Shown piece by piece: positions 1 through 64,000 of a DNA stretch of 64,000 nucleotides. The first letter of the stretch is position 1, and each line of letters opens with the position of its first letter. The stretch lies in assembly GCF_024346075.1 (NCBI RefSeq), contig NZ_JAGQEK010000001.1, forward strand, positions 1 to 64,000, written 5' to 3'. The DNA is from Synechococcus sp. Cruz CV12-2-Slac-r. Its GTDB lineage: Bacteria > Cyanobacteriota > Cyanobacteriia > PCC-6307 > Cyanobiaceae. Position numbers and translations under genes: made by a program. Under the pieces are notes generated by a model, which made no database searches, was not told where the DNA came from, and saw nothing but the letters and a program-made list of their open reading frames with translations.

Positions 1-513
1 GCGGCGTAGAGGAGCAAGTGCTGCAAGGGATCCGTGCCATCCAGGGGCAAACAAAAAAGTAACGCCGGCTTGATCTAGGGCAGCAACTACTTTTTCAAGC
101 TGGGCCTCAAGGCAAATTCCAAGCCCTTCCAACACATCCGCAGAACCAACCTTGCCGCTAGCACTTCTGTTGCCGTGCTTTGCCATGCGCACCCCACAGC
201 TGGCGGCAGTAAAAGCAACAGCCGTGGAAATATTGAAACTGTTGGCACCATCGCCGCCGGTGCCACAGCTATCGAGTAAGGGGCCAGCAGGCCTAGCACA
301 AGGTAGTGGTGCCGCTGCCCGCAAAACCTTTGCCATCGCTGCAAGCTCCACGGCCTGGGGGCTTCGGCAACGCAATGCCGCAAGAAACGCACCGGTTTGA
401 GCAGGGCTAAGGCCATCACTTAACCAGGCCTGCATCAAGCCAGTGGCCTGGGTTTGATCAAGGCACTCTCCACAAAGAAGCTGCTCAAGTAGTGCTGGTA
501 GAGCCTTAACCAT
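1..513 (-). CDS. trpD: Anthranilate phosphoribosyltransferase, partial (3' end beyond window)
   Basis: Transfers phosphoribose from PRPP to anthranilate, the second step of tryptophan synthesis, in the cytoplasm. Only the first 171 codons are inside the window; the family is usually about 340 residues, so the second half lies off the left edge. Seen: the glycine-rich PRPP-binding motif CGTGGDG near residue 83, the NISTAVA stretch following it, KHGNRS near residue 112, and FLFAPGWH near residue 154, all in family order. The ATG at 511-513 is the natural start. The gene follows a DUF3288-like gene on the same strand, but a terminator-like hairpin separates them, so it probably has its own promoter. 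Confidence 0.93.
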
Positions 514-528
514 TTGGATTTAGATAAA

Positions 529-556
529 AAAAAGACCCGGATGCAAAGCATCGCGG
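529..556 (-). terminator. Rho-independent terminator after the DUF3288-like gene
   Basis: Read on the minus strand, CCCG(C)GATGC pairs with GCATCCGGG around a three-base TTT loop, followed directly by a run of eight T. It lies 55 bases after the stop of the DUF3288-like gene and just before trpD, so it should end the upstream transcript. Confidence 0.75.
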
Positions 557-611
557 GCCAGGTGATGGGGACTGCTCAATATTCGCTTGAAAAGCTCTAA
601 ACAGGGGTGTT

Positions 612-938
612 TTAAACGTCATTTTCACTATCGGTTGAATCAAAACCACTGCCAACGGGGCTTACAGCTTCGATGTTTGGCTGTCCAGGGCGATAACCAG
701 AAGCCCAAAGCTCCCTGCAACGACTGTTTAACTCGATGCGATCAAGGCCCCAAAAACGCAGCAATTTTTCAAGATCTAATTTTAAATCTGCTTCGCCTGG
801 AAATCCCTCATAACGGATAAAGAGCCTTGCGGCATTAAGCAATTGTTCGCTGTTTGGTTCCTTTGCCGCTAGCAAAGCGTCAACAATGTTGCGATCAATG
901 GCATGGAGTGGATGGGATTGTGAAGACTCATCTGCCAT
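612..938 (-). CDS. DUF3288-like conserved cyanobacterial protein
   Basis: Small soluble protein of unknown function. The segment HPLHAIDR, a run of leucine- and alanine-rich helix, then RLFIRYEGFPGE and a KLLRFWGL stretch resemble the DUF3288 family as I remember it, restricted to cyanobacteria and usually about 90 residues. The reading frame can start at 1007, but that would run into the divergent ABC exporter gene whose ATG is at 995. The ATG at 936-938 gives a 108-residue protein with normal family length and leaves a 56-base divergent promoter gap. The last 20 residues are acidic and probably disordered. Family assignment is from memory. Confidence 0.6.
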   Translation of the reverse strand: MADESSQSHPLHAIDRNIVDALLAAKEPNSEQLLNAARLFIRYEGFPGEADLKLDLEKLLRFWGLDRIELNSRCRELWASGYRPGQPNIEAVSPVGSGFDSTDSENDV

Positions 939-994
939 AAGACCGCCATCGGTGGAGTTTGCTTCGTAGTTTGGGGCGCTGGAGCCGGTAATGG

Positions 995-2755
995 ATGTTT
1001 GCTTCATTGAAACTAGGTTTGATCGCTCGATATTTGCGGCCGCAGAGAAAGCAACTGCTTAAAGGTGCCTTTGCTTTGCTGGTGGTGAACCTGCTCGGCA
1101 CCGCATTGCCTCTGCTGGTTCAAAAAACAATTAACAGCCTCACTCCTGGTTTTTCCTTAAGGGATCTCCTGCATCAAGCCCTCTGGATTGCTTTGCTAGC
1201 TAGTGCGATGGCTGGGGTGCGGCTTTGGTCGCGGGTGCTGGTATTCGGCGCAGGCAGGCAGGTGGAAGTTTTGTTGCGGCAACAAATTTTTGATCATCTA
1301 CTCAAGCAAGAACCTGGCTGGGTGCAAAGCGCCGGCAGCGGAGAGGTAATCAGCAGATCAACAAGTGATGTGGAAAATGTGCGGCGTCTACTTGGATTTG
1401 CTGTTTTAAGCCTTGCAAATACTGCTCTCGCCTACGCATTTACCCTGCCGGCAATGCTTGCTATTGATCCAGGTCTCAGCTTGGCCGCTGTGGTGCTTTA
1501 CCCCTTAATGCTTGTGGTGGTTGGTGCCTCTGGTGGGCGCATGATGAGCCAGCAGCGCGAACAACAACAAAATCTGGCGGAATTAAGCGATCTGATTCAG
1601 GAAGATCTCTCAGGGATCAGCGCAATCAAAATCTACGGACAGGAACCAACCGAAGTTGGCGCTTTCGCGGTCCTTAGCCGTCGTTATCGCGATGCCGCCA
1701 TAGCCCTAGCCCGCACCCGCAGCACTCTTTTTCCTTTACTGGAGGGCATCAGCTCCCTTTCGCTATTGGTGCTGCTGGCCCTTGGTAGTGGCCAACTAGA
1801 GCGGGGCAGCCTCACCCTGGGCGGCTTAATTGCCCTCATCCTTTACATCGAGCGTCTTGTTTTTCCAACCGCTCTATTGGGCTTCACCTTGAGCTCCTTT
1901 CAAACCGGGCAGGTGAGCCTTGAACGGGTTGAAGATCTGCTCAGTAGGGAGGCTTCTATTCAAGATCCAAACCATGCCATTGATCTGGAGCCCAATAACG
2001 CTGGCGCAGCCATCGAGGCTCGAAATTTATGCGTTCGCTATCCAGGAGCAGATAGAAACTCCCTAGAGGGGCTCAGTTTTCGAATTAAACCCGGTGAACT
2101 CGTAGCTGTTGTTGGCCCGGTGGGCAGTGGCAAAACAACATTGGCCCGCGCCTTGGGGCGAATGCTGGAAGTGCCGCCAACTCAACTTTGGTTAAACGGC
2201 CAAGATGTAACGCGATTGAAATTGGCTGATTTACGCCAACAAATTGCAATGGTGCCCCAAGAGGGCTATTTATTCTCAGCCACCTTGAGAGAAAACCTCA
2301 GCTACGGCGCCCCTGATGCAGCTGAAGCTCTGTTAAATCAAGTGGTGCAGCAAGCTCAATTGCAATCTGATCTAGACAGTTTTCCAGAGGGCTATCAAAC
2401 AATTGTGGGAGAGAGGGGTATCACCCTTAGCGGGGGGCAAAGGCAGCGCACCTCACTGGCTAGGGCCCTACTTGTTGATGCTCCACTTTTAGTTCTTGAT
2501 GATGCCCTTGCAAGCGTAGACAACCGAACTGCAGCTGCAATTTTGCAATCGCTAACCATTGATCTACATCGCACCGTTTTATTTATCAGCCACCAACTAT
2601 CCGCTGCTGCTGCCTGTGATCGAGTTTTGGTAATCGTTGAGGGGCGCTTGGTGCAAGAGGGCACTCACCGGGAGCTCCTGGCTCAAGAAGGCACCTATCG
2701 CAAGCTATGGGAAAGGGAAAAAGCCAGCAGCGAACTAGAAGCTGCTGCTGGTTAA
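995..2755 (+). CDS. ABC exporter, fused membrane and ATPase domains (MdlA/MsbA-like half)
   Basis: ATP-driven exporter half-transporter of the inner membrane, substrate unknown. An N-terminal six-helix membrane domain (about residues 1-320) precedes an ATPase domain with Walker A GPVGSGKTT near 373, Q-loop VPQEGYLF, signature LSGGQRQR near 478, Walker B LLVLDD near 498 and switch His in ISHQ near 531. Length 586 fits the ABCB class. Odd: the residue after the Walker B aspartate is Asp, not the usual catalytic Glu. That is typical of the degenerate half of heterodimeric exporters such as E. coli MdlA, yet no second exporter half is present in this window. Confidence 0.92.
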   Translation: MFASLKLGLIARYLRPQRKQLLKGAFALLVVNLLGTALPLLVQKTINSLTPGFSLRDLLHQALWIALLASAMAGVRLWSRVLVFGAGRQVEVLLRQQIFDHLLKQEPGWVQSAGSGEVISRSTSDVENVRRLLGFAVLSLANTALAYAFTLPAMLAIDPGLSLAAVVLYPLMLVVVGASGGRMMSQQREQQQNLAELSDLIQEDLSGISAIKIYGQEPTEVGAFAVLSRRYRDAAIALARTRSTLFPLLEGISSLSLLVLLALGSGQLERGSLTLGGLIALILYIERLVFPTALLGFTLSSFQTGQVSLERVEDLLSREASIQDPNHAIDLEPNNAGAAIEARNLCVRYPGADRNSLEGLSFRIKPGELVAVVGPVGSGKTTLARALGRMLEVPPTQLWLNGQDVTRLKLADLRQQIAMVPQEGYLFSATLRENLSYGAPDAAEALLNQVVQQAQLQSDLDSFPEGYQTIVGERGITLSGGQRQRTSLARALLVDAPLLVLDDALASVDNRTAAAILQSLTIDLHRTVLFISHQLSAAAACDRVLVIVEGRLVQEGTHRELLAQEGTYRKLWEREKASSELEAAAG

Positions 2756-2837
2756 GCAAACTTTTTTAAGAACTAATCAGTTTTATCTTTGTGGCCCACA
2801 ATTTCTCCATAGTTGAGGCACTAGCAAATTCAGCGAA

Positions 2838-3101
2838 ATGGAAAACCTTCACACCTATCGGATGCGCTGCACCCTTACCTTCGGTGATATCTACGGCCAG
2901 GTGCTGGCCTGGATCGGGCTGATCTTCATCAGCCTTGCCACCGCCCTCAGCTTGATGGGGGCGAGCCGTCCAATTTTTGCCCTTGTGGCCGTGGGACTGA
3001 TCCTTGTTTTATCGCTGCCGTTTTTAGTTTTTGCCTTCACCACCACACTGCTTAATCACATTGCTTTAGAACCAAAAGTGCAGAGCAGCGGCAACGCTTA
3101 A
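2838..3101 (+). CDS. Small two-span membrane protein, function unknown
   Basis: 87 residues with a short polar N-terminus followed by two hydrophobic segments (about residues 17-40 and 46-72), so probably a hairpin membrane protein with both ends on the same side. No catalytic motif is visible and I do not recognise the family. Its TAA overlaps the ATG of msrA by one base, so the two are likely translated from one message. Confidence 0.7.
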   Translation: MENLHTYRMRCTLTFGDIYGQVLAWIGLIFISLATALSLMGASRPIFALVAVGLILVLSLPFLVFAFTTTLLNHIALEPKVQSSGNA

Positions 3102-3772
3102 TGGCGGATTCAAACAAACACTTCGTTCTTGGTAGCAGCATCGATGCTCCAGTTGGCCCCAATGAAGCTGAAGCAATCTTTGGTTGTGGATGCTTCTGGG
3201 GAGCCGAGAAAGGGTTTTGGCGATTGCCTGGGGTGGTTTCTACCGCCGTTGGTTACGCCGGAGGGAGTGCCCCATCTCCTAGTTACAACGCTGTTTGTGG
3301 TGGACGCACTGGCCATGCCGAAGTGGTGAGAGTGGTGTGGAATCCCGAAGTAATCGATTTCAGCGATCTGTTGAAGCTTTTTTGGGAATGCCACGATCCC
3401 ACCCAAGGGGATCGCCAGGGAAACGATCGCGGCAGTCAATATCGATCTGTGATCTACACGCATTCGGAAGAGCTAGATGGTTTAGCAAAGGCCAGCAAAA
3501 ACTCATATCAAGCGTTGCTGAGTGAAAAGGGCTTTCCAGCTATCACTACTGAAATCAAATTGGATCAAGTTTTTTATGCCGCGGAACCAGAACACCAGCA
3601 ATATTTAGCTAAACCGGGAAGTCGGCCTTACTGCTCCGCTCAGCCTACAAAAATCAAGCTTGGCCCCTTTGCAGGCTGCCACTATCTACTTCCAGAAATA
3701 GTGTGGAGCAACTACGACTGGTCTGTGAATCACTGTGTGCTGCGTGGTGACAACAGCCCGATCACTGTTTAA
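3101..3772 (+). CDS. msrA: Peptide-methionine (S)-S-oxide reductase
   Basis: Repairs oxidised methionine by reducing the S-sulfoxide, using thioredoxin-derived electrons; important in an oxygen-producing cell. The catalytic motif GCGCFWGAE is near residue 30, followed by GYAGG, the HAEVV strand, the WECHDPTQ segment and GSQYRSVIY, all diagnostic of MsrA. At 223 residues it is slightly longer than the E. coli enzyme core, with no signal peptide. The start overlaps the stop of the preceding membrane protein by one base; the 3' end overlaps the next secreted protein by several codons, pointing to an operon of four genes. Confidence 0.96.
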   Translation: MADSNKHFVLGSSIDAPVGPNEAEAIFGCGCFWGAEKGFWRLPGVVSTAVGYAGGSAPSPSYNAVCGGRTGHAEVVRVVWNPEVIDFSDLLKLFWECHDPTQGDRQGNDRGSQYRSVIYTHSEELDGLAKASKNSYQALLSEKGFPAITTEIKLDQVFYAAEPEHQQYLAKPGSRPYCSAQPTKIKLGPFAGCHYLLPEIVWSNYDWSVNHCVLRGDNSPITV

Positions 3773-4094
3773 GAGGGAATTCCTGGGGCCCCTTGCCCTA
3801 GGAATATTTTTGTTCCCATTAACGCTCCAGGCTGGAGTTTCTCCATGGTGGGAAAATTATGAAAGCAAGCAAATTTATCGTTGCGGCGACAGCAGCGAAT
3901 TGCTTCTAGAGCACAACGACCACCAAGCATCGCTTTACCACCAAGGTTATAAATCAAACTTATTTCGCGATCAAAAAGCATTTGCTCTAAAACGCTATGC
4001 CAATGAACGTTTGAGTGTTGTACTTAATGGAGATGAATTGATCATTGAGGACTTGCTGAGTAAAACCCGTTGCCAACGCACTGAACAGGTGTGA
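3735..4094 (+). CDS. Secreted MliC-like (lysozyme inhibitor fold) protein
   Basis: About 115 residues: a basic start, a hydrophobic stretch LALGIFLFPLTL and a likely signal-peptidase site after LQA, then a domain running from YRCG to TRCQ. The two cysteines bracketing a beta-rich domain, with a late NGDELIIED segment, resemble MliC, the membrane-bound inhibitor of C-type lysozyme, though the family's conserved tryptophan is absent. No ATG is available; GTG codons at 3735, 3744 and 3747 are possible starts, all inside the end of msrA. Its TGA overlaps the next gene's GTG (GTGA). Assignment to MliC is tentative. Confidence 0.6.
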   Translation: MCCVVTTARSLFKREFLGPLALGIFLFPLTLQAGVSPWWENYESKQIYRCGDSSELLLEHNDHQASLYHQGYKSNLFRDQKAFALKRYANERLSVVLNGDELIIEDLLSKTRCQRTEQV

Positions 4095-4423
4095 CATCTC
4101 CCCCTCCCCTCCCAGAAAGGAAGCCCTTACACCCTTTACCGAAGGGTTTGGTGGAATTTTATGGCCTACTAGCTGTTTTATTTGTGTTGGTGCCCGAATG
4201 GCTAGCGGGCAATGCCCTTGCTCAGTTTCAAGACAACAACTCAGAAGCATCCCTACCCGCCACTTCTGCGGCCTGGAAAAGGGTGCCTGAATTGATGCTG
4301 GCCTCATTAAGCCTGCAGGAGCTGAGGGGGTTAGCACGCAGCCGCGGTTTATTTGGATATCAACGGGAACTGAGGGATGAACTCAATCTTCGCTTGCTCA
4401 AGCAATTGCGAAAACAACGCTGA
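4091..4423 (+). CDS. Conserved small membrane-anchored protein with SAP/Rho-N-like C-terminus
   Basis: 110 residues: a proline-rich N-terminus, one hydrophobic segment (about 22-38, FYGLLAVLFVLVPEWLA), a polar linker, then a basic helical region with LSLQELRGLARSRGL and LRDELNLRLLKQL. That last pattern resembles the short helix-loop-helix of SAP or Rho N-terminal domains, which bind nucleic acid, but the match is only by eye. The GTG start overlaps the upstream stop by four bases, so it is translationally coupled. tRNA-Pro follows 32 bases later. Function unknown. Confidence 0.7.
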   Translation: MTSPPPLPERKPLHPLPKGLVEFYGLLAVLFVLVPEWLAGNALAQFQDNNSEASLPATSAAWKRVPELMLASLSLQELRGLARSRGLFGYQRELRDELNLRLLKQLRKQR

Positions 4424-4455
4424 GCATCTTGCTGCTGTGGTAATTTCTAAGGGTT

Positions 4456-4529
4456 CGGGGCGTAGCGCAGCTTGGTAGCGCACCACTTTGGGGTAGTGGG
4501 GGTCGTGGGTTCAAATCCCGCCGCTCCGA
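4456..4529 (+). tRNA. tRNA-Pro(GGG)
   Basis: Full cloverleaf: acceptor CGGGGCG pairs with CGCTCCG (one G-U), the anticodon stem CCACT/AGTGG encloses the loop TTGGGGT giving anticodon GGG, and the T-loop is TTCAAAT. The discriminator base is A; CCA is not encoded. Confidence 0.95.
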
Positions 4530-4544
4530 TTAATAATAAAAACT

Positions 4545-4567
4545 ACCGGTAATACCGGTTTTTTTTT
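4545..4567 (+). terminator. Terminator after tRNA-Pro
   Basis: ACCGGT repeated around a three-base AAT gives a 6 bp stem followed by nine T. It ends the tRNA transcript and insulates the ferredoxin gene 50 bases downstream. Confidence 0.85.
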
Positions 4568-4616
4568 GCCAATTAATTGAAAATTCTGCTAAAGAAGGGT
4601 GTCTAATATTTGAATC

Positions 4617-4901
4617 ATGGCTAGCTACACAATCACGATCGATGGCGGCAAAAGTTTTTCATGCGCAGACGACAGTTACATCCTTGATGCAGCCGATGCC
4701 GCAGGTGTTGATCTCCCCTATTCCTGCAGGGCTGGAGCCTGCTCCACCTGTGCGGGGAAATTACTCAGCGGTGCGGTAGATCAAGCAGATCAAAGTTTTT
4801 TAGACGATGCTCAAATGGAAAAAGGGTATGCCTTGCTCTGCGTGAGTTATCCCACTGCTGATTGCTCAATCAAAAGCAATGCCGCAGAAGAAATCAGCTA
4901 G
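4617..4901 (+). CDS. petF: Plant-type [2Fe-2S] ferredoxin
   Basis: Soluble electron carrier that accepts electrons from photosystem I and passes them to FNR, nitrogen assimilation and thioredoxin reductase. The four cluster cysteines are at residues 37, 42, 45 ([10 protein letters not shown]) and 75 (ALLC), with the usual spacing; length 94 is close to the 97-99 of photosynthetic ferredoxins. The N-terminus begins at once with the beta strand YTITI, so ATG 4617 is right. It stands alone, after a terminator and convergent with the exonuclease gene. One of two plant-type ferredoxins in the window; this is the better match to the photosynthetic PetF type. Confidence 0.93.
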
Positions 4902-4905
4902 GAAT

Positions 4906-5679
4906 TTAAGCAACCTCTTTTTCAACGGGTTCTGCTTCAAAAGGTAGATCCATTGTTTTCAACTGTCTTTCACTTAAGCGTCTAGTCCAAGCTCCTCGCA
5001 CAGGTTCGTTCCAGCGAAACCCCGCATCCTTAGCAAGTTGGCGTTGGCTGTAGCTCACTTGGGCTCGATATAGTTGTCGCGGTTCAAGAGCTTCAAGCAA
5101 CATATTTTCTAAATCATCGCAGCGTTCAAATACTTGGGCTAAGTAAATGCAATCGGTTAGAGCTCGATGAGCAGCCCAGACAGGAACCGCAAAGGCAAGA
5201 GCCAAATCTCTTAATGAGGGCCTTGGGCGAAGGCCAAGGGATTTAGGCCAAGCAATATCCTCCATAGTGCATAACCAAGGCATGAAAAGCTCAGGTAAGG
5301 CGCCGCAACCAAACCAACGACGATCAAATGAGGCGTTGTGGGCCACTGCTAGCTGAGCATCGCGGGCCATCGCATCAAGTAAAAGCAAACATTGCTGCCA
5401 TGGTTGGGGTTCTTGCGTTGCTAAAGGATTAATGCCGTTCACTGCAACAGCTGGATTAGCGCTTACCGGGAGCAAAAAGGAAAGCTGGCTTAACACCGAG
5501 CGGTGTGGAACAGAAAAAAGAATTGCTCCCACTTCAAGGCACTCGAAACGATCCGGCTCTAACCCAGTTGTTTCAACATCAATAATCAATAACTGCTTTG
5601 GCAGAAACACTGGAGGCGGCATGGCCAAGGCAGTTAACAAACTGGGTTGCTGCCAAGCGGGAAGCTCCATATCGGCCAT
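4906..5679 (-). CDS. DEDDh 3'-5' exonuclease (DnaQ-like)
   Basis: Probable DNA or RNA 3'-5' exonuclease of the DnaQ superfamily. The metal-binding residues are in order: D34 and E36 in IDVETTG, D119 in HNASFDRRW, and H171 with D176 in HRALTDC, which is the DEDDh pattern. A C-terminal extension of about 75 residues after the nuclease core (SYSQRQLAKDAGFRWNE...) is seen in cyanobacterial exonucleases of this type and might bind substrate. Not part of a polymerase gene. It converges with petF (4-base gap) and diverges from peroxiredoxin Q with a 51-base gap. Confidence 0.88.
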   Translation of the reverse strand: MADMELPAWQQPSLLTALAMPPPVFLPKQLLIIDVETTGLEPDRFECLEVGAILFSVPHRSVLSQLSFLLPVSANPAVAVNGINPLATQEPQPWQQCLLLLDAMARDAQLAVAHNASFDRRWFGCGALPELFMPWLCTMEDIAWPKSLGLRPRPSLRDLALAFAVPVWAAHRALTDCIYLAQVFERCDDLENMLLEALEPRQLYRAQVSYSQRQLAKDAGFRWNEPVRGAWTRRLSERQLKTMDLPFEAEPVEKEVA

Positions 5680-5730
5680 GGAATGCGATTCGCTCCACCT
5701 ATCCTCTCAGTAAGCCTGTGCGTTTGTCCT

Positions 5731-6186
5731 GTGTCAATAAAAGTTGGAGACAAGGTACCCGCCTTCAGCCTCAAAGATCAAAACGGTGTAGAGAGATCTC
5801 TAAATACACTCGGTGCCAAAGCACTAGTGCTGTTCTTTTATCCAAAAGACGACACTCCTGGTTGCACGATGGAGGCATGTGCTTTTCGCGATCAATATCC
5901 AACATTTCAAGGCCTAAATGCTGAGGTGTGGGGTGTTAGTGGCGACGGAGCATCTAGCCATCGTCGCTTTGCCGAGAGGCATCAATTGCCTTTCCCTTTG
6001 TTAGTAGATGAGAAAAATAAATTGCGCGAGATTTTTGGGGTGCCACGCTCATTACTTGTACTTCCCGGACGGGTAACTTATGTAATTGACAAAGAACAGA
6101 TCGTTCGCTTGATATTCAATGCAATGCTAGATGCAAGCGGCCACGTTTCAAATTCAAAAACTATTTTAGAGCAGCTGGGTTCCTGA
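5731..6186 (+). CDS. Peroxiredoxin Q / BCP, thioredoxin-dependent peroxidase
   Basis: Reduces hydrogen peroxide and alkyl peroxides with thioredoxin electrons. From the GTG at 5731 the protein begins SIKVGDKVPAFSL, the usual N-terminus of this family; longer in-frame starts (ATG 5683, ATG 5647) would run into the divergent exonuclease gene and add unconserved residues. Peroxidatic Cys45 sits in PGCTMEAC with resolving Cys50 four residues on, the PrxQ arrangement. Length 151 is normal. The stop overlaps the ATG of the DUF1350 gene (TGATG), so the two are translated together. Confidence 0.93.
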   Translation: MSIKVGDKVPAFSLKDQNGVERSLNTLGAKALVLFFYPKDDTPGCTMEACAFRDQYPTFQGLNAEVWGVSGDGASSHRRFAERHQLPFPLLVDEKNKLREIFGVPRSLLVLPGRVTYVIDKEQIVRLIFNAMLDASGHVSNSKTILEQLGS

Positions 6187-6914
6187 TGTCTTGGCAACAA
6201 CTTGATGACATTTGGATATCTAGGCCAAGTAACCCCAAAGCCTTACTTCAATTTATAGGAGGTAGTGGCCTCGGCGCTACACCACAATTAAGTTATCGCA
6301 GGCTTCTAGAAGCATTAACTAAGCAAGGCTGGCTGGTGCATTGCTGGCCTTTTGTACCTAATTTTGATCATCAGTTTCTTGCGGTGGAGGCATGGCGTTC
6401 ATTTCGCAAAATTCAACAAAAGCAAGAGATTAAGTTACCTTGCTTGAGGGTTGGTCATAGCATGGGTTGCAAATTACATCTATTAGCACCCGATCAAGGG
6501 CGGGGATGTAAAGGCCAAGTGCATATGAGTTTTAATAATTTTTCAGCGGAACGTTCAATTCCATTATTCAGTGAATTGGCTCCTCGCTTTGGAATAGTAA
6601 GCGAATTTAGTCCGGCACCCGCAGAAACCCTGGAGATTATCTCAAAAATTCTCGGCCCAAAACAGCAATTGATAATAAAATTTCGCGATGATCAATTAGA
6701 CCAAAGCCAAATACTATATAGCTGCCTTAAAAACTTAGATCATAGTTCTGTGAAGCAGCTGGAGCTGGCGGGCGATCATCTCACTCCCGCAAGCGCTGGA
6801 TTGAGACAACAATTTTTTGGCGGCATTACTGATGGTGCACGCCAGCGTGAATTAAATCGACTAGCAGTAAGTATCACCGAGTGGTGGAATTCTCAAGCAT
6901 CATTGCGCAACTGA
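6186..6914 (+). CDS. DUF1350 alpha/beta-hydrolase-like protein
   Basis: Cyanobacterial and plastid family related to alpha/beta hydrolases, function unknown. The early FIGGSGLG loop and the nucleophile elbow [11 protein letters not shown] (Ser92) fit a serine hydrolase; a late AGDHLTPA supplies a plausible catalytic His. 242 residues, no signal peptide, so cytoplasmic or stroma-facing. The start overlaps the stop of peroxiredoxin Q, and its 3' end overlaps the convergent acs gene by 22 bases. Confidence 0.85.
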
Positions 6915-8863
6915 TCAAGAACTGAACGGTCTTCCAGGGTGCTTGTGTCGCCGCTGATCTCTTCTCCAGATGCCAGTGCACGAAGAATGCGACGCATGAT
7001 CTTGCCACTACGAGTTTTTGGCAACGAATCACTAAAATTAATAGCGTCTGGCTTAGCGATAGCACCAATTTCATTACCTACATGAGCTCTTAATTCCGCA
7101 ATTAATTCTTTGCTACCACTGCAGCCCGTTTGAAGCGTAACAAAGGCGACAATCGCCTCACCTTTTAATTCATCAAAACGTCCAACAACGGCAGCCTCTG
7201 CCACCGCAGGATGGCTCACAAGAGCAGATTCAATCTCCATACTGCCTAAGCGATGACCAGAAACATTGATCACATCATCTACCCTACCCATCACCCAAAA
7301 ATAACCATCTTCATCCTGACGGGCACCATCACCAGCAAAATAAACATATGAACCATCCGCAGGTTTTAGATATCTCCAATAATTAGAACAGAAACGTTCA
7401 GGGTCTCCCTGCAGATTGCGCATCATTCCTGGCCAAGGCCGCAAGATTACAAGATAACCACCTTCATTTTGTTGCACAATTTCAGCTTCGCCATTCATGA
7501 TTGCTGCTGAAATTCCCGGCAAAGGCAAGGTGGCTGAACCAGGTTTTGTTGGTGTTGCAGCAGGAAGCGGGCTAATCATTACACCGCCGGTTTCTGTTTG
7601 CCACCAGGTATCAATAATCGGGCAGCGGTTAGAACCAATAACATCGCGGTACCACATCCAAGCCTCGGGATTTATCGGTTCACCAACAGTGCCAAGAATT
7701 CGCAAGGAGCTCATATCAAATTGATCGGGAACCTCTCTTCCACTTTTCATAAATGCACGTATTGCTGTTGGAGCTGTATAGAACAAACTCACCTTATGTT
7801 TTTGGATGATTTCCCAAAAAGCACCGGGATTTGAAGCTCTCGGTGCGCCCTCATACATTAATGTTGTAGCTCCATTTGATAATGGACCGTAAACAATATA
7901 ACTATGGCCCGTTATCCAGCCAATGTCTGCAGTGCACCAGTGAATATCATCCTCTTTTAGATCAAAAATCCATTGGAATGTGAGATGTGCCCAAAGGTTA
8001 TATCCAGCGGTGCTATGAACAACCCCTTTTGGCTTTCCGGTGGAACCTGATGTATAAAGTACAAATAAACGATCTTCGCTTTGCATCTCTTCAGCTTCAC
8101 AATGGTGTTGCTGAATATCAACAATTTCATGCCACCAATGATCTCGCCCAGCCTGCAAAGTTATTGCTTCACCGGTGCGTTGCACTACTAAAACGTTTGC
8201 AACAGTTGGGCAACCTTGAGCTAGGGCTGCATCAACGGCGGGCTTAAGGGCCACCGCCTTGTCTTTGCGAAATCCCCCGTCGGCTGTAATTACTAATTTG
8301 GCCTCGCCATCATTAATACGATCTCGTAGAGCCTCTGAAGAAAATCCACCAAAAACCACCGAATGAGCCGCACCAATGCGAGCGCAGGCCAACATCGAGA
8401 TGGCAGCCTCAGGCACCATTGGCATATAAAGGGCAACCAAATCGCCTTTCTTAATACCAAGAGCCTTAAGGGCATTTGCAGCCTTGCAAACCTCCGTATG
8501 CAGTTGGCGATAGCTAAAAATGCGGGTGTCACCTGGCTCCCCCTCCCATATCAATGCGCGCTTATCAGCCTTGGGCCCGAGAAGATGGCGATCGAGGCAG
8601 TTGTAGGAAATATTGGTGGTGCCCCCTTCAAACCAGCGAGCAAAAGGTGGGTTGCTCCAGTTGAGCACCTCTTGAAATGGACTAAACCAGTGAAGCTCTT
8701 GGTTGGCTAAGCGACCCCAAAACTGTTCTGGCTGCGCCTCTGCCTCTGCTACGAGCTTGCGATAGCTGGCCATATTGCCAATCGTTGCCGCCTCCGCTAG
8801 CGCCTCAGGCGGCTGAAATAGCCGCTTTTCCTTGAGAACAGATTCAATTGATGTGTCTGTCAT
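6893..8863 (-). CDS. acs: Acetyl-CoA synthetase
   Basis: Activates acetate to acetyl-CoA via an acetyl-AMP intermediate. The adenylate-forming motifs are all present: [11 protein letters not shown] near residue 271, TWWQTETGG near 417, the hinge region near 530, and the catalytic lysine in TRSGKIMRR near 617, which is the usual site of regulatory acetylation. 656 residues matches bacterial Acs. It stands alone on the minus strand, diverging from a HAD phosphatase with a 61-base gap and converging on DUF1350. It would allow acetate scavenging in a mainly photoautotrophic cell. Confidence 0.97.
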
Positions 8864-8924
8864 CGCTGAAGGGGGAAGCTTGAGTTGTTGATTAAACAGT
8901 TATCTAACCGACAAGGGCTGCCCC

Positions 8925-9632
8925 GTGAAAGTGAGATCAGCGATCAATATGGCATCAATTGCCTTTTCTATGGCTGTGTTCCACAACTTGAGGCAAGCGC
9001 AGCCAAACGCCTGCCTATTTGATCTTGATGGTCTTTTGCTGGATACTGAACCGCTACATAGCCAGGCCTGGCGGGAAAGCATTGAATATTTTGGTGCTTC
9101 TATTTCCCCATTGCTTTTGATGGAATTAAGGGGGCGAAATCGGATTGATAATGCAACCGCAGTGATAAAACAATTAAACCTTGGCATATCAACGGCTCAA
9201 CTATTAGCAATTCAGCAACCAATTTCTCAAAGCTTGGTAGCCCACGCAAAAGCAATGGCTGGTGCATCAGATCTTGTGGCTTGTTGCCAGCAAAAAAATA
9301 TTCCAATGGCAATAGCTACCAGCAGCGGCCGTGAGGCTGTAGCAATTAAAACAAAACCACATCCCTGGTTAGAGCAAATTACTGTGCGGGTACATGGCGA
9401 TGATGCATCAATAAAAAAAGGTAAACCAGCTCCAGATCTCTTTCTAGAAGCTGCCCGCCAACTAGGCATACCAGCTTCCAATTGCTGGGCTTTTGAGGAT
9501 TCACCGGCGGGAGCAATTGCAGCTTTGAGTGCAGGCTGCGAAGTATTTGTGCTGCCAGCGCCAGGCCTTGGGGTAAAAGATTATCCAGATAAGGTTCAAA
9601 TGCTCACAAAACTTGCAGATGTGCCAATCTAA
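8925..9632 (+). CDS. HAD-family hydrolase (beta-phosphoglucomutase/phosphatase-like)
   Basis: Phosphatase or phosphomutase of HAD subfamily IA, substrate unknown. Motif I FDLDGLLLDTE carries the nucleophile Asp33 and general acid Asp35; motif II is ATSSGRE; the lysine of motif III is in KKGKPAP; motif IV is FEDSPAGAIAA. A helical cap lies between motifs I and II. The start is uncertain: GTG 8925, ATG 8949 and ATG 8970 are all in frame and the domain begins only at residue 30 of the longest version; I see no clear ribosome site for any. Confidence 0.88.
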   Translation: MKVRSAINMASIAFSMAVFHNLRQAQPNACLFDLDGLLLDTEPLHSQAWRESIEYFGASISPLLLMELRGRNRIDNATAVIKQLNLGISTAQLLAIQQPISQSLVAHAKAMAGASDLVACCQQKNIPMAIATSSGREAVAIKTKPHPWLEQITVRVHGDDASIKKGKPAPDLFLEAARQLGIPASNCWAFEDSPAGAIAALSAGCEVFVLPAPGLGVKDYPDKVQMLTKLADVPI

Positions 9633-9678
9633 GAAATAAGATCAAAAAGTAAAATTCAAAAGGTCTATTAATTTACAC

Positions 9679-11103
9679 TTAAATAGTTTCAAGATTAATC
9701 CCCTTTGTTTCCACTCGATATAACCAGGTAACCAATGCGCCCACTAAAGAAACCAAAGCTAGCAGTGGCAATAAACGCTCAGCCCCAATATTATTTAATA
9801 CGGCTGGAAAGAAGAACGCTGTAATAACAGCACCAACTTTTCCACAAGCAGCGGCAAAACCTGCTCCAATCCCTCTTACTTTTGTTGGAAATACTTCACC
9901 TGCAATTAAGTAAGTTTGAGAATTTGGGCCAAGGTTTGTCATGAATTGGAACAAAAAGAAGCCAAATACTATTAAAATAAAATTATAAGAATCTGGGTTG
10001 CTTCCAAATGCAGCGAGTATTAAACCGATAGAACAACCAATAAATCCTGCAATCTGCAGAGGAATTCTACCAAGTTTATCCGAAAGCCAAATTGCAAAAC
10101 CAATGCCAATTAAAAAGCCCACATCTACTAACGCCGTACCTTTTGCTCCAATTAAATCATTATGAATAATTGCAGCAAGATTGTGTTCCTGTGCCTGAGC
10201 GCCAAAAGCAGAAGCAATTATGATTGGTGTGAAAATTCCAATGCCATAAGTTGATATGTCCTGAAGGAACCAAGGTAACGAGGCAAGGATAGTGGAACGC
10301 AACTGTTTACCTTGAAACAAACCGCCCCAATTAGTAGAAGAATATTTTAGAGAACCTTCCTCAGCAATTTCTATTTTTAATAATTCAATATCCTGTCTAT
10401 TTAAAAGTTTACGCAAATGTTTTTCAGCTTTAGTGAGATGCCCTTTACTAAGCAACCAGTGGCTGCTCTCAGGTAAAAACAACCTTCCCCAAGCCACTAG
10501 GGCAACAGGAATAACTGGCAATAAATAAAATATTCTCCATGTACTTAGTTCGGGTTTTGCACTGAGCAATACCGCACTAATTGCAGTACCAATTACTGCA
10601 CCGAGCGCTTGAAAGCTAAAGGCACCTAAAACCAGCCGCCCTCTTATTGAAGCAGGGATACTTTCTGAAATAACCAGATGGGCTGTTGGGTAATCAGCCC
10701 CAAGGGCTAAGCCCATAACAAACAACCAAAAAATAAGCGCTTCGCTGCTAGAACTAAAAGCAGCGCCAAGTAAACCAACCAACAACAACAGCATCTCACC
10801 AATAAAAACAGGCTTGCGGCCAAAGCGATCAGCCAAACCGCCTAACAACAAAGCGCCTAAGAGTATTCCAGCTAATGTTGCAGCTGTTATTAATCCCTTA
10901 CCTGTTTGATCAATTGAAAACTGATCAGATACTAAAGGAAGAGCAATGCCACCCATAAATACAATTAAACCTTCAAAAAACTTCCCTGCTGTAGCAAGGC
11001 TCCACACCAGCCACTGCATAGCTGAAAGTGGGGCATTGCCCATTGAAGAGCCATCTTGCCAAGTTGGAATTTCATCGATATAGGCCTGAACAGAGCGCTT
11101 CAT
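9679..11103 (-). CDS. MFS transporter, sugar-porter-like
   Basis: Twelve-helix inner-membrane permease of the major facilitator superfamily. Sugar-porter hallmarks are visible: GGLADRFGRKP between helices 2 and 3, PESSHWLL after helix 6, a second DKLGRIPLQ repeat between helices 8 and 9, and VETKGINLE at the C-terminus. A central hydrophilic loop separates two six-helix halves. The frame extends upstream to 11157, inside pgi, but the ATG at 11101-11103 begins the family-typical N-terminus MKRSVQAYIDEIP and leaves 7 bases after the pgi stop. The coupling to pgi suggests a hexose or related sugar, but the substrate cannot be read from sequence. Confidence 0.88.
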   Translation of the reverse strand: MKRSVQAYIDEIPTWQDGSSMGNAPLSAMQWLVWSLATAGKFFEGLIVFMGGIALPLVSDQFSIDQTGKGLITAATLAGILLGALLLGGLADRFGRKPVFIGEMLLLLVGLLGAAFSSSSEALIFWLFVMGLALGADYPTAHLVISESIPASIRGRLVLGAFSFQALGAVIGTAISAVLLSAKPELSTWRIFYLLPVIPVALVAWGRLFLPESSHWLLSKGHLTKAEKHLRKLLNRQDIELLKIEIAEEGSLKYSSTNWGGLFQGKQLRSTILASLPWFLQDISTYGIGIFTPIIIASAFGAQAQEHNLAAIIHNDLIGAKGTALVDVGFLIGIGFAIWLSDKLGRIPLQIAGFIGCSIGLILAAFGSNPDSYNFILIVFGFFLFQFMTNLGPNSQTYLIAGEVFPTKVRGIGAGFAAACGKVGAVITAFFFPAVLNNIGAERLLPLLALVSLVGALVTWLYRVETKGINLETI

Positions 11104-11110
11104 AGTTGTT

Positions 11111-12733
11111 TTAATTTTTTTGAAAACGAAGACTCTCCGGTTCAGACCAGTTGCCAATCGCTGTTAAACCACGAGAGTTACCACAAAGGTGCCGCAGAAT
11201 AAAGAAAATAGCCTCACTTGCATTTGCATTTGATAATTCAAGAGCAATTTGCTCTATAGATCTTTCAGTGCCATCCCGCATTAAGGATTCAACTTGTTTT
11301 TGCAGAGAAAGGATTTCAGCGGCTGCTTTTTTGCCGGCCTCCACACCCGGTTGATGGTAGGCATTTATATCAACCAACTCTCCATAAAGACCCACTGCAC
11401 TTTCAAATAGTGCAACTAAAACACCAAGATTCTTGGGGTTAAATTTTTCAAGGGTGATTGTTATGCTTTGCCTGCCACCCTCTGAAAGTGCAGCTCTAGT
11501 TCCTTGTAGAAATCCATCTAAAAAATCACCAGGTAAAGAATCCTCAAGCATGGGAATATCAGTTGGATCTTCTAATACTTCAATAAAAGTGGCAAAGAAA
11601 TTATCAATTCCGTCTCGCAACTGCTGCACATAGGCGTGTTGATCAGTGGAACCCTTATTGCCATAAACAGCAATGCCCTGATGCACCACCTCACCTTGGC
11701 GATCAAGGCGTTTGCCAATAGATTCCATTACTAATTGCTGCAGATACCTACTAAATACCTCCAAGCGATCGCGATAGGGGAGCACAACCATGTCGCGTTT
11801 TCCTTTGCCTTCGCCTGCCACGTACCAACTGGCAGCCATAAGTGCAGCAGGGTTTTGAAGCAGAATTGGAATTCTTGTTAAAGCATCCATTTCGGCTGCA
11901 CCTGCAAGAAAAGCACTGCTATCGATACCAGCCAAAATTGCAGGCAAAATGCCAACTGCACTGGTAATTGATGTGCGTCCGCCAACCCAATCAAACATGT
12001 CAAAACGGTTTAACCATTTTTGATCAACTGCCTCTTGATCTAACTTGCTGCTATCCATGGTGATTGCCACAGCCTGGCCACTCCAGTTGCAACCATGCAT
12101 TTCCAAACGGTGGCGGGCTTGCACCATACCGATATGCGGTTCTGGTGTGCCGCCTGATTTGCTTACCACTACCACCAGAGTTGTTTGAAGCTCCTCGCCG
12201 ATTGCATTAAACAAGCGGCTCATTCCATCAGGATCAACGTTATCCAAGAAATGGAATGGCAAGCCCTTGCCATGCTCCTGAAGGGCTCGAATCATCAATA
12301 CAGGCCCCAGTGCGGAGCCACCGATACCAATCCAGAGCACATTGGTAAAACAGCTGCCATTAGGAGCTTTTATCTTTCCTTCTAGCAATTCAGCGCCAAA
12401 GCGCTGCATGCGCTCAATTTCAGAATTAATGTGGGTAGTTGTTTCAGCATTGGGCGCTAGAGCTGCATTACGCAACCAGTAATGACCCACCTGGCGATTT
12501 TCATCCTTATTTGCAATTGCACCTGCCTCTAAGGCATTCATCGCCTCAAACGCCTTGGTAAAGGGCTGCTCAAGCTGATCTAACTGCTTTTTATTAAGTT
12601 GCATCCGGCTTACATCTAGCCACATGCCGAGGGCTTCGTTGTTCCAAAGCAAAGAACAAAACCGCTGCCACTGCCCAGCTACATCTGTGATATCAAGATC
12701 AGGAAGGGAGCCAGCTCCGCTCGTAGTACCCAT
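11111..12733 (-). CDS. pgi: Glucose-6-phosphate isomerase
   Basis: Interconverts glucose-6-phosphate and fructose-6-phosphate in glycolysis, glycogen metabolism and the Calvin cycle. Seen: WIGIGGSALGP, the SKSGGTPE phosphate loop, DWVGGRTSITSAVG, and a long FSRYLQQLVMESIGKR helix with GSTDQHAYVQ, all in family order. 540 residues is normal. The first gene of a two-gene unit with the MFS permease (7-base gap). Its 5' side faces a divergent lysozyme-like gene across about 185 bases. Confidence 0.97.
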   Translation of the reverse strand: MGTTSGAGSLPDLDITDVAGQWQRFCSLLWNNEALGMWLDVSRMQLNKKQLDQLEQPFTKAFEAMNALEAGAIANKDENRQVGHYWLRNAALAPNAETTTHINSEIERMQRFGAELLEGKIKAPNGSCFTNVLWIGIGGSALGPVLMIRALQEHGKGLPFHFLDNVDPDGMSRLFNAIGEELQTTLVVVVSKSGGTPEPHIGMVQARHRLEMHGCNWSGQAVAITMDSSKLDQEAVDQKWLNRFDMFDWVGGRTSITSAVGILPAILAGIDSSAFLAGAAEMDALTRIPILLQNPAALMAASWYVAGEGKGKRDMVVLPYRDRLEVFSRYLQQLVMESIGKRLDRQGEVVHQGIAVYGNKGSTDQHAYVQQLRDGIDNFFATFIEVLEDPTDIPMLEDSLPGDFLDGFLQGTRAALSEGGRQSITITLEKFNPKNLGVLVALFESAVGLYGELVDINAYHQPGVEAGKKAAAEILSLQKQVESLMRDGTERSIEQIALELSNANASEAIFFILRHLCGNSRGLTAIGNWSEPESLRFQKN

Positions 12734-12789
12734 CTGATGCCCAAAAAGATCTGCACCTCAGGTTATGCAGCTTTGGAGGAGAAGGGGTT

Positions 12790-12834
12790 ATGAGATGGCA
12801 AGGGCTTAAGCATTTGAACTACTGGCACCTCTGA
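12790..12834 (+). other. Possible 14-codon leader ORF with strong ribosome site
   Basis: Within the 185-base gap between pgi and the lysozyme-like gene, GGAGGA at 12775-12780 is followed after 9 bases by ATG at 12790, encoding MRWQGLKHLNYWHL and a TGA stop. Two of 14 residues are Trp. A perfect 7 bp hairpin (TAAGTGC, loop ACAG, GCACTTA) lies at 12864-12881, between this frame and the next gene. It may be a leader peptide or chance. Confidence 0.25.
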
Positions 12835-12918
12835 ATAGAGCCCATAAAAAAAATGGCTTAACATAAGTGCACAGGCACTTAAAAGATCCAAAAAGCAGCT
12901 CTGCCACCTACAGAATGC

Positions 12919-13689
12919 TTGAGAGCCACTGCTCTAGCTGGTATTGGCTTGGCTTTAAATTTTTTTGTAGTTGGATCAACTCATCAGCCAGATTTAGCAT
13001 CTAGTACACCTTTACCACTTCCATTGATCAGCGAAACGGCACGGACAGATCCTGCTGATTTCAGTGCAGCTGAATTGCAGCAATTGCAACGCAGATTTGG
13101 TGTGCACGGCCCCCAAACGCCTCTAGCTCAACTATTTACAGCGGGCCTAGATCATTGGATCCCTTTGCGGAGCCACACCATTACTCGGTTGGAAGCACTG
13201 ATGCCTCTCATAAAACAAGAAGCAAAAAATCGGAACTTAAATCCAATGCTTCTAACTGCAATCCTCTACGACGAAATGCAGCATGCAAAACCTGGTGAAG
13301 ATTCAGCATTAGCAATGCAATCAGGCCTTTTCCAAACTCACGGAGTGGCTCAACTCGGAATTGAAGAATTGATTCACCAAGGGTTGCTTCCAAAACAACC
13401 AAGCCCTAGCCAAATGGCATGGGCACAGCAGGAGCTTCTCAATCCGGAACGTAATGTATCTATTCTGGCGGGGAAAATGCAGCGTCTAATAAAAGCCCTA
13501 AAAGGCACAACAAAAGCAAATTTAAATGCAAGCACCAGCTACAGAGATGCACATCTAATGGCAACACTTGCATATCTTCACAATGGAAAGCTTGATTATC
13601 CAACTCGCATTCTTAAATATATGCAAGATCCGGCACTCCACGGTTTAGTTTATAGCTCAAGAGAGCCTAGCCCCAGTTCTATTATTTAA
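12919..13689 (+). CDS. Exported lysozyme-like (lytic transglycosylase-like) protein
   Basis: 256 residues with an N-terminal hydrophobic segment (about 5-20) that reads as a signal peptide or anchor. The domain from about residue 95 shows MLLTAILYDEMQ, then GVAQLGI, NPERNVSILAGKMQRL and LMATLAYLHNG. That order, a helix with an acidic residue followed by a G-x-x-Q-x-G loop and an NPxxNI-like helix, is that of lysozyme-fold transglycosylases, but it is not a standard SLT domain. No ATG start fits; TTG 12919 begins the frame. The neighbouring amidase gene converges on it. Function is inference. Confidence 0.65.
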   Translation: MRATALAGIGLALNFFVVGSTHQPDLASSTPLPLPLISETARTDPADFSAAELQQLQRRFGVHGPQTPLAQLFTAGLDHWIPLRSHTITRLEALMPLIKQEAKNRNLNPMLLTAILYDEMQHAKPGEDSALAMQSGLFQTHGVAQLGIEELIHQGLLPKQPSPSQMAWAQQELLNPERNVSILAGKMQRLIKALKGTTKANLNASTSYRDAHLMATLAYLHNGKLDYPTRILKYMQDPALHGLVYSSREPSPSSII

Positions 13690-13718
13690 TTTTACTTGAT
13701 TTAATTTGAGTAATTAGT

Positions 13719-14555
13719 TTAATTACACACTAATTGCAATGCTGTGAGTCTTTTTTGTAATTCACTCCAAGCAAAGCTCCTTGGATCTGCCCTCGCACCA
13801 CCAAGATCTACGTAACGATGGGTGGTAATAGAAGTTGCCGGAATTTTGTAACGCACCATCCAATCCGCTAGAACCCTGGCGAGGGCATCGTATTGGCTTG
13901 GGCTGTAACCACTATGAACATCTAAATTATGGCTTCCATCCCGCGGTGTTTCGAGGCTTACATGTAATGCAAAATTATTTAAAGAGCCGCTTAAATTTCT
14001 GTTTGAGAATACCCATCGGCCGTTAAAAGCAGAATGTCCAGCCCCATAAGCCCTGAAGGAAGGATCAACCAACTGAACAATATCTCCCGATCTACCAACA
14101 AGAGTGTGATAACTAACTTGATCAACATCACTGGGATGTGGAGTTAATAACGTATTCACAGCTGAATCCAAATCGTATACTGTTTCATGAAGCACAATCA
14201 CTGTTGGATTTGGATTCAGCCTTTGGGAATAAAGATCTTTTCTTAGACGCAAACCAAAATTTGTGGGATGTGCCTCGATCTGCTTAATCCTTAATGGCAT
14301 AGACAATAAATGTGCCCTTAGCCTGAGATCAGCGGAGTGGCAATTTGTAATTAGAGGGGATTTCCATCGCAACTGTGATGGGGGCTTTGGAGTTTTTGTG
14401 GTTTGCTCAACAATATTAATAGGCTGCTTTAGTTGATTTAGAATAGCTTTTTGTTGGCGCATAAAATATATTAGAACGCCACTAAAAAGCAGGAAACAAA
14501 AACAGAGGATTAGTGCAGAGAGATTCCTTTTGTAGGTAACTAAAAATCTAGCCAT
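13719..14555 (-). CDS. N-acetylmuramoyl-L-alanine amidase, membrane-anchored
   Basis: Cleaves the bond between the glycan and the stem peptide of peptidoglycan. A single N-terminal membrane segment (about residues 12-30) is followed by an Amidase_2/PGRP domain: VIVLHETVYD carries the first zinc His, SYHTLVGRSG and VDPSFRAYGAGHS follow, and THRYVDLGGARADPR holds the second His and the acidic third ligand. 278 residues. Its start overlaps the end of the upstream M61 peptidase gene by 8 bases, so the two are co-translated. Confidence 0.9.
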   Translation of the reverse strand: MARFLVTYKRNLSALILCFCFLLFSGVLIYFMRQQKAILNQLKQPINIVEQTTKTPKPPSQLRWKSPLITNCHSADLRLRAHLLSMPLRIKQIEAHPTNFGLRLRKDLYSQRLNPNPTVIVLHETVYDLDSAVNTLLTPHPSDVDQVSYHTLVGRSGDIVQLVDPSFRAYGAGHSAFNGRWVFSNRNLSGSLNNFALHVSLETPRDGSHNLDVHSGYSPSQYDALARVLADWMVRYKIPATSITTHRYVDLGGARADPRSFAWSELQKRLTALQLVCN

Positions 14556-16245
14556 GCAACCAAAGCTGGCGTCGATTAATTATCTCAGCCACCACATTTT
14601 CATCAATTGTGAGGCTCCAAGCCTTTGGTTGGGGCATCTGGGGAATAAGTTCCCGCTTTTGCACAAGGCCGTCATGGGATACGATTAAAGTATGAATTTG
14701 ATCAACATTTAGATTTTTTTCAAAATAATCTATCGTTTTACAACGCACATTGTCTATTGCAAGAATTTCGTCACCTGCATATAGGCAGGCACTCTCTGCT
14801 GGGCTGTTGCGATCTACCATATTGATACGTAGCTCGGCGCCGCATGAAGCTAAATTTATTCCACTATATGCCTGCGTATTATTATCAGCCAAAAGATTAA
14901 TACCCACAGATTTCAGTTGCTCTTCCAAGCCCAAATCAGTGGTTTCCTCAAGCCAGGCTGGCAGCAGAGTGAATAAACTAGAATCAAATGTAGCAGAAAT
15001 ATTAATTAAATCTTGCTGAGTATATCCCCTCTCTTGTATTCCATAAATTTTCCACATTTCCCTCAAGAGTGCCTGCAACGATGACCCGATAGCAAGCAGA
15101 TGTAAATCCAACATCAACGCCACCAGTTGGCCTTTAAGGTAATAGCTGATCTGCTGATTATCACTATGAGAATCGCGGCGATACAGCTTAACCCAGGCCT
15201 CTTCACTACTTTGCTCAAGGCTTTGGATCCTCTTGCCTGGCGTTAGCCGATATCGACTTATCTCTTTAGCTAAATCTTTTAAATAATCAAGCTCGGAACA
15301 AAGCCCAGCCCTGAGCACTAAAATTGAATCGTAGTAACTGGTAACACCTTCCGCAAACCAAAGTGTTGGAAAGATGGTTTCATCTGAATAGTTGTAGGGC
15401 CTTAATTCCTGCGGCCTGATGCGTTTTATATTCCATTGATGCAAATACTCGTGGGCTACCAACTGCAATAGGCGTCGCTGCCCTTCAGAGGTTTTTAAGT
15501 CGTTCCTGCTAAATATTAAAGCGGTGTTATCAGTATGTTCTAAGCCTCCGTAACCCTGATCGCAGAATCGTATCAAGAATAGATAACTATTTGTTGGCGG
15601 TTTCTCAACTCCGAGCAATTTACACACGCTGCGGCAAAGAATAGGCAATTGCCAGCGCCACTGATCAATGGGAGCTGCTTGAGTCAAGCCCTGCCACACC
15701 CAGCGATGGGGTACGCCGCCCACCTCAAAAACAAGCTCTGAAAAATGCCCCAGAGCCAGGGGGGAATCGAGAAACTGATCAAAATTTGTAGCACTAAAAG
15801 TATTAGCAGCGCATTTAGTGAGAGATGTCGCAACCTGCCAATCATTTGGCAGATCCAAGCTCACCCTATGGCTGAGCCAGCGCTGCCCCTCCACCTCTAA
15901 AGCCCATGCGGCTGCAGTAAGAAAGCCGTGGTTATGATCTAGCCAATTTGTTCTCACGCTTTCGGTAACAGCTAAAAGCGTGTATTTAACAATTACACTG
16001 ATCTGAGGTTGCACCTCAAGCAGCCAAGCATCACTGCTAAATCGTTTTAGCTTAAGGGGGGTTGAGCCCTGAAGCGCAGTAATACCTTCTAAATGGCGAC
16101 TGTAGGCACGTTCTAAATATGATCCAGGCGTCCATACTGGAAGCTGAAGCTTGAGACGCTGCATTTGAGGAATGAATCTGAGCTCAACTTCAAAACGTTG
16201 GCTACTAGCCTCCTTTAGATTAAGAAAATAATGGGGTCCGTCCAT
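14548..16245 (-). CDS. M61 family metallopeptidase with PDZ domain
   Basis: Glycyl-aminopeptidase-type zinc peptidase. The zinc motif HEYLHQWNIKRIRP is near residue 265, and the third ligand Glu follows in WFAEGVTSYY; this spacing defines clan MA family M61. The first 180 residues form the beta-rich N-terminal domain of the family, and a PDZ-like region (GAELRINMVDRNSPAESACLYAGDEIL, in parts) sits near 470-520. No signal peptide, so probably cytoplasmic. It is co-translated with the downstream amidase. 565 residues is close to family length. Confidence 0.92.
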   Translation of the reverse strand: MDGPHYFLNLKEASSQRFEVELRFIPQMQRLKLQLPVWTPGSYLERAYSRHLEGITALQGSTPLKLKRFSSDAWLLEVQPQISVIVKYTLLAVTESVRTNWLDHNHGFLTAAAWALEVEGQRWLSHRVSLDLPNDWQVATSLTKCAANTFSATNFDQFLDSPLALGHFSELVFEVGGVPHRWVWQGLTQAAPIDQWRWQLPILCRSVCKLLGVEKPPTNSYLFLIRFCDQGYGGLEHTDNTALIFSRNDLKTSEGQRRLLQLVAHEYLHQWNIKRIRPQELRPYNYSDETIFPTLWFAEGVTSYYDSILVLRAGLCSELDYLKDLAKEISRYRLTPGKRIQSLEQSSEEAWVKLYRRDSHSDNQQISYYLKGQLVALMLDLHLLAIGSSLQALLREMWKIYGIQERGYTQQDLINISATFDSSLFTLLPAWLEETTDLGLEEQLKSVGINLLADNNTQAYSGINLASCGAELRINMVDRNSPAESACLYAGDEILAIDNVRCKTIDYFEKNLNVDQIHTLIVSHDGLVQKRELIPQMPQPKAWSLTIDENVVAEIINRRQLWLHG

Positions 16246-16278
16246 CGCTTAAATGCCATTTACATCGAGTGTACTTAG

Positions 16279-16914
16279 ATGCCCCAAAGTTCTAGTGTTA
16301 ACTCTTCTGAGCTTAGCTGCAAAAAGCAAAGAATTGCCGTGCTCGCATCCGGATCGGGCAGCAATTTTGAGGCTTTGGTGAATTACTGCCGCAGAAAAGA
16401 TGTATTAGTAGCAACAGTTTGTTTGTTAATCGTTAACAACCCAGGCTGCGGCGCCAAGGCAAGAGCTGAGCGCCTGGGAATTCCCTGGATCCTTATCAAT
16501 CATAGAGATTTTGATAGTCGCGAGCTCCATGATGCGGCCATTACAAATACACTAAAAAAAGAAAATATTGATTTGGTTGTGTTGGCAGGCTGGATGCGAA
16601 TTATCACATCAGAATTAATAAATGCCTTCCCTAAAGGGAGCTTACTGAATATTCACCCCAGCTTACTTCCGGCTTTTAAAGGGGGTGCGGCAATTGCCGA
16701 TGCATTATTGGCTGGGGTGGTTAAAACCGGTTGCAGTGTCCACGAAGTGGTATTAGTTGTTGATGCAGGGCCCATCCTGGCTCAGGCGGAAGTATTAATT
16801 ACAAAAGCAGATGATCATGAATCCTTAAGTGCAAAAATACATCAGCAAGAGCATTTGATTCTGCCTCCAATTGTTCTTGCCAAAGCAAGGCATCTAGCTC
16901 AAAATTATGGGTAG
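16279..16914 (+). CDS. purN: Phosphoribosylglycinamide formyltransferase
   Basis: Third step of purine synthesis: transfers formyl from 10-formyl-THF to GAR. The N-terminal VLASGSGSNFEAL binds the phosphate; the catalytic Asn and His are in NIHPSLLP near residue 125 and the catalytic Asp in VDAGPIL near 163. 211 residues is normal. The first 15 residues are a poorly conserved extension, so a later start is possible. The 3' end overlaps argC (opposite strand) by 10 bases. Confidence 0.95.
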   Translation: MPQSSSVNSSELSCKKQRIAVLASGSGSNFEALVNYCRRKDVLVATVCLLIVNNPGCGAKARAERLGIPWILINHRDFDSRELHDAAITNTLKKENIDLVVLAGWMRIITSELINAFPKGSLLNIHPSLLPAFKGGAAIADALLAGVVKTGCSVHEVVLVVDAGPILAQAEVLITKADDHESLSAKIHQQEHLILPPIVLAKARHLAQNYG

Positions 16915-18005
16915 AAAGGGAGCATCGGCAAACCCACTTCTGGGGCCAATCCAGTCATCACATTTAAGCATTGAATCGCTTGACCTGCCTGCCCCTTTAT
17001 CATATTATCAATTACACACATAACAATTACTTGGCTTGTGCGTTTATCAACTGCCACCGAAATAAGAGCCTTATTTGTATTCCTTACCCATTTTGTTGAT
17101 GGATAAATTCCCACTGGTAAAATCTCAACGCAGGGATGATTTTTATAGGTTACTTGAAACAATGTAGTGAGGTCTTCGGCCGTTAAACCTGGATCGCGCA
17201 AGCGGCCGTAAACCGTTGCCAAAAGCCCCCTAACCATGGGAATTAAATGGGGAGTGAATTGCAGCTGAATAGTTCTACCGGCTGCCCGGCTAGCTAACAA
17301 TTCAATCTCCGCTGTGTGGCGATGGCCTACCACTCCATAGGGGGCAACTGCTTCCCCTGCTTCCGCAAACAATAGATTTTCTTTTGGGGCTCGACCCCCA
17401 CCTGAAGTGCCGGTTTTTGCATCGATAACAATGCCCTCCCCTTCAATTAATCCCTGTTGCAATAAAGGCATCAGCGCTAACAAACTTGCGGTTGGGAAAC
17501 AGCCAGGTGCCCCAACCAACCGGGCAAGGGGCAGGCTCTCCATCGCCCATTCCACCAAGCCGTAAACAGCTTCTGAGCAAAGCTTCTGATCTTGGCGATT
17601 GCATTCCTTTGCTTCAGCGCTGTAGGTAGTTGCCCATTGAGCCAGGCTTGGAAATCTGTAATCGGCGGATAAATCCACCACTTTTACCCCTAAATCAAGT
17701 AACTCAGGCACTAGGGCACTGGCGAGACCGTTTGGGAGGCTTAGCACCGCAAAATCAGCTGCAGCTGCAATTTCCTTTGGTTCAGGGTTTTGAACTAACA
17801 AATTTTCAGCTAATGGTAAAAAAGGGCACATATCACTCCAACGTTTCCCTGCGCTGCGCTCTCCGCCAAGAAAAGACACCTGAAATTCAGGGTGATCTTG
17901 CAGCAATCGCAAGGTTTGCAACCCGCCATAACCAGATGCTCCAATCACTGCCACCCGCCGAGGGGAATTGCTAGTGCCAGCCATCGAACCACTCAAGGAG
18001 CGCAA
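16905..18005 (-). CDS. argC: N-acetyl-gamma-glutamyl-phosphate reductase
   Basis: Third step of arginine synthesis: NADPH-dependent reduction of N-acetylglutamyl-phosphate to the semialdehyde. The Rossmann loop VAVIGASGYGG opens the domain, and the catalytic Cys is in GAPGCFPTAS near residue 167; SGGGRAPKE and a late FTPHLIPMVRG match the family. The true start may be the ATG at 17982-17984, which trims seven unconserved residues. It diverges from ribBA across about 60-80 bases. Confidence 0.96.
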   Translation of the reverse strand: MRSLSGSMAGTSNSPRRVAVIGASGYGGLQTLRLLQDHPEFQVSFLGGERSAGKRWSDMCPFLPLAENLLVQNPEPKEIAAAADFAVLSLPNGLASALVPELLDLGVKVVDLSADYRFPSLAQWATTYSAEAKECNRQDQKLCSEAVYGLVEWAMESLPLARLVGAPGCFPTASLLALMPLLQQGLIEGEGIVIDAKTGTSGGGRAPKENLLFAEAGEAVAPYGVVGHRHTAEIELLASRAAGRTIQLQFTPHLIPMVRGLLATVYGRLRDPGLTAEDLTTLFQVTYKNHPCVEILPVGIYPSTKWVRNTNKALISVAVDKRTSQVIVMCVIDNMIKGQAGQAIQCLNVMTGLAPEVGLPMLPFYP

Positions 18006-18064
18006 ACTGTAGGGATCGATAGATCTGATAGAAGCTCTATAAGGAATAACAGCGTTTACGGCCC

Positions 18065-19300
18065 ATGGTTAGCTCAACTGCCAAAAGCCTTGAAATTCAA
18101 TTCGATACGATCGAAAAAGCACTCCAGGCGATCCGGGAAGGGGCCTGCGTGGTGGTGGTAGACGATGAGAATCGTGAAAACGAAGGGGATTTGATCTGTG
18201 CTGCTCAATTTGCTACGCCGCAACAAATCAATTTCATGGCCACAGAAGCCCGGGGCTTGATTTGTATTGCAATGGAAGGCTCAAGGCTCGATGAACTCGA
18301 GTTGCCACTGATGGTGGACAACAACACAGATTCGAATCAAACCGCCTTCACTGTGAGCATCGATGCTGGCCCAGAGCAGGGAGTAAGCACTGGTATTTCT
18401 GCTGAGGATCGCGCCCGCACAATTCAAGTTGCCCTCAATCCCCATAGCCGCCCCCAAGACTTAAGAAGGCCAGGCCATGTGTTTCCGCTGCGGGCTAAAG
18501 CCGGAGGGGTGTTGAAACGCGCTGGCCATACAGAAGCAGCGATCGATTTGGCACGCCTTGCGGGTCTTTATCCCGCTGGGGTTATTTGCGAAATTCAAAA
18601 TGCCAATGGTTCAATGGCACGGTTGGAAGATTTACATAAATATGCTCAACAACATCAACTATGCCTAATCACGATTGCAGATTTAATAAGTTATCGGCTT
18701 AGCAATGAACGCTTCGTGGTGCGCGAAGCAGCAGCAAACTTACCCAGCCAATTTGGCCATTTTGAAGCCATTGGTTATCGCAATAGTCTCGATGGACAAG
18801 ATCATCTTGCAATTGTTAAAGGGAATCCAAAAGCCAGCAATAAACCTGTATTGGTTCGGGTTCATTCGGAATGCCTCACCGGCGATGCATTTGGCTCTTT
18901 ACGTTGCGACTGCAGGCCCCAACTGGAAGCCGCCTTACGCATGATCGAAGCAGAAGCTTGTGGTGTGGTGGTTTATCTACGCCAAGAAGGGCGCGGTATC
19001 GGCTTAATAAACAAACTGAAGGCATACTCCCTTCAAGATGGAGGCTTAGACACCGTTGAAGCAAATGAGAAACTTGGTTTTGCGGCAGATTTACGCAATT
19101 ACGGAGTTGGCGCTCAAATCCTTTTTGATTTAGGGGTGCATCGCCTGCGGCTAATCACCAATAACCCTCGAAAAATTGCAGGCCTTGGCGGCTACGGGCT
19201 TGAAGTGGTGGAACGCTGCCCCCTGGTGATAAATCCAGGGGAACATAACGCTGCTTATTTGAACACTAAGGCCGAAAAACTCGGCCATCTAATGGGTTGA
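18065..19300 (+). CDS. ribBA: Bifunctional DHBP synthase / GTP cyclohydrolase II
   Basis: Makes both precursors of riboflavin: 3,4-dihydroxy-2-butanone-4-phosphate from ribulose-5-phosphate and the pyrimidine from GTP. The N-terminal half (about 1-205) has [10 protein letters not shown] and [17 protein letters not shown], the RibB active-site loops. The C-terminal half has the zinc cysteines in [16 protein letters not shown] near 268-282 and RQEGRGIGL, of RibA. 411 residues covers both domains with no extra tail. Confidence 0.97.
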
Positions 19301-19311
19301 ATTTCAGTTGT

Positions 19312-19749
19312 TTATTGGATGGTTACCTTATTGATGCGTGCACCATTTTTAATGGCGAGAACTACGTCAAGATTTCCAGTAACACCAAAAACTGTATGCA
19401 CACCATCAAGGTGAGGCTGGGCTCCATGGCAAAGGAAGAACTGGCTCCCGCCGGTGTTCTTTCCAGCGTGGGCCATTGAAAGACTGCCAGCTTGATGTTT
19501 TTTGCTGTTGATCTCGCAGTTAATTGTGTAGCCAGGGCCACCGGTGCCAGCTACCCCTTTTGCCCCTTCTCTGCTGTTGGGGCAACCCCCCTGGGCCATA
19601 AAACCATCAATAACCCGGTGGAAGGCAAGGCCGTCGTAGTAACCGTCATTTACCAACTTGACGAAATTAGCCACGGTTTGCGGTGCATCGGCGTCGAACA
19701 ACTCGATCTCAAGTTGGCCTGCATCTGTTTCCATCAAAGCCTTGGTCAT
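19312..19749 (-). CDS. Peptidyl-prolyl cis-trans isomerase, cyclophilin type
   Basis: Catalyses proline isomerisation during folding; no signal peptide, so cytoplasmic. The compact prokaryotic cyclophilin pattern is clear: [13 protein letters not shown] with the catalytic Arg, [25 protein letters not shown], and [10 protein letters not shown]. 145 residues from the ATG at 19747-19749; an ATG at 19764 is an alternative. The frame stays open for another 190 codons upstream, but that stretch is antisense to mtnP and is not part of this protein. Diverges from mtnP with about 30-45 bases between starts. Confidence 0.94.
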
Positions 19750-19793
19750 TGGAGTGGTTCCCATGTGGAATGGGTGAACCTTGGCACATCGAG

Positions 19794-20708
19794 ATGGCCC
19801 CTGCGAATCCAAATCAACCCCAACTGTCTGATGCCTTAATTGGTGTGCTTGGCGGCAGTGGTCTCTATGGGATGGAGGGCTTGAGTGATGTGGAAGAACT
19901 ACAGATCGAAACCCCCTTTGGCGCACCCTCCGACCTACTACTAAAAGGCCGCCTGGGAGCTGCACCTGTGGTTTTTCTGGCTCGCCATGGCCGCCACCAC
20001 AGTTTTTTGCCAACAGAAGTTCCCTACCGAGCCAATATCTGGGCAATGCGTTCTTTAGGAGTGCGCTGGATACTTTCCTGTTCCGCTGTGGGCTCATTGC
20101 AGGAGGCAGTGAAACCTCTGGATTTTGTGGTGCCGGATCAATTTCTAGATCGCACCCATCAACGACCCTGCAGTTTTTTTGGGGCAGGGGCAGTAGCCCA
20201 CGTATCACTGGCGGAACCCTTTTGTGCGGTTTTGTCAAAGCTGCTCTGCCAGGCCATCGAAGAGGTGTTGCCAGCAGATCGAAAATTACACAAAGGTGGC
20301 ACCTATCTCTGCATGGAGGGTCCGGCCTTTTCAACTAAAGCCGAATCAAATTTTTATCGCTCCTTGGGCTGTGATGTGATCGGAATGACAAACCACACAG
20401 AAGCACGATTAGCTCGAGAAGCTGAGATCGCTTACACCACCCTTGCAATGGTTACTGATTACGACTGCTGGCATCCAAACCACGACTCAGTAACGGTTGA
20501 GATGGTGATCGCCAATTTGAAGGCCAATGCCAGCCTTGCCCAAAAGGTGGTGCAGGCTGCAGCGGCACTCGTAGATCAGGAGCGGCCAAGCAGCGAAGCC
20601 CACAGCGCCTTGGCCTTTGCCCTAATGACAAACAAGGATCATGTGCCGGCTGAAACTCGCAAACGACTTGATCTATTCACAAGTAGCTACTGGGGGCCGT
20701 GCAACTGA
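19794..20708 (+). CDS. mtnP: S-methyl-5'-thioadenosine phosphorylase
   Basis: Phosphorolyses methylthioadenosine to adenine and methylthioribose-1-phosphate, salvaging the by-product of polyamine synthesis. Seen: [20 protein letters not shown], the substrate pocket [13 protein letters not shown], and [16 protein letters not shown], all PNP/MTAP type II. The ATG at 19794 gives 304 residues, the family size; the frame runs further upstream but that part is antisense to the cyclophilin. Its 3' end overlaps murQ (opposite strand) by 22 bases. Confidence 0.95.
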
Positions 20709-21613
20709 AAGCCGTTTACCTCTAAAGCGAGCCTCAAATTGCCCTGGGCTTTTTCTAGTAGTGCTATTGCTGAAGTTGCTGGCAACTGGGCTACACTCAT
20801 CAAAAGAGCAACCTTTACCGATCCGCCCCCCTGCTTTAGCAAAAGCAAACCTTGCTCGCGGTTTAGCCCCGCAAGGCTTGAAAGAATACGCAGGGCGCGA
20901 TCTTCCAGCTTGGTGTTGGTAACAGCTACATCCACCATGCTGTTGCCATAAACCTTGCCAAGGCGCACCATCACGCCGGTTGAAATGATGTTGAGGGCCA
21001 TCTTGGTGGCGGTACCCGCCTTAAGCCGTGTGGAACCAGTGAGCAATTCAGGGCCGGTGAGCAATCGGATATCGATATGACAAGGCATTTCCACCTGGCT
21101 GGTGGGAACGCAAGCCAATGCCACCGCTAGAGCATCAAGCTCCATGGCATAACTCAAGCCCCCATGCACATATGGAGTGGTGCCACCAGCAGCGATACCC
21201 ACCAGGGCATCATCCGCACTGAAATCTGATTTTTGCAAATCTGCCCTCCCCGCATCAAACAAATCCTCCAAACCTTCGGAACTGCGCAGTAACGCTGGAG
21301 CACCACCAGCTAATAGCCCTTGAACCATTTCTGGATCACTACAAAAAGTTGGCGGGCACTCAGCAGCATCCAAAACCCCCAATCGCCCTGATGTGCCTGC
21401 CCCTAGGTAAAAAAGACGCCCCCCATTTGCTAGACGTGCACCGATTGCCTCAATTGCTGCAGCAAGCTCTGGCACCGCCGCTTCAACCGCCTGTTGCGGC
21501 AATTTATCTTCGTTCGCAAATAGTTGTGCCAACTGCAGCGAGCTCAGTTGATCAAGATTTTCACTGGCCCTATTTATCTGTTCCGTTAACAAATAACCGC
21601 GATCAACATTCAC
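20687..21613 (-). CDS. murQ: N-acetylmuramic acid 6-phosphate etherase
   Basis: Cuts the lactyl ether of MurNAc-6-P to give GlcNAc-6-P, part of cell-wall recycling. The SIS-domain loop GAGTSGRLGVLDAAECPPTF is near residue 70-90 with the catalytic Glu, and LLTGSTRLKAGTATKMALN is the second family signature. 308 residues is normal. Last gene of the run dnaK-dnaJ-DUF3110-murQ: its start overlaps the end of the DUF3110 gene by four bases. No sugar PTS or amgK gene is seen nearby. Confidence 0.95.
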   Translation of the reverse strand: MNVDRGYLLTEQINRASENLDQLSSLQLAQLFANEDKLPQQAVEAAVPELAAAIEAIGARLANGGRLFYLGAGTSGRLGVLDAAECPPTFCSDPEMVQGLLAGGAPALLRSSEGLEDLFDAGRADLQKSDFSADDALVGIAAGGTTPYVHGGLSYAMELDALAVALACVPTSQVEMPCHIDIRLLTGPELLTGSTRLKAGTATKMALNIISTGVMVRLGKVYGNSMVDVAVTNTKLEDRALRILSSLAGLNREQGLLLLKQGGGSVKVALLMSVAQLPATSAIALLEKAQGNLRLALEVNGFQLHGPQ

Positions 21614-22011
21614 AACAAACCCTCCAAAGAGCGGCGAAACGCCTCAAGGTCTGCCTCTTCTGATGTTGTTTCGAGCTGTTCTTTCCAGCTGTCGGTGGAA
21701 AGATTTTGCTCAGGTGGAGCTAACAGCAAGCGATCTTCAGCAGATTGCGGCATAAAACCTGATGGCACGAAGCGGGCTTCATATCCGGCCTGGCTGCAAA
21801 AAATTTCCACCTCTTCCCTTAGAAGCATCTCAACGCTGGCGCATGGGAAATCCTGGGCTTCCAGCAGGCCTGCATAGCGTTCAGCATCGTCTTGATTGGC
21901 AAAAAGCAACACAACAGTGCGGCCATTCAATTCAAGGGAATGGATCCCTTCTGCATCGCTGCCGGCATCAAACAGCAGCACATGAACTCGTTCGCTCAAC
22001 TTATCCCCCAC
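21610..22011 (-). CDS. DUF3110 family protein
   Basis: Cyanobacterial and plant-plastid family of unknown function. The recognisable core is VHVLLFDAGSDAEGIHSLE, then VVLLFANQDDAERYAGLLEAQDFP (shown in parts) and FCSQAGYEARFVPSG, a ferredoxin-like alpha/beta pattern. The C-terminal 40 residues are acidic and variable. Lies 9 bases after the stop of the DnaJ gene and overlaps murQ by four bases, so part of the chaperone operon. Confidence 0.85.
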   Translation of the reverse strand: MGDKLSERVHVLLFDAGSDAEGIHSLELNGRTVVLLFANQDDAERYAGLLEAQDFPCASVEMLLREEVEIFCSQAGYEARFVPSGFMPQSAEDRLLLAPPEQNLSTDSWKEQLETTSEEADLEAFRRSLEGLL

Positions 22012-22020
22012 GCAGAACAG

Positions 22021-22869
22021 TCATTCTTCCAGCAATTCCGCCAAGCGCCGATATAAGGCAACTTCTGCATCACTACAAATTTCAGGCACCACCAACCTCA
22101 CCTCAACGATCTGATCGCCACTACGGCCGTGGCGCTCTAGGCCACGGCCCCGCAAACGCAGCAGTTGCCCACTGGAAGTGCCAGGTGGCACCCTCAGCCG
22201 CACTGGCCCCTCAAGGGTGGGAACCACCGCCTGCACCCCTAAAGCACCTTGAGGTGCCGGCAGATCTAAGCGATAAAGCACCCTCAAACCATCAATTCGG
22301 AGATCATCGGCAGTGCGAACCTGCAACAACAAAAAGTGATCGCCGCCACCTGGAGCAACCCCTTCCAGCCTTAAACGCCAGCCATCGCCCGCCTCAGGGG
22401 GGGTTTGCACTTCAAGCGTTAAGCCATCGGGCAAGGAAACCTGCACCGTGCTGCCCTCTAGGGCCTGATTGGGCGAAAGTTTCACGATGCTTTCGAAATC
22501 CCCCTGAACCTGAACGGGGGCAGGGGGAGGTGGCGGGGTTGTAGCGGGCCAAGCAGCTGGCTCCGGTGCATATTTTTTACCAAATAAAGCAGCTAAGTAC
22601 TCATCAAATTCTGGAAATCCGGCGGCAAACCGATCTTCTTCTTCGCTGGGCTCAGACGTTTCCCAGGCCTGACGGCGGCGGGGGTCAGTTAATACCGCGT
22701 AGGCCTCGTTTATGCGTTTAAAACGCTCCTCCGCAATTGGGTCGTTTGCATTTAGATCAGGGTGCCAACGGCGAGCTAAGCGGCGAAAAGCCTGCTTTAG
22801 CGCCTGCTGATTAGCGCCGGGCTCTACACCTAAAGCAGCCCAGTGGTCTTGCGGGTTTGGAGCAACCAT
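22021..22869 (-). CDS. DnaJ-class co-chaperone without zinc finger (CbpA-like)
   Basis: Stimulates the ATPase of its partner DnaK. The J domain occupies about residues 5-70 with HPD near residue 33 (RWHPDLN). No CxxCxGxG zinc repeats follow; two beta-rich DnaJ C-terminal domains do, with QLLRLRGRGL near the end. A TTG at 22881 overlaps the dnaK stop, but the ATG at 22867-22869 sits 8 bases after that stop and gives 282 residues. Direct linkage to dnaK argues that the two work as a pair. Confidence 0.9.
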   Translation of the reverse strand: MVAPNPQDHWAALGVEPGANQQALKQAFRRLARRWHPDLNANDPIAEERFKRINEAYAVLTDPRRRQAWETSEPSEEEDRFAAGFPEFDEYLAALFGKKYAPEPAAWPATTPPPPPAPVQVQGDFESIVKLSPNQALEGSTVQVSLPDGLTLEVQTPPEAGDGWRLRLEGVAPGGGDHFLLLQVRTADDLRIDGLRVLYRLDLPAPQGALGVQAVVPTLEGPVRLRVPPGTSSGQLLRLRGRGLERHGRSGDQIVEVRLVVPEICSDAEVALYRRLAELLEE

Positions 22870-22877
22870 CACCGGCC

Positions 22878-24833
22878 TCAATAGCGCCCCCAGGGATCAT
22901 CAGGGCGCTTGCCACCTCGATCCCAATCATCCCAATCGTCGTCTGCAAATAATTCATCTTTAAGGGAACCCAAAGTGCTGCGAATGCCCTGGAATGGCCC
23001 GGCAGGTTCCGCCTCACGACGTTCCGAGCTAAGGCGCCGATTGAGGCCATATAAAGCCTCTTCCAATGAACTCATTAATAGATCCAACTCACGCTCATCG
23101 AGCTGATCAACACCCTCCCTTAAATCGCGCAGAGCACCCTCAACGCTGCGTTGTTGCCGCTCAGCTCCGTAAGGGCCAAGTTCTAGGGAAGCATCCCGTA
23201 AGCGGCGTTCCGCTTGGGCGATCAGGGTTTCAGCTCGATTACGACGATCCACCTCCAAACGGCGACGGCGATCATCAATAGCTTTACTGGCCGCTTCGGC
23301 AAGAAGTAGATCAATTTCTTGCTGGCTGAGGTTTGAGCTGCCCTGCACCGTGACGCTTTGACGCCTGCCGGTGGTGCGATCGGTGGCGGAAACCTGCAGG
23401 ATTCCATTGGCATCAACATCGAAAGCAACCTGCACCTGGGGCACTCCCCTTGGGGCTGGGGGTATGCCGGCAAGACGAAAACGTCCGAGTGATTTGTTAT
23501 CGCTTCCCATTTGGCGCTCCCCCTGCAAAACATGAATATCAACGGAGGATTGATTTATTTCTGAAGTGCTAAAAACATCAGAGCGCCTAACCGGAATAGG
23601 GGTATTTCGGGGGATGATCACCTTCATTACGCCTCCGATGGTTTCAAGACCCACCGAAAGCGGAGTTACATCATTGAGCATCAAATCTCGGAGTTCACCA
23701 GTGAGGATTCCGGCCTGCACAGCAGCGCCAATCGCCACCACCTCATCTGGATTCACATTCTGACTCGGTTCTTTTGGAATCAAAGTACGCACTAGTTGTT
23801 GCACCATCGGCATCCGGCTACCTCCACCTACAAGCACAACTTCGTTGATATCTTCAGGTGCTAACCCCGCGTCTTGCAGCGCCTCTTGCACAGGCTTCAA
23901 CAAGCGATCAAGCAGGTCGGTGCAAAGCGATTCAAAGGTGGGTCTATCTAAATTGATTTCTAAATGCAAGGGGCCATCGGCGGAAGTAGCAATAAAGGGG
24001 AGCGAAATCTGGGTTTGCTGAGTACCAGAAAGTTCTTGTTTAGCTTTTTCAGACACCTCTAAAAGGCGTTGAAGAGCTTGGCGATCCCGCCGTAAATCAA
24101 TCTGGTTGGTTTTGTAGAAAGCATCAGCTAACCAATCAACAATGCGTTGATCAAAGTCGTTACCACCCAATTGAGTGTCGCCACTCGTTGATTTCACATC
24201 AAACACACCATTTGCAATCCGCAATACAGATACGTCAAAGGTGCCGCCGCCAAGATCAAATACCAAAACCGTTTGGGAACGGCTGCGATCAAAGCCGTAG
24301 GCAAGGGCCGCTGCGGTGGGTTCGTTCAAAATCCGCTCAACGTTTAATCCCGCCAGGCGGCCGGCATCTCTTGTGGCCTGGCGTTGGGCATCATCAAAAT
24401 ATGCAGGCACAGTAATAACGGCTGCCTCAACCGTTTCCCCCAGATAGCTGCTGGCATCGTCTACCAATTTGCGCAGCAAACAAGCCACCAATTCCTCAGG
24501 GGCAAATTCCCGCTCCATACCTGGGCAAACCACCCGTACTTGCCCTTGATCGTTGGCTCTTACGGTGTAAGCAACAGCCTGGCTGGCATCGTCTAGTTCA
24601 TCCCACAAACGACCAATTAAGCGCTTCAAATTGCTGAAACTGTTGCGCGGATTCAGCACCAATTGGCGGCGAGCGGCCTGTCCCACCAGCAGCTCCCTTT
24701 CACGGTTGAAACCCACCACAGAAGGAGTGGTTCTCATCCCTTCAGCATTTGCTACTACAACAGGACGACCTCCCTCCAATACTGAGAGCACCGAGTTGGT
24801 GGTGCCGAGGTCGATGCCAACGATCCTCCCCAT
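22878..24833 (-). CDS. dnaK: Molecular chaperone DnaK (Hsp70)
   Basis: ATP-dependent folding chaperone. The nucleotide-binding domain begins GRIVGIDLGTTNS and includes VITVPAYFDDAQRQATRDAG, NEPTAAALAYG, DLGGGTFDVS and VGGGSRMPMVQ. The substrate domain follows near residue 385 (DVTPLSVGLETIGG). The C-terminal lid is basic and lacks the EEVD-like or glycine-rich tail of E. coli DnaK, ending in a short acidic-aromatic tract. Cyanobacteria carry three DnaK paralogues; the N-terminus seems closest to the DnaK1 type, from memory. Divergent from pstS across about 115 bases; no CIRCE repeat there. Confidence 0.95.
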   Translation of the reverse strand: MGRIVGIDLGTTNSVLSVLEGGRPVVVANAEGMRTTPSVVGFNRERELLVGQAARRQLVLNPRNSFSNLKRLIGRLWDELDDASQAVAYTVRANDQGQVRVVCPGMEREFAPEELVACLLRKLVDDASSYLGETVEAAVITVPAYFDDAQRQATRDAGRLAGLNVERILNEPTAAALAYGFDRSRSQTVLVFDLGGGTFDVSVLRIANGVFDVKSTSGDTQLGGNDFDQRIVDWLADAFYKTNQIDLRRDRQALQRLLEVSEKAKQELSGTQQTQISLPFIATSADGPLHLEINLDRPTFESLCTDLLDRLLKPVQEALQDAGLAPEDINEVVLVGGGSRMPMVQQLVRTLIPKEPSQNVNPDEVVAIGAAVQAGILTGELRDLMLNDVTPLSVGLETIGGVMKVIIPRNTPIPVRRSDVFSTSEINQSSVDIHVLQGERQMGSDNKSLGRFRLAGIPPAPRGVPQVQVAFDVDANGILQVSATDRTTGRRQSVTVQGSSNLSQQEIDLLLAEAASKAIDDRRRRLEVDRRNRAETLIAQAERRLRDASLELGPYGAERQQRSVEGALRDLREGVDQLDERELDLLMSSLEEALYGLNRRLSSERREAEPAGPFQGIRSTLGSLKDELFADDDWDDWDRGGKRPDDPWGRY

Positions 24834-24949
24834 GGACCTGAGCGAATGTTTTCACGCTAACGGGCCATCGCAGTTGAGTCAGCCCCTAATGACATAATCC
24901 AGTCTTAAGAAATTGCACTTAAAAATTGAAAAGAACAAATTTTGGTTCC

Positions 24950-25938
24950 ATGCCCGTCGCCAAGAAAGCCATTGCTGTTAGTGCCATTGCGGCCCTTAGC
25001 ACTGCAACTCTCCTGCCTCTAATTGCTCAAACCACCATCAGTGGTGCCGGCGCAACCTTCCCAGCTCCGATTTATCAGCGCTGGTTTGCGGATTTCGCAA
25101 ACACAAAGGGTGGTGGTCAAGTTAATTATCAAAGTGTCGGCTCAGGCGCGGGCGTTCGTCAGTTTGTTGCTGGAACCGTTGATTTCGGTGCAACAGACGA
25201 GCCCATCAAGGCGGCTGAAGCTGCCAAGGTTGATCGCGGTGTAGTTCAAATTCCAATGGTTGGAGGCTCCATCGCCGTTGCTTACAACAAGCCTGGTTGT
25301 GATCTGAAGCTCACCCAGAAGCAAGTTGTAGATATTTTCCTTGGCACAATTAATGATTGGAAGCAACTGAAGTGCGCTCCAGGACCTATTTCTGTAGCCC
25401 ACCGTTCAGACGGTTCAGGTACCACATTGCATTCACAAATAGCCTTTCAAACTTTTCACCTGAGTGGAAGAGCAAGGTTGGCGAAGGCAAGAGTGTTCAG
25501 TGGCCAGTTGGTATTGGCGGCAAGGGTAACGAAGGCGTTTCCGGTGTTATCCAGCAGACACCAGGTTCAATCGGTTACTTAAATCAGTCTTATGTACGCG
25601 GAGTTATCAAAGCTGCCGCCATTCAAAATAAAGCTGGCAAGTTTGTAAAACCAACAGCTCTTTCTGGAGCTGCCGGTTTAGACAACATCAAGCTTGATGC
25701 GATGAACGCCGGGGAAGATCCAAATCCAGCAGGTGTTAAGAGCTATCCAATTGTTACTCTCACTTGGATTCTTGCCTACAAAACAGGTAACGGCGAAAAA
25801 GCAGACGATATTCAAAAAGCTCTTAATTATGCATTGAGCCCAAATGCTCAAAAGCTTGCAGACGATTTGGGTTATGTGCCCCTTGAAGGCGGAATTTTGG
25901 CGAAAGCCAAAGCTGCAGTTAAACAGATTGGTAAGTGA
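24950..25938 (+). pseudogene. pstS: Phosphate-binding protein PstS, broken by a 1-base deletion
   Basis: Periplasmic phosphate receptor of the Pst importer. A signal peptide (KKAIAVSAIAALSTATLL) is followed by TISGAGATFPAPIYQRW, NYQSVGSGAGVRQF, DFGATDEPI and HRSDGSGTT. At 25427-25429 the frame shifts: ACC ACA TT|GCA needs one more T to read T-T-F-A-F-T-N-S-L. The remainder, NFSPEWKSKVGEG through QTPGSIGYLNQ to the end at 25938, continues in another frame. Repair would give 329 residues. Unrepaired, translation stops at 25582 with a scrambled tail. No slippery heptamer is visible, so either a real inactivating mutation or a sequencing error. ATG 24950 preferred over TTG 24926. Confidence 0.9.
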
Positions 25939-25960
25939 TCTAGTTTAACTTGATTATTTT

Positions 25961-25983
25961 GGGGCGGATTCCCGCCCCTTTTT
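25961..25983 (+). terminator. Terminator-like hairpin between pstS and pstC
   Basis: GGGGCGG and CCGCCCC form a 7 bp GC stem around the loop ATTC, followed by TTTTT. It lies 22 bases after the pstS stop and 43 before pstC. Inference: partial termination or 3'-end protection would give more pstS message than pstCAB, a common pattern for binding-protein genes. Confidence 0.8.
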
Positions 25984-26026
25984 AATGATTCATCAGCATC
26001 ATTGTAAAAGTTCCCTACTTTGAATT

Positions 26027-26983
26027 ATGGAAGCAACCCGCAGAGACCTGCTCTACACGCTTCGCCACAGGCCAGCAAGTGACAAGTTAGTTGACAACGG
26101 CTTTCGTTCTCTGGTTACTGCGCTCGCTGCTCTAGTAGGGATTGTTTTATTAGCTATTTTTCTAGTTGTTTTTTGGGAAGCCCGCGAAGCAATTCACTTG
26201 TTTGGCCTTAATTTTATTACTAGCACCACTTGGAATCCAGTTGAAGAAAAATTCGGAGCATTCACTGCAATTTATGGAACGATATTAACTTCAGTGCTCG
26301 CTTTGCTACTTGCGGTTCCTTTAGGGGTTGGCACAGCAATATTTTTAACTGAAAATTTTATTCATCAAAAATATAGAACTATTATTTCAAATATGGTTGA
26401 ATTGCTTGCTGCAATTCCATCTGTTGTTTTGGGATTGTGGGCAATTTTTGTGCTAGAGCCCACGATTAGGCCAGTTTTAAACGTAATTCACAATAAACTT
26501 GGCTTTATTCCAATCTTCAGTACACCGGCTAACGGCCCAGGATTTATGCCCGCCGTGTTGATTTTAGTAGTGATGCTTTTACCGATCATCACTGCTATTT
26601 CCAGGGATTGTTTAAATCAAGTACCCCCTGATCTGCGCCAAGCTGCCTACGGAATTGGCGCAACTCGCTGGACATCTATTTTTCAAGTTATTTTGCCAGC
26701 AGCCATTTCTGGAATAATCGGCGGCATAATGCTCGCTCTCGGTAGAGCGATGGGTGAAACAATGGCAGTAACAATGATCATTGGCAATTCAACTTCATTT
26801 AACCTTTCCTGGTTCGCACCCGGCAACACAATTGCAGCTCTACTAGCAAATCAATTTGGTGAGGCGGATGGCATTCAAGTATCTGCCTTGATGTATGCCG
26901 CATTAGTGTTGATGATTATTACATTTATTGTGAATGTGTTGGCGCAATGGATCGTTAAGCGTCTCAGCCTTAAATATGATTGA
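26027..26983 (+). CDS. pstC: Phosphate ABC transporter permease PstC
   Basis: One of two permease subunits forming the phosphate channel in the inner membrane. 318 residues with about six membrane helices. LDRAAYGIGATRW-like coupling loop (here LRQAAYGIGATRWTS) and ALGRAMGETMAVTM are the EAA motif and the charged helix residues required in PstC. An N-terminal cytoplasmic stretch of about 30 residues precedes the first helix. First gene after the intergenic hairpin; pstA follows after 26 bases. Confidence 0.95.
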   Translation: MEATRRDLLYTLRHRPASDKLVDNGFRSLVTALAALVGIVLLAIFLVVFWEAREAIHLFGLNFITSTTWNPVEEKFGAFTAIYGTILTSVLALLLAVPLGVGTAIFLTENFIHQKYRTIISNMVELLAAIPSVVLGLWAIFVLEPTIRPVLNVIHNKLGFIPIFSTPANGPGFMPAVLILVVMLLPIITAISRDCLNQVPPDLRQAAYGIGATRWTSIFQVILPAAISGIIGGIMLALGRAMGETMAVTMIIGNSTSFNLSWFAPGNTIAALLANQFGEADGIQVSALMYAALVLMIITFIVNVLAQWIVKRLSLKYD

Positions 26984-27009
26984 ATTAAATCTTCTAACTA
27001 ATTAAAATC

Positions 27010-27903
27010 ATGACATTCTCCTCCCCAAACTTCAGCACCACATCCCTGCACCGCAAGCCTGGATTACTTCGTAATCGTGCAAATGCTGCCATGACTGCTG
27101 TGGCCGCTACCTTTGCCACAATTGCAGTTCTACCGCTGATATTTGTGATTGCTTATGTGCTTATTAAAGGAATTACAGTTTTATCTCCCTCAATATTTTT
27201 TGAATTACCTCCTCCCCCAGGTTTAGATGGCGGTGGCATAGGTAATGCTTTGATTGGTACCCTTGTGGTTACGCTCATATCGTGTGTTTTTGCTGTTCCC
27301 GTGGGTGTTGGAGGTGGTATCTACCTTGCAGAATTCTCCCAGGGAAATAAATTTGCAGAATTTGTAAGGTTTGGCACAAATGTATTAGCGGGAGTTCCTT
27401 CGATTATTGCTGGTGTATTTATATACGGATTAGTTGTTTCCACAAGAGTATTATTTGGTAATAGTTATTCAGCAGTAGCGGGCGGGCTCGCCTTAGCTGT
27501 ATTGATGTTACCAACTATTATTAAAACAACAGATGAGGGATTGAAACTTGTACCTCAAGAGTTGCGTTGGGGTGCTTTAGGTGTAGGTGCCTCAACTTTC
27601 GTAACCACTATGAAAGTGGTGTTGCCTGCAGCAGTGGCACCAATAGCCACAGGGGTGGTTCTTGCAATTGCGAGATCAGCAGGTGAAACAGCTCCATTGA
27701 TCTTCACTGCTCTGTTTTCACCTTTTTGGCCAGAGGGGATCTTTAAACCCTTAGCAACAATGTCTGTATTGATATTCAATTTTGCAATTATGCCCTACGA
27801 GGCTCAGATCACCCTGGCCTGGGCTGCTTCATTTGTTTTGGTGGTAATGATTTTGGGAATGAACATATTTGCTCGTTGGATCTCTGGCTTTGCCCAGCGT
27901 TAA
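27010..27903 (+). CDS. pstA: Phosphate ABC transporter permease PstA
   Basis: Second permease subunit, pairing with PstC. 297 residues, six predicted helices. Seen: the periplasmic FELPPPPGLDGGGIGNALIGT segment (in parts), AVPVGVGGGIYLAEF, and the coupling motif LRWGALGVGASTF followed by IARSAGETAPLIFTALF, all PstA signatures. Sits 26 bases after pstC and 45 before pstB in a clear operon. Confidence 0.95.
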   Translation: MTFSSPNFSTTSLHRKPGLLRNRANAAMTAVAATFATIAVLPLIFVIAYVLIKGITVLSPSIFFELPPPPGLDGGGIGNALIGTLVVTLISCVFAVPVGVGGGIYLAEFSQGNKFAEFVRFGTNVLAGVPSIIAGVFIYGLVVSTRVLFGNSYSAVAGGLALAVLMLPTIIKTTDEGLKLVPQELRWGALGVGASTFVTTMKVVLPAAVAPIATGVVLAIARSAGETAPLIFTALFSPFWPEGIFKPLATMSVLIFNFAIMPYEAQITLAWAASFVLVVMILGMNIFARWISGFAQR

Positions 27904-27948
27904 CAAGCCGCTGTCAAACTTTTAAAACACTCACTATTTTCCACTCAA

Positions 27949-28764
27949 ATGTCATTCACCACTCACATCACCGACGTACCAAATGACCAGGTGGCAATTA
28001 CCTGCGACAACGTAACGATTAGCTATGGATCATTTGAAGCAGTAAAGAGTGTTTTTCTTGAAGTGCCCAGGGGTAAGGTAACCGCCTTTATCGGTCCATC
28101 CGGCTGCGGTAAAAGCACAGTGCTGCGCTGTTTTAATCGAATGAACGACTTAATTCCTAGCTTCAGTTTGAAGGGAAGAATTATCTACGAAGGCCAGGAT
28201 TTATATGAGCCCAAAGTTGATCCAGTTGAGGTGCGCAGGCGTATTGGAATGGTTTTTCAAAGGCCAAACCCATTTCCAAAAAGTATTTATGAAAACATAG
28301 CTTTCGGCGCCCGAATTAACGGTTACACAGGGGACATGGACGAATTAGTTGAACGCTCCCTGCGCAGAGCAGCTGTATGGGATGAATGCAAAGATAAACT
28401 TCAAGAGAGTGGTTATTCTCTATCTGGTGGCCAGCAGCAGCGCCTTTGCATCGCTCGCACAATTGCAACCCAGCCAGATGTTATTTTGATGGATGAGCCC
28501 TGTTCAGCCCTTGATCCAATCTCCACCTTAAAAGTGGAAGAAACAATGCACGAGTTAAAAAAAGAATTTACAATTGTGATTGTTACACATAATATGCAAC
28601 AAGCCGTACGCGTATCAGATATGACAGCTTTCTATAATGCTGTGGCAGTTGAAGGAGGCAGTGGCAAGGTGGGTTATCTGGTTGAATTTGATGAAACTGC
28701 AAATATATTCAATAATCCAAAGCAACAATCCACTCAAGAATATGTGAGCGGCCGCTTTGGCTAA
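27949..28764 (+). CDS. pstB: Phosphate ABC transporter ATP-binding protein PstB
   Basis: ATPase of the Pst importer. Walker [10 protein letters not shown] near residue 50, Q-loop [14 protein letters not shown] (PstB-specific), signature [13 protein letters not shown], Walker [14 protein letters not shown], and H-loop VTHNMQQA are all intact. 271 residues is standard. Last gene of the operon, followed by a strong terminator. pstC, pstA and pstB are intact, unlike pstS. Confidence 0.97.
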
Positions 28765-28785
28765 TAGTTAAGCTAAATTATCTCA

Positions 28786-28813
28786 AAAGCCTCCCAAATG
28801 GGAGGCTTTTTTT
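28786..28813 (+). terminator. Terminator of the pst operon (possibly bidirectional)
   Basis: AAAGCCTCCC, loop AAAT, GGGAGGCTTT: a perfect 10 bp stem with seven T after the GC core. The other strand carries TTTT after the stem, so it may also end the convergent sphX transcript. Confidence 0.92.
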
Positions 28814-28837
28814 GTGCCAACTAATCCAACTTATCGA

Positions 28838-29878
28838 TTAATTCCGAAAATCAGGTCTTTTAATTCCATCTATACTTCTATTCAGCAATTCACCAAGCCT
28901 TGTTCCAACGGGAATATCTCCGGCAAAGGAACTGCCAAGCACATTGCGTAATAATTTATTTTCAACAATTAAATACTGTGACCTGGAAAGAGGAATTGAT
29001 CCCTCTTTCTTAACCAAGCCGTCTGCATTATTCAGGAAAAAGTTAACAAAGTTTCTCAAATTAGCATCCGAGCCAAGCTGCCTACTATTTACATAAATAA
29101 ACATTGGCCTTGAAAGTGGTTGATATGATTCGTTTTGAACATTCTTCATCGATGGAATTACATTGCCCCTAGGGCCTTCAATTGCAAGCGCGCGCAATTT
29201 AGATTGATTTGCTTTGAAGTAGGAGAAGCCAAAATAACCCATGGCGTTTGGATCTGCAATAATATTTTTTGCAATTATATTATCATTCTCACTGCTGCCA
29301 TAATCAGATCTTGAATTCTCCGAATCGCCAGTTATAGCCTTATTAAAATATTCAAATGTTCCGGAATCCTTGCCAGGTCCAAAAAGATTTATGGGTTTCG
29401 CAGGCCAATCTAAATTTACTTGATTCCAGCGCTCTACTTTACCTTGAGCATCGCGAGACCATAATCTTTTTAATTCAACTAAAGAGATGTCTTTAGCCCA
29501 GGTATTTGCTGAATTAACAACAACTGTTAGAGCATCAAAGCCAATGGGCAACTCATAAAAACTAATCTTTGCCTCTGAACATGCCTTGAGCTCTTTGTTA
29601 TTTATAGGGCGTGATGCATTACTTATACTAGTTTTACCACTGCAAAAATCTCTAAAGCCTGCCCCAGTTCCATTTATTACTATTGGCTCAAATTTAGCCT
29701 TTTTCCCTGCTCTGGTAACTAGAAATTCTTTAACTGCTAACTCTGTTATTGGCGCCACGGTGCTGGAGCCGCTGATTCTCACTGATTCGCTTAAGGCCTC
29801 AAGTGGCGTAACAACCGCGGTGAACCCTACAGCCAGCCCAAATACAACAGAAACGGCGCGTTTGCTCGCAAAACCCAT
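28838..29878 (-). CDS. sphX: SphX-type phosphate-binding protein
   Basis: Second periplasmic phosphate receptor of the PstS superfamily. A signal peptide with a hydrophobic core (VVFGLAVGFTAVV) is followed by VRISGSSTVAPITE, INGTGAGFRDFC, NASRPIN, and the phosphate-loop GPGKDSGTFEYF. The sequence is distinct from PstS upstream and resembles cyanobacterial SphX, which feeds the same Pst permease under phosphate stress. 346 residues, intact. It converges on pstB, sharing the terminator. Given the broken pstS, this may be the working receptor here; that is inference. Confidence 0.88.
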   Translation of the reverse strand: MGFASKRAVSVVFGLAVGFTAVVTPLEALSESVRISGSSTVAPITELAVKEFLVTRAGKKAKFEPIVINGTGAGFRDFCSGKTSISNASRPINNKELKACSEAKISFYELPIGFDALTVVVNSANTWAKDISLVELKRLWSRDAQGKVERWNQVNLDWPAKPINLFGPGKDSGTFEYFNKAITGDSENSRSDYGSSENDNIIAKNIIADPNAMGYFGFSYFKANQSKLRALAIEGPRGNVIPSMKNVQNESYQPLSRPMFIYVNSRQLGSDANLRNFVNFFLNNADGLVKKEGSIPLSRSQYLIVENKLLRNVLGSSFAGDIPVGTRLGELLNRSIDGIKRPDFRN

Positions 29879-29962
29879 AGTTAGCCCAAATTCACTTTCT
29901 CAATCTTGACCGCGCTTCTTTGTGAGTTCTTTAAGGATTACCCAAAGAGCAAGATTTTGAAA

Positions 29963-30049
29963 CGGAGAGGGAGGGATTCGAACCCTCGATAGAGTTTCCC
30001 CTATACAGCATTTCCAGTGCTGCGCCATCGACCACTCGGCCACCTCTCC
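29963..30049 (-). tRNA. tRNA-Ser(GGA)
   Basis: Acceptor GGAGAGG pairs with CCTCTCC, discriminator G; anticodon stem CAGCA/TGCTG encloses CTGGAAA, giving anticodon GGA. A long variable arm (TATAGGGGAAACTCTATC region) marks a serine tRNA. 87 bases; CCA not encoded. Confidence 0.95.
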
Positions 30050-30103
30050 CCGGCAGTGCAATCCTGCGCAGCTGGCAACCTAGCAGTTCACCCAATTATT
30101 CCT

Positions 30104-30472
30104 ATGGCAGCGTTTCATCGAGTTACGGTTTACGACCGCCAACGGGGTAAAACCCATAGCGCTGATCTTCCTGAAGGTGCCTATGTATTGCAAGCTTTTG
30201 AAGCCCTAGGAACACCATTGCCTTTTAGTTGCCGCAATGGTGTTTGCACCGCCTGCGCCGTAAAGGTATTGGAGGGGAACGTGGAGCAGCCTGAAGCCCT
30301 TGGCTTATCGCGTTCCCTTAAAGAAAAGGGCTACGCATTGCTTTGTGTTGCCAAAGTATGCGGTGCTGTGGTGGCTGAAACTCAAAGCGAAGATGAGGTT
30401 TATATGTTGCAATTCGGCCAGGTATTTGCCCGTGGCAGGGTGCGTAAAGCAATTCCCCTTGAGGAGCACTGA
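30104..30472 (+). CDS. [2Fe-2S] ferredoxin with C-terminal extension
   Basis: Plant-type ferredoxin fold with cluster cysteines at 43, 48, 51 (SCRNGVCTAC) and 81 (ALLC). 122 residues, about 25 longer than PetF, with a basic C-terminal tail (FARGRVRKAIP) and a longer acceptor loop, so probably a specialised partner rather than the main photosynthetic ferredoxin. The frame opens earlier, but the ATG at 30104 avoids overlap with the tRNA. The next gene starts 3 bases after its stop, so they share a transcript. Confidence 0.9.
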   Translation: MAAFHRVTVYDRQRGKTHSADLPEGAYVLQAFEALGTPLPFSCRNGVCTACAVKVLEGNVEQPEALGLSRSLKEKGYALLCVAKVCGAVVAETQSEDEVYMLQFGQVFARGRVRKAIPLEEH

Positions 30473-30475
30473 AAC

Positions 30476-31318
30476 GTGGCAATACAAACCGATCAACAGC
30501 TGCTTGAAATTGCACAAGCCGCAGCTAGTGCTGGTGCCTTGGCCCTAAAAAAACATTGGGGCAAACTTGAGCAGGTGCGCTGTAAAGGAAGGCCTGGAGA
30601 TTTAGTAACCGAAGCTGATCTCGCCGCTGAGGCAGCAGTTCTGGAGGTGCTCCAGCAGCACACACCCGAAATTGGTGTATTGGCGGAGGAAGCTGGTAGG
30701 CAAGGTCCGGCTGGTGCCTTGCAGTGGTGTGTTGATCCCCTTGATGGCACCACTAACTACGCCCACGGATTTCCTTTATTTGCCTGTTCCGTGGGGTTGC
30801 TCAAAAACGGCCAACCTCATCTGGGGGCAATCGAGGCCCCTGCTTTGCAACAGTCTTACTGGGGCGGAATCGGCCTAGGCGCTTACTGCAATGGTGAACA
30901 GTTGAAGGTTTCTGGTTGTGATCAATTAGCCAATGCACTTCTGGTTACAGGCTTTGCCTACGACCGTTTTGAGGTGCAAAACAACAATTACACGGAGTTT
31001 TGTTATTTCTCTCACCGCTGCCATGGTGTGCGTCGTGGTGGCGCCGCTTCATTAGATCTGGCGTTTGTGGCAGCCGGACGCCTTGATGGTTACTGGGAAC
31101 GGGGCCTGCAACCTTGGGATCTAGCGGCAGGTGCAGCCTTGATATTGGCAGCAGGAGGCGTAGTTTGCGACTACAACAGCACCCCTTTAAATCTAAATAA
31201 CGGCAGGGTATTGGCCTGCAGCCCAGCACTTTTGCAACCGCTAGTGGAAGGGCTTAAAAGTTGTGAACCGATGCCCGGCGAGATCTATGGCGCCAGTTTT
31301 CCACCAATTGCAAGCTGA
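30476..31318 (+). CDS. Inositol monophosphatase family phosphatase (SuhB-like)
   Basis: Magnesium-dependent phosphatase of the IMPase/FBPase superfamily; may hydrolyse inositol-1-P or related sugar phosphates. Metal ligands appear in order: LVTEADLAAE, a GVLAEEAG acidic helix, DPLDGTTNYAHGFP near residue 86, and LQPWDLAAGAALILAAGG near the end. The GTG at 30476 follows the ferredoxin stop by three bases. 280 residues is normal. hisZ follows after 44 bases. Confidence 0.93.
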   Translation: MAIQTDQQLLEIAQAAASAGALALKKHWGKLEQVRCKGRPGDLVTEADLAAEAAVLEVLQQHTPEIGVLAEEAGRQGPAGALQWCVDPLDGTTNYAHGFPLFACSVGLLKNGQPHLGAIEAPALQQSYWGGIGLGAYCNGEQLKVSGCDQLANALLVTGFAYDRFEVQNNNYTEFCYFSHRCHGVRRGGAASLDLAFVAAGRLDGYWERGLQPWDLAAGAALILAAGGVVCDYNSTPLNLNNGRVLACSPALLQPLVEGLKSCEPMPGEIYGASFPPIAS

Positions 31319-31362
31319 AGGGCTTGTTGCTCCATAGATTTGGCCAAAGTTGAACAAGCCCC

Positions 31363-32544
31363 ATGGCCTTACAACCCGCCAGTGGCGCCCGGGATCTTTT
31401 GCCCCAGGATGTGGGGGCAAATCGATGGATCTGCGAACGCCTTGCCCAGGTGTATCAACTTTGGGGCTACAGCGAAATAACACCCCCCAGTATCGAGCGA
31501 CTAGACACCCTCGAGGCCGGTGGTGCAATTTGTTCAGAGCAAGTGCTGCAGGTGGTGGCGGATGAGCCCTTGGGCCTACGGCCAGAGATGACCGCCAGCA
31601 TCGCCCGAGCCGCCTGTACCCGCCTTGGCAGTTTCCAAAGACCTTTGCGCTTGCACTACAGCGGCTCAATTTTTCTTGCCGAACGCACAGAGGGGGAAAA
31701 TCCCAGGATTAATGAGCAACTCCAGAGCGGTGTGGAGCTTATGGGTAGTGCTAGCCCGGCCGGTGATGCAGAACTACTCAGGCTGCTAATAGATGCTGCT
31801 GGCCATCTGCCCCTGGCCCCGCACCACGCCCCCTGCCTACTAATCGGCCATCAAGGCTTACTTGAGTTAGTGCTAGCGAAGGTGGAGAAATCGATGCAAC
31901 AAAGTTGTCGCCGGGCCCTTTGCCAAGGGAACCATCATGATTTAAAGCAATTACCCCTGCCACCAGATCAGTTATTGCTGCTTGAGCGGGTTATTAAATT
32001 GAGAGGGGCACCAGCGCAGGTGCTGAAACAGCTCAGCGAGTTACTAGGGGAAGATCCTCTTTTAAAACAACTAGAGCAATTGTTAGCGGCCTTAGCGCCG
32101 ATAGCTGTGGCTAATGGGATTCGTTTGCAACTTGATCCAAGCTTTCAACCCCAATTTGCTCTTTACGACGGCTTGGTAATGCAACTTGTGTGCCAGGGCC
32201 CCCATGCGCCTGTGGCAGTAGCAAACGGAGGCCGATACAACAACTTAGTTAATCGTTTTAGTCCATCAACTAGTGGCGCTACAGGGGTGGGTTTTAGTTT
32301 TGCAGTTGGAGATTTGAGGCAATTACTGGGATCCGCCAGCGGTCATTCCCCAGATTCAAATAAGCATTGCTGGTTGGTAGCTTTTCAAAATTCAGCCCTC
32401 TTAAATCCTGCTCTCGATCTATTGCAACAGTGCCACAGTCGCGGCGAACAGGCGGAACTGTGGCCCCAACCCTGTGAAAGCAAAGAAGACGCAGAAAAGC
32501 TTGCAAGTTCGCGGGGGCTCAAGTTGCTCGATTGGCTCTCCTAA
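31363..32544 (+). CDS. hisZ: ATP phosphoribosyltransferase regulatory subunit
   Basis: HisRS-like, catalytically inactive subunit that pairs with short HisG in the first step of histidine synthesis. Class II synthetase-like motif 2 region LRPEMTASIARAA and LHYSGSIFLAER are present, but the full histidyl-tRNA synthetase motif 3 and anticodon domain are absent. 393 residues fits HisZ rather than HisS (about 430). The ATG at 31363 sits 44 bases after the IMPase stop. Confidence 0.9.
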   Translation: MALQPASGARDLLPQDVGANRWICERLAQVYQLWGYSEITPPSIERLDTLEAGGAICSEQVLQVVADEPLGLRPEMTASIARAACTRLGSFQRPLRLHYSGSIFLAERTEGENPRINEQLQSGVELMGSASPAGDAELLRLLIDAAGHLPLAPHHAPCLLIGHQGLLELVLAKVEKSMQQSCRRALCQGNHHDLKQLPLPPDQLLLLERVIKLRGAPAQVLKQLSELLGEDPLLKQLEQLLAALAPIAVANGIRLQLDPSFQPQFALYDGLVMQLVCQGPHAPVAVANGGRYNNLVNRFSPSTSGATGVGFSFAVGDLRQLLGSASGHSPDSNKHCWLVAFQNSALLNPALDLLQQCHSRGEQAELWPQPCESKEDAEKLASSRGLKLLDWLS

Positions 32545-32575
32545 TCCGTAAAATCTAGGGATTGAGTTCCTTTCT

Positions 32576-32800
32576 ATGGCCCACACGATTATTAGCAACG
32601 TGTGCGAGGGCATTGCAGATTGCGTTGACGCTTGTCCTGTGGCTTGTATCCATCCCGGCCAAGGGGCAAATAAAAAAGGAACTGGGTTCTATTGGATCGA
32701 TTTTCAAACCTGCATCGACTGCGGCATTTGCTTACAGGTGTGTCCGGTGGAGGGAGCGATTTTGCAGGAAGAAAGGCCCGAGTTGCAACAACGCAATTAA
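32576..32800 (+). CDS. Bacterial-type ferredoxin (two Fe-S clusters)
   Basis: 74 residues with eight cysteines: C10, C16, C20 and C24 in the first half and C46, C49, C52, C56 (CIDCGICLQVCP) in the second. The second set is a standard [4Fe-4S] motif; the first set has the C-x3-C-P pattern and could hold a [3Fe-4S] or [4Fe-4S] cluster. Donates low-potential electrons; partner unknown. Sits between hisZ and htpG, same strand, with 31- and 86-base gaps. Confidence 0.92.
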   Translation: MAHTIISNVCEGIADCVDACPVACIHPGQGANKKGTGFYWIDFQTCIDCGICLQVCPVEGAILQEERPELQQRN

Positions 32801-32886
32801 ATCGGTTCGGAGAACCCACCCTCAAAGCCCCTTGAGCTAGGGAGCAACAACTGCCTATGGTTCAAGAGCTTTTATAAGTTCCACCC

Positions 32887-34824
32887 ATGACGGTGCTTGA
32901 AGAAAACGGCCAGATACAGATACATACAGAAAATATATTTCCAATTATCAAAAAAGCTGTTTACAGTGGCCACGAAGTTTTTCTGAGGGAATTAGTTAGC
33001 AACGGCACGGATGCAATTAGTAAAAGACGAATGGCCGCAATGGCGGGGGATTGCAGCGAAGGCCCTGAAGGTTGCATACAAATCCGAATTAACCGCGAAG
33101 CTAAAACCCTCACCATTAGCGATAATGGCATCGGCATGAATGCCGATGAAGTAAAACGCTACATAAATCAAGTTGCATTTTCAAGTGCTGAAGAATTCCT
33201 TGAAAAATATAAAAGGGAAAGTGATGCAATAATTGGCCACTTTGGTCTTGGTTTTTATTCAAGTTTTATGGTGGCAAAGCAGGTTGAGCTGCTCAGCCTA
33301 AGTGCAAAGGAAGGCTCCGAAGCTGTGCGCTGGAGTTGCGATGGATCGCCAAATTTCAGCCTTCAAGCAGGAGATCGCAGCGAAGCTGGTACCGACATAA
33401 TTTTACATCTTCAAGATGAAGAACTCGAATATATTGAACCGGCAAGAATTCGCAATCTAATAACTACATACTGCGACTTTATGCCAGTTGCTGTTCAGTT
33501 AGACGGCGAGACAGTCAATAAGCGAGAAGCACCATGGAGACAGAGCCCAAGAGATTTAAGTGATGAGGATTATTTAAATCTATACCGCTATCTATACCCC
33601 TTTCAAGGCGACCCTTTGCTTTGGGTTCATTTGAATACAGATTATCCCTATAACTTGCAGGGTATTTTATATTTCCCGCAAATGGCTGGTAGAGGCGATT
33701 GGGATAAAGGTGAAATTCGCCTCTACTGCAATCAAGTTTTTGTAAGCGATTCAATTAAAGAGGTGGTGCCTCGTTATCTTCTCCCCCTAAGGGGCGTGCT
33801 TGATTCCCCAGATATCCCCCTCAATGTGAGTAGGTCTGCGTTACAAACCGATCGAAAAGTTAGATCCATTGGTGGCTTTGTAGCTAAAAAAGTGGGAGAT
33901 CGTTTAAAAGATTTAAAACGCAGTAACCCAAATAGATATGCCGAAATCTGGGAATCTATTGCACCTTTTATTAAAATTGGTGCCATGGAAGATGATAAAT
34001 TTGCCGAACAAATTGCTGAAATTATCTTATTTGGAACTACTTTAAAATCAAGTTCAAGCAATATTGTTGAGTCAGAATCGGGCGAGCCAGCAGATCCAGA
34101 TCCGATCGCCTTTGGCCAAAAATCATTCACCACACTTTCTGGTTATCGCTCCCGCACTGAAGCAGCTTGCAAAGATCGAATCCTTTATTGCAACGATGAA
34201 GCGGCTCAAGCTGGGGCTCTAGCTCTATGGCAAGGGCAAGGAACAGAAGTGCTGCTTGCCGATTCTCTAATCGATGCTCAATTCATCCCCTGGCTGGAGA
34301 TGCGCCATAGCGAATTGAAATTCCAACGGGTTGATTCAGAGCTTGATGCCAGCCTCCAGGAGCAAGAACCAAGCCTTGCTGATGCCGATGGCAAAGAAGC
34401 AAGTGAAAAGTTGCGCGACCTTTTTAAGCAATCTTTAGAAAACGAAAAAATAACCATTCAGGTGCAGAGCCTCAAGGGTGACAATGCCCCTGCAGCTTTG
34501 ATTTTGCTGCCAGAGCAGATGCGCCGTCTAAATGACATGGGCGCCTTGATGGAGCAACGCTTACCCGGCTTACCCGATCACCATGTGCTGCTTGTTAATA
34601 GACGCCACAGACTGGTGGATGGCCTTTTAAAACTCTCAGCCGGAGCAGTGATCACCACCAGCCCTGGGGCCAACTCCCCAAGCCTTGAGCTTGCACAACA
34701 GCTAAGCCGCCATCTCTATGAAATGGCGAGGCTCGCGGTTGGTGGCCTTGAACCAAATCAATTGGCTGGCTTTCAGCAACGCAGCTGCGATCTGATGGGA
34801 CAACTGATGGAAAGGGGGCTCTGA
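32887..34824 (+). CDS. htpG: Molecular chaperone HtpG (Hsp90)
   Basis: Hsp90-family ATPase chaperone; in cyanobacteria it has been linked to phycobilisome linker folding and heat or light stress. The N-terminal GHKL site is complete: LRELVSNGTDAISKRR, DNGIGM near residue 79, and GHFGLGFYSSFMV. The middle domain has the catalytic-loop arginine region RGVLDSPDIPLNVSRS. 645 residues is normal. A separate transcription unit. Confidence 0.97.
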   Translation: MTVLEENGQIQIHTENIFPIIKKAVYSGHEVFLRELVSNGTDAISKRRMAAMAGDCSEGPEGCIQIRINREAKTLTISDNGIGMNADEVKRYINQVAFSSAEEFLEKYKRESDAIIGHFGLGFYSSFMVAKQVELLSLSAKEGSEAVRWSCDGSPNFSLQAGDRSEAGTDIILHLQDEELEYIEPARIRNLITTYCDFMPVAVQLDGETVNKREAPWRQSPRDLSDEDYLNLYRYLYPFQGDPLLWVHLNTDYPYNLQGILYFPQMAGRGDWDKGEIRLYCNQVFVSDSIKEVVPRYLLPLRGVLDSPDIPLNVSRSALQTDRKVRSIGGFVAKKVGDRLKDLKRSNPNRYAEIWESIAPFIKIGAMEDDKFAEQIAEIILFGTTLKSSSSNIVESESGEPADPDPIAFGQKSFTTLSGYRSRTEAACKDRILYCNDEAAQAGALALWQGQGTEVLLADSLIDAQFIPWLEMRHSELKFQRVDSELDASLQEQEPSLADADGKEASEKLRDLFKQSLENEKITIQVQSLKGDNAPAALILLPEQMRRLNDMGALMEQRLPGLPDHHVLLVNRRHRLVDGLLKLSAGAVITTSPGANSPSLELAQQLSRHLYEMARLAVGGLEPNQLAGFQQRSCDLMGQLMERGL

Positions 34825-34833
34825 GGTATGGGC

Positions 34834-34858
34834 AGCTATTTTGCTAAAGTAAATAGCT
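34834..34858. repeat. Inverted repeat upstream of rpmB
   Basis: AGCTATTT and AAATAGCT form a perfect 8 bp inverted repeat with a 9-base spacer, 23 bases before the rpmB ATG. The spacer holds TGCTAAAGT, which could be an extended -10 box. It may be an operator or a hairpin; there is no T-run, so not a terminator. Confidence 0.4.
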
Positions 34859-34881
34859 AATCCAGATTGGGAATCGATTAA

Positions 34882-35118
34882 ATGTCTCGGGTGTGCCAGC
34901 TAACAGGTCAACGGGCCAACAACGGCATGTCCGTTAGTCACTCCCACGTGCGCACCAAAAAGCTGCAGCAGGTAAACCTGCAATACCGCAGGTTGTGGTG
35001 GGCTGAAGGCAATCGCTGGATCAAAATCCGCCTTTCCACCAGGGCACTACGCACTGTTCAGAAGAAAGGTTTAGGTGCCTTTGCTAAAGAGCTTGGAGTT
35101 AATTTGGCCAAGCTCTAA
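34882..35118 (+). CDS. rpmB: 50S ribosomal protein L28
   Basis: Large-subunit ribosomal protein. Begins [14 protein letters not shown], with [17 protein letters not shown] and the C-terminal [14 protein letters not shown] pattern, all typical of L28. 78 residues. Only one Cys is present, so this is the zinc-free form. Its last 48 bases overlap the end of csaB on the opposite strand. Confidence 0.96.
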
Positions 35119-36168
35119 AGCGAGGCCTCGGTGATGTTTTTTAGAGCTATTAATTTGGCTTTCAATCTGGTTGCTTGATAAAGGTTTATCTAACTGGTTA
35201 ATCCAAATATCTTTAATTTGTTCTGGATCATTTTGAAGCAGGACTAAATCGAGGCATTGGCAAGAGAGTCCTGCTGCTGCAGCTGAAACCTTGGGGTCGT
35301 AGCTCAAAGCGGCACAGGGGGCACCAGTTAATGCTGCAAGAATTAAGGCGTGCAGACGCATCGCAATTACCAATCCCGATAAAGACGCTTCTGCCATTGC
35401 TTCTTCAGGCCGCTCCAAATTCAATTCTCTTGAGCACTGCCAAAGCGCTTCAGGCATAAACCCTTTTTGATACAAATCAAGCAGCATGCCGCGATCTTGA
35501 TTTGCATGAAACGGCAACCACAACACTTGCCTTTCACTTTGTTGCGCTAGCAACGAAACAGCCCATAGCAATGTTCGCCATTGAGGAGCCTGCAACAAAG
35601 GGGTTGGTCGCCAGGCAAGCACGATTGCACCGCCCTTGCCGCGCCAATGCCCCCTTGCTAGCCCCCACACCGGATCAGCCCCCACCGGATCGGAAGGGGT
35701 GGGATTTCTTCCCAACTCTTTCGCCAGAGCAGCGGAATCTGGATCACGCCAACTTGCAGATTGCACATTGGCTAGAAGCAATCGCACCAACAAGCGGCTG
35801 TACCAGCGCCGGAGGGGGCCAAGACCTTGCCCCCAAAGCAGTATGGATTTGCCTTGCAACCTTGCGGCAATAATCAAGGCGCTATAAAACAACAAGCTTT
35901 TAAAACTTGTGCTGTCTTGCAGCAAACTGCCGCCACCAAAAATCAAAAAATTGCAGCGAATTAAACCTTTAAAAGTGTTAACAAAACTGCGCCGGTTACA
36001 AGTTTGTACACCAAAGCGTTTGCGAACCTGAGCCTCATCGGCAGCGGTAACCACAACGCTGCATCCAGCTGGAAGCTCTGCTAGCAAGGCTTGCAATAAA
36101 GCGTCGTCGCCAAGGTTGTGTTCGCCGTAGTAACCGCAGATCAGCAGCTTTTTTGAGGTAGAAACCAT
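35071..36168 (-). CDS. csaB: Polysaccharide pyruvyl transferase CsaB
   Basis: Adds ketal-linked pyruvate to cell-wall polysaccharide, a mark used to anchor S-layer-homology proteins. The N-terminus [22 protein letters not shown] is the family signature (shown in part), followed by [10 protein letters not shown] and, near the C-terminal half, [16 protein letters not shown]. 365 residues. Alone on its strand. Its last 15 codons overlap the end of rpmB tail to tail. Confidence 0.88.
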
Positions 36169-36235
36169 GGCGATCGCTTAAGCGCCTGCCAGTGTGAGCC
36201 ATGGCATTCCTAGATTGGCTTTAATAAAACAAACA

Positions 36236-36541
36236 ATGCACATTCTTTCCTTTCATACCTGGGTGATACATCTCAGCTCTGTATTGGAATGGCTGCTTGC
36301 TATTGCCGCTGTGGTGGTTTGGGGTGAGCAACGCCAAGAACCTGAATGGCGCTGGCTCGCCTTAGCAATGTTGCCAGCTTTAGTTAGTGCCCTTTGCGCC
36401 TGCACCTGGCACCTTTTCGACAACAGCATGGAATTGCATTGGCTCGTAACGCTTCAAGCCGGTTTAACCCTGCTGGGTAATTGTTGCCTCGCTGCAGCTG
36501 CCTGGTGGCTGGCTCGATCACCTCTGGCGCGGCTGCGATGA
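36236..36541 (+). CDS. DUF2499 membrane protein
   Basis: Conserved in cyanobacteria and plastids, function unknown. Starts MHILSFHTWVIHLSSVLEW, the usual family N-terminus, from the ATG at 36236; a GTG at 36194 would add 14 unconserved residues. Three hydrophobic segments span about residues 10-26, 36-53 and 68-88. The stop overlaps the ATG of the DUF3593 gene (ATGA), so the two are co-translated, with psaK next. Confidence 0.85.
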   Translation: MHILSFHTWVIHLSSVLEWLLAIAAVVVWGEQRQEPEWRWLALAMLPALVSALCACTWHLFDNSMELHWLVTLQAGLTLLGNCCLAAAAWWLARSPLARLR

Positions 36542-36885
36542 ACGATCCTGCCGCCCCTTTATTTGCCCTTTCACTCTTTCCATACCTTCTTTTCCTTTGG
36601 TGGGCAAAACGAAGTGGCAGGTTTCCAGTGCTTGCCCTTTGGGGCTTTGGCTTAACCCTTTTATTTGTTGCGATCACAATTGTTGCCGCTGCTATCGCCT
36701 TAAGCCGCTACGGAGAAGAGTTAGCAAATGTGGATTGGCTTCATGGCGGTGCTGAGGCATTTCTGAGCATTAGCAATTTGGTATTGCTTTTGGGCTTTGG
36801 TAGTAAACAAGTCTTACGGGGGCCGGCAAAATCCACCAATGGGTTAGATGATCAGATCGCAGCACGATTGCCCTCGGAGCAATGA
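36538..36885 (+). CDS. DUF3593 membrane protein
   Basis: Cyanobacterial and plant-plastid family of unknown function. 115 residues with three hydrophobic segments (about 6-23, 31-53 and 74-90) and the recognisable FPYLLFLWWAKRSGRFP near the start and VDWLHGGAEAFLSISNL in the middle. Starts at ATG 36538 inside the previous stop (ATGA) and its own TGA overlaps the psaK ATG the same way, so three genes form one coupled unit. Confidence 0.85.
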   Translation: MNDPAAPLFALSLFPYLLFLWWAKRSGRFPVLALWGFGLTLLFVAITIVAAAIALSRYGEELANVDWLHGGAEAFLSISNLVLLLGFGSKQVLRGPAKSTNGLDDQIAARLPSEQ

Positions 36886-37157
36886 CCTTTATTCCCCATC
36901 TGATCAGCCCAGTACTAGCCCTAACCCCTGCAGTGGTTTCTTGGACACCAAAAGTGGGGCTCGTGATGATTCTCTGCAATGTGGTTGCAATCGCTATAGG
37001 CAAGGCCACCATCAAATATCCAAGTGAGGGCCCTGGTTTGCCCAACAGCAGTTTCTTTGGTGGTTTTGGCTACGGCGCACTGCTCGGCACCACCAGCCTT
37101 GGCCACATCATTGGTATTGGTGCCATCCAAGGCTTAGCGGCCTCAGGAGCTCTTTGA
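36882..37157 (+). CDS. psaK: Photosystem I subunit PsaK
   Basis: Peripheral two-helix subunit of photosystem I. 91 residues: an N-terminal VVSWTPKVGLVMILCNVVAIAIGK helix (in part), a basic loop with GPGLPNSSFFGGFGYGALLGTTSLGHIIG (in part), and a second helix at the C-terminus. This pattern is PsaK or the similar PsaK2. The ATG overlaps the previous stop. Its last 15 bases overlap the FAD reductase gene on the other strand. Confidence 0.93.
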   Translation: MTFIPHLISPVLALTPAVVSWTPKVGLVMILCNVVAIAIGKATIKYPSEGPGLPNSSFFGGFGYGALLGTTSLGHIIGIGAIQGLAASGAL

Positions 37158-38357
37158 GCGCCCGCCCATACCAAACAAATACGGCAAGGCCCGCAGGCCA
37201 TACCGTTCAAATCGATAGTTAAAAAGCAGTTCCGAAAGATCAGCGGCGCTGCAGTGCTTTAAGCCCTGCAGCAATTTTTCCATGCGTTGATCGGCCTGAT
37301 TTGTGTGAAGTTTTTGCCAAGTGCGCTGGGCAAGGTGGCCACTTAGGTTCCAGCGCGCACCGAGTTGGCATTTGAGCTTGTTTTTGTAGCTCTTAATCAA
37401 GTTATTTGGCTTAGCTAGGTTTGCCAGTAGTAATGGGGCGAGAACTCTGGCGCTCTCCATTGCGTGGCGGATGCCCTCACCCCCCAGCAAGTTGGCGGTG
37501 CTCACTGCATCTCCAATCGCTAGTAAGCGGCCGCGGCCATGGCAATCGCTACGACCCACTCGGCTGCGAATTAAACCCCCATGGCGATCTAGCACACTTG
37601 CTCCGTCTAAATCCAATAAACCCAACACTTTTTTTTGTAAAACCCCAAGAGAGGGGCCAGCTTGCTTATTCGGATTAAGCAAACGACACACTCCCACCTT
37701 GAGGCAACCGGGCTGCATCGGAAATACCCAGCCATAACCATTGGGCACCCAATTGCTGCCGATTAAGAAGCTCAGGCGCTGGCTCCAGCGCTGCCAACTG
37801 TTTTGATCCACCTCCAGTAGCCATTCGAGCCCCACTCCCAGCAAAAGTGGATCCCTGGCATTTGTGCCAGCTTCAGCAATTAAGCAACGGCTTTGGCCGC
37901 TGGCATCCACCACCCAATCGGAACGTATTGAGCTGCTTTCAGCTTTGTGATTTCTCATATGCGTTATGAGCTTCATGCCGCTGCGCTCAAGTTCACAAGC
38001 GGTAACGGTGCAGCCAAGCATTAATTCACCTCCCAGGATCTGCACCTGGGCGGTGAGCCATTGGCGTAGAGCAGCAAAATCTAAAACTGCACCAAGTGCC
38101 TGGCTTTGTTGCCAGTGGTGCCATTCACCATTTGGGCTTAGTAGCTGCCAGCCACACCATCTGGCGGCCAACAGTTCCGCTGGCAAACCAAAACGATCAA
38201 TGCTGGCAAGGGGTAATGCAGCGCTGCTGAAGGCAGCTTTTGCCATATGGGGCAGGCGATCTATTAGGCAAACGCTTACCCCTGCTTGAGCTAAACAACG
38301 GGCAAGCTCCGCCCCAGCTGGCCCAGCACCAACTACAACCACTTCAAAATCGGTCAT
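37143..38357 (-). CDS. FAD-dependent oxidoreductase (geranylgeranyl reductase/lycopene-cyclase-like)
   Basis: Flavoprotein of the GG-reductase superfamily. The Rossmann motif VVVVGAGPAGAELA opens the protein, DASGQSRCL is the mid-domain signature, and GRLLAIGDAVSTANLLGGEGIRHAMESA (in parts) matches the second FAD-binding block. 404 residues. In a cyanobacterium this group acts on isoprenoids such as carotenoids or chlorophyll tails, but the substrate is not clear here. The dxs gene for isoprenoid precursors lies directly upstream on the same strand (30-base gap), supporting a role in that pathway. Confidence 0.8.
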   Translation of the reverse strand: MTDFEVVVVGAGPAGAELARCLAQAGVSVCLIDRLPHMAKAAFSSAALPLASIDRFGLPAELLAARWCGWQLLSPNGEWHHWQQSQALGAVLDFAALRQWLTAQVQILGGELMLGCTVTACELERSGMKLITHMRNHKAESSSIRSDWVVDASGQSRCLIAEAGTNARDPLLLGVGLEWLLEVDQNSWQRWSQRLSFLIGSNWVPNGYGWVFPMQPGCLKVGVCRLLNPNKQAGPSLGVLQKKVLGLLDLDGASVLDRHGGLIRSRVGRSDCHGRGRLLAIGDAVSTANLLGGEGIRHAMESARVLAPLLLANLAKPNNLIKSYKNKLKCQLGARWNLSGHLAQRTWQKLHTNQADQRMEKLLQGLKHCSAADLSELLFNYRFERYGLRALPYLFGMGGRSKSS

Positions 38358-38387
38358 CCAACTGCTGCTGCGCTAGAGATTTTCAAC

Positions 38388-40307
38388 TCATGCCGGTTGA
38401 GCTTCGCGGTGTTGCTGCTTTAAGGCAGAACCAAATTTGTCCAGGATCCGTTGGGCCATCTGGGGAGGTGTTAAGCCAAGAGCCTGTTTGGATTGCTCGG
38501 GGCTGGCGTGATCCACCAACCGATCTGGAATTCCGATGCGTAGTAAGGGCACAAGAAGATCGTTGTCTTGAAATGCTTCCAGCACAGCCGCCCCAAAACC
38601 GCCCGCTAGGCAACCTTCCTCCATCGTTACCACGAGGCCGATCCGGCGAGCCATCGGCAGCAACATGGTTTCATCGAGAGGGCGCAAGAAACGGGCATTC
38701 ACCACAGCAGCCCGCACCCCCTGCTCCTGTAATAACCCCGCTGTAGCCATAGCGGGAGCAACCATGGCGCCATAGGCAACGATCATCAAATCGTCTCCCT
38801 CCGCTAATTGTTCAGCTCGGCCAATCTCAATGGGTTCCCAACCCTCTTCTAGAAGGGGAACCCCCTCCCCTTCTCCCCGGGGGATGCGTAAAGCTGTTGG
38901 CCCTGAATGAGCGATGCAGGTAACCAACATTCTCTGCAGTTCAGCCTCATCCTTGGGGGCCATCACAGTGAAATTAGGGATACAACGTAGATAGGAAATG
39001 TCGTATTGCCCCTGATGGGTAGGTCCGTCGGCCCCCACAATTCCGGCACGATCCATCACAAAACATACGGGAAGGTTTTGGATACCCACATCGTGAATTA
39101 GTTGGTCGTAGGCCCTTTGCAAGAAGGTGCTGTAGATAGCTGCAACAGGCCTTAAGCCATCGGCAGCCATGCCTGCTGCGAGGGTAACTGCGTGCTGTTC
39201 AGCAATACCAACATCTACGTATTGCTCCGGCAATGATTTCTGTAAAAGATCTAAACCAGTGCCAGTGGCCATGGCAGCAGTAATTCCTACAATTTTAGAA
39301 TTTTGTTCGCAAAGTTTTAATAAAGTTTGGCCAAACACCTTGCTGTAACTGGGAGGTTTAGGCCTTTTCGCTGGAAAAGATTTACCGGTTGAAAGATCAA
39401 AGGCGGATTGAGCGTGATAACCAACTTGGTCTGCTTCTGCATATGGATACCCCTTACCCTTGGTGGTTGCAACGTGCACCAAAACAGGGCCTTCACAGCG
39501 GTGAGCCGCTTGGAAAGTGCGGATCATCGCCCCCATATCGTGGCCATCAACCGGCCCCATGTAGGTGAAGCCCAGTTCTTCAAATACAGCACCAACTTTG
39601 GGCACTGCTAAGCGCTTCATGCCCTCTTTTAAACGACTTAATTCCGATGGCAGCTGACCATGCATAAATGGCAAGCTTTTCACTGCCTCTTCTGCGCTGC
39701 CGCTAAGGAATTGCACCGGCGGACTTAAACGCATCCGGTTTAAGTAAGTAGACAACGCTCCTACCGGCGGTGAAATCGACATGTCGTTGTCGTTTAGCAC
39801 CACCAAGAATTTCGTTTGGGGCAAATGACCTGCGTGGTTGATCGCCTCCAAAGCCATGCCGCCTGTAAGGGCGCCATCACCGATAACTGCAACACATTTA
39901 TGGCTCAACCCTTGGCGATCCCTTGCTATCGCCATGCCAAGGGCAGCGGAAATGCTCGTGGAGGCATGGCCAGCGCCAAAATGATCAAATCGGCTTTCGG
40001 AACGCTTTAAGTAGCCCGCAACTCCCCCCTGCTGCCTGAGGGTATGGAACTGGCTATAGCGACCGGTAATCAACTTGTGGGGATAAGCCTGATGGCCCAC
40101 ATCCCACACCACCCGATCGTGATCTAGATCGAGAGTTTGATACAGGGCCAAGGTGAGTTCCACCACCCCGAGCCCCGGGCCAAGGTGGCCTCCAGAGGTG
40201 GAAACGGTCTCTAAGTGCTTTTCGCGGATCTGCCGAGCAACTGCTTCCAATTCCTGGATGCTGCTGCCGTGCAATTGATTCGGATGACTCAGCTCGCTGA
40301 GGTGCAT
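38388..40307 (-). CDS. dxs: 1-deoxy-D-xylulose-5-phosphate synthase
   Basis: First step of the MEP isoprenoid pathway: condenses pyruvate with glyceraldehyde-3-phosphate using thiamine diphosphate. Seen: [10 protein letters not shown], the ThDP/Mg loop [18 protein letters not shown], the transketolase-like [16 protein letters not shown] with the catalytic Glu, and the C-terminal domain. 639 residues is normal. Its 3' neighbour, 30 bases away, is a FAD reductase likely acting on isoprenoids. Confidence 0.97.
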
Positions 40308-40383
40308 TCCGCCGGGGCTCTGTGGCTATTGAATCTAGGCCCCCCACACCAAGGTCGAAGATATAGGGACGAAATGAGGCGTT

Positions 40384-41907
40384 ATGGAGGGCTACCTACA
40401 AAGAATTTTGAGGGCTCGGGTCTACGACGTAGCCCAAATAACCCCTTTGGAGCTGGCCCCAAACCTGTCGGCACGCCTGGGTCAGCAGGTGTGGCTGAAA
40501 AGGGAAGATCTCCAACCGGTCTTTTCTTTCAAATTGCGGGGTGCCTTCAACAAAATGGTGCAGCTCACAGTTGAACAACGGCAGCAGGGGGTAATTGCCG
40601 CCAGTGCCGGCAACCATGCCCAAGGAGTGGCCTTAGCAGCGCAAAAGCTTGGTTGCCATGCAGTAATCGTGATGCCCCTCACCACCCCGCGCACCAAGGT
40701 GGAGGCGGTGCAAAGGCGGGGCGCTGAGGTGGTGCTCCATGGCGACACCTACGACGAAGCCCATGAAGAAGCACGGAAATTGGAATTAGAGCGGGGGCTC
40801 TGCTTTATTCACCCCTTTGACGACCCAGATGTAATTGCAGGCCAAGGCACGATCGGTCTTGAAATCCTGCGGCAATGCCCTGAGCCACCAGCAGCGATAT
40901 ATCTGGCGGTGGGTGGTGGTGGCTTGATTGCAGGGGTGGGTGCCTACGTGAAATCCCTCTGGCCCCAGGTGGAAATAATTGGGGTAGAGCCTGTTGATGC
41001 CGATGCCATGACCCGTTCTCTTGCCGCTGGTAAACGTATCTGCCTTGAACAGGTGGGCCTATTTGCAGATGGCGTAGCAGTTCGCCAGGTGGGCGTTGAA
41101 ACTTTTCGCCTTGCCCAGCAGGTGGTGGATCGGATGGTAACTGTTGATAGCGACGCTATTTGTGCCGCTATCAAAGATGTTTTTGAAGACACCCGTTCAA
41201 TTCTTGAACCCGCTGGTGCCCTGGCCATCGCAGGCTTAAAAGCCGATGCCTCGAGGCGCCCTAAGGGCCAACAATTGGTGGCAGTGGCTTGCGGGGCAAA
41301 TATGAATTTTGAAAGATTGCGCTTCGTGGCGGAAAGAGCCGAACTAGGTGAAGAGAGGGAGGCAATGTTTGCAGTAGAGATTCCAGAAGGTCCTGGGCAT
41401 CTGCGGCAGTTTTGTCGTTTGTTAGGCCAACACAACCTCACGGAATTTAGTTATCGAATGGCGGCAGGCGCAAAAGCGCAGATTTTTATCGGAGTGCAAA
41501 TTCTTAATCGCGCCGATGCTGATGCATTAGCAAAAAAGCTGATCAATGGGGGATTTGCCTGTGTTGATCTTTCAGGTAATGAACTGGCCAAGCTGCATTT
41601 ACGCCACATGGTTGGGGGGCGTTTACCGCAACCCCATAAAAGCGATGGCGCTGCACAAGAACTGCTTTATCGCTTTGAATTCCCTGAAAAGCCAGGCGCT
41701 TTGATGGCTTTTGTTGAAGAGTTAAATCCGAATTGGAACATATCAATCTTTCACTACCGCAACCAAGGTTCTGATGTGGGCCGCATCGTTGTTGGGGTGC
41801 AGGTGCCACCCCATGAATTAAGCCATTGGCAACAGTTCCTGGATCAATTAAAAGTGCCTTGTACAAACGAAACAGATAACCCTGCTTATCAATTGTTCTT
41901 GGTGTGA
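40384..41907 (+). CDS. ilvA: Threonine ammonia-lyase (biosynthetic)
   Basis: Deaminates threonine to 2-oxobutanoate, the committed step to isoleucine. The PLP lysine is in FSFKLRGAF near residue 44, and GGGGLIAGVGAYVK is the phosphate-binding loop. Two C-terminal ACT-like repeats begin at about 330 (EIPEGPGHLRQFCRLL) and 425 (EFPEKPGALMAFVEEL); these bind isoleucine and valine for feedback control. 507 residues matches IlvA. scpB follows 3 bases after the stop. Confidence 0.97.
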   Translation: MEGYLQRILRARVYDVAQITPLELAPNLSARLGQQVWLKREDLQPVFSFKLRGAFNKMVQLTVEQRQQGVIAASAGNHAQGVALAAQKLGCHAVIVMPLTTPRTKVEAVQRRGAEVVLHGDTYDEAHEEARKLELERGLCFIHPFDDPDVIAGQGTIGLEILRQCPEPPAAIYLAVGGGGLIAGVGAYVKSLWPQVEIIGVEPVDADAMTRSLAAGKRICLEQVGLFADGVAVRQVGVETFRLAQQVVDRMVTVDSDAICAAIKDVFEDTRSILEPAGALAIAGLKADASRRPKGQQLVAVACGANMNFERLRFVAERAELGEEREAMFAVEIPEGPGHLRQFCRLLGQHNLTEFSYRMAAGAKAQIFIGVQILNRADADALAKKLINGGFACVDLSGNELAKLHLRHMVGGRLPQPHKSDGAAQELLYRFEFPEKPGALMAFVEELNPNWNISIFHYRNQGSDVGRIVVGVQVPPHELSHWQQFLDQLKVPCTNETDNPAYQLFLV

Positions 41908-41910
41908 ACG

Positions 41911-42402
41911 TTGTCTAATCCCGATCTATCTTTGCCGGCACAGCTAGAGGCGGTGCTTTACCTGAAGGGGCGCTGCCTCAGCTTGGGGCAGCTAAGTGAA
42001 TTGGTGCACTATCCCACTGAAGAAGTGGAACTGGCACTAATCACTTTGATGGCCGATTATGCCCATCGCGATACCGCCCTAGAAATTCGTCAGGAGGCTG
42101 CTGGTTTCAGTTTGCAATTAAGGGCTGATCTAAGCGAATTAGTGCGCGAATTAGTACCCGTGGATCTGAGCACCGCCAGCCTGCGCACGCTGGCAACTGT
42201 TGCCCTTAAAAAAAGAATCCTCCAATCGGAACTTGTTGATTTACGGGGCAGCGGCGCCTACGACCACATCAAAGAGCTGGTGGAGCAGGGGTTCATCGAA
42301 AGGCGCCGCCAGAGTGATGGCAGATCATTTTGGATCAGCCTTACAGAAAAATTCCACCGAACTTTCAGCGTAAAAAGCAGTACTGGCACCGAAGCTGGAT
42401 AG
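41911..42402 (+). CDS. scpB: Segregation and condensation protein B
   Basis: Winged-helix partner of the SMC-ScpA condensin complex in chromosome organisation. QLEAVLYLKGRCLSLGQL opens the first winged helix and a second one ends with IKELVEQGFIERRR. 163 residues is within range. Starts at TTG 41911, just after the ilvA stop; no ATG is available in frame. scpA and smc are not in the window. Confidence 0.9.
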   Translation: MSNPDLSLPAQLEAVLYLKGRCLSLGQLSELVHYPTEEVELALITLMADYAHRDTALEIRQEAAGFSLQLRADLSELVRELVPVDLSTASLRTLATVALKKRILQSELVDLRGSGAYDHIKELVEQGFIERRRQSDGRSFWISLTEKFHRTFSVKSSTGTEAG

Positions 42403-42438
42403 ATTTGGTGAAATTCGTTAGTCCCTTTCCTTAATTCC

Positions 42439-42732
42439 ATGGAAATCAGCTTCTTTTTGCAGGTATTAGCTCAAACTCTGAGTATTTATACACTCGTTTT
42501 AGTGGTGCGCGTGTTGTTGAGCTGGTTTCCAAATCTTGATTGGGGCAACCCTTTGCTCTCGGCCCTCAGCTCAATAACAGATCCATACCTGAATATCTTT
42601 CGCGGCTTGATTCCGCCATTAGGAGGGCTTGATTTATCAGCATTAGTTGCCTTCTTTGCCCTACAGATCAGCGGAGGCCTATTGAGTCAATTAGCCATGA
42701 GCACAGCCCCAGGCCTTAGTTCTTTTCAATAG
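42439..42732 (+). CDS. YggT-family membrane protein (YlmG/Ycf19-like)
   Basis: 97 residues with two membrane helices (about 7-30 and 66-88) and the family motif VLLSWFPNLDWGNPLLSAL (in part), TDPYLNIFRGLIPPLGG. Homologues in plastids help thylakoid and nucleoid organisation. Follows scpB by 36 bases. Confidence 0.9.
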   Translation: MEISFFLQVLAQTLSIYTLVLVVRVLLSWFPNLDWGNPLLSALSSITDPYLNIFRGLIPPLGGLDLSALVAFFALQISGGLLSQLAMSTAPGLSSFQ

Positions 42733-42762
42733 TTCTTTTCAATAGTTTTTTGCCAAAACCCA

Positions 42763-43236
42763 TCACTGCAAGTTCAATTCTTGCTCAAGTGGCAGCAAAT
42801 CCAATTCATCTGCCGCGGCCCTTGCCCTTACTGGCGCATTGAATCCTTTTGCTTTTGCATTGCTTACTTTTAGGGGCCCCGGAGTACCAGCTGGTACAGC
42901 TAAGCGCAAGGCAAAGGGGGAGCTGCCTGGCGGCACGTCGCCAATAGAGCCAACTCGGGTGCGATTTTGCAGCACGGGTTCACCGCTGGCATCAAGAATT
43001 TGGGCAAATACATCCGTATCCACAACCGGTTTAGAACCGTTGTTAAGAACCTCACCGCGCAAGGCGTAACAACTGGCCCCTAAGGGGCGACGGAAATCGG
43101 GTTGCGCCCCCACATCAGCCTTGGGGCAGGGCTCAATGCTTATTCCTGAAACCTGGAGATTTGCGGCAAAGGCTGTTGTTGGCAGAGAAAAAAACAGGCC
43201 GATCGCAATAATAAAACCCCAAAAGCAAGCCATCAT
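42763..43236 (-). CDS. Secreted protein with FxLYD-like domain, function unknown
   Basis: 157 residues with a signal peptide (about 1-24, cleaving after AFA). The mature part has two Cys (SIEPCPKAD and GASCYALRGEV) and a stretch LRGEVLNNGSKPVVDTDVFAQILDASG (in parts), resembling the small beta-sandwich FxLYD/DUF3426-type domains often found in exported proteins. Probably periplasmic. Its ATG overlaps the MazG-like stop (ATGA), so the two are co-translated. Confidence 0.7.
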   Translation of the reverse strand: MMACFWGFIIAIGLFFSLPTTAFAANLQVSGISIEPCPKADVGAQPDFRRPLGASCYALRGEVLNNGSKPVVDTDVFAQILDASGEPVLQNRTRVGSIGDVPPGSSPFALRLAVPAGTPGPLKVSNAKAKGFNAPVRARAAADELDLLPLEQELNLQ

Positions 43237-43562
43237 CGATCGTCTCCGCTTCCACTGATCACGTTACGGGCGGCGCGACTCTGAAGTTTTTCAAGATTCA
43301 ACTCCCCAATCGCCTGAAGGCTAAAACCCAATTCATCCGCTAGCTGCGCCACATACCAGAGCACATCCCCTAGTTCAAGGGCGATCGCCTGCTTATTGGC
43401 GCTGCTGAAATCTCCCCCCTGATCGCGTAAAACCTTCTTTACTTTGTCTGCAACTTCACCGGCCTCCCCGCAAAGACCCAGGGTGGGGTAAAGGATATTG
43501 GCACCAAGATCGGGATATCTGGCGGTGCGCCGGGCAAACGACTGATACGAATTGAGGTCCAT
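43233..43562 (-). CDS. MazG-like nucleotide pyrophosphohydrolase
   Basis: Short MazG/dCTPase-type NTP pyrophosphohydrolase that cleans the nucleotide pool. The metal-binding pattern LCGEAGEVADKVKK near residue 32 and ALELGDVLWYVAQLA near 62 gives the ExxE...ExxD set. 109 residues, so a single-domain version. Co-translated with the secreted protein downstream; diverges from pyk across 45 bases. Confidence 0.9.
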   Translation of the reverse strand: MDLNSYQSFARRTARYPDLGANILYPTLGLCGEAGEVADKVKKVLRDQGGDFSSANKQAIALELGDVLWYVAQLADELGFSLQAIGELNLEKLQSRAARNVISGSGDDR

Positions 43563-43607
43563 TGGTTCCGTAGGGTGATAGCTTCCGCACCGTCTCCAGC
43601 CCGGTAA

Positions 43608-45392
43608 ATGCCAAAGCCCGACCTGCAGCGACGCACCAAGATTGTCGCCACCATCGGGCCCGCCACCGAATCGCCGGAGATGATTCGTGAACTGATTCTT
43701 GCGGGTGCCACTACCTTCCGGCTCAATTTTTCACACGGCGATCACTCTGAACATGCCCAGCGGGCAGCAACAATCCGGCAAGTAGCTCATCAACTCGGGG
43801 TGCACGTGGGCATCCTGCAAGACCTGCAGGGGCCAAAAATTCGTTTAGGACGCTTCAACGCAGGGCCTATCACCCTGGCCAAGGGCGATAGTTTTGCGCT
43901 CACGGCAAGGGATGTGGCTTGCGATCAGCACATCGCCACCGTTACCTACGACAAACTCGCCTCTGAGGTGCCCCCAGGCAGCCGAATCCTGATGGACGAC
44001 GGCAAGGTGGAGATGGAGGTTGATTGGATAGATCACCAGGAACAAACCCTCCACTGCAAAGTAACGGTGGGCGGTGTTCTTTCAAATAACAAAGGGGTGA
44101 ATTTCCCCGATGTATTGCTTTCAGTGAGGGCTCTCACAGCCAAAGATCGCAACGACCTCGCCTTTGGTTTGCAATTGGGGGTTGATTGGGTAGCGCTCAG
44201 TTTTGTGCGCAATCCATCAGACATGGAAGAAATACGCGAACTGATTCGCACCCTCGGCCACAGAACACCAGTAATTGCAAAGATTGAAAAATTTGAAGCG
44301 ATTGATCAAATCGATTCGATCTTGCCTTTATGCCATGGGGTGATGGTTGCCCGTGGTGATCTCGGCGTTGAGATGGCCGCAGAAGAAGTGCCCCTGCTGC
44401 AAAAAGAACTTATCCGCAAAGCCAATTCGATGGGCATTCCCATCATCACGGCCACCCAAATGCTCGACAGCATGGCAACAAACGCCAGGCCCACTAGAGC
44501 TGAAGTTAGCGACGTGGCCAATGCCATCCTTGATGGCACTGATGCGGTGATGCTTTCAAATGAAACTGCCGTAGGCCTTTACCCGGTAGAGGCGGTGGAA
44601 ACGATGGCTCGCATCGCTAAACGCATCGAACAAAATTATCCAAATCGTCAGCCCGATACTCAGCTGGCTAGCACCATCCCCAACGCGATTAGCCAAGCGG
44701 TGAGCACCATCGCAAATCAATTGGATGCTGCCGCGATTTTGCCGCTCACAAAAACAGGAGCCACCGCCAGAAACGTGAGCAAATTTCGGCCCTCTACCCC
44801 AATTCTTGCTGTAACAAGCGACGTAAAAGTGGCGCGGCAGTTGCAATTGGTATGGGGTGTAAATCCCTTAGTTATCAGCACGCAAAGTTCCACCAGCCGC
44901 ACATTCAGCATGGCTATGGGGGTAGCCCAAGAGCAGGGATTACTTGAAGATGGTGATCTTGTAGTACAAACCGCTGGCACCCTTAGAGGCGTTAGCGGAT
45001 CCACCGACCTTGTGACGGTGGGTATTGTTTCGGCGGTGCTTGGCCGTGGCACAGGATTTGGAAACGCTTCTGTGAGTGGCAAGGTTCGATTAGCTCAAAC
45101 CCCTGAAGAAGCTGCAAGCATCGAACCTGGAGAAATCTTGGTGGTAGCTCACACAACAGCCTCCTACCTAGAGGCAATTCGCCGCTCTGGTGGAGTAATC
45201 ACAGAGGAGGATGGAAGCCAGAGCCATGCCGCTGTAATTGGCCAAAGGCTCGGCATTCCCGTAGTTGTGGGGGTTGCCAATGCAACCCGCGATGTAAGGC
45301 AAGGAGAAGTGGTTACCCTTGATATCCGCAATGGGTTAGTTCACCGGGGCACCCATGTTCACGACCACAGCAGCGCCGATAACATTGGTTGA
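43608..45392 (+). CDS. pyk: Pyruvate kinase with C-terminal PEP-utiliser-like domain
   Basis: Last step of glycolysis: PEP plus ADP to pyruvate plus ATP. Seen: RTKIVATIGPA, the NFSHGD substrate motif, the catalytic IAKIEK loop, and ARGDLGVEM. 594 residues is longer than the 470-residue E. coli form because of a C-terminal domain with TEEDGSQSHAAVIGQRLG near 531; this His-bearing PEP-utiliser-like module is found in Bacillus and cyanobacterial enzymes. A MacB-like permease gene follows after 21 bases. Confidence 0.97.
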   Translation: MPKPDLQRRTKIVATIGPATESPEMIRELILAGATTFRLNFSHGDHSEHAQRAATIRQVAHQLGVHVGILQDLQGPKIRLGRFNAGPITLAKGDSFALTARDVACDQHIATVTYDKLASEVPPGSRILMDDGKVEMEVDWIDHQEQTLHCKVTVGGVLSNNKGVNFPDVLLSVRALTAKDRNDLAFGLQLGVDWVALSFVRNPSDMEEIRELIRTLGHRTPVIAKIEKFEAIDQIDSILPLCHGVMVARGDLGVEMAAEEVPLLQKELIRKANSMGIPIITATQMLDSMATNARPTRAEVSDVANAILDGTDAVMLSNETAVGLYPVEAVETMARIAKRIEQNYPNRQPDTQLASTIPNAISQAVSTIANQLDAAAILPLTKTGATARNVSKFRPSTPILAVTSDVKVARQLQLVWGVNPLVISTQSSTSRTFSMAMGVAQEQGLLEDGDLVVQTAGTLRGVSGSTDLVTVGIVSAVLGRGTGFGNASVSGKVRLAQTPEEAASIEPGEILVVAHTTASYLEAIRRSGGVITEEDGSQSHAAVIGQRLGIPVVVGVANATRDVRQGEVVTLDIRNGLVHRGTHVHDHSSADNIG

Positions 45393-45413
45393 AAAACTTT
45401 TGGTTGAAACACC

Positions 45414-46643
45414 ATGAGTGCGCGCCTGCCTTTGCGGGACACCATTGGCATGGCCCTTGGGGCGTTGAGTTCAAATCGCTTGCGTTCCGCGCTCACGATG
45501 CTTGGAATCGTGATTGGGAACGCTTCAGTGATAACTCTTGTTGGCGTTGGTAAAGGGGCGCAAAACCTAGCTGAGGGGCAACTGAGCACCCTTGGTGCGA
45601 ACGTTTTATTCGTGGTTCCAGGCAACAACGACACTCGACGCCGTGGCATCGAAACACCAAAAACTCTTGTTTTAGAAGATGCAAACGCGATTCTTGAACA
45701 GGTGCCAAGCATTAGCCGAATTGCACCTCAAATAACCCTTAGCGAAACAGTTAGGGCCCGTGATTTAAGCGCCACAGCAACAATTTCGGGGATTACGCCT
45801 GATTTTTTAGCGGTGCGTCGTTTTGATATGGCCCAAGGGCGTTTTTTTAGCGAGGCCGATATGCAAGGGGCCCGCAATGTGGCGGTGTTAGGACCAGACA
45901 TTGCTGAAAGATTGCTCCCAGGTGGTTACCCGATTGGCAAGGAGGTGAGAATTCGCAACCAGTCTTTTCAGGTGGTGGGAATCATGGCCTCCAAAGGTGC
46001 CTTCCTCGGACAAAATCAAGATGATGCTGTTTATGTGCCGTTAAGCACGATGGTGAGCCGTTTAAGTGGCCGAGATCCAACTTTTGGTACTTCTCTGAGC
46101 TTCGTAAGTGTGGAAGCAAAAGATGAACGATCTGTGAGCGCCGCTAAATTTCAAATTAGTAATTTGCTGCGTTTGCGTCACAAAATCCTGCGGGAAGATG
46201 ATTTTGCGGTGCGTTCACAAAAAGATGCCCTTTCGATCGTAGGAACTATCACTGGCGGGCTCACCTTGATGCTGGGGGCCATTGGTGCCATATCTCTCTT
46301 GGTTGGCGGCATCGGCATCATGAATATCATGTTGGTTTCCGTAAGCGAGCGCACCCAAGAGATCGGTTTACGCAAAGCCGTTGGGGCCCGCAGTAACGAC
46401 GTACTTCTGCAGTTCTTAATTGAAGCTTTAGTGGTTTCTAGCTTGGGGGGCTTAGTTGGCAGTTTGCTTGGGCTTGGCGCGGTGATGGCCGTGGCAGCTG
46501 TAACACCACTACCGGCTGCAATTGGTTTGTGGAATGTGGCCAGCACAGTGGCCCTTTCAGGATCAATCGGCCTCTTTTTTGGTGTGGTGCCTGCGCGCAG
46601 AGCCGCAAGAATGGATCCCATCGTTGCCCTACGCAGGCTATGA
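45414..46643 (+). CDS. MacB-like ABC transporter permease (FtsX fold)
   Basis: Membrane subunit of a MacB/LolCDE-type ABC system, usually for export of lipids, peptides or envelope components. One N-terminal helix, a periplasmic domain of about 230 residues, then three C-terminal helices with GGIGIMNIMLVSVSERTQEIGLRKAVGA (in parts), the FtsX signature. 409 residues. No ATPase is fused or adjacent, so it must pair with one encoded elsewhere. Its stop overlaps the ATG of the Nudix gene (ATGA). Confidence 0.92.
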   Translation: MSARLPLRDTIGMALGALSSNRLRSALTMLGIVIGNASVITLVGVGKGAQNLAEGQLSTLGANVLFVVPGNNDTRRRGIETPKTLVLEDANAILEQVPSISRIAPQITLSETVRARDLSATATISGITPDFLAVRRFDMAQGRFFSEADMQGARNVAVLGPDIAERLLPGGYPIGKEVRIRNQSFQVVGIMASKGAFLGQNQDDAVYVPLSTMVSRLSGRDPTFGTSLSFVSVEAKDERSVSAAKFQISNLLRLRHKILREDDFAVRSQKDALSIVGTITGGLTLMLGAIGAISLLVGGIGIMNIMLVSVSERTQEIGLRKAVGARSNDVLLQFLIEALVVSSLGGLVGSLLGLGAVMAVAAVTPLPAAIGLWNVASTVALSGSIGLFFGVVPARRAARMDPIVALRRL

Positions 46644-47068
46644 ACTGCCCAGAGGTTGCCCTTGCCATGCTTGAGCGTGAAGGCAGATGGCTTTTGCAAT
46701 TACGCGACGACATCGATGGAATTGTTTATCCAGGCACCTGGGCATTGTTTGGTGGCCATCTTGAAAGCGGAGAAAGCCCCGCCCAAGCGGTGCAACGGGA
46801 GCTAAAGGAGGAAATCAACTGGACCACTACGCAGCTAGAGCCTTGGTTCAGTAAATCAAGCCCCCAGCGCATAGCCCACTTCTTTCGCGCTGCTCTCACA
46901 GTGCCGCTGAGCGCTCTAACACTGCTGGAGGGGCAAGACATGGCCCTTGCCAGCCTTGAGGAACTTTGCAGCGGCCAGGTAAGCAGCAAGGTTTGCGGTG
47001 AAACAAGGTCTTTTGCCCCTTCTCTGCAATGGGCTGTAGATCAAATGTTGCAAGAAAATTCGCGCTAA
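46640..47068 (+). CDS. Nudix hydrolase
   Basis: Hydrolyses a nucleoside diphosphate-linked substrate; substrate unknown. The Nudix box starts GGHLESGESPAQAVQREL and continues KEEI, with Gly, Glu and the REL-EE residues in place; the usual final Gly is Asn. 142 residues from the ATG at 46640, which overlaps the permease stop. Longer starts lie inside the permease gene and are rejected. Confidence 0.9.
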   Translation: MNCPEVALAMLEREGRWLLQLRDDIDGIVYPGTWALFGGHLESGESPAQAVQRELKEEINWTTTQLEPWFSKSSPQRIAHFFRAALTVPLSALTLLEGQDMALASLEELCSGQVSSKVCGETRSFAPSLQWAVDQMLQENSR

Positions 47069-47138
47069 ACCACTCCGCTGGCTTCTTTGGGTCTTTACAA
47101 TTACTAAACATTTTTAGCCATAGGCTGCAATCGCACCC

Positions 47139-49058
47139 ATGAATAATCGCTGGCGCACAATCCTTCTCTGGGCCCTTCCCATTGGCCTCGGTTTGTTTTT
47201 GCTCTGGCAAGTGGTGTCTAACGGTGGCCCAGCCAAGGTTGTATCTCAACCAAACCTTGCTCCTCGCAACAGTGCTGTTGCCCGAATGACATACGGGCGC
47301 TTCCTCGATTATGTGGACGCCGGCAGGGTTACATCTGTTGATATTTTTGATGGCGGCCGCAGCGCTGTTGTTGAAGCGGTGGATCCAGATATTGACAACC
47401 GCGTGCAACGTTTACGGGTAGATCTTCCTGGCCTTGCTCCAGAGCTTGTTAACAAATTAAAAGAAGAAGGAATTAGTTTTGATATACACCCCCCTCGCAC
47501 TACGCCACCTGCCCTAGGTATTTTGGGCAATTTATTATTTCCGTTATTACTTATTGGCTCCCTTATTCTGCTGGCTCGCCGTTCCTCCAACATGCCCGGC
47601 GGCCCTGGCCAAGCGATGCAGTTTGGTAAAACCAAAGCTCGTTTTGCAATGGAAGCCGAAACCGGCGTGAAATTTGATGATGTGGCAGGTGTAGAAGAAG
47701 CGAAAGAAGATCTTCAGGAAGTAGTTACTTTCCTCAAACAACCAGAAAGATTTACAGCTGTTGGCGCAACAATTCCCCGAGGTGTTCTATTAGTTGGCCC
47801 CCCTGGAACAGGTAAAACTCTCCTTGCCAAAGCGATTGCGGGGGAGGCAGGGGTTCCTTTCTTCTCACTTGCGGGCTCTGAATTCGTTGAAATGTTTGTT
47901 GGGGTGGGTGCCAGCCGAGTTAGAGATTTGTTTAAGCGCGCTAAAGAGAGCGCACCTTGTTTGATCTTTATTGATGAAATCGACGCAGTTGGTCGTCAGC
48001 GTGGGGCTGGTATCGGTGGAGGCAACGACGAAAGGGAACAAACTTTGAACCAACTTCTCACTGAGATGGATGGTTTTGAAGGCAATAACGGTGTAATCAT
48101 TATTGCTGCAACAAATCGCCCCGATGTGTTGGATTCAGCTCTCATGCGCCCGGGCCGGTTTGATCGCCAAGTAACTGTTGATGCGCCAGATATAAAGGGT
48201 CGTCTTTCTATTTTGAAAGTTCATTCCCGCAATAAAACACTTGCAGAAGATGTAAGCCTTGAGATGATTGCCAGGCGCACCCCTGGCTTTACAGGAGCTG
48301 ATCTTGCAAATTTACTAAATGAAGCAGCGATTCTTACCGCTAGGCGTCGCAAAACAGCCACCAGCCTTGCTGAGATAGACGATGCTGTTGATCGTGTAAT
48401 TGCGGGTATGGAAGGTACGCCCCTCACAGATGGGCGTAGCAAGCGCTTAATTGCTTATCACGAGGTTGGTCATGCCCTAGTGGGCACGCTTGTGCAGCAC
48501 CACGACCCGGTGCAAAAGGTAACTCTTATCCCAAGGGGGCAGGCCCAGGGCCTCACCTGGTTTGCTCCAGATGAAGAGCAAATGCTTGTGAGCCGCGCAC
48601 AATTGAGGGCCCGCATCATGGGGGCGCTTGGGGGAAGGGCCGCTGAGGCAATCGTTTTTGGCCATGCTGAGGTAACAACTGGCGCTGCTGGCGATATTCA
48701 ACAGGTGGCCGGTATGGCCCGCCAAATGGTTACCCGTTTTGGCATGAGTGATTTAGGCCCAATGTCGTTAGAAGCTGGTAATCAAGAGGTATTTGTTGGT
48801 AGAGATTTAATGACCCGCAGCGACGTATCAGATTCAATAACAAATCGTATTGATGGGCAAGTGCGGCTGATCGTTGATAAGTGCTATCAAGACACCTTGG
48901 CGCTCCTTGAGAAGCAGCGCCCCTGCATGGATTGCTTGGTTGAACTATTAATAGAAAGCGAAAGCCTTGATGGCGAAAAATTTAGAGAGGTGGTGAGTCA
49001 GTTCTCCCCTATTCCCGAAAAAGAAAGGTTCTCTCCTTTGTTACCTGCAGGCTCTTGA
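47139..49058 (+). CDS. ftsH: ATP-dependent zinc metalloprotease FtsH
   Basis: Membrane AAA+ protease for quality control, including damaged D1 in cyanobacterial thylakoids. N-terminal helix at about 5-25, a periplasmic domain, a second helix near 130, Walker A GPPGTGKT near 221, Walker B LIFIDEID, the second-region-of-homology arginines, and the zinc site HEVGH near 440. 639 residues is normal. Cyanobacteria have four FtsH paralogues; which one this is cannot be told by eye. Confidence 0.97.
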
Positions 49059-49093
49059 TAAATCACAATAAAAACATCAATCACTTTTAAAAA

Positions 49094-49366
49094 ATGTCAG
49101 AAGATTTAAGTTCATTTGAAGATCCGATTTTACCTGGATTAGATGGCACTCATTCACCTCTAGAAGCACATACAAGTTATAGAGGTGAAGATTGGAGCCC
49201 AGAAAAGCTAGCTTTCCATCAAAATTTAGAACAGTTTGCAGAACGAGTTGGTTTAATCGTTGCCTTGCAAGGTAACGGAAAAGTAAGCCAAGAACATGCT
49301 TATTCTGAAATCAAGCAAATATGGAAACAACTTAGAGACAGTCATTTAGAGCTTTTGAATAAATAA
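49094..49366 (+). CDS. DUF7219-like small conserved protein
   Basis: 90-residue soluble protein of unknown function, found in cyanobacteria. The core is ENLVF-like (here EKLAFHQNLEQFAERVGLIVALQ) followed by a helix EHAYSEIKQIWKQLRDS. I recall the DUF7219 label for such proteins but cannot check it. It follows ftsH by 35 bases and ends 4 bases before the convergent clpP stop, so it may be co-transcribed with ftsH. Confidence 0.75.
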   Translation: MSEDLSSFEDPILPGLDGTHSPLEAHTSYRGEDWSPEKLAFHQNLEQFAERVGLIVALQGNGKVSQEHAYSEIKQIWKQLRDSHLELLNK

Positions 49367-49370
49367 TTAA

Positions 49371-49961
49371 CTATACTGCGTGAATTGGGCGTTGATCTAT
49401 AACTTTGTCTATAAGCCCATAACTAACAGCTTCAACAGGAGACATAAAAAAGTCTCTATCTGTGTCTTTTTTAACCCTTTCTAGAGGCTGATTGGTACGG
49501 CTGGCCAACTCTTCGTTGAGGCGATTCTTAAGATATAAAATTTCATTTGCTTGGATCCGTATATCAGAAGCCTGACCCGAAGCGCCACCCAAAGGTTGGT
49601 GGATCATAATTCTCGAATGTTGGAGGCTGCTGCGTTTTCCAGCCGCTCCTGCAGCAAGAAGAAATGCACCCATGCTGGCAGCTAAACCAACGCAAACTGT
49701 TTGCACATCAGGCTTTACATGTTGCATTGTGTCAAAAATACCCAACCCATCGTAAACAGATCCACCTGGGGAATTTATATATAGAAAAATATCTTTTTCT
49801 GGATCCTCAGCCTCAAGAAATAAAAGTTGGGCAACGATTCTATTTGCAGAATCGGATGTAACTGGTTCTCCTAAGAAAACGATCCGTTCCCTTAGCAACC
49901 TTGAATAGATATCAAAAGCCCTTTCGCCCCTACCTGAATCTTCAATAACAATAGGGATCAT
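49371..49961 (-). CDS. clpP: ATP-dependent Clp protease proteolytic subunit
   Basis: Serine peptidase core of the Clp protease. The catalytic triad is intact: Ser96 in [11 protein letters not shown], His121 in IMIHQPLGG, and Asp170 (or 168) in KKDTDRDFF. The ATG at 49959-49961 gives a normal 196 residues; the frame stays open another 134 codons upstream, but that part is antisense to thf1 and not homologous. Cyanobacteria have several ClpP paralogues; this has the full triad, so it is not ClpR. It diverges from thf1 across 87 bases. Confidence 0.95.
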
Positions 49962-50048
49962 GGCGTTCTTCAAAGTATTTGCACAAATACTACTAACTGC
50001 CCTATGGCTGCCGAGCGCTAAGGTCGTTTTTATCAGAAAGGGAATCCA

Positions 50049-50732
50049 GTGGGTGATTGCCAAACCGTGGCAGACAGCAAAAGGCGTTTCTTCGCCGCTT
50101 ATCCAAGGGTGATCCCCGGGCTCTATCGCCGCGTGGTGGATGAGCTGCTTGTGGAATTGCATCTTCTTTCCTGCCAACAGGGCTTCCAGGCAGATGCTCT
50201 CTTCTCCCTTGGGCTCACCCAAGTATTCGACAATTTCACCAAGGGCTTCCAACCGGAGGATCGCAGGGAAGACCTTTTTGAAGCTCTCTGCGTTGCCACA
50301 AGCCTCAGCACCGAAGTAATGCGGCGGCAAGCCTCGGAACTCACAAACGGAATTTCCCCCCACGGGGAAAAGGAGATCAGCAGCTGGCTAGAAGCCCGCG
50401 GAGAGGGGGCACCTGAACCGCTTAAGCAAGTGTTGCAACAGGCAACTCGCGCCGATTTTCATTATTCCCGGCTCCATGCTGTTGGCTTAATTGCCCTAAT
50501 CCAGGATCTAAGCGGCGGCAATGATCAAGAACCTGAAGCGATTCGTAAGCGCGCTGCAAGCGTTGGCGAACAAATGGGGCTGCAACAAGAAAAACTTGAT
50601 AAAGACATGGGTCTTTATGCAAGCAATTTAGAAAAGATGGCCCAAGCGGTGGAAATGATGGAAGAAACCGTGGCTTCGGTAAAACGCCGGCGGGAGCGTC
50701 AGTCCAGCGTTTCTGAAACACCTATCACTTGA
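50049..50732 (+). CDS. thf1: Thylakoid formation protein Thf1 / Psb29
   Basis: Needed for photosystem II biogenesis and FtsH stability in cyanobacteria and plants. The conserved N-terminus reads [35 protein letters not shown] (in parts), followed by [13 protein letters not shown] and [14 protein letters not shown]. The C-terminal third is a charged coiled-coil-like helix. 227 residues, starting at GTG 50049. It stands opposite clpP, with ftsH 3 genes away, which suits a protease-linked role. Confidence 0.93.
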
Positions 50733-51970
50733 GCAGCAGCTCCTGCCCTACCAGCTCGCCAATGGCCCTTAAACAGGGCCGACTTTTTTAATACCAAAGG
50801 CATATCTCCTGGCAACAGGCCGCGTTGATCGAGAAGCCGGGGAGCCGCCACAAGCGTGAGACCAGACAACTGCTTGAAACCAGATAAAACCACACCTGGC
50901 GCTAGCTGATTATTTGGAGAAGCGCCCAGCACAATTAGAAGCTTGTTGCTCTGCTGCCATCGCCAACCGGCCTGCACCCAACCCTTAGGGTTTCGCAGTT
51001 CAGAAACACCGTTTCGGCTTTTTAGCTGCAGTTCAGCTGGCAATTGTGTTTTTAAACGCTCTAAAAGCCTTTCAAAATCTTGCCGGGCTCGCTTGCCCTG
51101 GGGCTGAAGGCTGATCCAAATGCTGGCTTGATAGGGGTTATTCGCTGGATTAAAAAGCAGCTGCAGCTGAAAGGGGCTTTGCAGTAAAAGTTTTTTGCTA
51201 GCCCCATCGAGCAAAGGCTCTAACAAGGGCCCCAGTAGTGGGGCCAATGAATCCCCCTGCAGTAACAAAGGAGCTGCACTGGTTGGCCAAACCGGTTCTT
51301 GGGGTTGTGCCATAGGAGCAGTGGAGCGCAAAACCCCGTCGCCACCCCTTGTTTTTCCCCACCAGCGCATACCTTGCAACTGGAAACACCCCTGCTGCAA
51401 CGGCATTAAAAATGGCGACCAATTAGCCGTTGTTGCCACTAAGCCAGATCCCGACCAAAACAAGGCTGCGTCTGAGCTCTCCAAGGCCGCACAGCGGGGG
51501 CCAAAACGATGCTGAGCTGGATTGCGAAGCGATTGCTGCAAACTCTGCAAACCCAAGGCATCAGCTGCCACTACGCGATATGGGCCCCAGCGCAGGCTTA
51601 AAGGAACCGTATCCGCTTCTCTACCAGCTCTCAGCAATAGCAGAGGGGATGAATCCGCATGGGGACCCCAAATCTGCAACCAAGAACCTTTGCCTTGCCG
51701 CCACAAGCGCATTGCTAAAAGCGGAGGCAGGCGTTGTTTCCAGATCCGCGGCAATGGTTGCTGCGGCTGAATCGGCAAGCTCTGGGCTAAGGATGCCTGG
51801 CTCAACAGTGATTTCAAATCACCCTGCGGAGGCTTAGGGGCCGTGATCCATAAAATAAAACCGCCAAATAGGGGAATTAGGCATACCCCAAAGCTGGCTT
51901 TCAATTTTTGCCGGGGCGTCGAGGAGCGCGAGGGGAACTCACTGCCGCCCGGCGACGTTTGTCTTTCCAT
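50699..51970 (-). CDS. Membrane-anchored protein of unknown function
   Basis: 423 residues with one membrane helix near residue 28-44 (FGVCLIPLFGGFILWI) and a long external part rich in Leu, Gln, Trp and Pro. No known domain is recognised; the FERLLERLKTQLPAEL and GDMPLVLKKS regions suggest a mixed fold like DUF3352. The ATG at 51970 lies inside the 58-residue gene upstream; a TTG at 51902-51904 overlaps that gene's stop (TTGA) and gives 401 residues starting near the helix, so the shorter form is plausible. Its end overlaps thf1 by 34 bases. Confidence 0.7.
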   Translation of the reverse strand: MERQTSPGGSEFPSRSSTPRQKLKASFGVCLIPLFGGFILWITAPKPPQGDLKSLLSQASLAQSLPIQPQQPLPRIWKQRLPPLLAMRLWRQGKGSWLQIWGPHADSSPLLLLRAGREADTVPLSLRWGPYRVVAADALGLQSLQQSLRNPAQHRFGPRCAALESSDAALFWSGSGLVATTANWSPFLMPLQQGCFQLQGMRWWGKTRGGDGVLRSTAPMAQPQEPVWPTSAAPLLLQGDSLAPLLGPLLEPLLDGASKKLLLQSPFQLQLLFNPANNPYQASIWISLQPQGKRARQDFERLLERLKTQLPAELQLKSRNGVSELRNPKGWVQAGWRWQQSNKLLIVLGASPNNQLAPGVVLSGFKQLSGLTLVAAPRLLDQRGLLPGDMPLVLKKSALFKGHWRAGRAGAAAQVIGVSETLD

Positions 51971-52077
51971 TCCATCGCCGATAGATAAACAACTCCACCA
52001 CTAACAAACACCAGCAGCAGTGCCGCCACTCCAGCTAAAGCCGAGTTTAAGGTTAAATCGAGTTGTAATTCAGGCAT
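51901..52077 (-). CDS. 58-residue single-span membrane protein behind petN
   Basis: Starts ATG 52075-52077, 17 bases after the petN stop, and ends TGA at 51901-51903. Sequence: MPELQLDLTLNSALAG, a helix VAALLLVFVSGGVVYLSA (about residues 17-34), then a strongly basic tail with EWKDKRRRAA and a Pro/Arg-rich end. Layout, one helix then a positive cytoplasmic tail, is that of small photosynthetic complex subunits, but it matches none I know (PetG, PetL, PetM, PsbX, PsbY, Psb30 rejected). The downstream 423-residue gene may start inside its stop. Confidence 0.75.
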   Translation of the reverse strand: MPELQLDLTLNSALAGVAALLLVFVSGGVVYLSAMEWKDKRRRAAVSSPRAPRRPGKN

Positions 52078-52094
52078 TACAGCCGGCTTAAAAT

Positions 52095-52196
52095 TTAGAA
52101 ATTAATCGAACCATCACCATTGCGACCCCACACCACCATCGCAATAGAGAAGGTAAAAGTAGCCGCTAGAGCAGCCCAGCCCAAAGTGATCAACAT
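52095..52196 (-). CDS. petN: Cytochrome b6f complex subunit PetN
   Basis: 33-residue, one-helix subunit of the cytochrome b6f complex. The sequence [18 protein letters not shown], then WGRNG and DGSINF, matches PetN almost residue for residue. The ATG is at 52194-52196; the longer frame to 52289 adds unrelated residues. First gene of a three-gene minus-strand unit with the 58-residue protein and the 423-residue membrane protein. clpS diverges across 77 bases. Confidence 0.95.
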
Positions 52197-52273
52197 ATGA
52201 AAGCATTCAATTTCGTTAATCCTACCGAAAGGGGCGCTGAGCGGAGCAGAATAAAAATATCTAGATTTCAATC

Positions 52274-52570
52274 GTGACGACAAGCACACCCGAACTCAAA
52301 CCATCCGGGAGCGCCACTCTTGAAAGGGCTCCATACCCGGCTTACAAGGTGGTGGTTTTAAATGATGAGATAAATACATTTCAACATGTAGTGGATTGTT
52401 TGTTGAAATACATACCCGCAATGAATCCTGATCGCGCTTGGGCCCTTGCCCAAGCCATTGATAACGAAGGCCAGGCAGTGGTTTGGGTGGGGCCGATGGA
52501 ACAAGCAGAGCTCTATCACATGCAGCTCGGATCAGAGGGTTTATCCATGGCTCCGTTAGAGCGCGCCTGA
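52274..52570 (+). CDS. clpS: ATP-dependent Clp protease adaptor ClpS
   Basis: Delivers N-end-rule substrates to ClpAP/Clp[26 protein letters not shown] is the ClpS core (in parts), with [16 protein letters not shown] for the second part of the fold. 98 residues, GTG start at 52274. A disordered N-terminal tail of about 20 residues is usual. Near clpP and ftsH. DUF2103 follows after 8 bases. Confidence 0.93.
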
Positions 52571-52578
52571 GGTAAGAA

Positions 52579-52851
52579 TTGGGAAGGCTGGTTATTACCC
52601 ACAGCACTTACCTCGATGGCTTGATCCCCCTGTTGAAAATTTTGGCTAGTAAACCGTATATAGATACAGTTACCCCAGCAGTTATCAGCAGGGTTAACGG
52701 ACGCTGTGAGGGATTAAAGATACGTGTATCTACTGAAATTAAAGGCGGTTACAAACTAATTGCCCGTAGGGGAAGTAGTGCCCAAGAGGTATTTGTAGTA
52801 ACTAAATTGAGCCAAGCTGCTTTGAAGGAACTGCTGGCTGCAATCGATTAA
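52579..52851 (+). CDS. DUF2103 family protein
   Basis: 90-residue protein of a prokaryotic family annotated as possible metal-binding, function unknown. GRLVITHSTYLDGLIPLL opens the protein and VISRVNGRCEGLKIRVST is the middle strand pair. Single Cys (GRCEG). Starts TTG 52579, 8 bases after clpS, so probably co-transcribed. Confidence 0.85.
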   Translation: MGRLVITHSTYLDGLIPLLKILASKPYIDTVTPAVISRVNGRCEGLKIRVSTEIKGGYKLIARRGSSAQEVFVVTKLSQAALKELLAAID

Positions 52852-52879
52852 AATTAAAGAGTATTTAGAAAGTGATTGA

Positions 52880-53097
52880 AAGTGTTTGAAAGGGGTGAAC
52901 CGCCATGCCGTGGTGCCCTCAGTCTTCGACCTGGAAGAACCAGAAGGGAATGGAAAGCGGGGCTTCATTTCCGGCTACGGGGCCGGTATACGTCACCATC
53001 GCGACACCACTCCCATGTCGAAAAGGGAGTCAGATCAGAACACTGGAAAGGGCAAACACCAACGCAGCAGTTCAACTCAAATCTAAGGCTTTCAAGC
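52880..53097 (+). other. Structured region upstream of purK end: candidate RNA or small gene
   Basis: All three plus-strand frames stay open through most of this stretch (66, 66 and 85 codons). A good ribosome site AAAGGGGTGA at 52889-52898 precedes ATG 52905 (66 codons, to 53105). It also folds: GTTTGAAAG (52884-52892) pairs with CTTTCAAGC (53089-53097); CGTGGTG-CCCT (52909-52919) with AGGG-CACC-CG (53049-53064, bulged); inner hairpins TCTTC/GAAGA, CCGGC/GCCGG (52971-52986) and ACTCCC/GGGAGT (53009-53030). Cyanobacterial 6S RNA lies near purK in some species, from memory. Whether this is an RNA or a coding gene is open; strand uncertain. Confidence 0.4.
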
Positions 53098-54243
53098 TGG
53101 GTTAGGCCAGATACTCCTCACTCTCGCGAGTAATTCCAAGGCCTCGCGGCGGCGCAAAACCGGATCGCAAGCTTGCAAGAGCAGAGTTATGTGGCCAAGC
53201 TTGCGCCCACGCCTGGTTAAGCGTTTTCCATACCAATGCAGATGGGCCTGAGGTAGAGCCTGCAATAAATTGCGTTGTTCTTGGTAGGTGTTGTTGGATT
53301 CTTCAAAGCCCACCAGATTCACCATCAATGCCCCAGGCACCAACAAGGCCGTTGAACCAAGCCGTTGGTTACTGAGCACATTTAATTGTTGGCAAAACTG
53401 ACTCGTAACACAAGCTTCGATTGTGTAATGGCCGGAATTATGACTACGAGGCGCCAATTCATTTATCAGCAAACCCTGGGGGGAAAGGAAAAATTCAACG
53501 GCCAACAGCCCCACGTAGTTGATTGCGGTAACGATTGAAACCGCCATGGATCGGGCGCGGGCTTCAACGCCGTGGTTCACATGGGCCGGGGCAAGCACCC
53601 ACTCGCATTGATGTTGGTGTTGGTGGGTTTCCACCAGAGGGAAAACGCTGATCTCACCAGCTGAATTTCTTGCCACCAAAATTGAGAGCTCTTTTTCATA
53701 ATTCACCAATTCCTCAAGAATCCACTCGCGGCAATCCACTCGCATCAATAGGGCCTCGAAGGCAGCACGGTTGAGCAATTTCTCCGTACCTCGCCCGTCG
53801 TAGCCGCCAGCGGCGGCCTTTGCCATCAATGGAAATTCAAACTGCGCAGGCAGCTTGCCACCAGCACTAACAACAGTTGCCAGGTCACACCAGCCTGGGC
53901 TTGGCAAATTGAGCCTTTCCAACAAGTTGCGTTGCTGGCGTTTATCCACCACCTGCGCCAACACTTCAGCGCAGGGTTGAAATTCAACGCCCTCAACCTC
54001 TAAGGCCTGAATTGCTTCAAGATCTACCCATTCATTTTCAAAGCCGATTCGCTTGCATTGTTTTGCCAATTGGGTAGTGGCATCACCATTTTCAGAAGGC
54101 CCAAAAACTGCTGCTGCTGCAAGAGCAACCGCCGCATCATCTGGATCACTGGCCTGGAGGTGAAGTTCCAGGCCCATCTTTTGGGCAGCCTCAGCAAGCA
54201 TCCCGGCCAGCTGACCGCTACCAACTATTCCAACGGGCATCAA
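53092..54243 (-). CDS. purK: 5-(carboxyamino)imidazole ribonucleotide synthase
   Basis: ATP-grasp enzyme that carboxylates AIR on nitrogen, in purine synthesis. VGIVGSGQLAGMLAEAA opens the Rossmann part; KAAAGGYDGRGTE and WILEELVNYEKELSILVARN (in part) hold the ATP site; LLINELAPRSHNSGHYTIEA is the PurK signature. 383 residues is normal. It ends 6 bases past the last open frame of the structured region, tail to tail. purE is not in the window. Confidence 0.95.
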   Translation of the reverse strand: MMPVGIVGSGQLAGMLAEAAQKMGLELHLQASDPDDAAVALAAAAVFGPSENGDATTQLAKQCKRIGFENEWVDLEAIQALEVEGVEFQPCAEVLAQVVDKRQQRNLLERLNLPSPGWCDLATVVSAGGKLPAQFEFPLMAKAAAGGYDGRGTEKLLNRAAFEALLMRVDCREWILEELVNYEKELSILVARNSAGEISVFPLVETHQHQHQCEWVLAPAHVNHGVEARARSMAVSIVTAINYVGLLAVEFFLSPQGLLINELAPRSHNSGHYTIEACVTSQFCQQLNVLSNQRLGSTALLVPGALMVNLVGFEESNNTYQEQRNLLQALPQAHLHWYGKRLTRRGRKLGHITLLLQACDPVLRRREALELLARVRSIWPNPA

Positions 54244-54255
54244 AAGCTGCGTTGC

Positions 54256-55140
54256 TTAATCCAACAATTTAGGCAACCCTGCCCCTTTGAGAAGCTGTTG
54301 CAAAAGACTAAGCAGTAAAACCACCAGGAATAGAGCGAGCCCTGCGGCGCACGCGTAGCTGATATCTAATTCCTGAAATGCAAGGTCGTATACGTAGTAA
54401 ACAACTGTGCGAGTGGAATCTGCTGGGCCGCCCTGGGTTAACAAGAACACCTCCTCAAATACCTTTGTTGCAGCAATTGATGAAATCACAGCCACCAATG
54501 CCACATAGGGTTTTAACAGTGGAAGGGTGATATCAAGATGCTGGCGCCAGCCGCGACTTCCATCAAGTTCGGCTGCCTCATAGAGATCTTTTGAAATTCC
54601 CTGTAGGCCTCCTAAAAAAATCACCATGTAATAACCAATTCCTTTCCATAGAGTTACAAACATCACCGCAAACAAGGCAAGGCTTGGGTCGCTTAAAAAA
54701 CCAATTGCTTGAAATTTTTCACCAAAAATGAAACCACCCCAACCGTTTAACAGGCCGTTTTCGGCATAAATCCAGCGGAAGGCAATGGCCGCCACCACCA
54801 CAGAAACCAACACGGGAGTGTAGAAAGCACCGCGAAAGAAATGCATTCCAGGCAGAGCACGGTTTACTAAAACCGCTAGAGCAAGGGAGCCAACCACCAT
54901 TGGCGGCACCACCCCCAGCAGATATAAAAAAGTGGTGCCGAGAACCCGTAAAAAAAGAGGATCAGTTGATAAGCGCCTCAAATTTGCCAAACCGATGAAT
55001 TGCAGCGGTGCATCTAGATCAAGCCCTGATCGGGTAAAACTCATCACTAAAGCCATCAGGGCTGGCAGCAGCACAGTGAGCAGCACGAGCAGGAGGGCCG
55101 GTGCAATGAACAGCCAAGGGAGCAGGGGTGATCTAGACAA
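54256..55140 (-). CDS. Sugar ABC transporter permease (UgpA/MalF-like)
   Basis: Inner-membrane permease with about six helices, 294 residues. The coupling EAA motif is AAELDGSRGWRQHLDITLPLLKP (in part), near residue 195. The type is that of carbohydrate importers. Unusually, no binding protein, second permease or ATPase is near it; purK follows 12 bases later on the same strand, so purK may be co-transcribed. Partners must be elsewhere. The glucosylglycerol/trehalose uptake system is one candidate in cyanobacteria. Confidence 0.9.
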   Translation of the reverse strand: MSRSPLLPWLFIAPALLLVLLTVLLPALMALVMSFTRSGLDLDAPLQFIGLANLRRLSTDPLFLRVLGTTFLYLLGVVPPMVVGSLALAVLVNRALPGMHFFRGAFYTPVLVSVVVAAIAFRWIYAENGLLNGWGGFIFGEKFQAIGFLSDPSLALFAVMFVTLWKGIGYYMVIFLGGLQGISKDLYEAAELDGSRGWRQHLDITLPLLKPYVALVAVISSIAATKVFEEVFLLTQGGPADSTRTVVYYVYDLAFQELDISYACAAGLALFLVVLLLSLLQQLLKGAGLPKLLD

Positions 55141-55212
55141 TCATCAATCCCACAAACCGCTCCATTCTGGGGCTAGATGGCCATACATTAATTGCTGCGG
55201 AAGTGGAGTCAA

Positions 55213-56328
55213 ATGGACGTTGATAAGGCCTTGAGCAAGGTTTTGGTTGAGCTTGGCGAGAATTCTTATGCGATTCAGATCGGTTGCGGTGCCATTGAAT
55301 TGCTGGGGCAAGAAATAAGCAAACTCGGCTTTAAATCTGGCGCTCGGGTTTTAGTGGTAAGCCAACAAGCCGTTGCTCAGCATTACGGGCAGCAATTGCT
55401 AAGCGGCCTCAACCGCGAAGGCTTTCTCACTGAATTACTACTGCTGCCGAGTGGAGAAGATCAAAAGAATCCTGCCTCCATTTCCAAAATTCATAACGCC
55501 GCTTATGAGCATCAACTGGAGCGCAGCTCATTAATCATTGCTCTTGGTGGAGGTGTGATTGGAGATATGGCAGGTTTTGCGGCTGCCACCTGGTTGAGGG
55601 GTATTGCCGTAGTGCAGTTACCCACCACCCTTTTGGCGATGGTCGATGCCTCTATTGGTGGTAAAACCGGCGTAAATCATCCTGGTGGTAAGAATTTAAT
55701 CGGTGCTTTTCATCAACCAAAACTTGTATTAATTGATCAAAATACGCTCAGTACCCTGCCGCCGAGAGAAGTAAGAGCGGGCCTAGCAGAAGTTATCAAA
55801 TACGGTGTTATTGGTGATCCGGTGCTATTTGATGCACTTGAACAACATGCCGAACTTGGCAGTATCGATGAAATCGGTGAATCATTACTGCTGCAAATCT
55901 TGAAAAGATCTGCAGCAGCAAAAGCACGGGTAGTGGCAGCAGATGAACGGGAGGGAAACCTGCGGGCGATCCTTAATTACGGCCATACCCTTGGCCACGT
56001 GCTGGAAACACTTACGAGCTACGAGAAGTATTTACATGGTGAGGCGGTTGCACTTGGCATGCTGGCGGCTGGTGAATTAAGCCTTCAACTCGGTTTATGG
56101 CCTGCCGCTGATCAACAACGCCAGCGCCAAATAATTGAACGCTGTGGCTTACCTACAGCAACACCAAGATTTGAAGCTGAAGAGGTTCGAAATTGCTTAT
56201 TACGCGATAAAAAAGTAATTGCTGGCAGGGTGCGTTTTGTGTTGCCAACTGGAATTGGCGCGGTGGAAATTCGCGATGATGTAACCCTTGACGCAGCAAT
56301 TGAGGCCCTTGCAAGCATCAGCCAGTAA
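55213..56328 (+). CDS. aroB: 3-dehydroquinate synthase
   Basis: Second step of the shikimate pathway. [17 protein letters not shown], the Zn-site pattern with the RHKLA-type helix (here [14 protein letters not shown]), and [11 protein letters not shown] with zinc His residues are all present. 371 residues from the ATG at 55213; an in-frame TTG at 55192 adds seven unconserved residues. Divergent from the sugar permease across about 70 bases. Confidence 0.96.
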
Positions 56329-57493
56329 CAGATAACAACGGCACCATCCCTGGCAATCCCGGAGTGCACAGCTGCAGCCACCAAAACCCTCCCAATTGAT
56401 AAGGATCTACCAAGCGCTGGTATTCCTCGCGGCGGGCAAGGCGCCAGCTAATCGGGGCAATACCTGGGGTAGATAGCTCACTCCAGAGTTGCGCCAACCC
56501 CAAGCGCAGCAGGGCTTCGCCTTGTAATTCTGCCCCCTGCCAACACCAACCAGTAGTGGTTGCTAACTGTTCCACCAGGGTGTTGCAAACATGGGCTGTG
56601 ATGTCCCAACTGCCGGGCTCAGCAAGTAATTCAGGGCTGGCGATTTGGGCTCGGTAGGCCAGTAAGGTGCCGCCGTCGCGATTAGGTGCGTAATAACGCT
56701 TTGCGGGATGGCCGTAATCGATCGTTAGCAGCCAACCCTGCTGCAAACCTTGGCGCACCTGCTGCAACCAAGGTTCAAGGCTGGGGCACCATTCACTACA
56801 CCAACCCTCCGGCCTGTTGCCACCATTTGTTTCTAAACCCATAGCCGCTAGCTGTTCAACACTTTTTGCTGCAAGCGGCCTGCCTGTTTGCCATTCAAAT
56901 TCACCTTTTGAAGAGAGCACCACATCAAGGCCATGCCAATTGCCTTGAAACAGCACAAACCGCTCAACTGGAAGCGCATCGAGTAGCTCGTGAGCCAGCA
57001 CAATCCCCCGTCTAGGTTCGTTAACAAGTTCATCTGGCTCAGGCCAGTAGCAGGGAATAGTTGAATTCTTGAGGGTTTCCTGTTGAACCATGCGCAAGGG
57101 AGCGCTGGATTCGAGCAACAAAATTTCCAAGCGAGCAAGCCATGGGGGGCTAAGGGCCAGCAGAGCCTCAACCAATTGCAGCGCCAGCAAACCATTGCCG
57201 GGGCCCCACTCAATCAAGCTGAGCTTGCCGGGCTGTTCTGAAAGCAGATCAAAACAGGGAATCAATTGTTTTAAGAGCAGATCTGCAAGGCCTGAGCCAA
57301 GGGAAGGCGCCGTAACAAAATCACCCCTTGGGCCAAAACAACAGCGGCCACTACCGTAGAAACCATGCTGGGAATCGTTCAGCAACCAGTCCATCACTAC
57401 AGCGAAGGAAGCCCTTCCGCCATGTTGAGTTAAAAGCTGCTGCAACCAAAGTTCTGAGTTGTCAGCCACAGCTGCTCCATGGATCGATAACAA
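56318..57493 (-). CDS. Class I SAM-dependent methyltransferase, COG1565 / NDUFAF7-like
   Basis: The mitochondrial homologue NDUFAF7 methylates an arginine of complex I; the bacterial role is unknown. Seen: [29 protein letters not shown] (SAM-binding loop) and [17 protein letters not shown], in family order. 391 residues from TTG 57493; the GTG at 57467-57469 is an alternative start. Its end overlaps aroB by 11 bases. In a cyanobacterium the NDH-1 complex would be the obvious possible target, by analogy only. Confidence 0.88.
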
Positions 57494-57517
57494 TGAGTTT
57501 TAGTGGATTGAGTTGCT

Positions 57518-58327
57518 GTGATTTCTATTGGGGCGATTTCTAGGTGGTTGTTGGGGCTATTGCTTATTTGTTCTACGGCATTTATGCAGGCGGAGCCTGC
57601 TATGGCTTACGACAACGCCGATTTATTGCCTGATCACCCAACCCCAGTAATCGATCTGGCCAAAGCCCTCACAGACCAGCAAAGAGAGTCTCTTGAAACG
57701 GAACTCACCGATTTTGAGGCCAAAAGCGGCTGGAAGTTGAGGGTTCTTACCCAATACGACCGCACCCCTGGCCTAGCGGTAAAACAATATTGGGATTTAG
57801 ATGAACGCAGCTTGCTGTTGGTTGCAGATCCCCGCGGTGGCAACCTGCTTAATTTCAACGTGGGAGAAGCCTTGTTTGCTTTGATGCCCCGCACCTATTG
57901 GGTGGAGCTGCAAACCAGATTTGGCAATCAATATTATGTAAAAGACAATGGCGAAGATGGGGCAATTGTTGATTCTTTAGCTGCAGTTGAATTCTGTTTA
58001 AACAAAGGTGGTTGCCAGGTAGTGCCCGGACTCCCCCAGGAGCAATGGCTTCTCACTTTTGCCGCCTCAATACTTGGAGGCCTTGTTGCTGGTTTTGCAG
58101 CTTTTCCTAGAAAAGAAGGCATCAGGATTGCTTGGAATTGGCTTTTACTTATGGCTCCCCTTTGGCTACTAATTTTTGCATTTTTTGGTTTAGCTCCAAT
58201 CCTCACTCGCACTTCAGATTTAATTCCGTTAGCAGAAAATTGCCTCGGCTTCTTAACTAGTGCTGGATTGGCATATGTAATTGCCCTTAAAACATTGCCA
58301 AAACCCGGATCAGCAAAAATTAGTTAG
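57518..58327 (+). CDS. TPM-domain protein, Psb32-like
   Basis: Photosystem II-associated repair or protection factor in cyanobacteria. Signal or anchor helix at about 8-25, then a TPM domain: PVIDLAKALTDQQRESLETEL (in part), WKLRVLTQYDRTPGLA, LLLVADPRGGNLLNFNVGE. Two further hydrophobic segments lie near residues 177-190 and 208-225 plus one at the end, so the domain faces the lumen with C-terminal anchors. 269 residues, GTG start. Its stop is 3 bases from the convergent muramidase stop. Confidence 0.88.
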   Translation: MISIGAISRWLLGLLLICSTAFMQAEPAMAYDNADLLPDHPTPVIDLAKALTDQQRESLETELTDFEAKSGWKLRVLTQYDRTPGLAVKQYWDLDERSLLLVADPRGGNLLNFNVGEALFALMPRTYWVELQTRFGNQYYVKDNGEDGAIVDSLAAVEFCLNKGGCQVVPGLPQEQWLLTFAASILGGLVAGFAAFPRKEGIRIAWNWLLLMAPLWLLIFAFFGLAPILTRTSDLIPLAENCLGFLTSAGLAYVIALKTLPKPGSAKIS

Positions 58328-58330
58328 CGC

Positions 58331-59134
58331 TTAAAAACTTTTTAAAGCGCAATCAAGGCTGTTATCTGAGCAGGGTGGAGCTGTTTGAGGAACTGTTTTA
58401 GCCATCGGCACACGTCCCTGCAGGCGGTTCAGATTTGCTTCGTAAAAACGCTGTAACTCATTTAGGCGCTTCACTGGCTGTCCGTAGTAGCTGCTACCCC
58501 TGAGGGTGGGGAAAGATGCCCACTCCGGAGCTAATTTTGCTGCTAATTCAGCGCTGAGGGTGCCTTGATCGGCTAGTGCTAGGGCACCTCGCTTCTGGAT
58601 CAAGAAAAGAGCAGCTTGATCTTGCACTTGTGGGTTAAAACCGACTAAACCCATAGCCCTAACAACAAGCCCCCAGGTGGCTGGCATGAACTGATATGCC
58701 CCAGCAGCAGCACTGGCATAACCGGTGGTGTAATTCACTTTGTCTGGGTGGCGCTCAAGAGAATCCATCAAGCTGCCGCCGAACATCACCCGATAACCAA
58801 GATCTGCTCCTTCCTTCCAGGTGCCTTCCGCGTAGCGAATCGTATTAAGCAAGGCACGACGTTCAGCGGTGATTGCAAAAATGCGAGGAGCGCTGGGAAA
58901 ACCAGGAAACTGAAGGCGAGGGAAGGAGAATTGAGCCAGATGCTTTGGAGCCCGATCAGCCAAATCCTTGGATGCTCCTTTTTCAGAAGAAGCGGTAACG
59001 GCTAGGGCGGGCGGCATTAGTGCTAAGACGCCGCAAAAGAGAAACAACGTAGCCAACCGGCTCGGTGCAGTAAGTAAAGAAAAATTCAAACGTGCGACCT
59101 GAAGTTTGACTAAAAATAAATTTTTGCCGCTCAC
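58331..59134 (-). CDS. Lambda-endolysin-type muramidase (GH104-like), exported
   Basis: Probable peptidoglycan-cleaving enzyme. An N-terminal hydrophobic segment near residue 25-45 exports or anchors it. From about residue 88 it follows the phage lambda R endolysin closely: AEGTWKEG with the catalytic Glu, GYRVMFGGSLMDSLERHP (in part), SAAAGAYQFMPATW, the QKRGALAL helix and APEWASFP. 267 residues, longer than lambda R (158) by an N-terminal linker and tail. This is a chromosomal cyanobacterial relative rather than a prophage gene: no holin, spanin or phage genes are near. Confidence 0.85.
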   Translation of the reverse strand: MSGKNLFLVKLQVARLNFSLLTAPSRLATLFLFCGVLALMPPALAVTASSEKGASKDLADRAPKHLAQFSFPRLQFPGFPSAPRIFAITAERRALLNTIRYAEGTWKEGADLGYRVMFGGSLMDSLERHPDKVNYTTGYASAAAGAYQFMPATWGLVVRAMGLVGFNPQVQDQAALFLIQKRGALALADQGTLSAELAAKLAPEWASFPTLRGSSYYGQPVKRLNELQRFYEANLNRLQGRVPMAKTVPQTAPPCSDNSLDCALKSF

Positions 59135-59222
59135 GAGATCTTTTCAGAAACGGACTGGCCGAATATGGTCGAAAAAAACCTGGTTGGATTAACCACTGAC
59201 CAGAAAATAAATTGTCTACTCC

Positions 59223-60320
59223 CTAGATACCACCGGCCTCAGAGTTGCTTGTTCTTAATATTTCAACTAAAAACTGGGCTGCTTCAATTTCACCACCCCT
59301 GGTGAGTGCAGGTTTTGTGGGAGGGGTTAATGGGGTATCTAGGTGCCAATCCCCCGCCAAGAAAGCCGCCAAACTCAATTGGCGATGCCATCCATGTTCT
59401 TTTAATCCCGCCATGAGAACTTCAGCCTCCGCAAAGCCCTGCCGTTCAACCGCAATCACGCCAAGCCCCTGGCCCAAGGCTTCACAAAAAGTGCTGTAGC
59501 CCGGTTTTGTAATCACCACGCTGCAGATCGGCATCAGATCAAGGGGCCGCAGATCAGCAGGCAACAGCCTGGCGTTAGAGGCTTTAGCTAATTCAGGGTC
59601 TGTAACAACAAAACCCCAATCGGGCCATTGCTCCAGCAGCTGATGCGTGCAAGCAAAACCAATGCCGCCAAAACTCAGCAGTGCTGTTTTTTGCTTATCC
59701 CAACCCCAGCCAAATCTTTGCCGCAGTTCAAGGCTGGTAAAGCTTGGTGTTCCTGCACTCAAACCAATTTGCTTCAGTGGCAAATCCCAATCCATCCCAA
59801 GCGAAAAAGGACAGCGCAGAGTGGCAGCACCGCGGCGATAAAGCTGATTGCTTTGCTCAGCCCAACTAAGCAAAGGGCCGCCAAGTTCTTGATATATGGA
59901 ATCCCAGCCAAAATTTGCTTGCCACACCAAGGGCACACCTAAACCTTCAGCTAACAGCACTGCAGCAGGCGGAACATCAGCCAATACAAGGGCTGCTTCT
60001 CCAGGGCACCTCAGAGCCGTTATTAATGCAACCTGCTTCTCCACCTGGGCTGCCAGTTTTGGCTCCAGTTCATCTAGCGCTTTCAAGGTGGCTAGGGGAT
60101 CACTAGCTAAAGCATCCGCCTGGATCACCCCCACATCCCATTGGCAATGGTGGTGAATGTGGGGAATTGCTGCAAATGTTTGGTTTAGGAATTTTTTTGG
60201 AAGTGGCGTAGAGAGCACAAAACGACAATGGGGTTCAAGCTTCTGCAACGCCGCCAAAAGTGCCGCCACCCTTGAGCCATGGCCGTAACCATGGCCACTT
60301 ATGCAGGCCACAATCAGCAT
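59223..60320 (-). CDS. Glycosyltransferase-like protein (GT-B fold, L-arabinokinase N-domain-like)
   Basis: 365 residues of GT-B appearance. The N-terminus VACISGHGYGHGSRVAALLAAL is the glycine-rich loop seen in MGT/MurG-type enzymes and in the N-terminal part of L-arabinokinases. The C-terminal half has LLSFGGIGFA and ICSVVITKPGYSTFCEALGQGLGVI (in part), the donor-nucleotide region. Donor and acceptor unknown. Its start overlaps the upstream metallophosphoesterase by 7 bases. Confidence 0.8.
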   Translation of the reverse strand: MLIVACISGHGYGHGSRVAALLAALQKLEPHCRFVLSTPLPKKFLNQTFAAIPHIHHHCQWDVGVIQADALASDPLATLKALDELEPKLAAQVEKQVALITALRCPGEAALVLADVPPAAVLLAEGLGVPLVWQANFGWDSIYQELGGPLLSWAEQSNQLYRRGAATLRCPFSLGMDWDLPLKQIGLSAGTPSFTSLELRQRFGWGWDKQKTALLSFGGIGFACTHQLLEQWPDWGFVVTDPELAKASNARLLPADLRPLDLMPICSVVITKPGYSTFCEALGQGLGVIAVERQGFAEAEVLMAGLKEHGWHRQLSLAAFLAGDWHLDTPLTPPTKPALTRGGEIEAAQFLVEILRTSNSEAGGI

Positions 60321-61168
60321 GGGCCACTGTTAGATAAAGGCAGTATGTGTTCTTCCACCAAAGCGCCATTCGGTTGATACCAACGATGGGACGCCAGCAA
60401 AACAGTGCCGTTGTTATCCATTTCCACCCAGCTGAAATGCCTTAAAGGGCCATTTTCACTGCATTCACGATGACGTGGCACGCAAGCAGCATTTAGATAA
60501 ATCGTTCCTTGCCGGTCGCGATGCAAAGTGCGGCGATTGCCGGCGCCTCGGCGTAAGCGGTGGTGCATATGACCAAAAACCACTAAGGGCACTGGCCTTT
60601 GCTTGCGTATGCGCAGGATTGCTTCTTGAAGATCTTGGTCGCCCCAATCACAGGCAGGGGGCTTCCAGTCTTTTCCACAGAGATCAGCGGCAGCACTGCC
60701 AAGGCCGCTGGGTCCGGCGTGGGAAAGCATCACAAGAGGTATTCCGGCCGGAGCACTCAAGGCAGCCTTGATGATGCGGTTGGCGGAATCAAAAAGATTC
60801 ATAACCCCCCAATGGGATTTAACCGCCTCCGACAGCCTAAATCCACCTCCAGCACTGCCGGGTCTACCACCCACCACCGCTAAGCCGGGGGGATCTAATA
60901 AACGCAAACCCCAACCGCAATGCAACTCACCAAGGGCCTGCTCCATGCGACCAAGAGTGCGACCAGAACTATCTTTGGCGGCATCGTGATTTCCGAGCAC
61001 GCAAGCAACCGGCACATTCAATTTGCGTAGGCGCAGGGGTAGGCGCACATCCCCGTCTGCCAGGTCGCCAACTACCAAAAGGGCATCTGGAGCAAGTTGA
61101 GCCATCACAGCATCGTCGTGGTGGTCCCACTGGCCATGGAGATCTCCGGCAATGGCCAGTTTCAGCAC
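60314..61168 (-). CDS. Metallophosphoesterase (TIGR04168-like)
   Basis: Calcineurin-like phosphoesterase of a cyanobacterial-plant family, substrate unknown. [30 protein letters not shown], and FGHMHHRL carry the dimetal ligands. The GTG at 61166-61168 starts just before the first strand and gives 284 residues; the open frame to 61246 adds an unconserved N-terminus and would overlap the divergent nadA. Co-translated with the glycosyltransferase-like gene. Confidence 0.88.
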
Positions 61169-61224
61169 AAATGCTCCCTTGTAACTTTCTAGGCTGGTTG
61201 CATCCTCCCTCGGCAGGCTCACGC

Positions 61225-62169
61225 ATGTTCGTAAGCAGCGCCCCATGCAGCAACCAAATTCAGCGAATTGCTGCTTTAAAAGATCAGCGCAAAGCTGTAA
61301 TCCTTGCCCACTACTACCAAGAAGAAGAAATCCAAGACGTGGCCGATTTCATCGGCGATTCCCTTGAGCTATCCCGCAAAGCTGCTGCCACCGATGCAGA
61401 GGTAATCGTTTTTTGCGGCGTTCACTTCATGGCTGAAACCGCAAAGATCCTCAGCCCCAACAAAACTGTGCTTCTGCCAGATCTAAATGCTGGCTGTTCA
61501 CTTGCTGATGCCTGTAGCCCAGATGAATTTGCTCAATTTCGCGCTGATCATCCAGGCCATGTGGTGATCAGCTACATAAATTGCTCCGCAGCAATAAAGG
61601 CGCAAAGCGATTTGATCTGCACCAGCAGCAATGCGGTGGCAATGGTGAAATCAATTCCTGAAGAACAAGGAATCCTTTTTGCACCAGATCAAAACCTGGG
61701 TAACTGGGTGCAAAAACAAACCGGCCGCAAACTTGTGCTTTGGCCGGGCAGTTGCATTGTGCATGAAACCTTTAGTGAGGCAGCTGTTTTCAAATTAAAA
61801 GCCGCCCATCCCAAAGCGGAGCTAATCGCCCATCCCGAATGCCAAAGCCACCTGCTCGATCTAGCTGATTTCATTGGCTCCACCAGCAAATTGCTATCGC
61901 ACAGCAAAACAAGTACTGCTTCATCCTTCATTGTGCTTACCGAGCCAGGGATCCTGCACCAGATGCGTAAGGCTGCTCCCCATAAGGAGTTCTACGGGGT
62001 ACCTGGTCTTGATGGCTGCAGCTGTAATGCTTGCCCTTATATGCGTTTAAACACCCTTGATAAATTAGAAAATTGTTTAAAAACTATGGCTCCTGCCATC
62101 AATCTTGAGGAAGTCCTGAGGCTTAGGGCTCTAGCGCCAATCAAAAAAATGCTGGAATTAAGTAACTGA
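61225..62169 (+). CDS. nadA: Quinolinate synthase
   Basis: Makes quinolinate from iminoaspartate and DHAP in NAD synthesis; carries an oxygen-sensitive [4Fe-4S] cluster. Seen: [20 protein letters not shown] (in part), [21 protein letters not shown], and the third Cys region [10 protein letters not shown] near the end. The ATG at 61225 gives 314 residues and leaves 56 bases to the divergent metallophosphoesterase; the in-frame start at 61171 would overlap it. Confidence 0.95.
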
Positions 62170-62236
62170 AGTGTCCTGCAATGCTGGTGCGAGCTGATTT
62201 ATTTGCTTATATAACGAAAAGTGTTTGCTTTAGCTG

Positions 62237-63760
62237 ATGGGCAGTAGCCGCAAGAGCAGCACTGAGTTGGCGGCAACAGCCTCTTCAAGGGGTAATAGAG
62301 GTTCTGCGCCAAAACCCCATGGCAGAGTTGCGAAAGGGAAGATTGCAGCAAAGCCGGCTAGATCAAAACGCAGAAGCAAAAACGAACAAAAAATCAATGT
62401 TTTTAAACGTCGCCTCAGCTGGCTTGGTTGGAGCGCAATCGGAGTGCCCCTTGCCGCCCTCACCTTTTTGGTGGCGATTGCCCCCTCAAGCAACCGTCGA
62501 GCACCCGGCAACAATCAAACCAGCCTGGCCAGCCTGAATGCCACAAACGAAAGCTTCCAGTATCTACCCGATAACGATGTTTATGCCCTCAACTTTGATC
62601 CGCGCAAGGTAGCTTTCGGCATGCTTGAGGGTTGGGATCGTGAGCAAGAAGCCTTCAACGACAACAAAGCTCTCGCTTTTGTAAGCGGGCCGATGTATGA
62701 GCGCTACAACGATCCTGATCAAGAGGTAACTGTTCCCCTCGGCGATATCAAACTTGGCAATCAAATTTGGCGAGGAAGAAACCGAAGCGCAGCCAGGCAG
62801 CGCGCCTATATGGGTATCACTCACCAAGGCAAGGTTGACTTTGGTTATGGAGAATTAACTGATGCCAGAGCGGGGGAATACGAAACATTTATTGGTGGTT
62901 TGCATTCGCTTTACAACAACATGCAATCTCCCCCCAGTGAATACAAAGGGGCCTACAGCGTGAGCATGGGTCAGCAAATTCGCTATTTCCTGCCCAGGGT
63001 GCGCATGGTTTTGGGTTTGCGTAGTGATGGCCGCTTAGAGGTTTTCATGAGCCGCGATGGCCTCACCCTCGAGCAAACCAAGGAGCTCGCACGCAGTAGA
63101 GGTTTAGTTGCTGCTTACATGCCTGATCATGCTTCAAAAAGCCGTTTCATTATTCCTGGCGTAAAAGGCTTCAGCGAAGAAGATGCCAATTGGATCAGCG
63201 GTGGCGCCACCAGCTTTGTGCACGTGCCTTACATGCTCAAGCTCGAACCAAGATCTTTTCATCTTCAAGGCAATCCTCTGGCAAATATCAACCCCTTGGG
63301 AAGGGTCAGCGGTTGCTCAAACCCTCTGGATTGCAGTTTCAAATTGGGCGGCCAGGTGATGGATAAGGCAATGGCAGGTTTAAACCGTTTGATGGAAAAA
63401 GGAGTGGTGCCAATTGCCCGCTTGTTTTGGTCGCCATCAAAATCACCAACCGCCTCTCGCCCCTCAAGCGCTGCACCGATGCGAGAACCCCCCATCACCG
63501 CAGATCCGGCCCTTGCACTTAATGCAGCTGCAGCACCCCGTATTCCAGAACTCCCTGGAGCAGGTATTGGCTTAGGCACCCCTTCCAATCCGGCATCAAT
63601 GGCGCCTGATCTACCTGCTCCGGAAAAATACGAATCAGCGCCTGCGATAGCGCCAAGCCAAGCCGTATACGATCCCAATCTTTCGATCACAGCCGGCAGC
63701 GAAAATCGCGTAACCCCTGCCCCTCCTGTGTTGCCTCCGGCCTCCCCACCAGCCCCTTAA
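62237..63760 (+). CDS. Large membrane-anchored protein, function unknown
   Basis: 507 residues. N-terminal about 55 residues are basic and low-complexity, then one helix (LSWLGWSAIGVPLAALTFLVAIA, in part, about 60-80). The external domain of about 320 residues contains KALAFVSGPMYERY, RAYMGITHQGKVDFGYGEL and VRMVLGLRSDGRLEVFMS, and resembles phosphodiester-glycosidase (NAGPA-type) folds only loosely. The last 110 residues are Pro/Ala-rich. Found in other cyanobacteria by my recollection. I do not assign a function. Confidence 0.65.
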   Translation: MGSSRKSSTELAATASSRGNRGSAPKPHGRVAKGKIAAKPARSKRRSKNEQKINVFKRRLSWLGWSAIGVPLAALTFLVAIAPSSNRRAPGNNQTSLASLNATNESFQYLPDNDVYALNFDPRKVAFGMLEGWDREQEAFNDNKALAFVSGPMYERYNDPDQEVTVPLGDIKLGNQIWRGRNRSAARQRAYMGITHQGKVDFGYGELTDARAGEYETFIGGLHSLYNNMQSPPSEYKGAYSVSMGQQIRYFLPRVRMVLGLRSDGRLEVFMSRDGLTLEQTKELARSRGLVAAYMPDHASKSRFIIPGVKGFSEEDANWISGGATSFVHVPYMLKLEPRSFHLQGNPLANINPLGRVSGCSNPLDCSFKLGGQVMDKAMAGLNRLMEKGVVPIARLFWSPSKSPTASRPSSAAPMREPPITADPALALNAAAAPRIPELPGAGIGLGTPSNPASMAPDLPAPEKYESAPAIAPSQAVYDPNLSITAGSENRVTPAPPVLPPASPPAP

Positions 63761-64000
63761 CCAGCTTCAGCGAGCGCTCGCACCACATCTCCACGGGTGA
63801 GCACACCCACTGGCATACCCTCTGGGTTTAATACAAATAAGCGCTGGGTTTTACCGTTGTGCAATAGTTTTGCGGCTTTCGGTAAAGGTAAATCAAGGGC
63901 ACATGTGTGGGGATGGCGATTAATTAAATCAGAAACATTATTTCCTAAAACTTGGTGCACTTCTTTATCCCATTGCAGCGGATTTTTGAGGTAGATCACA
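63757..64000 (-). CDS. CBS-domain protein, partial (5' part beyond window)
   Basis: The C-terminal 80 residues of a longer gene, open to the right edge. A single CBS motif is visible: VSDLINRHPHTCALDLPLPKAAKLLHNGKTQRLFVLNPEG (in parts) and MPVGVLTRGDVVRAL. CBS pairs sense adenosine nucleotides. Could be a CBS-bearing site-2 protease or a KpsF-type isomerase; the catalytic part is off the window. Its stop overlaps that of the 507-residue gene by four bases, tail to tail. Confidence 0.75.
   Translation of the reverse strand, partial: VIYLKNPLQWDKEVHQVLGNNVSDLINRHPHTCALDLPLPKAAKLLHNGKTQRLFVLNPEGMPVGVLTRGDVVRALAEAG

Follow-up and report, generated by a model that had tools for sequence, protein, structure and literature searches.

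The closest described counterpart of the gene analysed here is sgl0002 of Synechocystis sp. PCC 6803, a hypothetical gene, encoding 49 residues, that lies on the minus strand at 159961-159812, 42 nt behind petN (160093-160004) (PMC5126843). Its transcript clusters with those of PSII, PSI, cytochrome b6f and phycobilisome genes, one hydrophobic domain has been predicted in its product, and its location near petN has been remarked upon (PMC4770689). In Synechocystis petN itself is essential, going by the title of Schneider et al. (2007), which PMC4770689 cites. Within the main texts of the literature searched, sgl0002 was named in these two papers and not found elsewhere. Among better characterized proteins, the one-helix NDH-1 subunits NdhP (sml0013) and NdhQ are ubiquitous in cyanobacteria (PMC4131877) and share their size, single helix and cyanobacterial ubiquity with the protein considered here. 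The PSII subunit PsbX likewise has one helix, a basic RD..RR end and about 40 residues. PetP, the regulatory subunit of Synechocystis b6f, is a small soluble protein rather than a one-helix protein and is comparable in role only, as a small, loosely bound component serving photosynthetic regulation instead of core catalysis.

The stretch of DNA analysed (the window) comprises 64,000 nucleotides of Synechococcus sp. Cruz CV12-2-Slac-r (contig NZ_JAGQEK010000001.1). Like sgl0002, the small gene of the window is encoded on the minus strand directly behind petN; its product differs from the 49-residue Synechocystis protein in having 58 residues, an extended tail and an ATG start. A further genome (G245) carries a 29-residue petN, a 42-nt gap and then a GTG-started family member of 49 residues. 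Because this layout equals the published arrangement of petN and sgl0002, sgl0002 is very probably the Synechocystis member of the family, an assignment that rests on position, spacing and length. The initial annotation described the window protein as unrecognised, which holds in that it has neither a family match nor an annotation; a hypothetical gene with known co-expression and a petN-proximal location was, however, already on record. What is new is the near-universality of the family and its loss with the photosystems.

Results

The small gene and its product

The initial annotation was accurate as to the open reading frame itself, which runs on the minus strand from an ATG at 52077 to a TGA at 51903-51901 and begins 17 nt after the petN stop codon. 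Hydropathy, charge and structure prediction likewise fit the single helix and basic tail that it described. The protein contains one hydrophobic stretch with a mean Kyte-Doolittle value of 2.36, and its net charge is -2 on the N-terminal side and +7 on the C-terminal side. AlphaFold2, supplied with a 20-sequence alignment, returned one helix spanning residues 3-46 with a mean pLDDT of 80; residues 11-30 score about 95, the tail about 62. We infer a membrane location and, since the tail is basic, the positive-inside rule predicts a cytoplasmic tail and an acidic or neutral N-terminus that would be outside or lumenal. In an alignment of 29 family sequences (A1), L21, Y31, L32 and D39 are invariant, and the best-conserved region is the EWKDKRRR/EWRDRRR motif together with Y31-L32. 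The window protein carries the family signature Y-L-[ST]-x-x-[ED]-W-[RK]-D-[RK]-R-R, which characterizes single-copy, one-helix proteins of about 45-60 residues. The EWRDRRR motif was not found quoted in the literature searched.

Table 1 Coordinates of the small gene and its neighbours within the window
Feature	Position	Strand	Evidence
sgl0002-family gene, 58 aa	51901..52077	-	search matches, selection, AlphaFold2 model
Predicted hydrophobic core of helix, residues 14-32	51982..52038	-	hydropathy; model helix 3-46
Motif EWKDKRRR (family consensus EWRDRRR)	51949..51972	-	alignment A1
petN, cytochrome b6f subunit 8, directly upstream of the small gene	52095..52196	-	PF03742, 5e-17 (Pfam); NF002709, 6.5e-23 (NCBIfam)
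TTGA, shared by the small gene (TGA stop) and the next gene (probable TTG start)	51901..51904	-	conserved in G002, G003
Next gene, about 401 aa from TTG, without family match	50699..51904	-	

Conservation and selection

Of 60 relatives, 48 gave a match in a protein search; among these relatives, 23 genomes came from other families of the class, and 22 of them matched. The profile built from alignment A1 detected the family in 376 genomes out of 390 from Cyanobacteriia, with rarely more than one match per genome. A draw across the phylum gave matches in 86 of 89 members of the class, whereas the 105 genomes belonging to other classes gave none. Seven of the eight profile-negative draft genomes that were checked lack petN as well, so these negatives are probably assembly gaps. 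Horizontal or phage carriage was considered and rejected, as no family match was found in phage records, viral contigs or PHROGs. Between the window and a congener (G003), the small-gene frame shows a pS of 0.48 and a pN of 0.137 (Fisher 5e-6), with 23 of 38 differences falling at third positions. Absence of conservation among relatives, or near-neutral change, had been named beforehand as grounds for dismissing the frame; the matches are instead class-wide and the frame is under purifying selection.

These results confirm the small open reading frame as a real, conserved gene. Its small size and the overlapping same-strand frame could suggest a spurious open reading frame, or conservation imposed by the overlapping gene, but we give this explanation virtually no credence in view of the class-wide conservation, the purifying selection present in the small-gene frame and absent from the other, and the decay of the gene in photosystem-free genomes described below. 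The overlap noted in the initial annotation probably persists in a much reduced form. An overlap of 70 nt would require the next gene to begin at ATG 51970, a codon that is present because the conserved E-W codons (GAATGG) force it. Within the shared stretch the small-gene frame is constrained (pS 0.53, pN 0.17) and the frame of the next gene is not (pS 0.13, pN 0.31). Downstream of a TTG at 51904, conserved in G002 and G003, the frame of the next gene is under strong constraint, with a pS of 0.81 and a pN of 0.23 (Fisher 6e-7). Judging from these substitution patterns, the 70 nt probably reflect a misassigned start codon, and the true overlap is most likely the four nucleotides TTGA, of the kind seen in translationally coupled operons. 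The next gene has no Pfam or NCBIfam match; between congeners it is under purifying selection near its start, and a TTG start is probable.

Linkage to petN

The same-strand position behind petN, for which conservation among relatives had been proposed as a check, holds across most of the class. Of 80 named genomes, a set found with a narrower alignment (A2) and therefore biased toward YLTx[AVI]EWRD members, 51 have petN immediately upstream of the small gene, or 52 if one near-miss of the petN pattern is counted, and the spacing is typically 3-130 nt. The remaining 28-29 loci, in which petN is not directly upstream, come mostly from filamentous cyanobacteria, namely Microcoleus, Laspinema, Okeania and their relatives, and their existence means that the gene needs no adjoining petN. 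Three families (f13, f33 and f30), which we take to be deep-branching from their sequence divergence and the size of their genomes, also carry petN followed directly by the small gene; the pair therefore looks ancestral and broken later.

Often, as at the Microcoleus/Laspinema-type loci L078-L083, L114, L145, L146, L150 and L156, a conserved protein of about 564 residues stands upstream in place of petN; by eye, it has a beta-propeller-like start and a transglutaminase-like end. The wider neighbourhood in the window (47139-54243) holds ftsH, clpP and thf1/psb29, then petN and the divergent clpS, a cluster of proteostasis and photosynthesis genes. In the listed clpP frame (49371-50363, minus) a long N-terminal extension runs antisense to thf1 (50049-50732, plus); the NCBIfam matches of the clpP frame begin at residues 131-135, and its real start is probably further in.

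Comparison with known small subunits

The statement that the protein matches none of the known small subunits is upheld by searches of Pfam, NCBIfam, PHROGs and PDB sequences, none of which returned a match to the window protein. A family member from Thermosynechococcus, the genus from which many photosynthetic complexes have been solved, returned nothing relevant from PDB sequences in a search that covered chains of known residues. Because PetN, used as a control, finds its own chains at 2e-8 to 3e-6, sequence comparison argues that the small protein is not a stable, modelled subunit of the solved complexes.

Several individual identities were evaluated and rejected. NdhP, the first guess, is encoded elsewhere in Synechocystis (sml0013, at 3188105; PMC5126843) and the solved NDH-1 chains give no match; a one-helix NDH-1 subunit of the NdhP/NdhQ kind is further opposed by the intact ndhA of genomes that have lost the small gene. 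A core subunit of b6f was discarded on the lack of a PDB match and on the four genomes in which petN and petA are intact but the small gene is a pseudogene. Weak profile resemblances were obtained to PsbX (E 0.31, the best among photosynthetic PDB matches) and to PsbZ (best member E 0.0013), the latter being left as chance. The window protein has no PF06596 match, and the true PsbX of the same genome is a separate gene (G000:C193). PsbX also differs from the small gene in being absent from the PSII-free UCYN-A types described below.

Genomes with reduced photosystems

Five genomes of one family (that of G371) lack the small gene. Of these, G371, G399, G453 and G454 are single contigs of 2.5-3.1 Mb and share their genus with G365 (4.7 Mb), whereas the fifth is a fragmented draft; a genome-wide search of each of the four single-contig genomes found no family match. 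In all four, psaA/B and psbA/D are absent or riddled with stop codons, petN, petA and ndhA are intact, and the position behind petN is occupied by gene remnants whose frameshifts and stops are apparent when aligned to the intact G365 gene. Since petN, petA and ndhA persist without it, neither b6f nor NDH-1 as such requires the small gene. G371 and G399 would be of the Epithemia turgida/Rhopalodia gibberula spheroid-body type. The Rhopalodia gibberula spheroid body, with a genome of about 3.02 Mb, has no functional PSI or PSII genes and retains nine of ten chlorophyll genes intact (PMC5638926), which suggests that decay of the small gene preceded the loss of pigment synthesis in this symbiont.

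Two smaller genomes, G419 (1.49 Mb) and G420 (1.44 Mb), encode full-length psaA and psaB and an intact petN, with no Photo_RC match found; PSI without PSII is the known UCYN-A configuration (PMC6315102). Both carry an intact 44-residue small-gene frame behind petN, and comparison of the two gives a pS of 0.50 and a pN of 0.11 (Fisher 4e-5), a signal that other frames lack. The gene is thus kept under selection in PSII-free genomes and is therefore not PSII-specific. In UCYN-A-type members (L066 and L067, directly behind petN) the helix and YLT are kept while the WRDRRR signature is lost, the tails being degraded to DRHSSYFQKQ and DRYGRYSQKQ. As EWRDRRR has disappeared where the helix persists, the helix may have one partner and the tail another, the latter partner possibly being one missing from UCYN-A, such as PSII. 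Loss together with PSI, and retention with PSI after the loss of PSII, is the pattern expected of a PSI factor, although in effect the endosymbionts provide a single event of loss and a single retention, and photosystem loss comes with many other losses, so that PSI itself is not singled out.

Discussion

The proposal that a one-helix protein in this position would be a subunit or assembly factor of a photosynthetic complex fares well in that the gene tracks photosynthesis; a straightforward link to b6f is at odds with the four genomes in which petN and petA are intact and the gene is lost. Our preferred explanation, which we advance tentatively, is an accessory or assembly factor on the PSI side of photosystem-dependent electron transport, acting in PSI biogenesis or in a photosynthetic mode of b6f such as PSI-b6f cyclic flow. 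Which PSI-side step is served can be pictured in two ways: the one-helix protein might help PSI biogenesis or, as petN linkage would favour, it might be a photosynthesis-only partner of b6f, for example in PSI-b6f cyclic flow. Because solved PSI complexes lack the small protein, any association would be transient or easily lost. Counting against a PSI-side role is the co-expression, which covers photosynthetic genes in general and not PSI in particular.

The petN position, offered initially as a hint toward b6f, retains some force because the gene stands behind petN in most genomes, and is weakened by its persistence unlinked in Microcoleus/Laspinema types. It would fit a PetP-like regulator or auxiliary subunit that binds b6f loosely, is needed only where photosystems are present and is stripped off in purification. 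The adjacency is ancestral, widespread and usually within about 100 nt, and loss with the photosystems is compatible with such a protein if its role is photosynthetic only. We nevertheless regard it as rather unlikely, given the four genomes that keep petN and petA without the gene, the unlinked minority of the named loci, and the solved b6f sequences, which yield no match although PetN finds its chains. A role in thylakoid biogenesis that extends to chlorophyll-binding proteins in general, such as assisting their co-translational insertion through the basic tail, seems unlikely: co-expression with PSII, PSI and phycobilisome genes (PMC4770689), the predicted cytoplasmic tail and loss only where both photosystems are lost agree with it, but no partner evidence points to it and the UCYN-A tail is degraded even though PSI genes are kept. 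An assignment to PSII, as a subunit or assembly factor, is disfavoured and in our view very improbable; one-helix subunits are common in PSII and the PsbX and PsbZ resemblances lean that way, against which stand the intact, selected gene of G419 and G420, genomes without PSII reaction-centre genes, and the separate PsbX locus of the same genomes, the window's own included.

Returning to the preferred PSI-side explanation, its broadest form, a near-universal protein that couples PSI with b6f or is needed to build PSI and that predates the radiation of the class, is possible but on the doubtful side; its presence before the class radiated is suggested by the petN pairing in deep-branching families. 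The family represents a near-universal cyanobacterial gene that is yet without a name, a family model in the searched libraries or a match in a solved complex. The pattern of decay next to an intact petN where the photosystems have gone, and of survival where PSII alone has gone, turns an open reading frame of 135-177 bp into a testable component of the light reactions, for which Synechocystis sgl0002 provides a tractable model.
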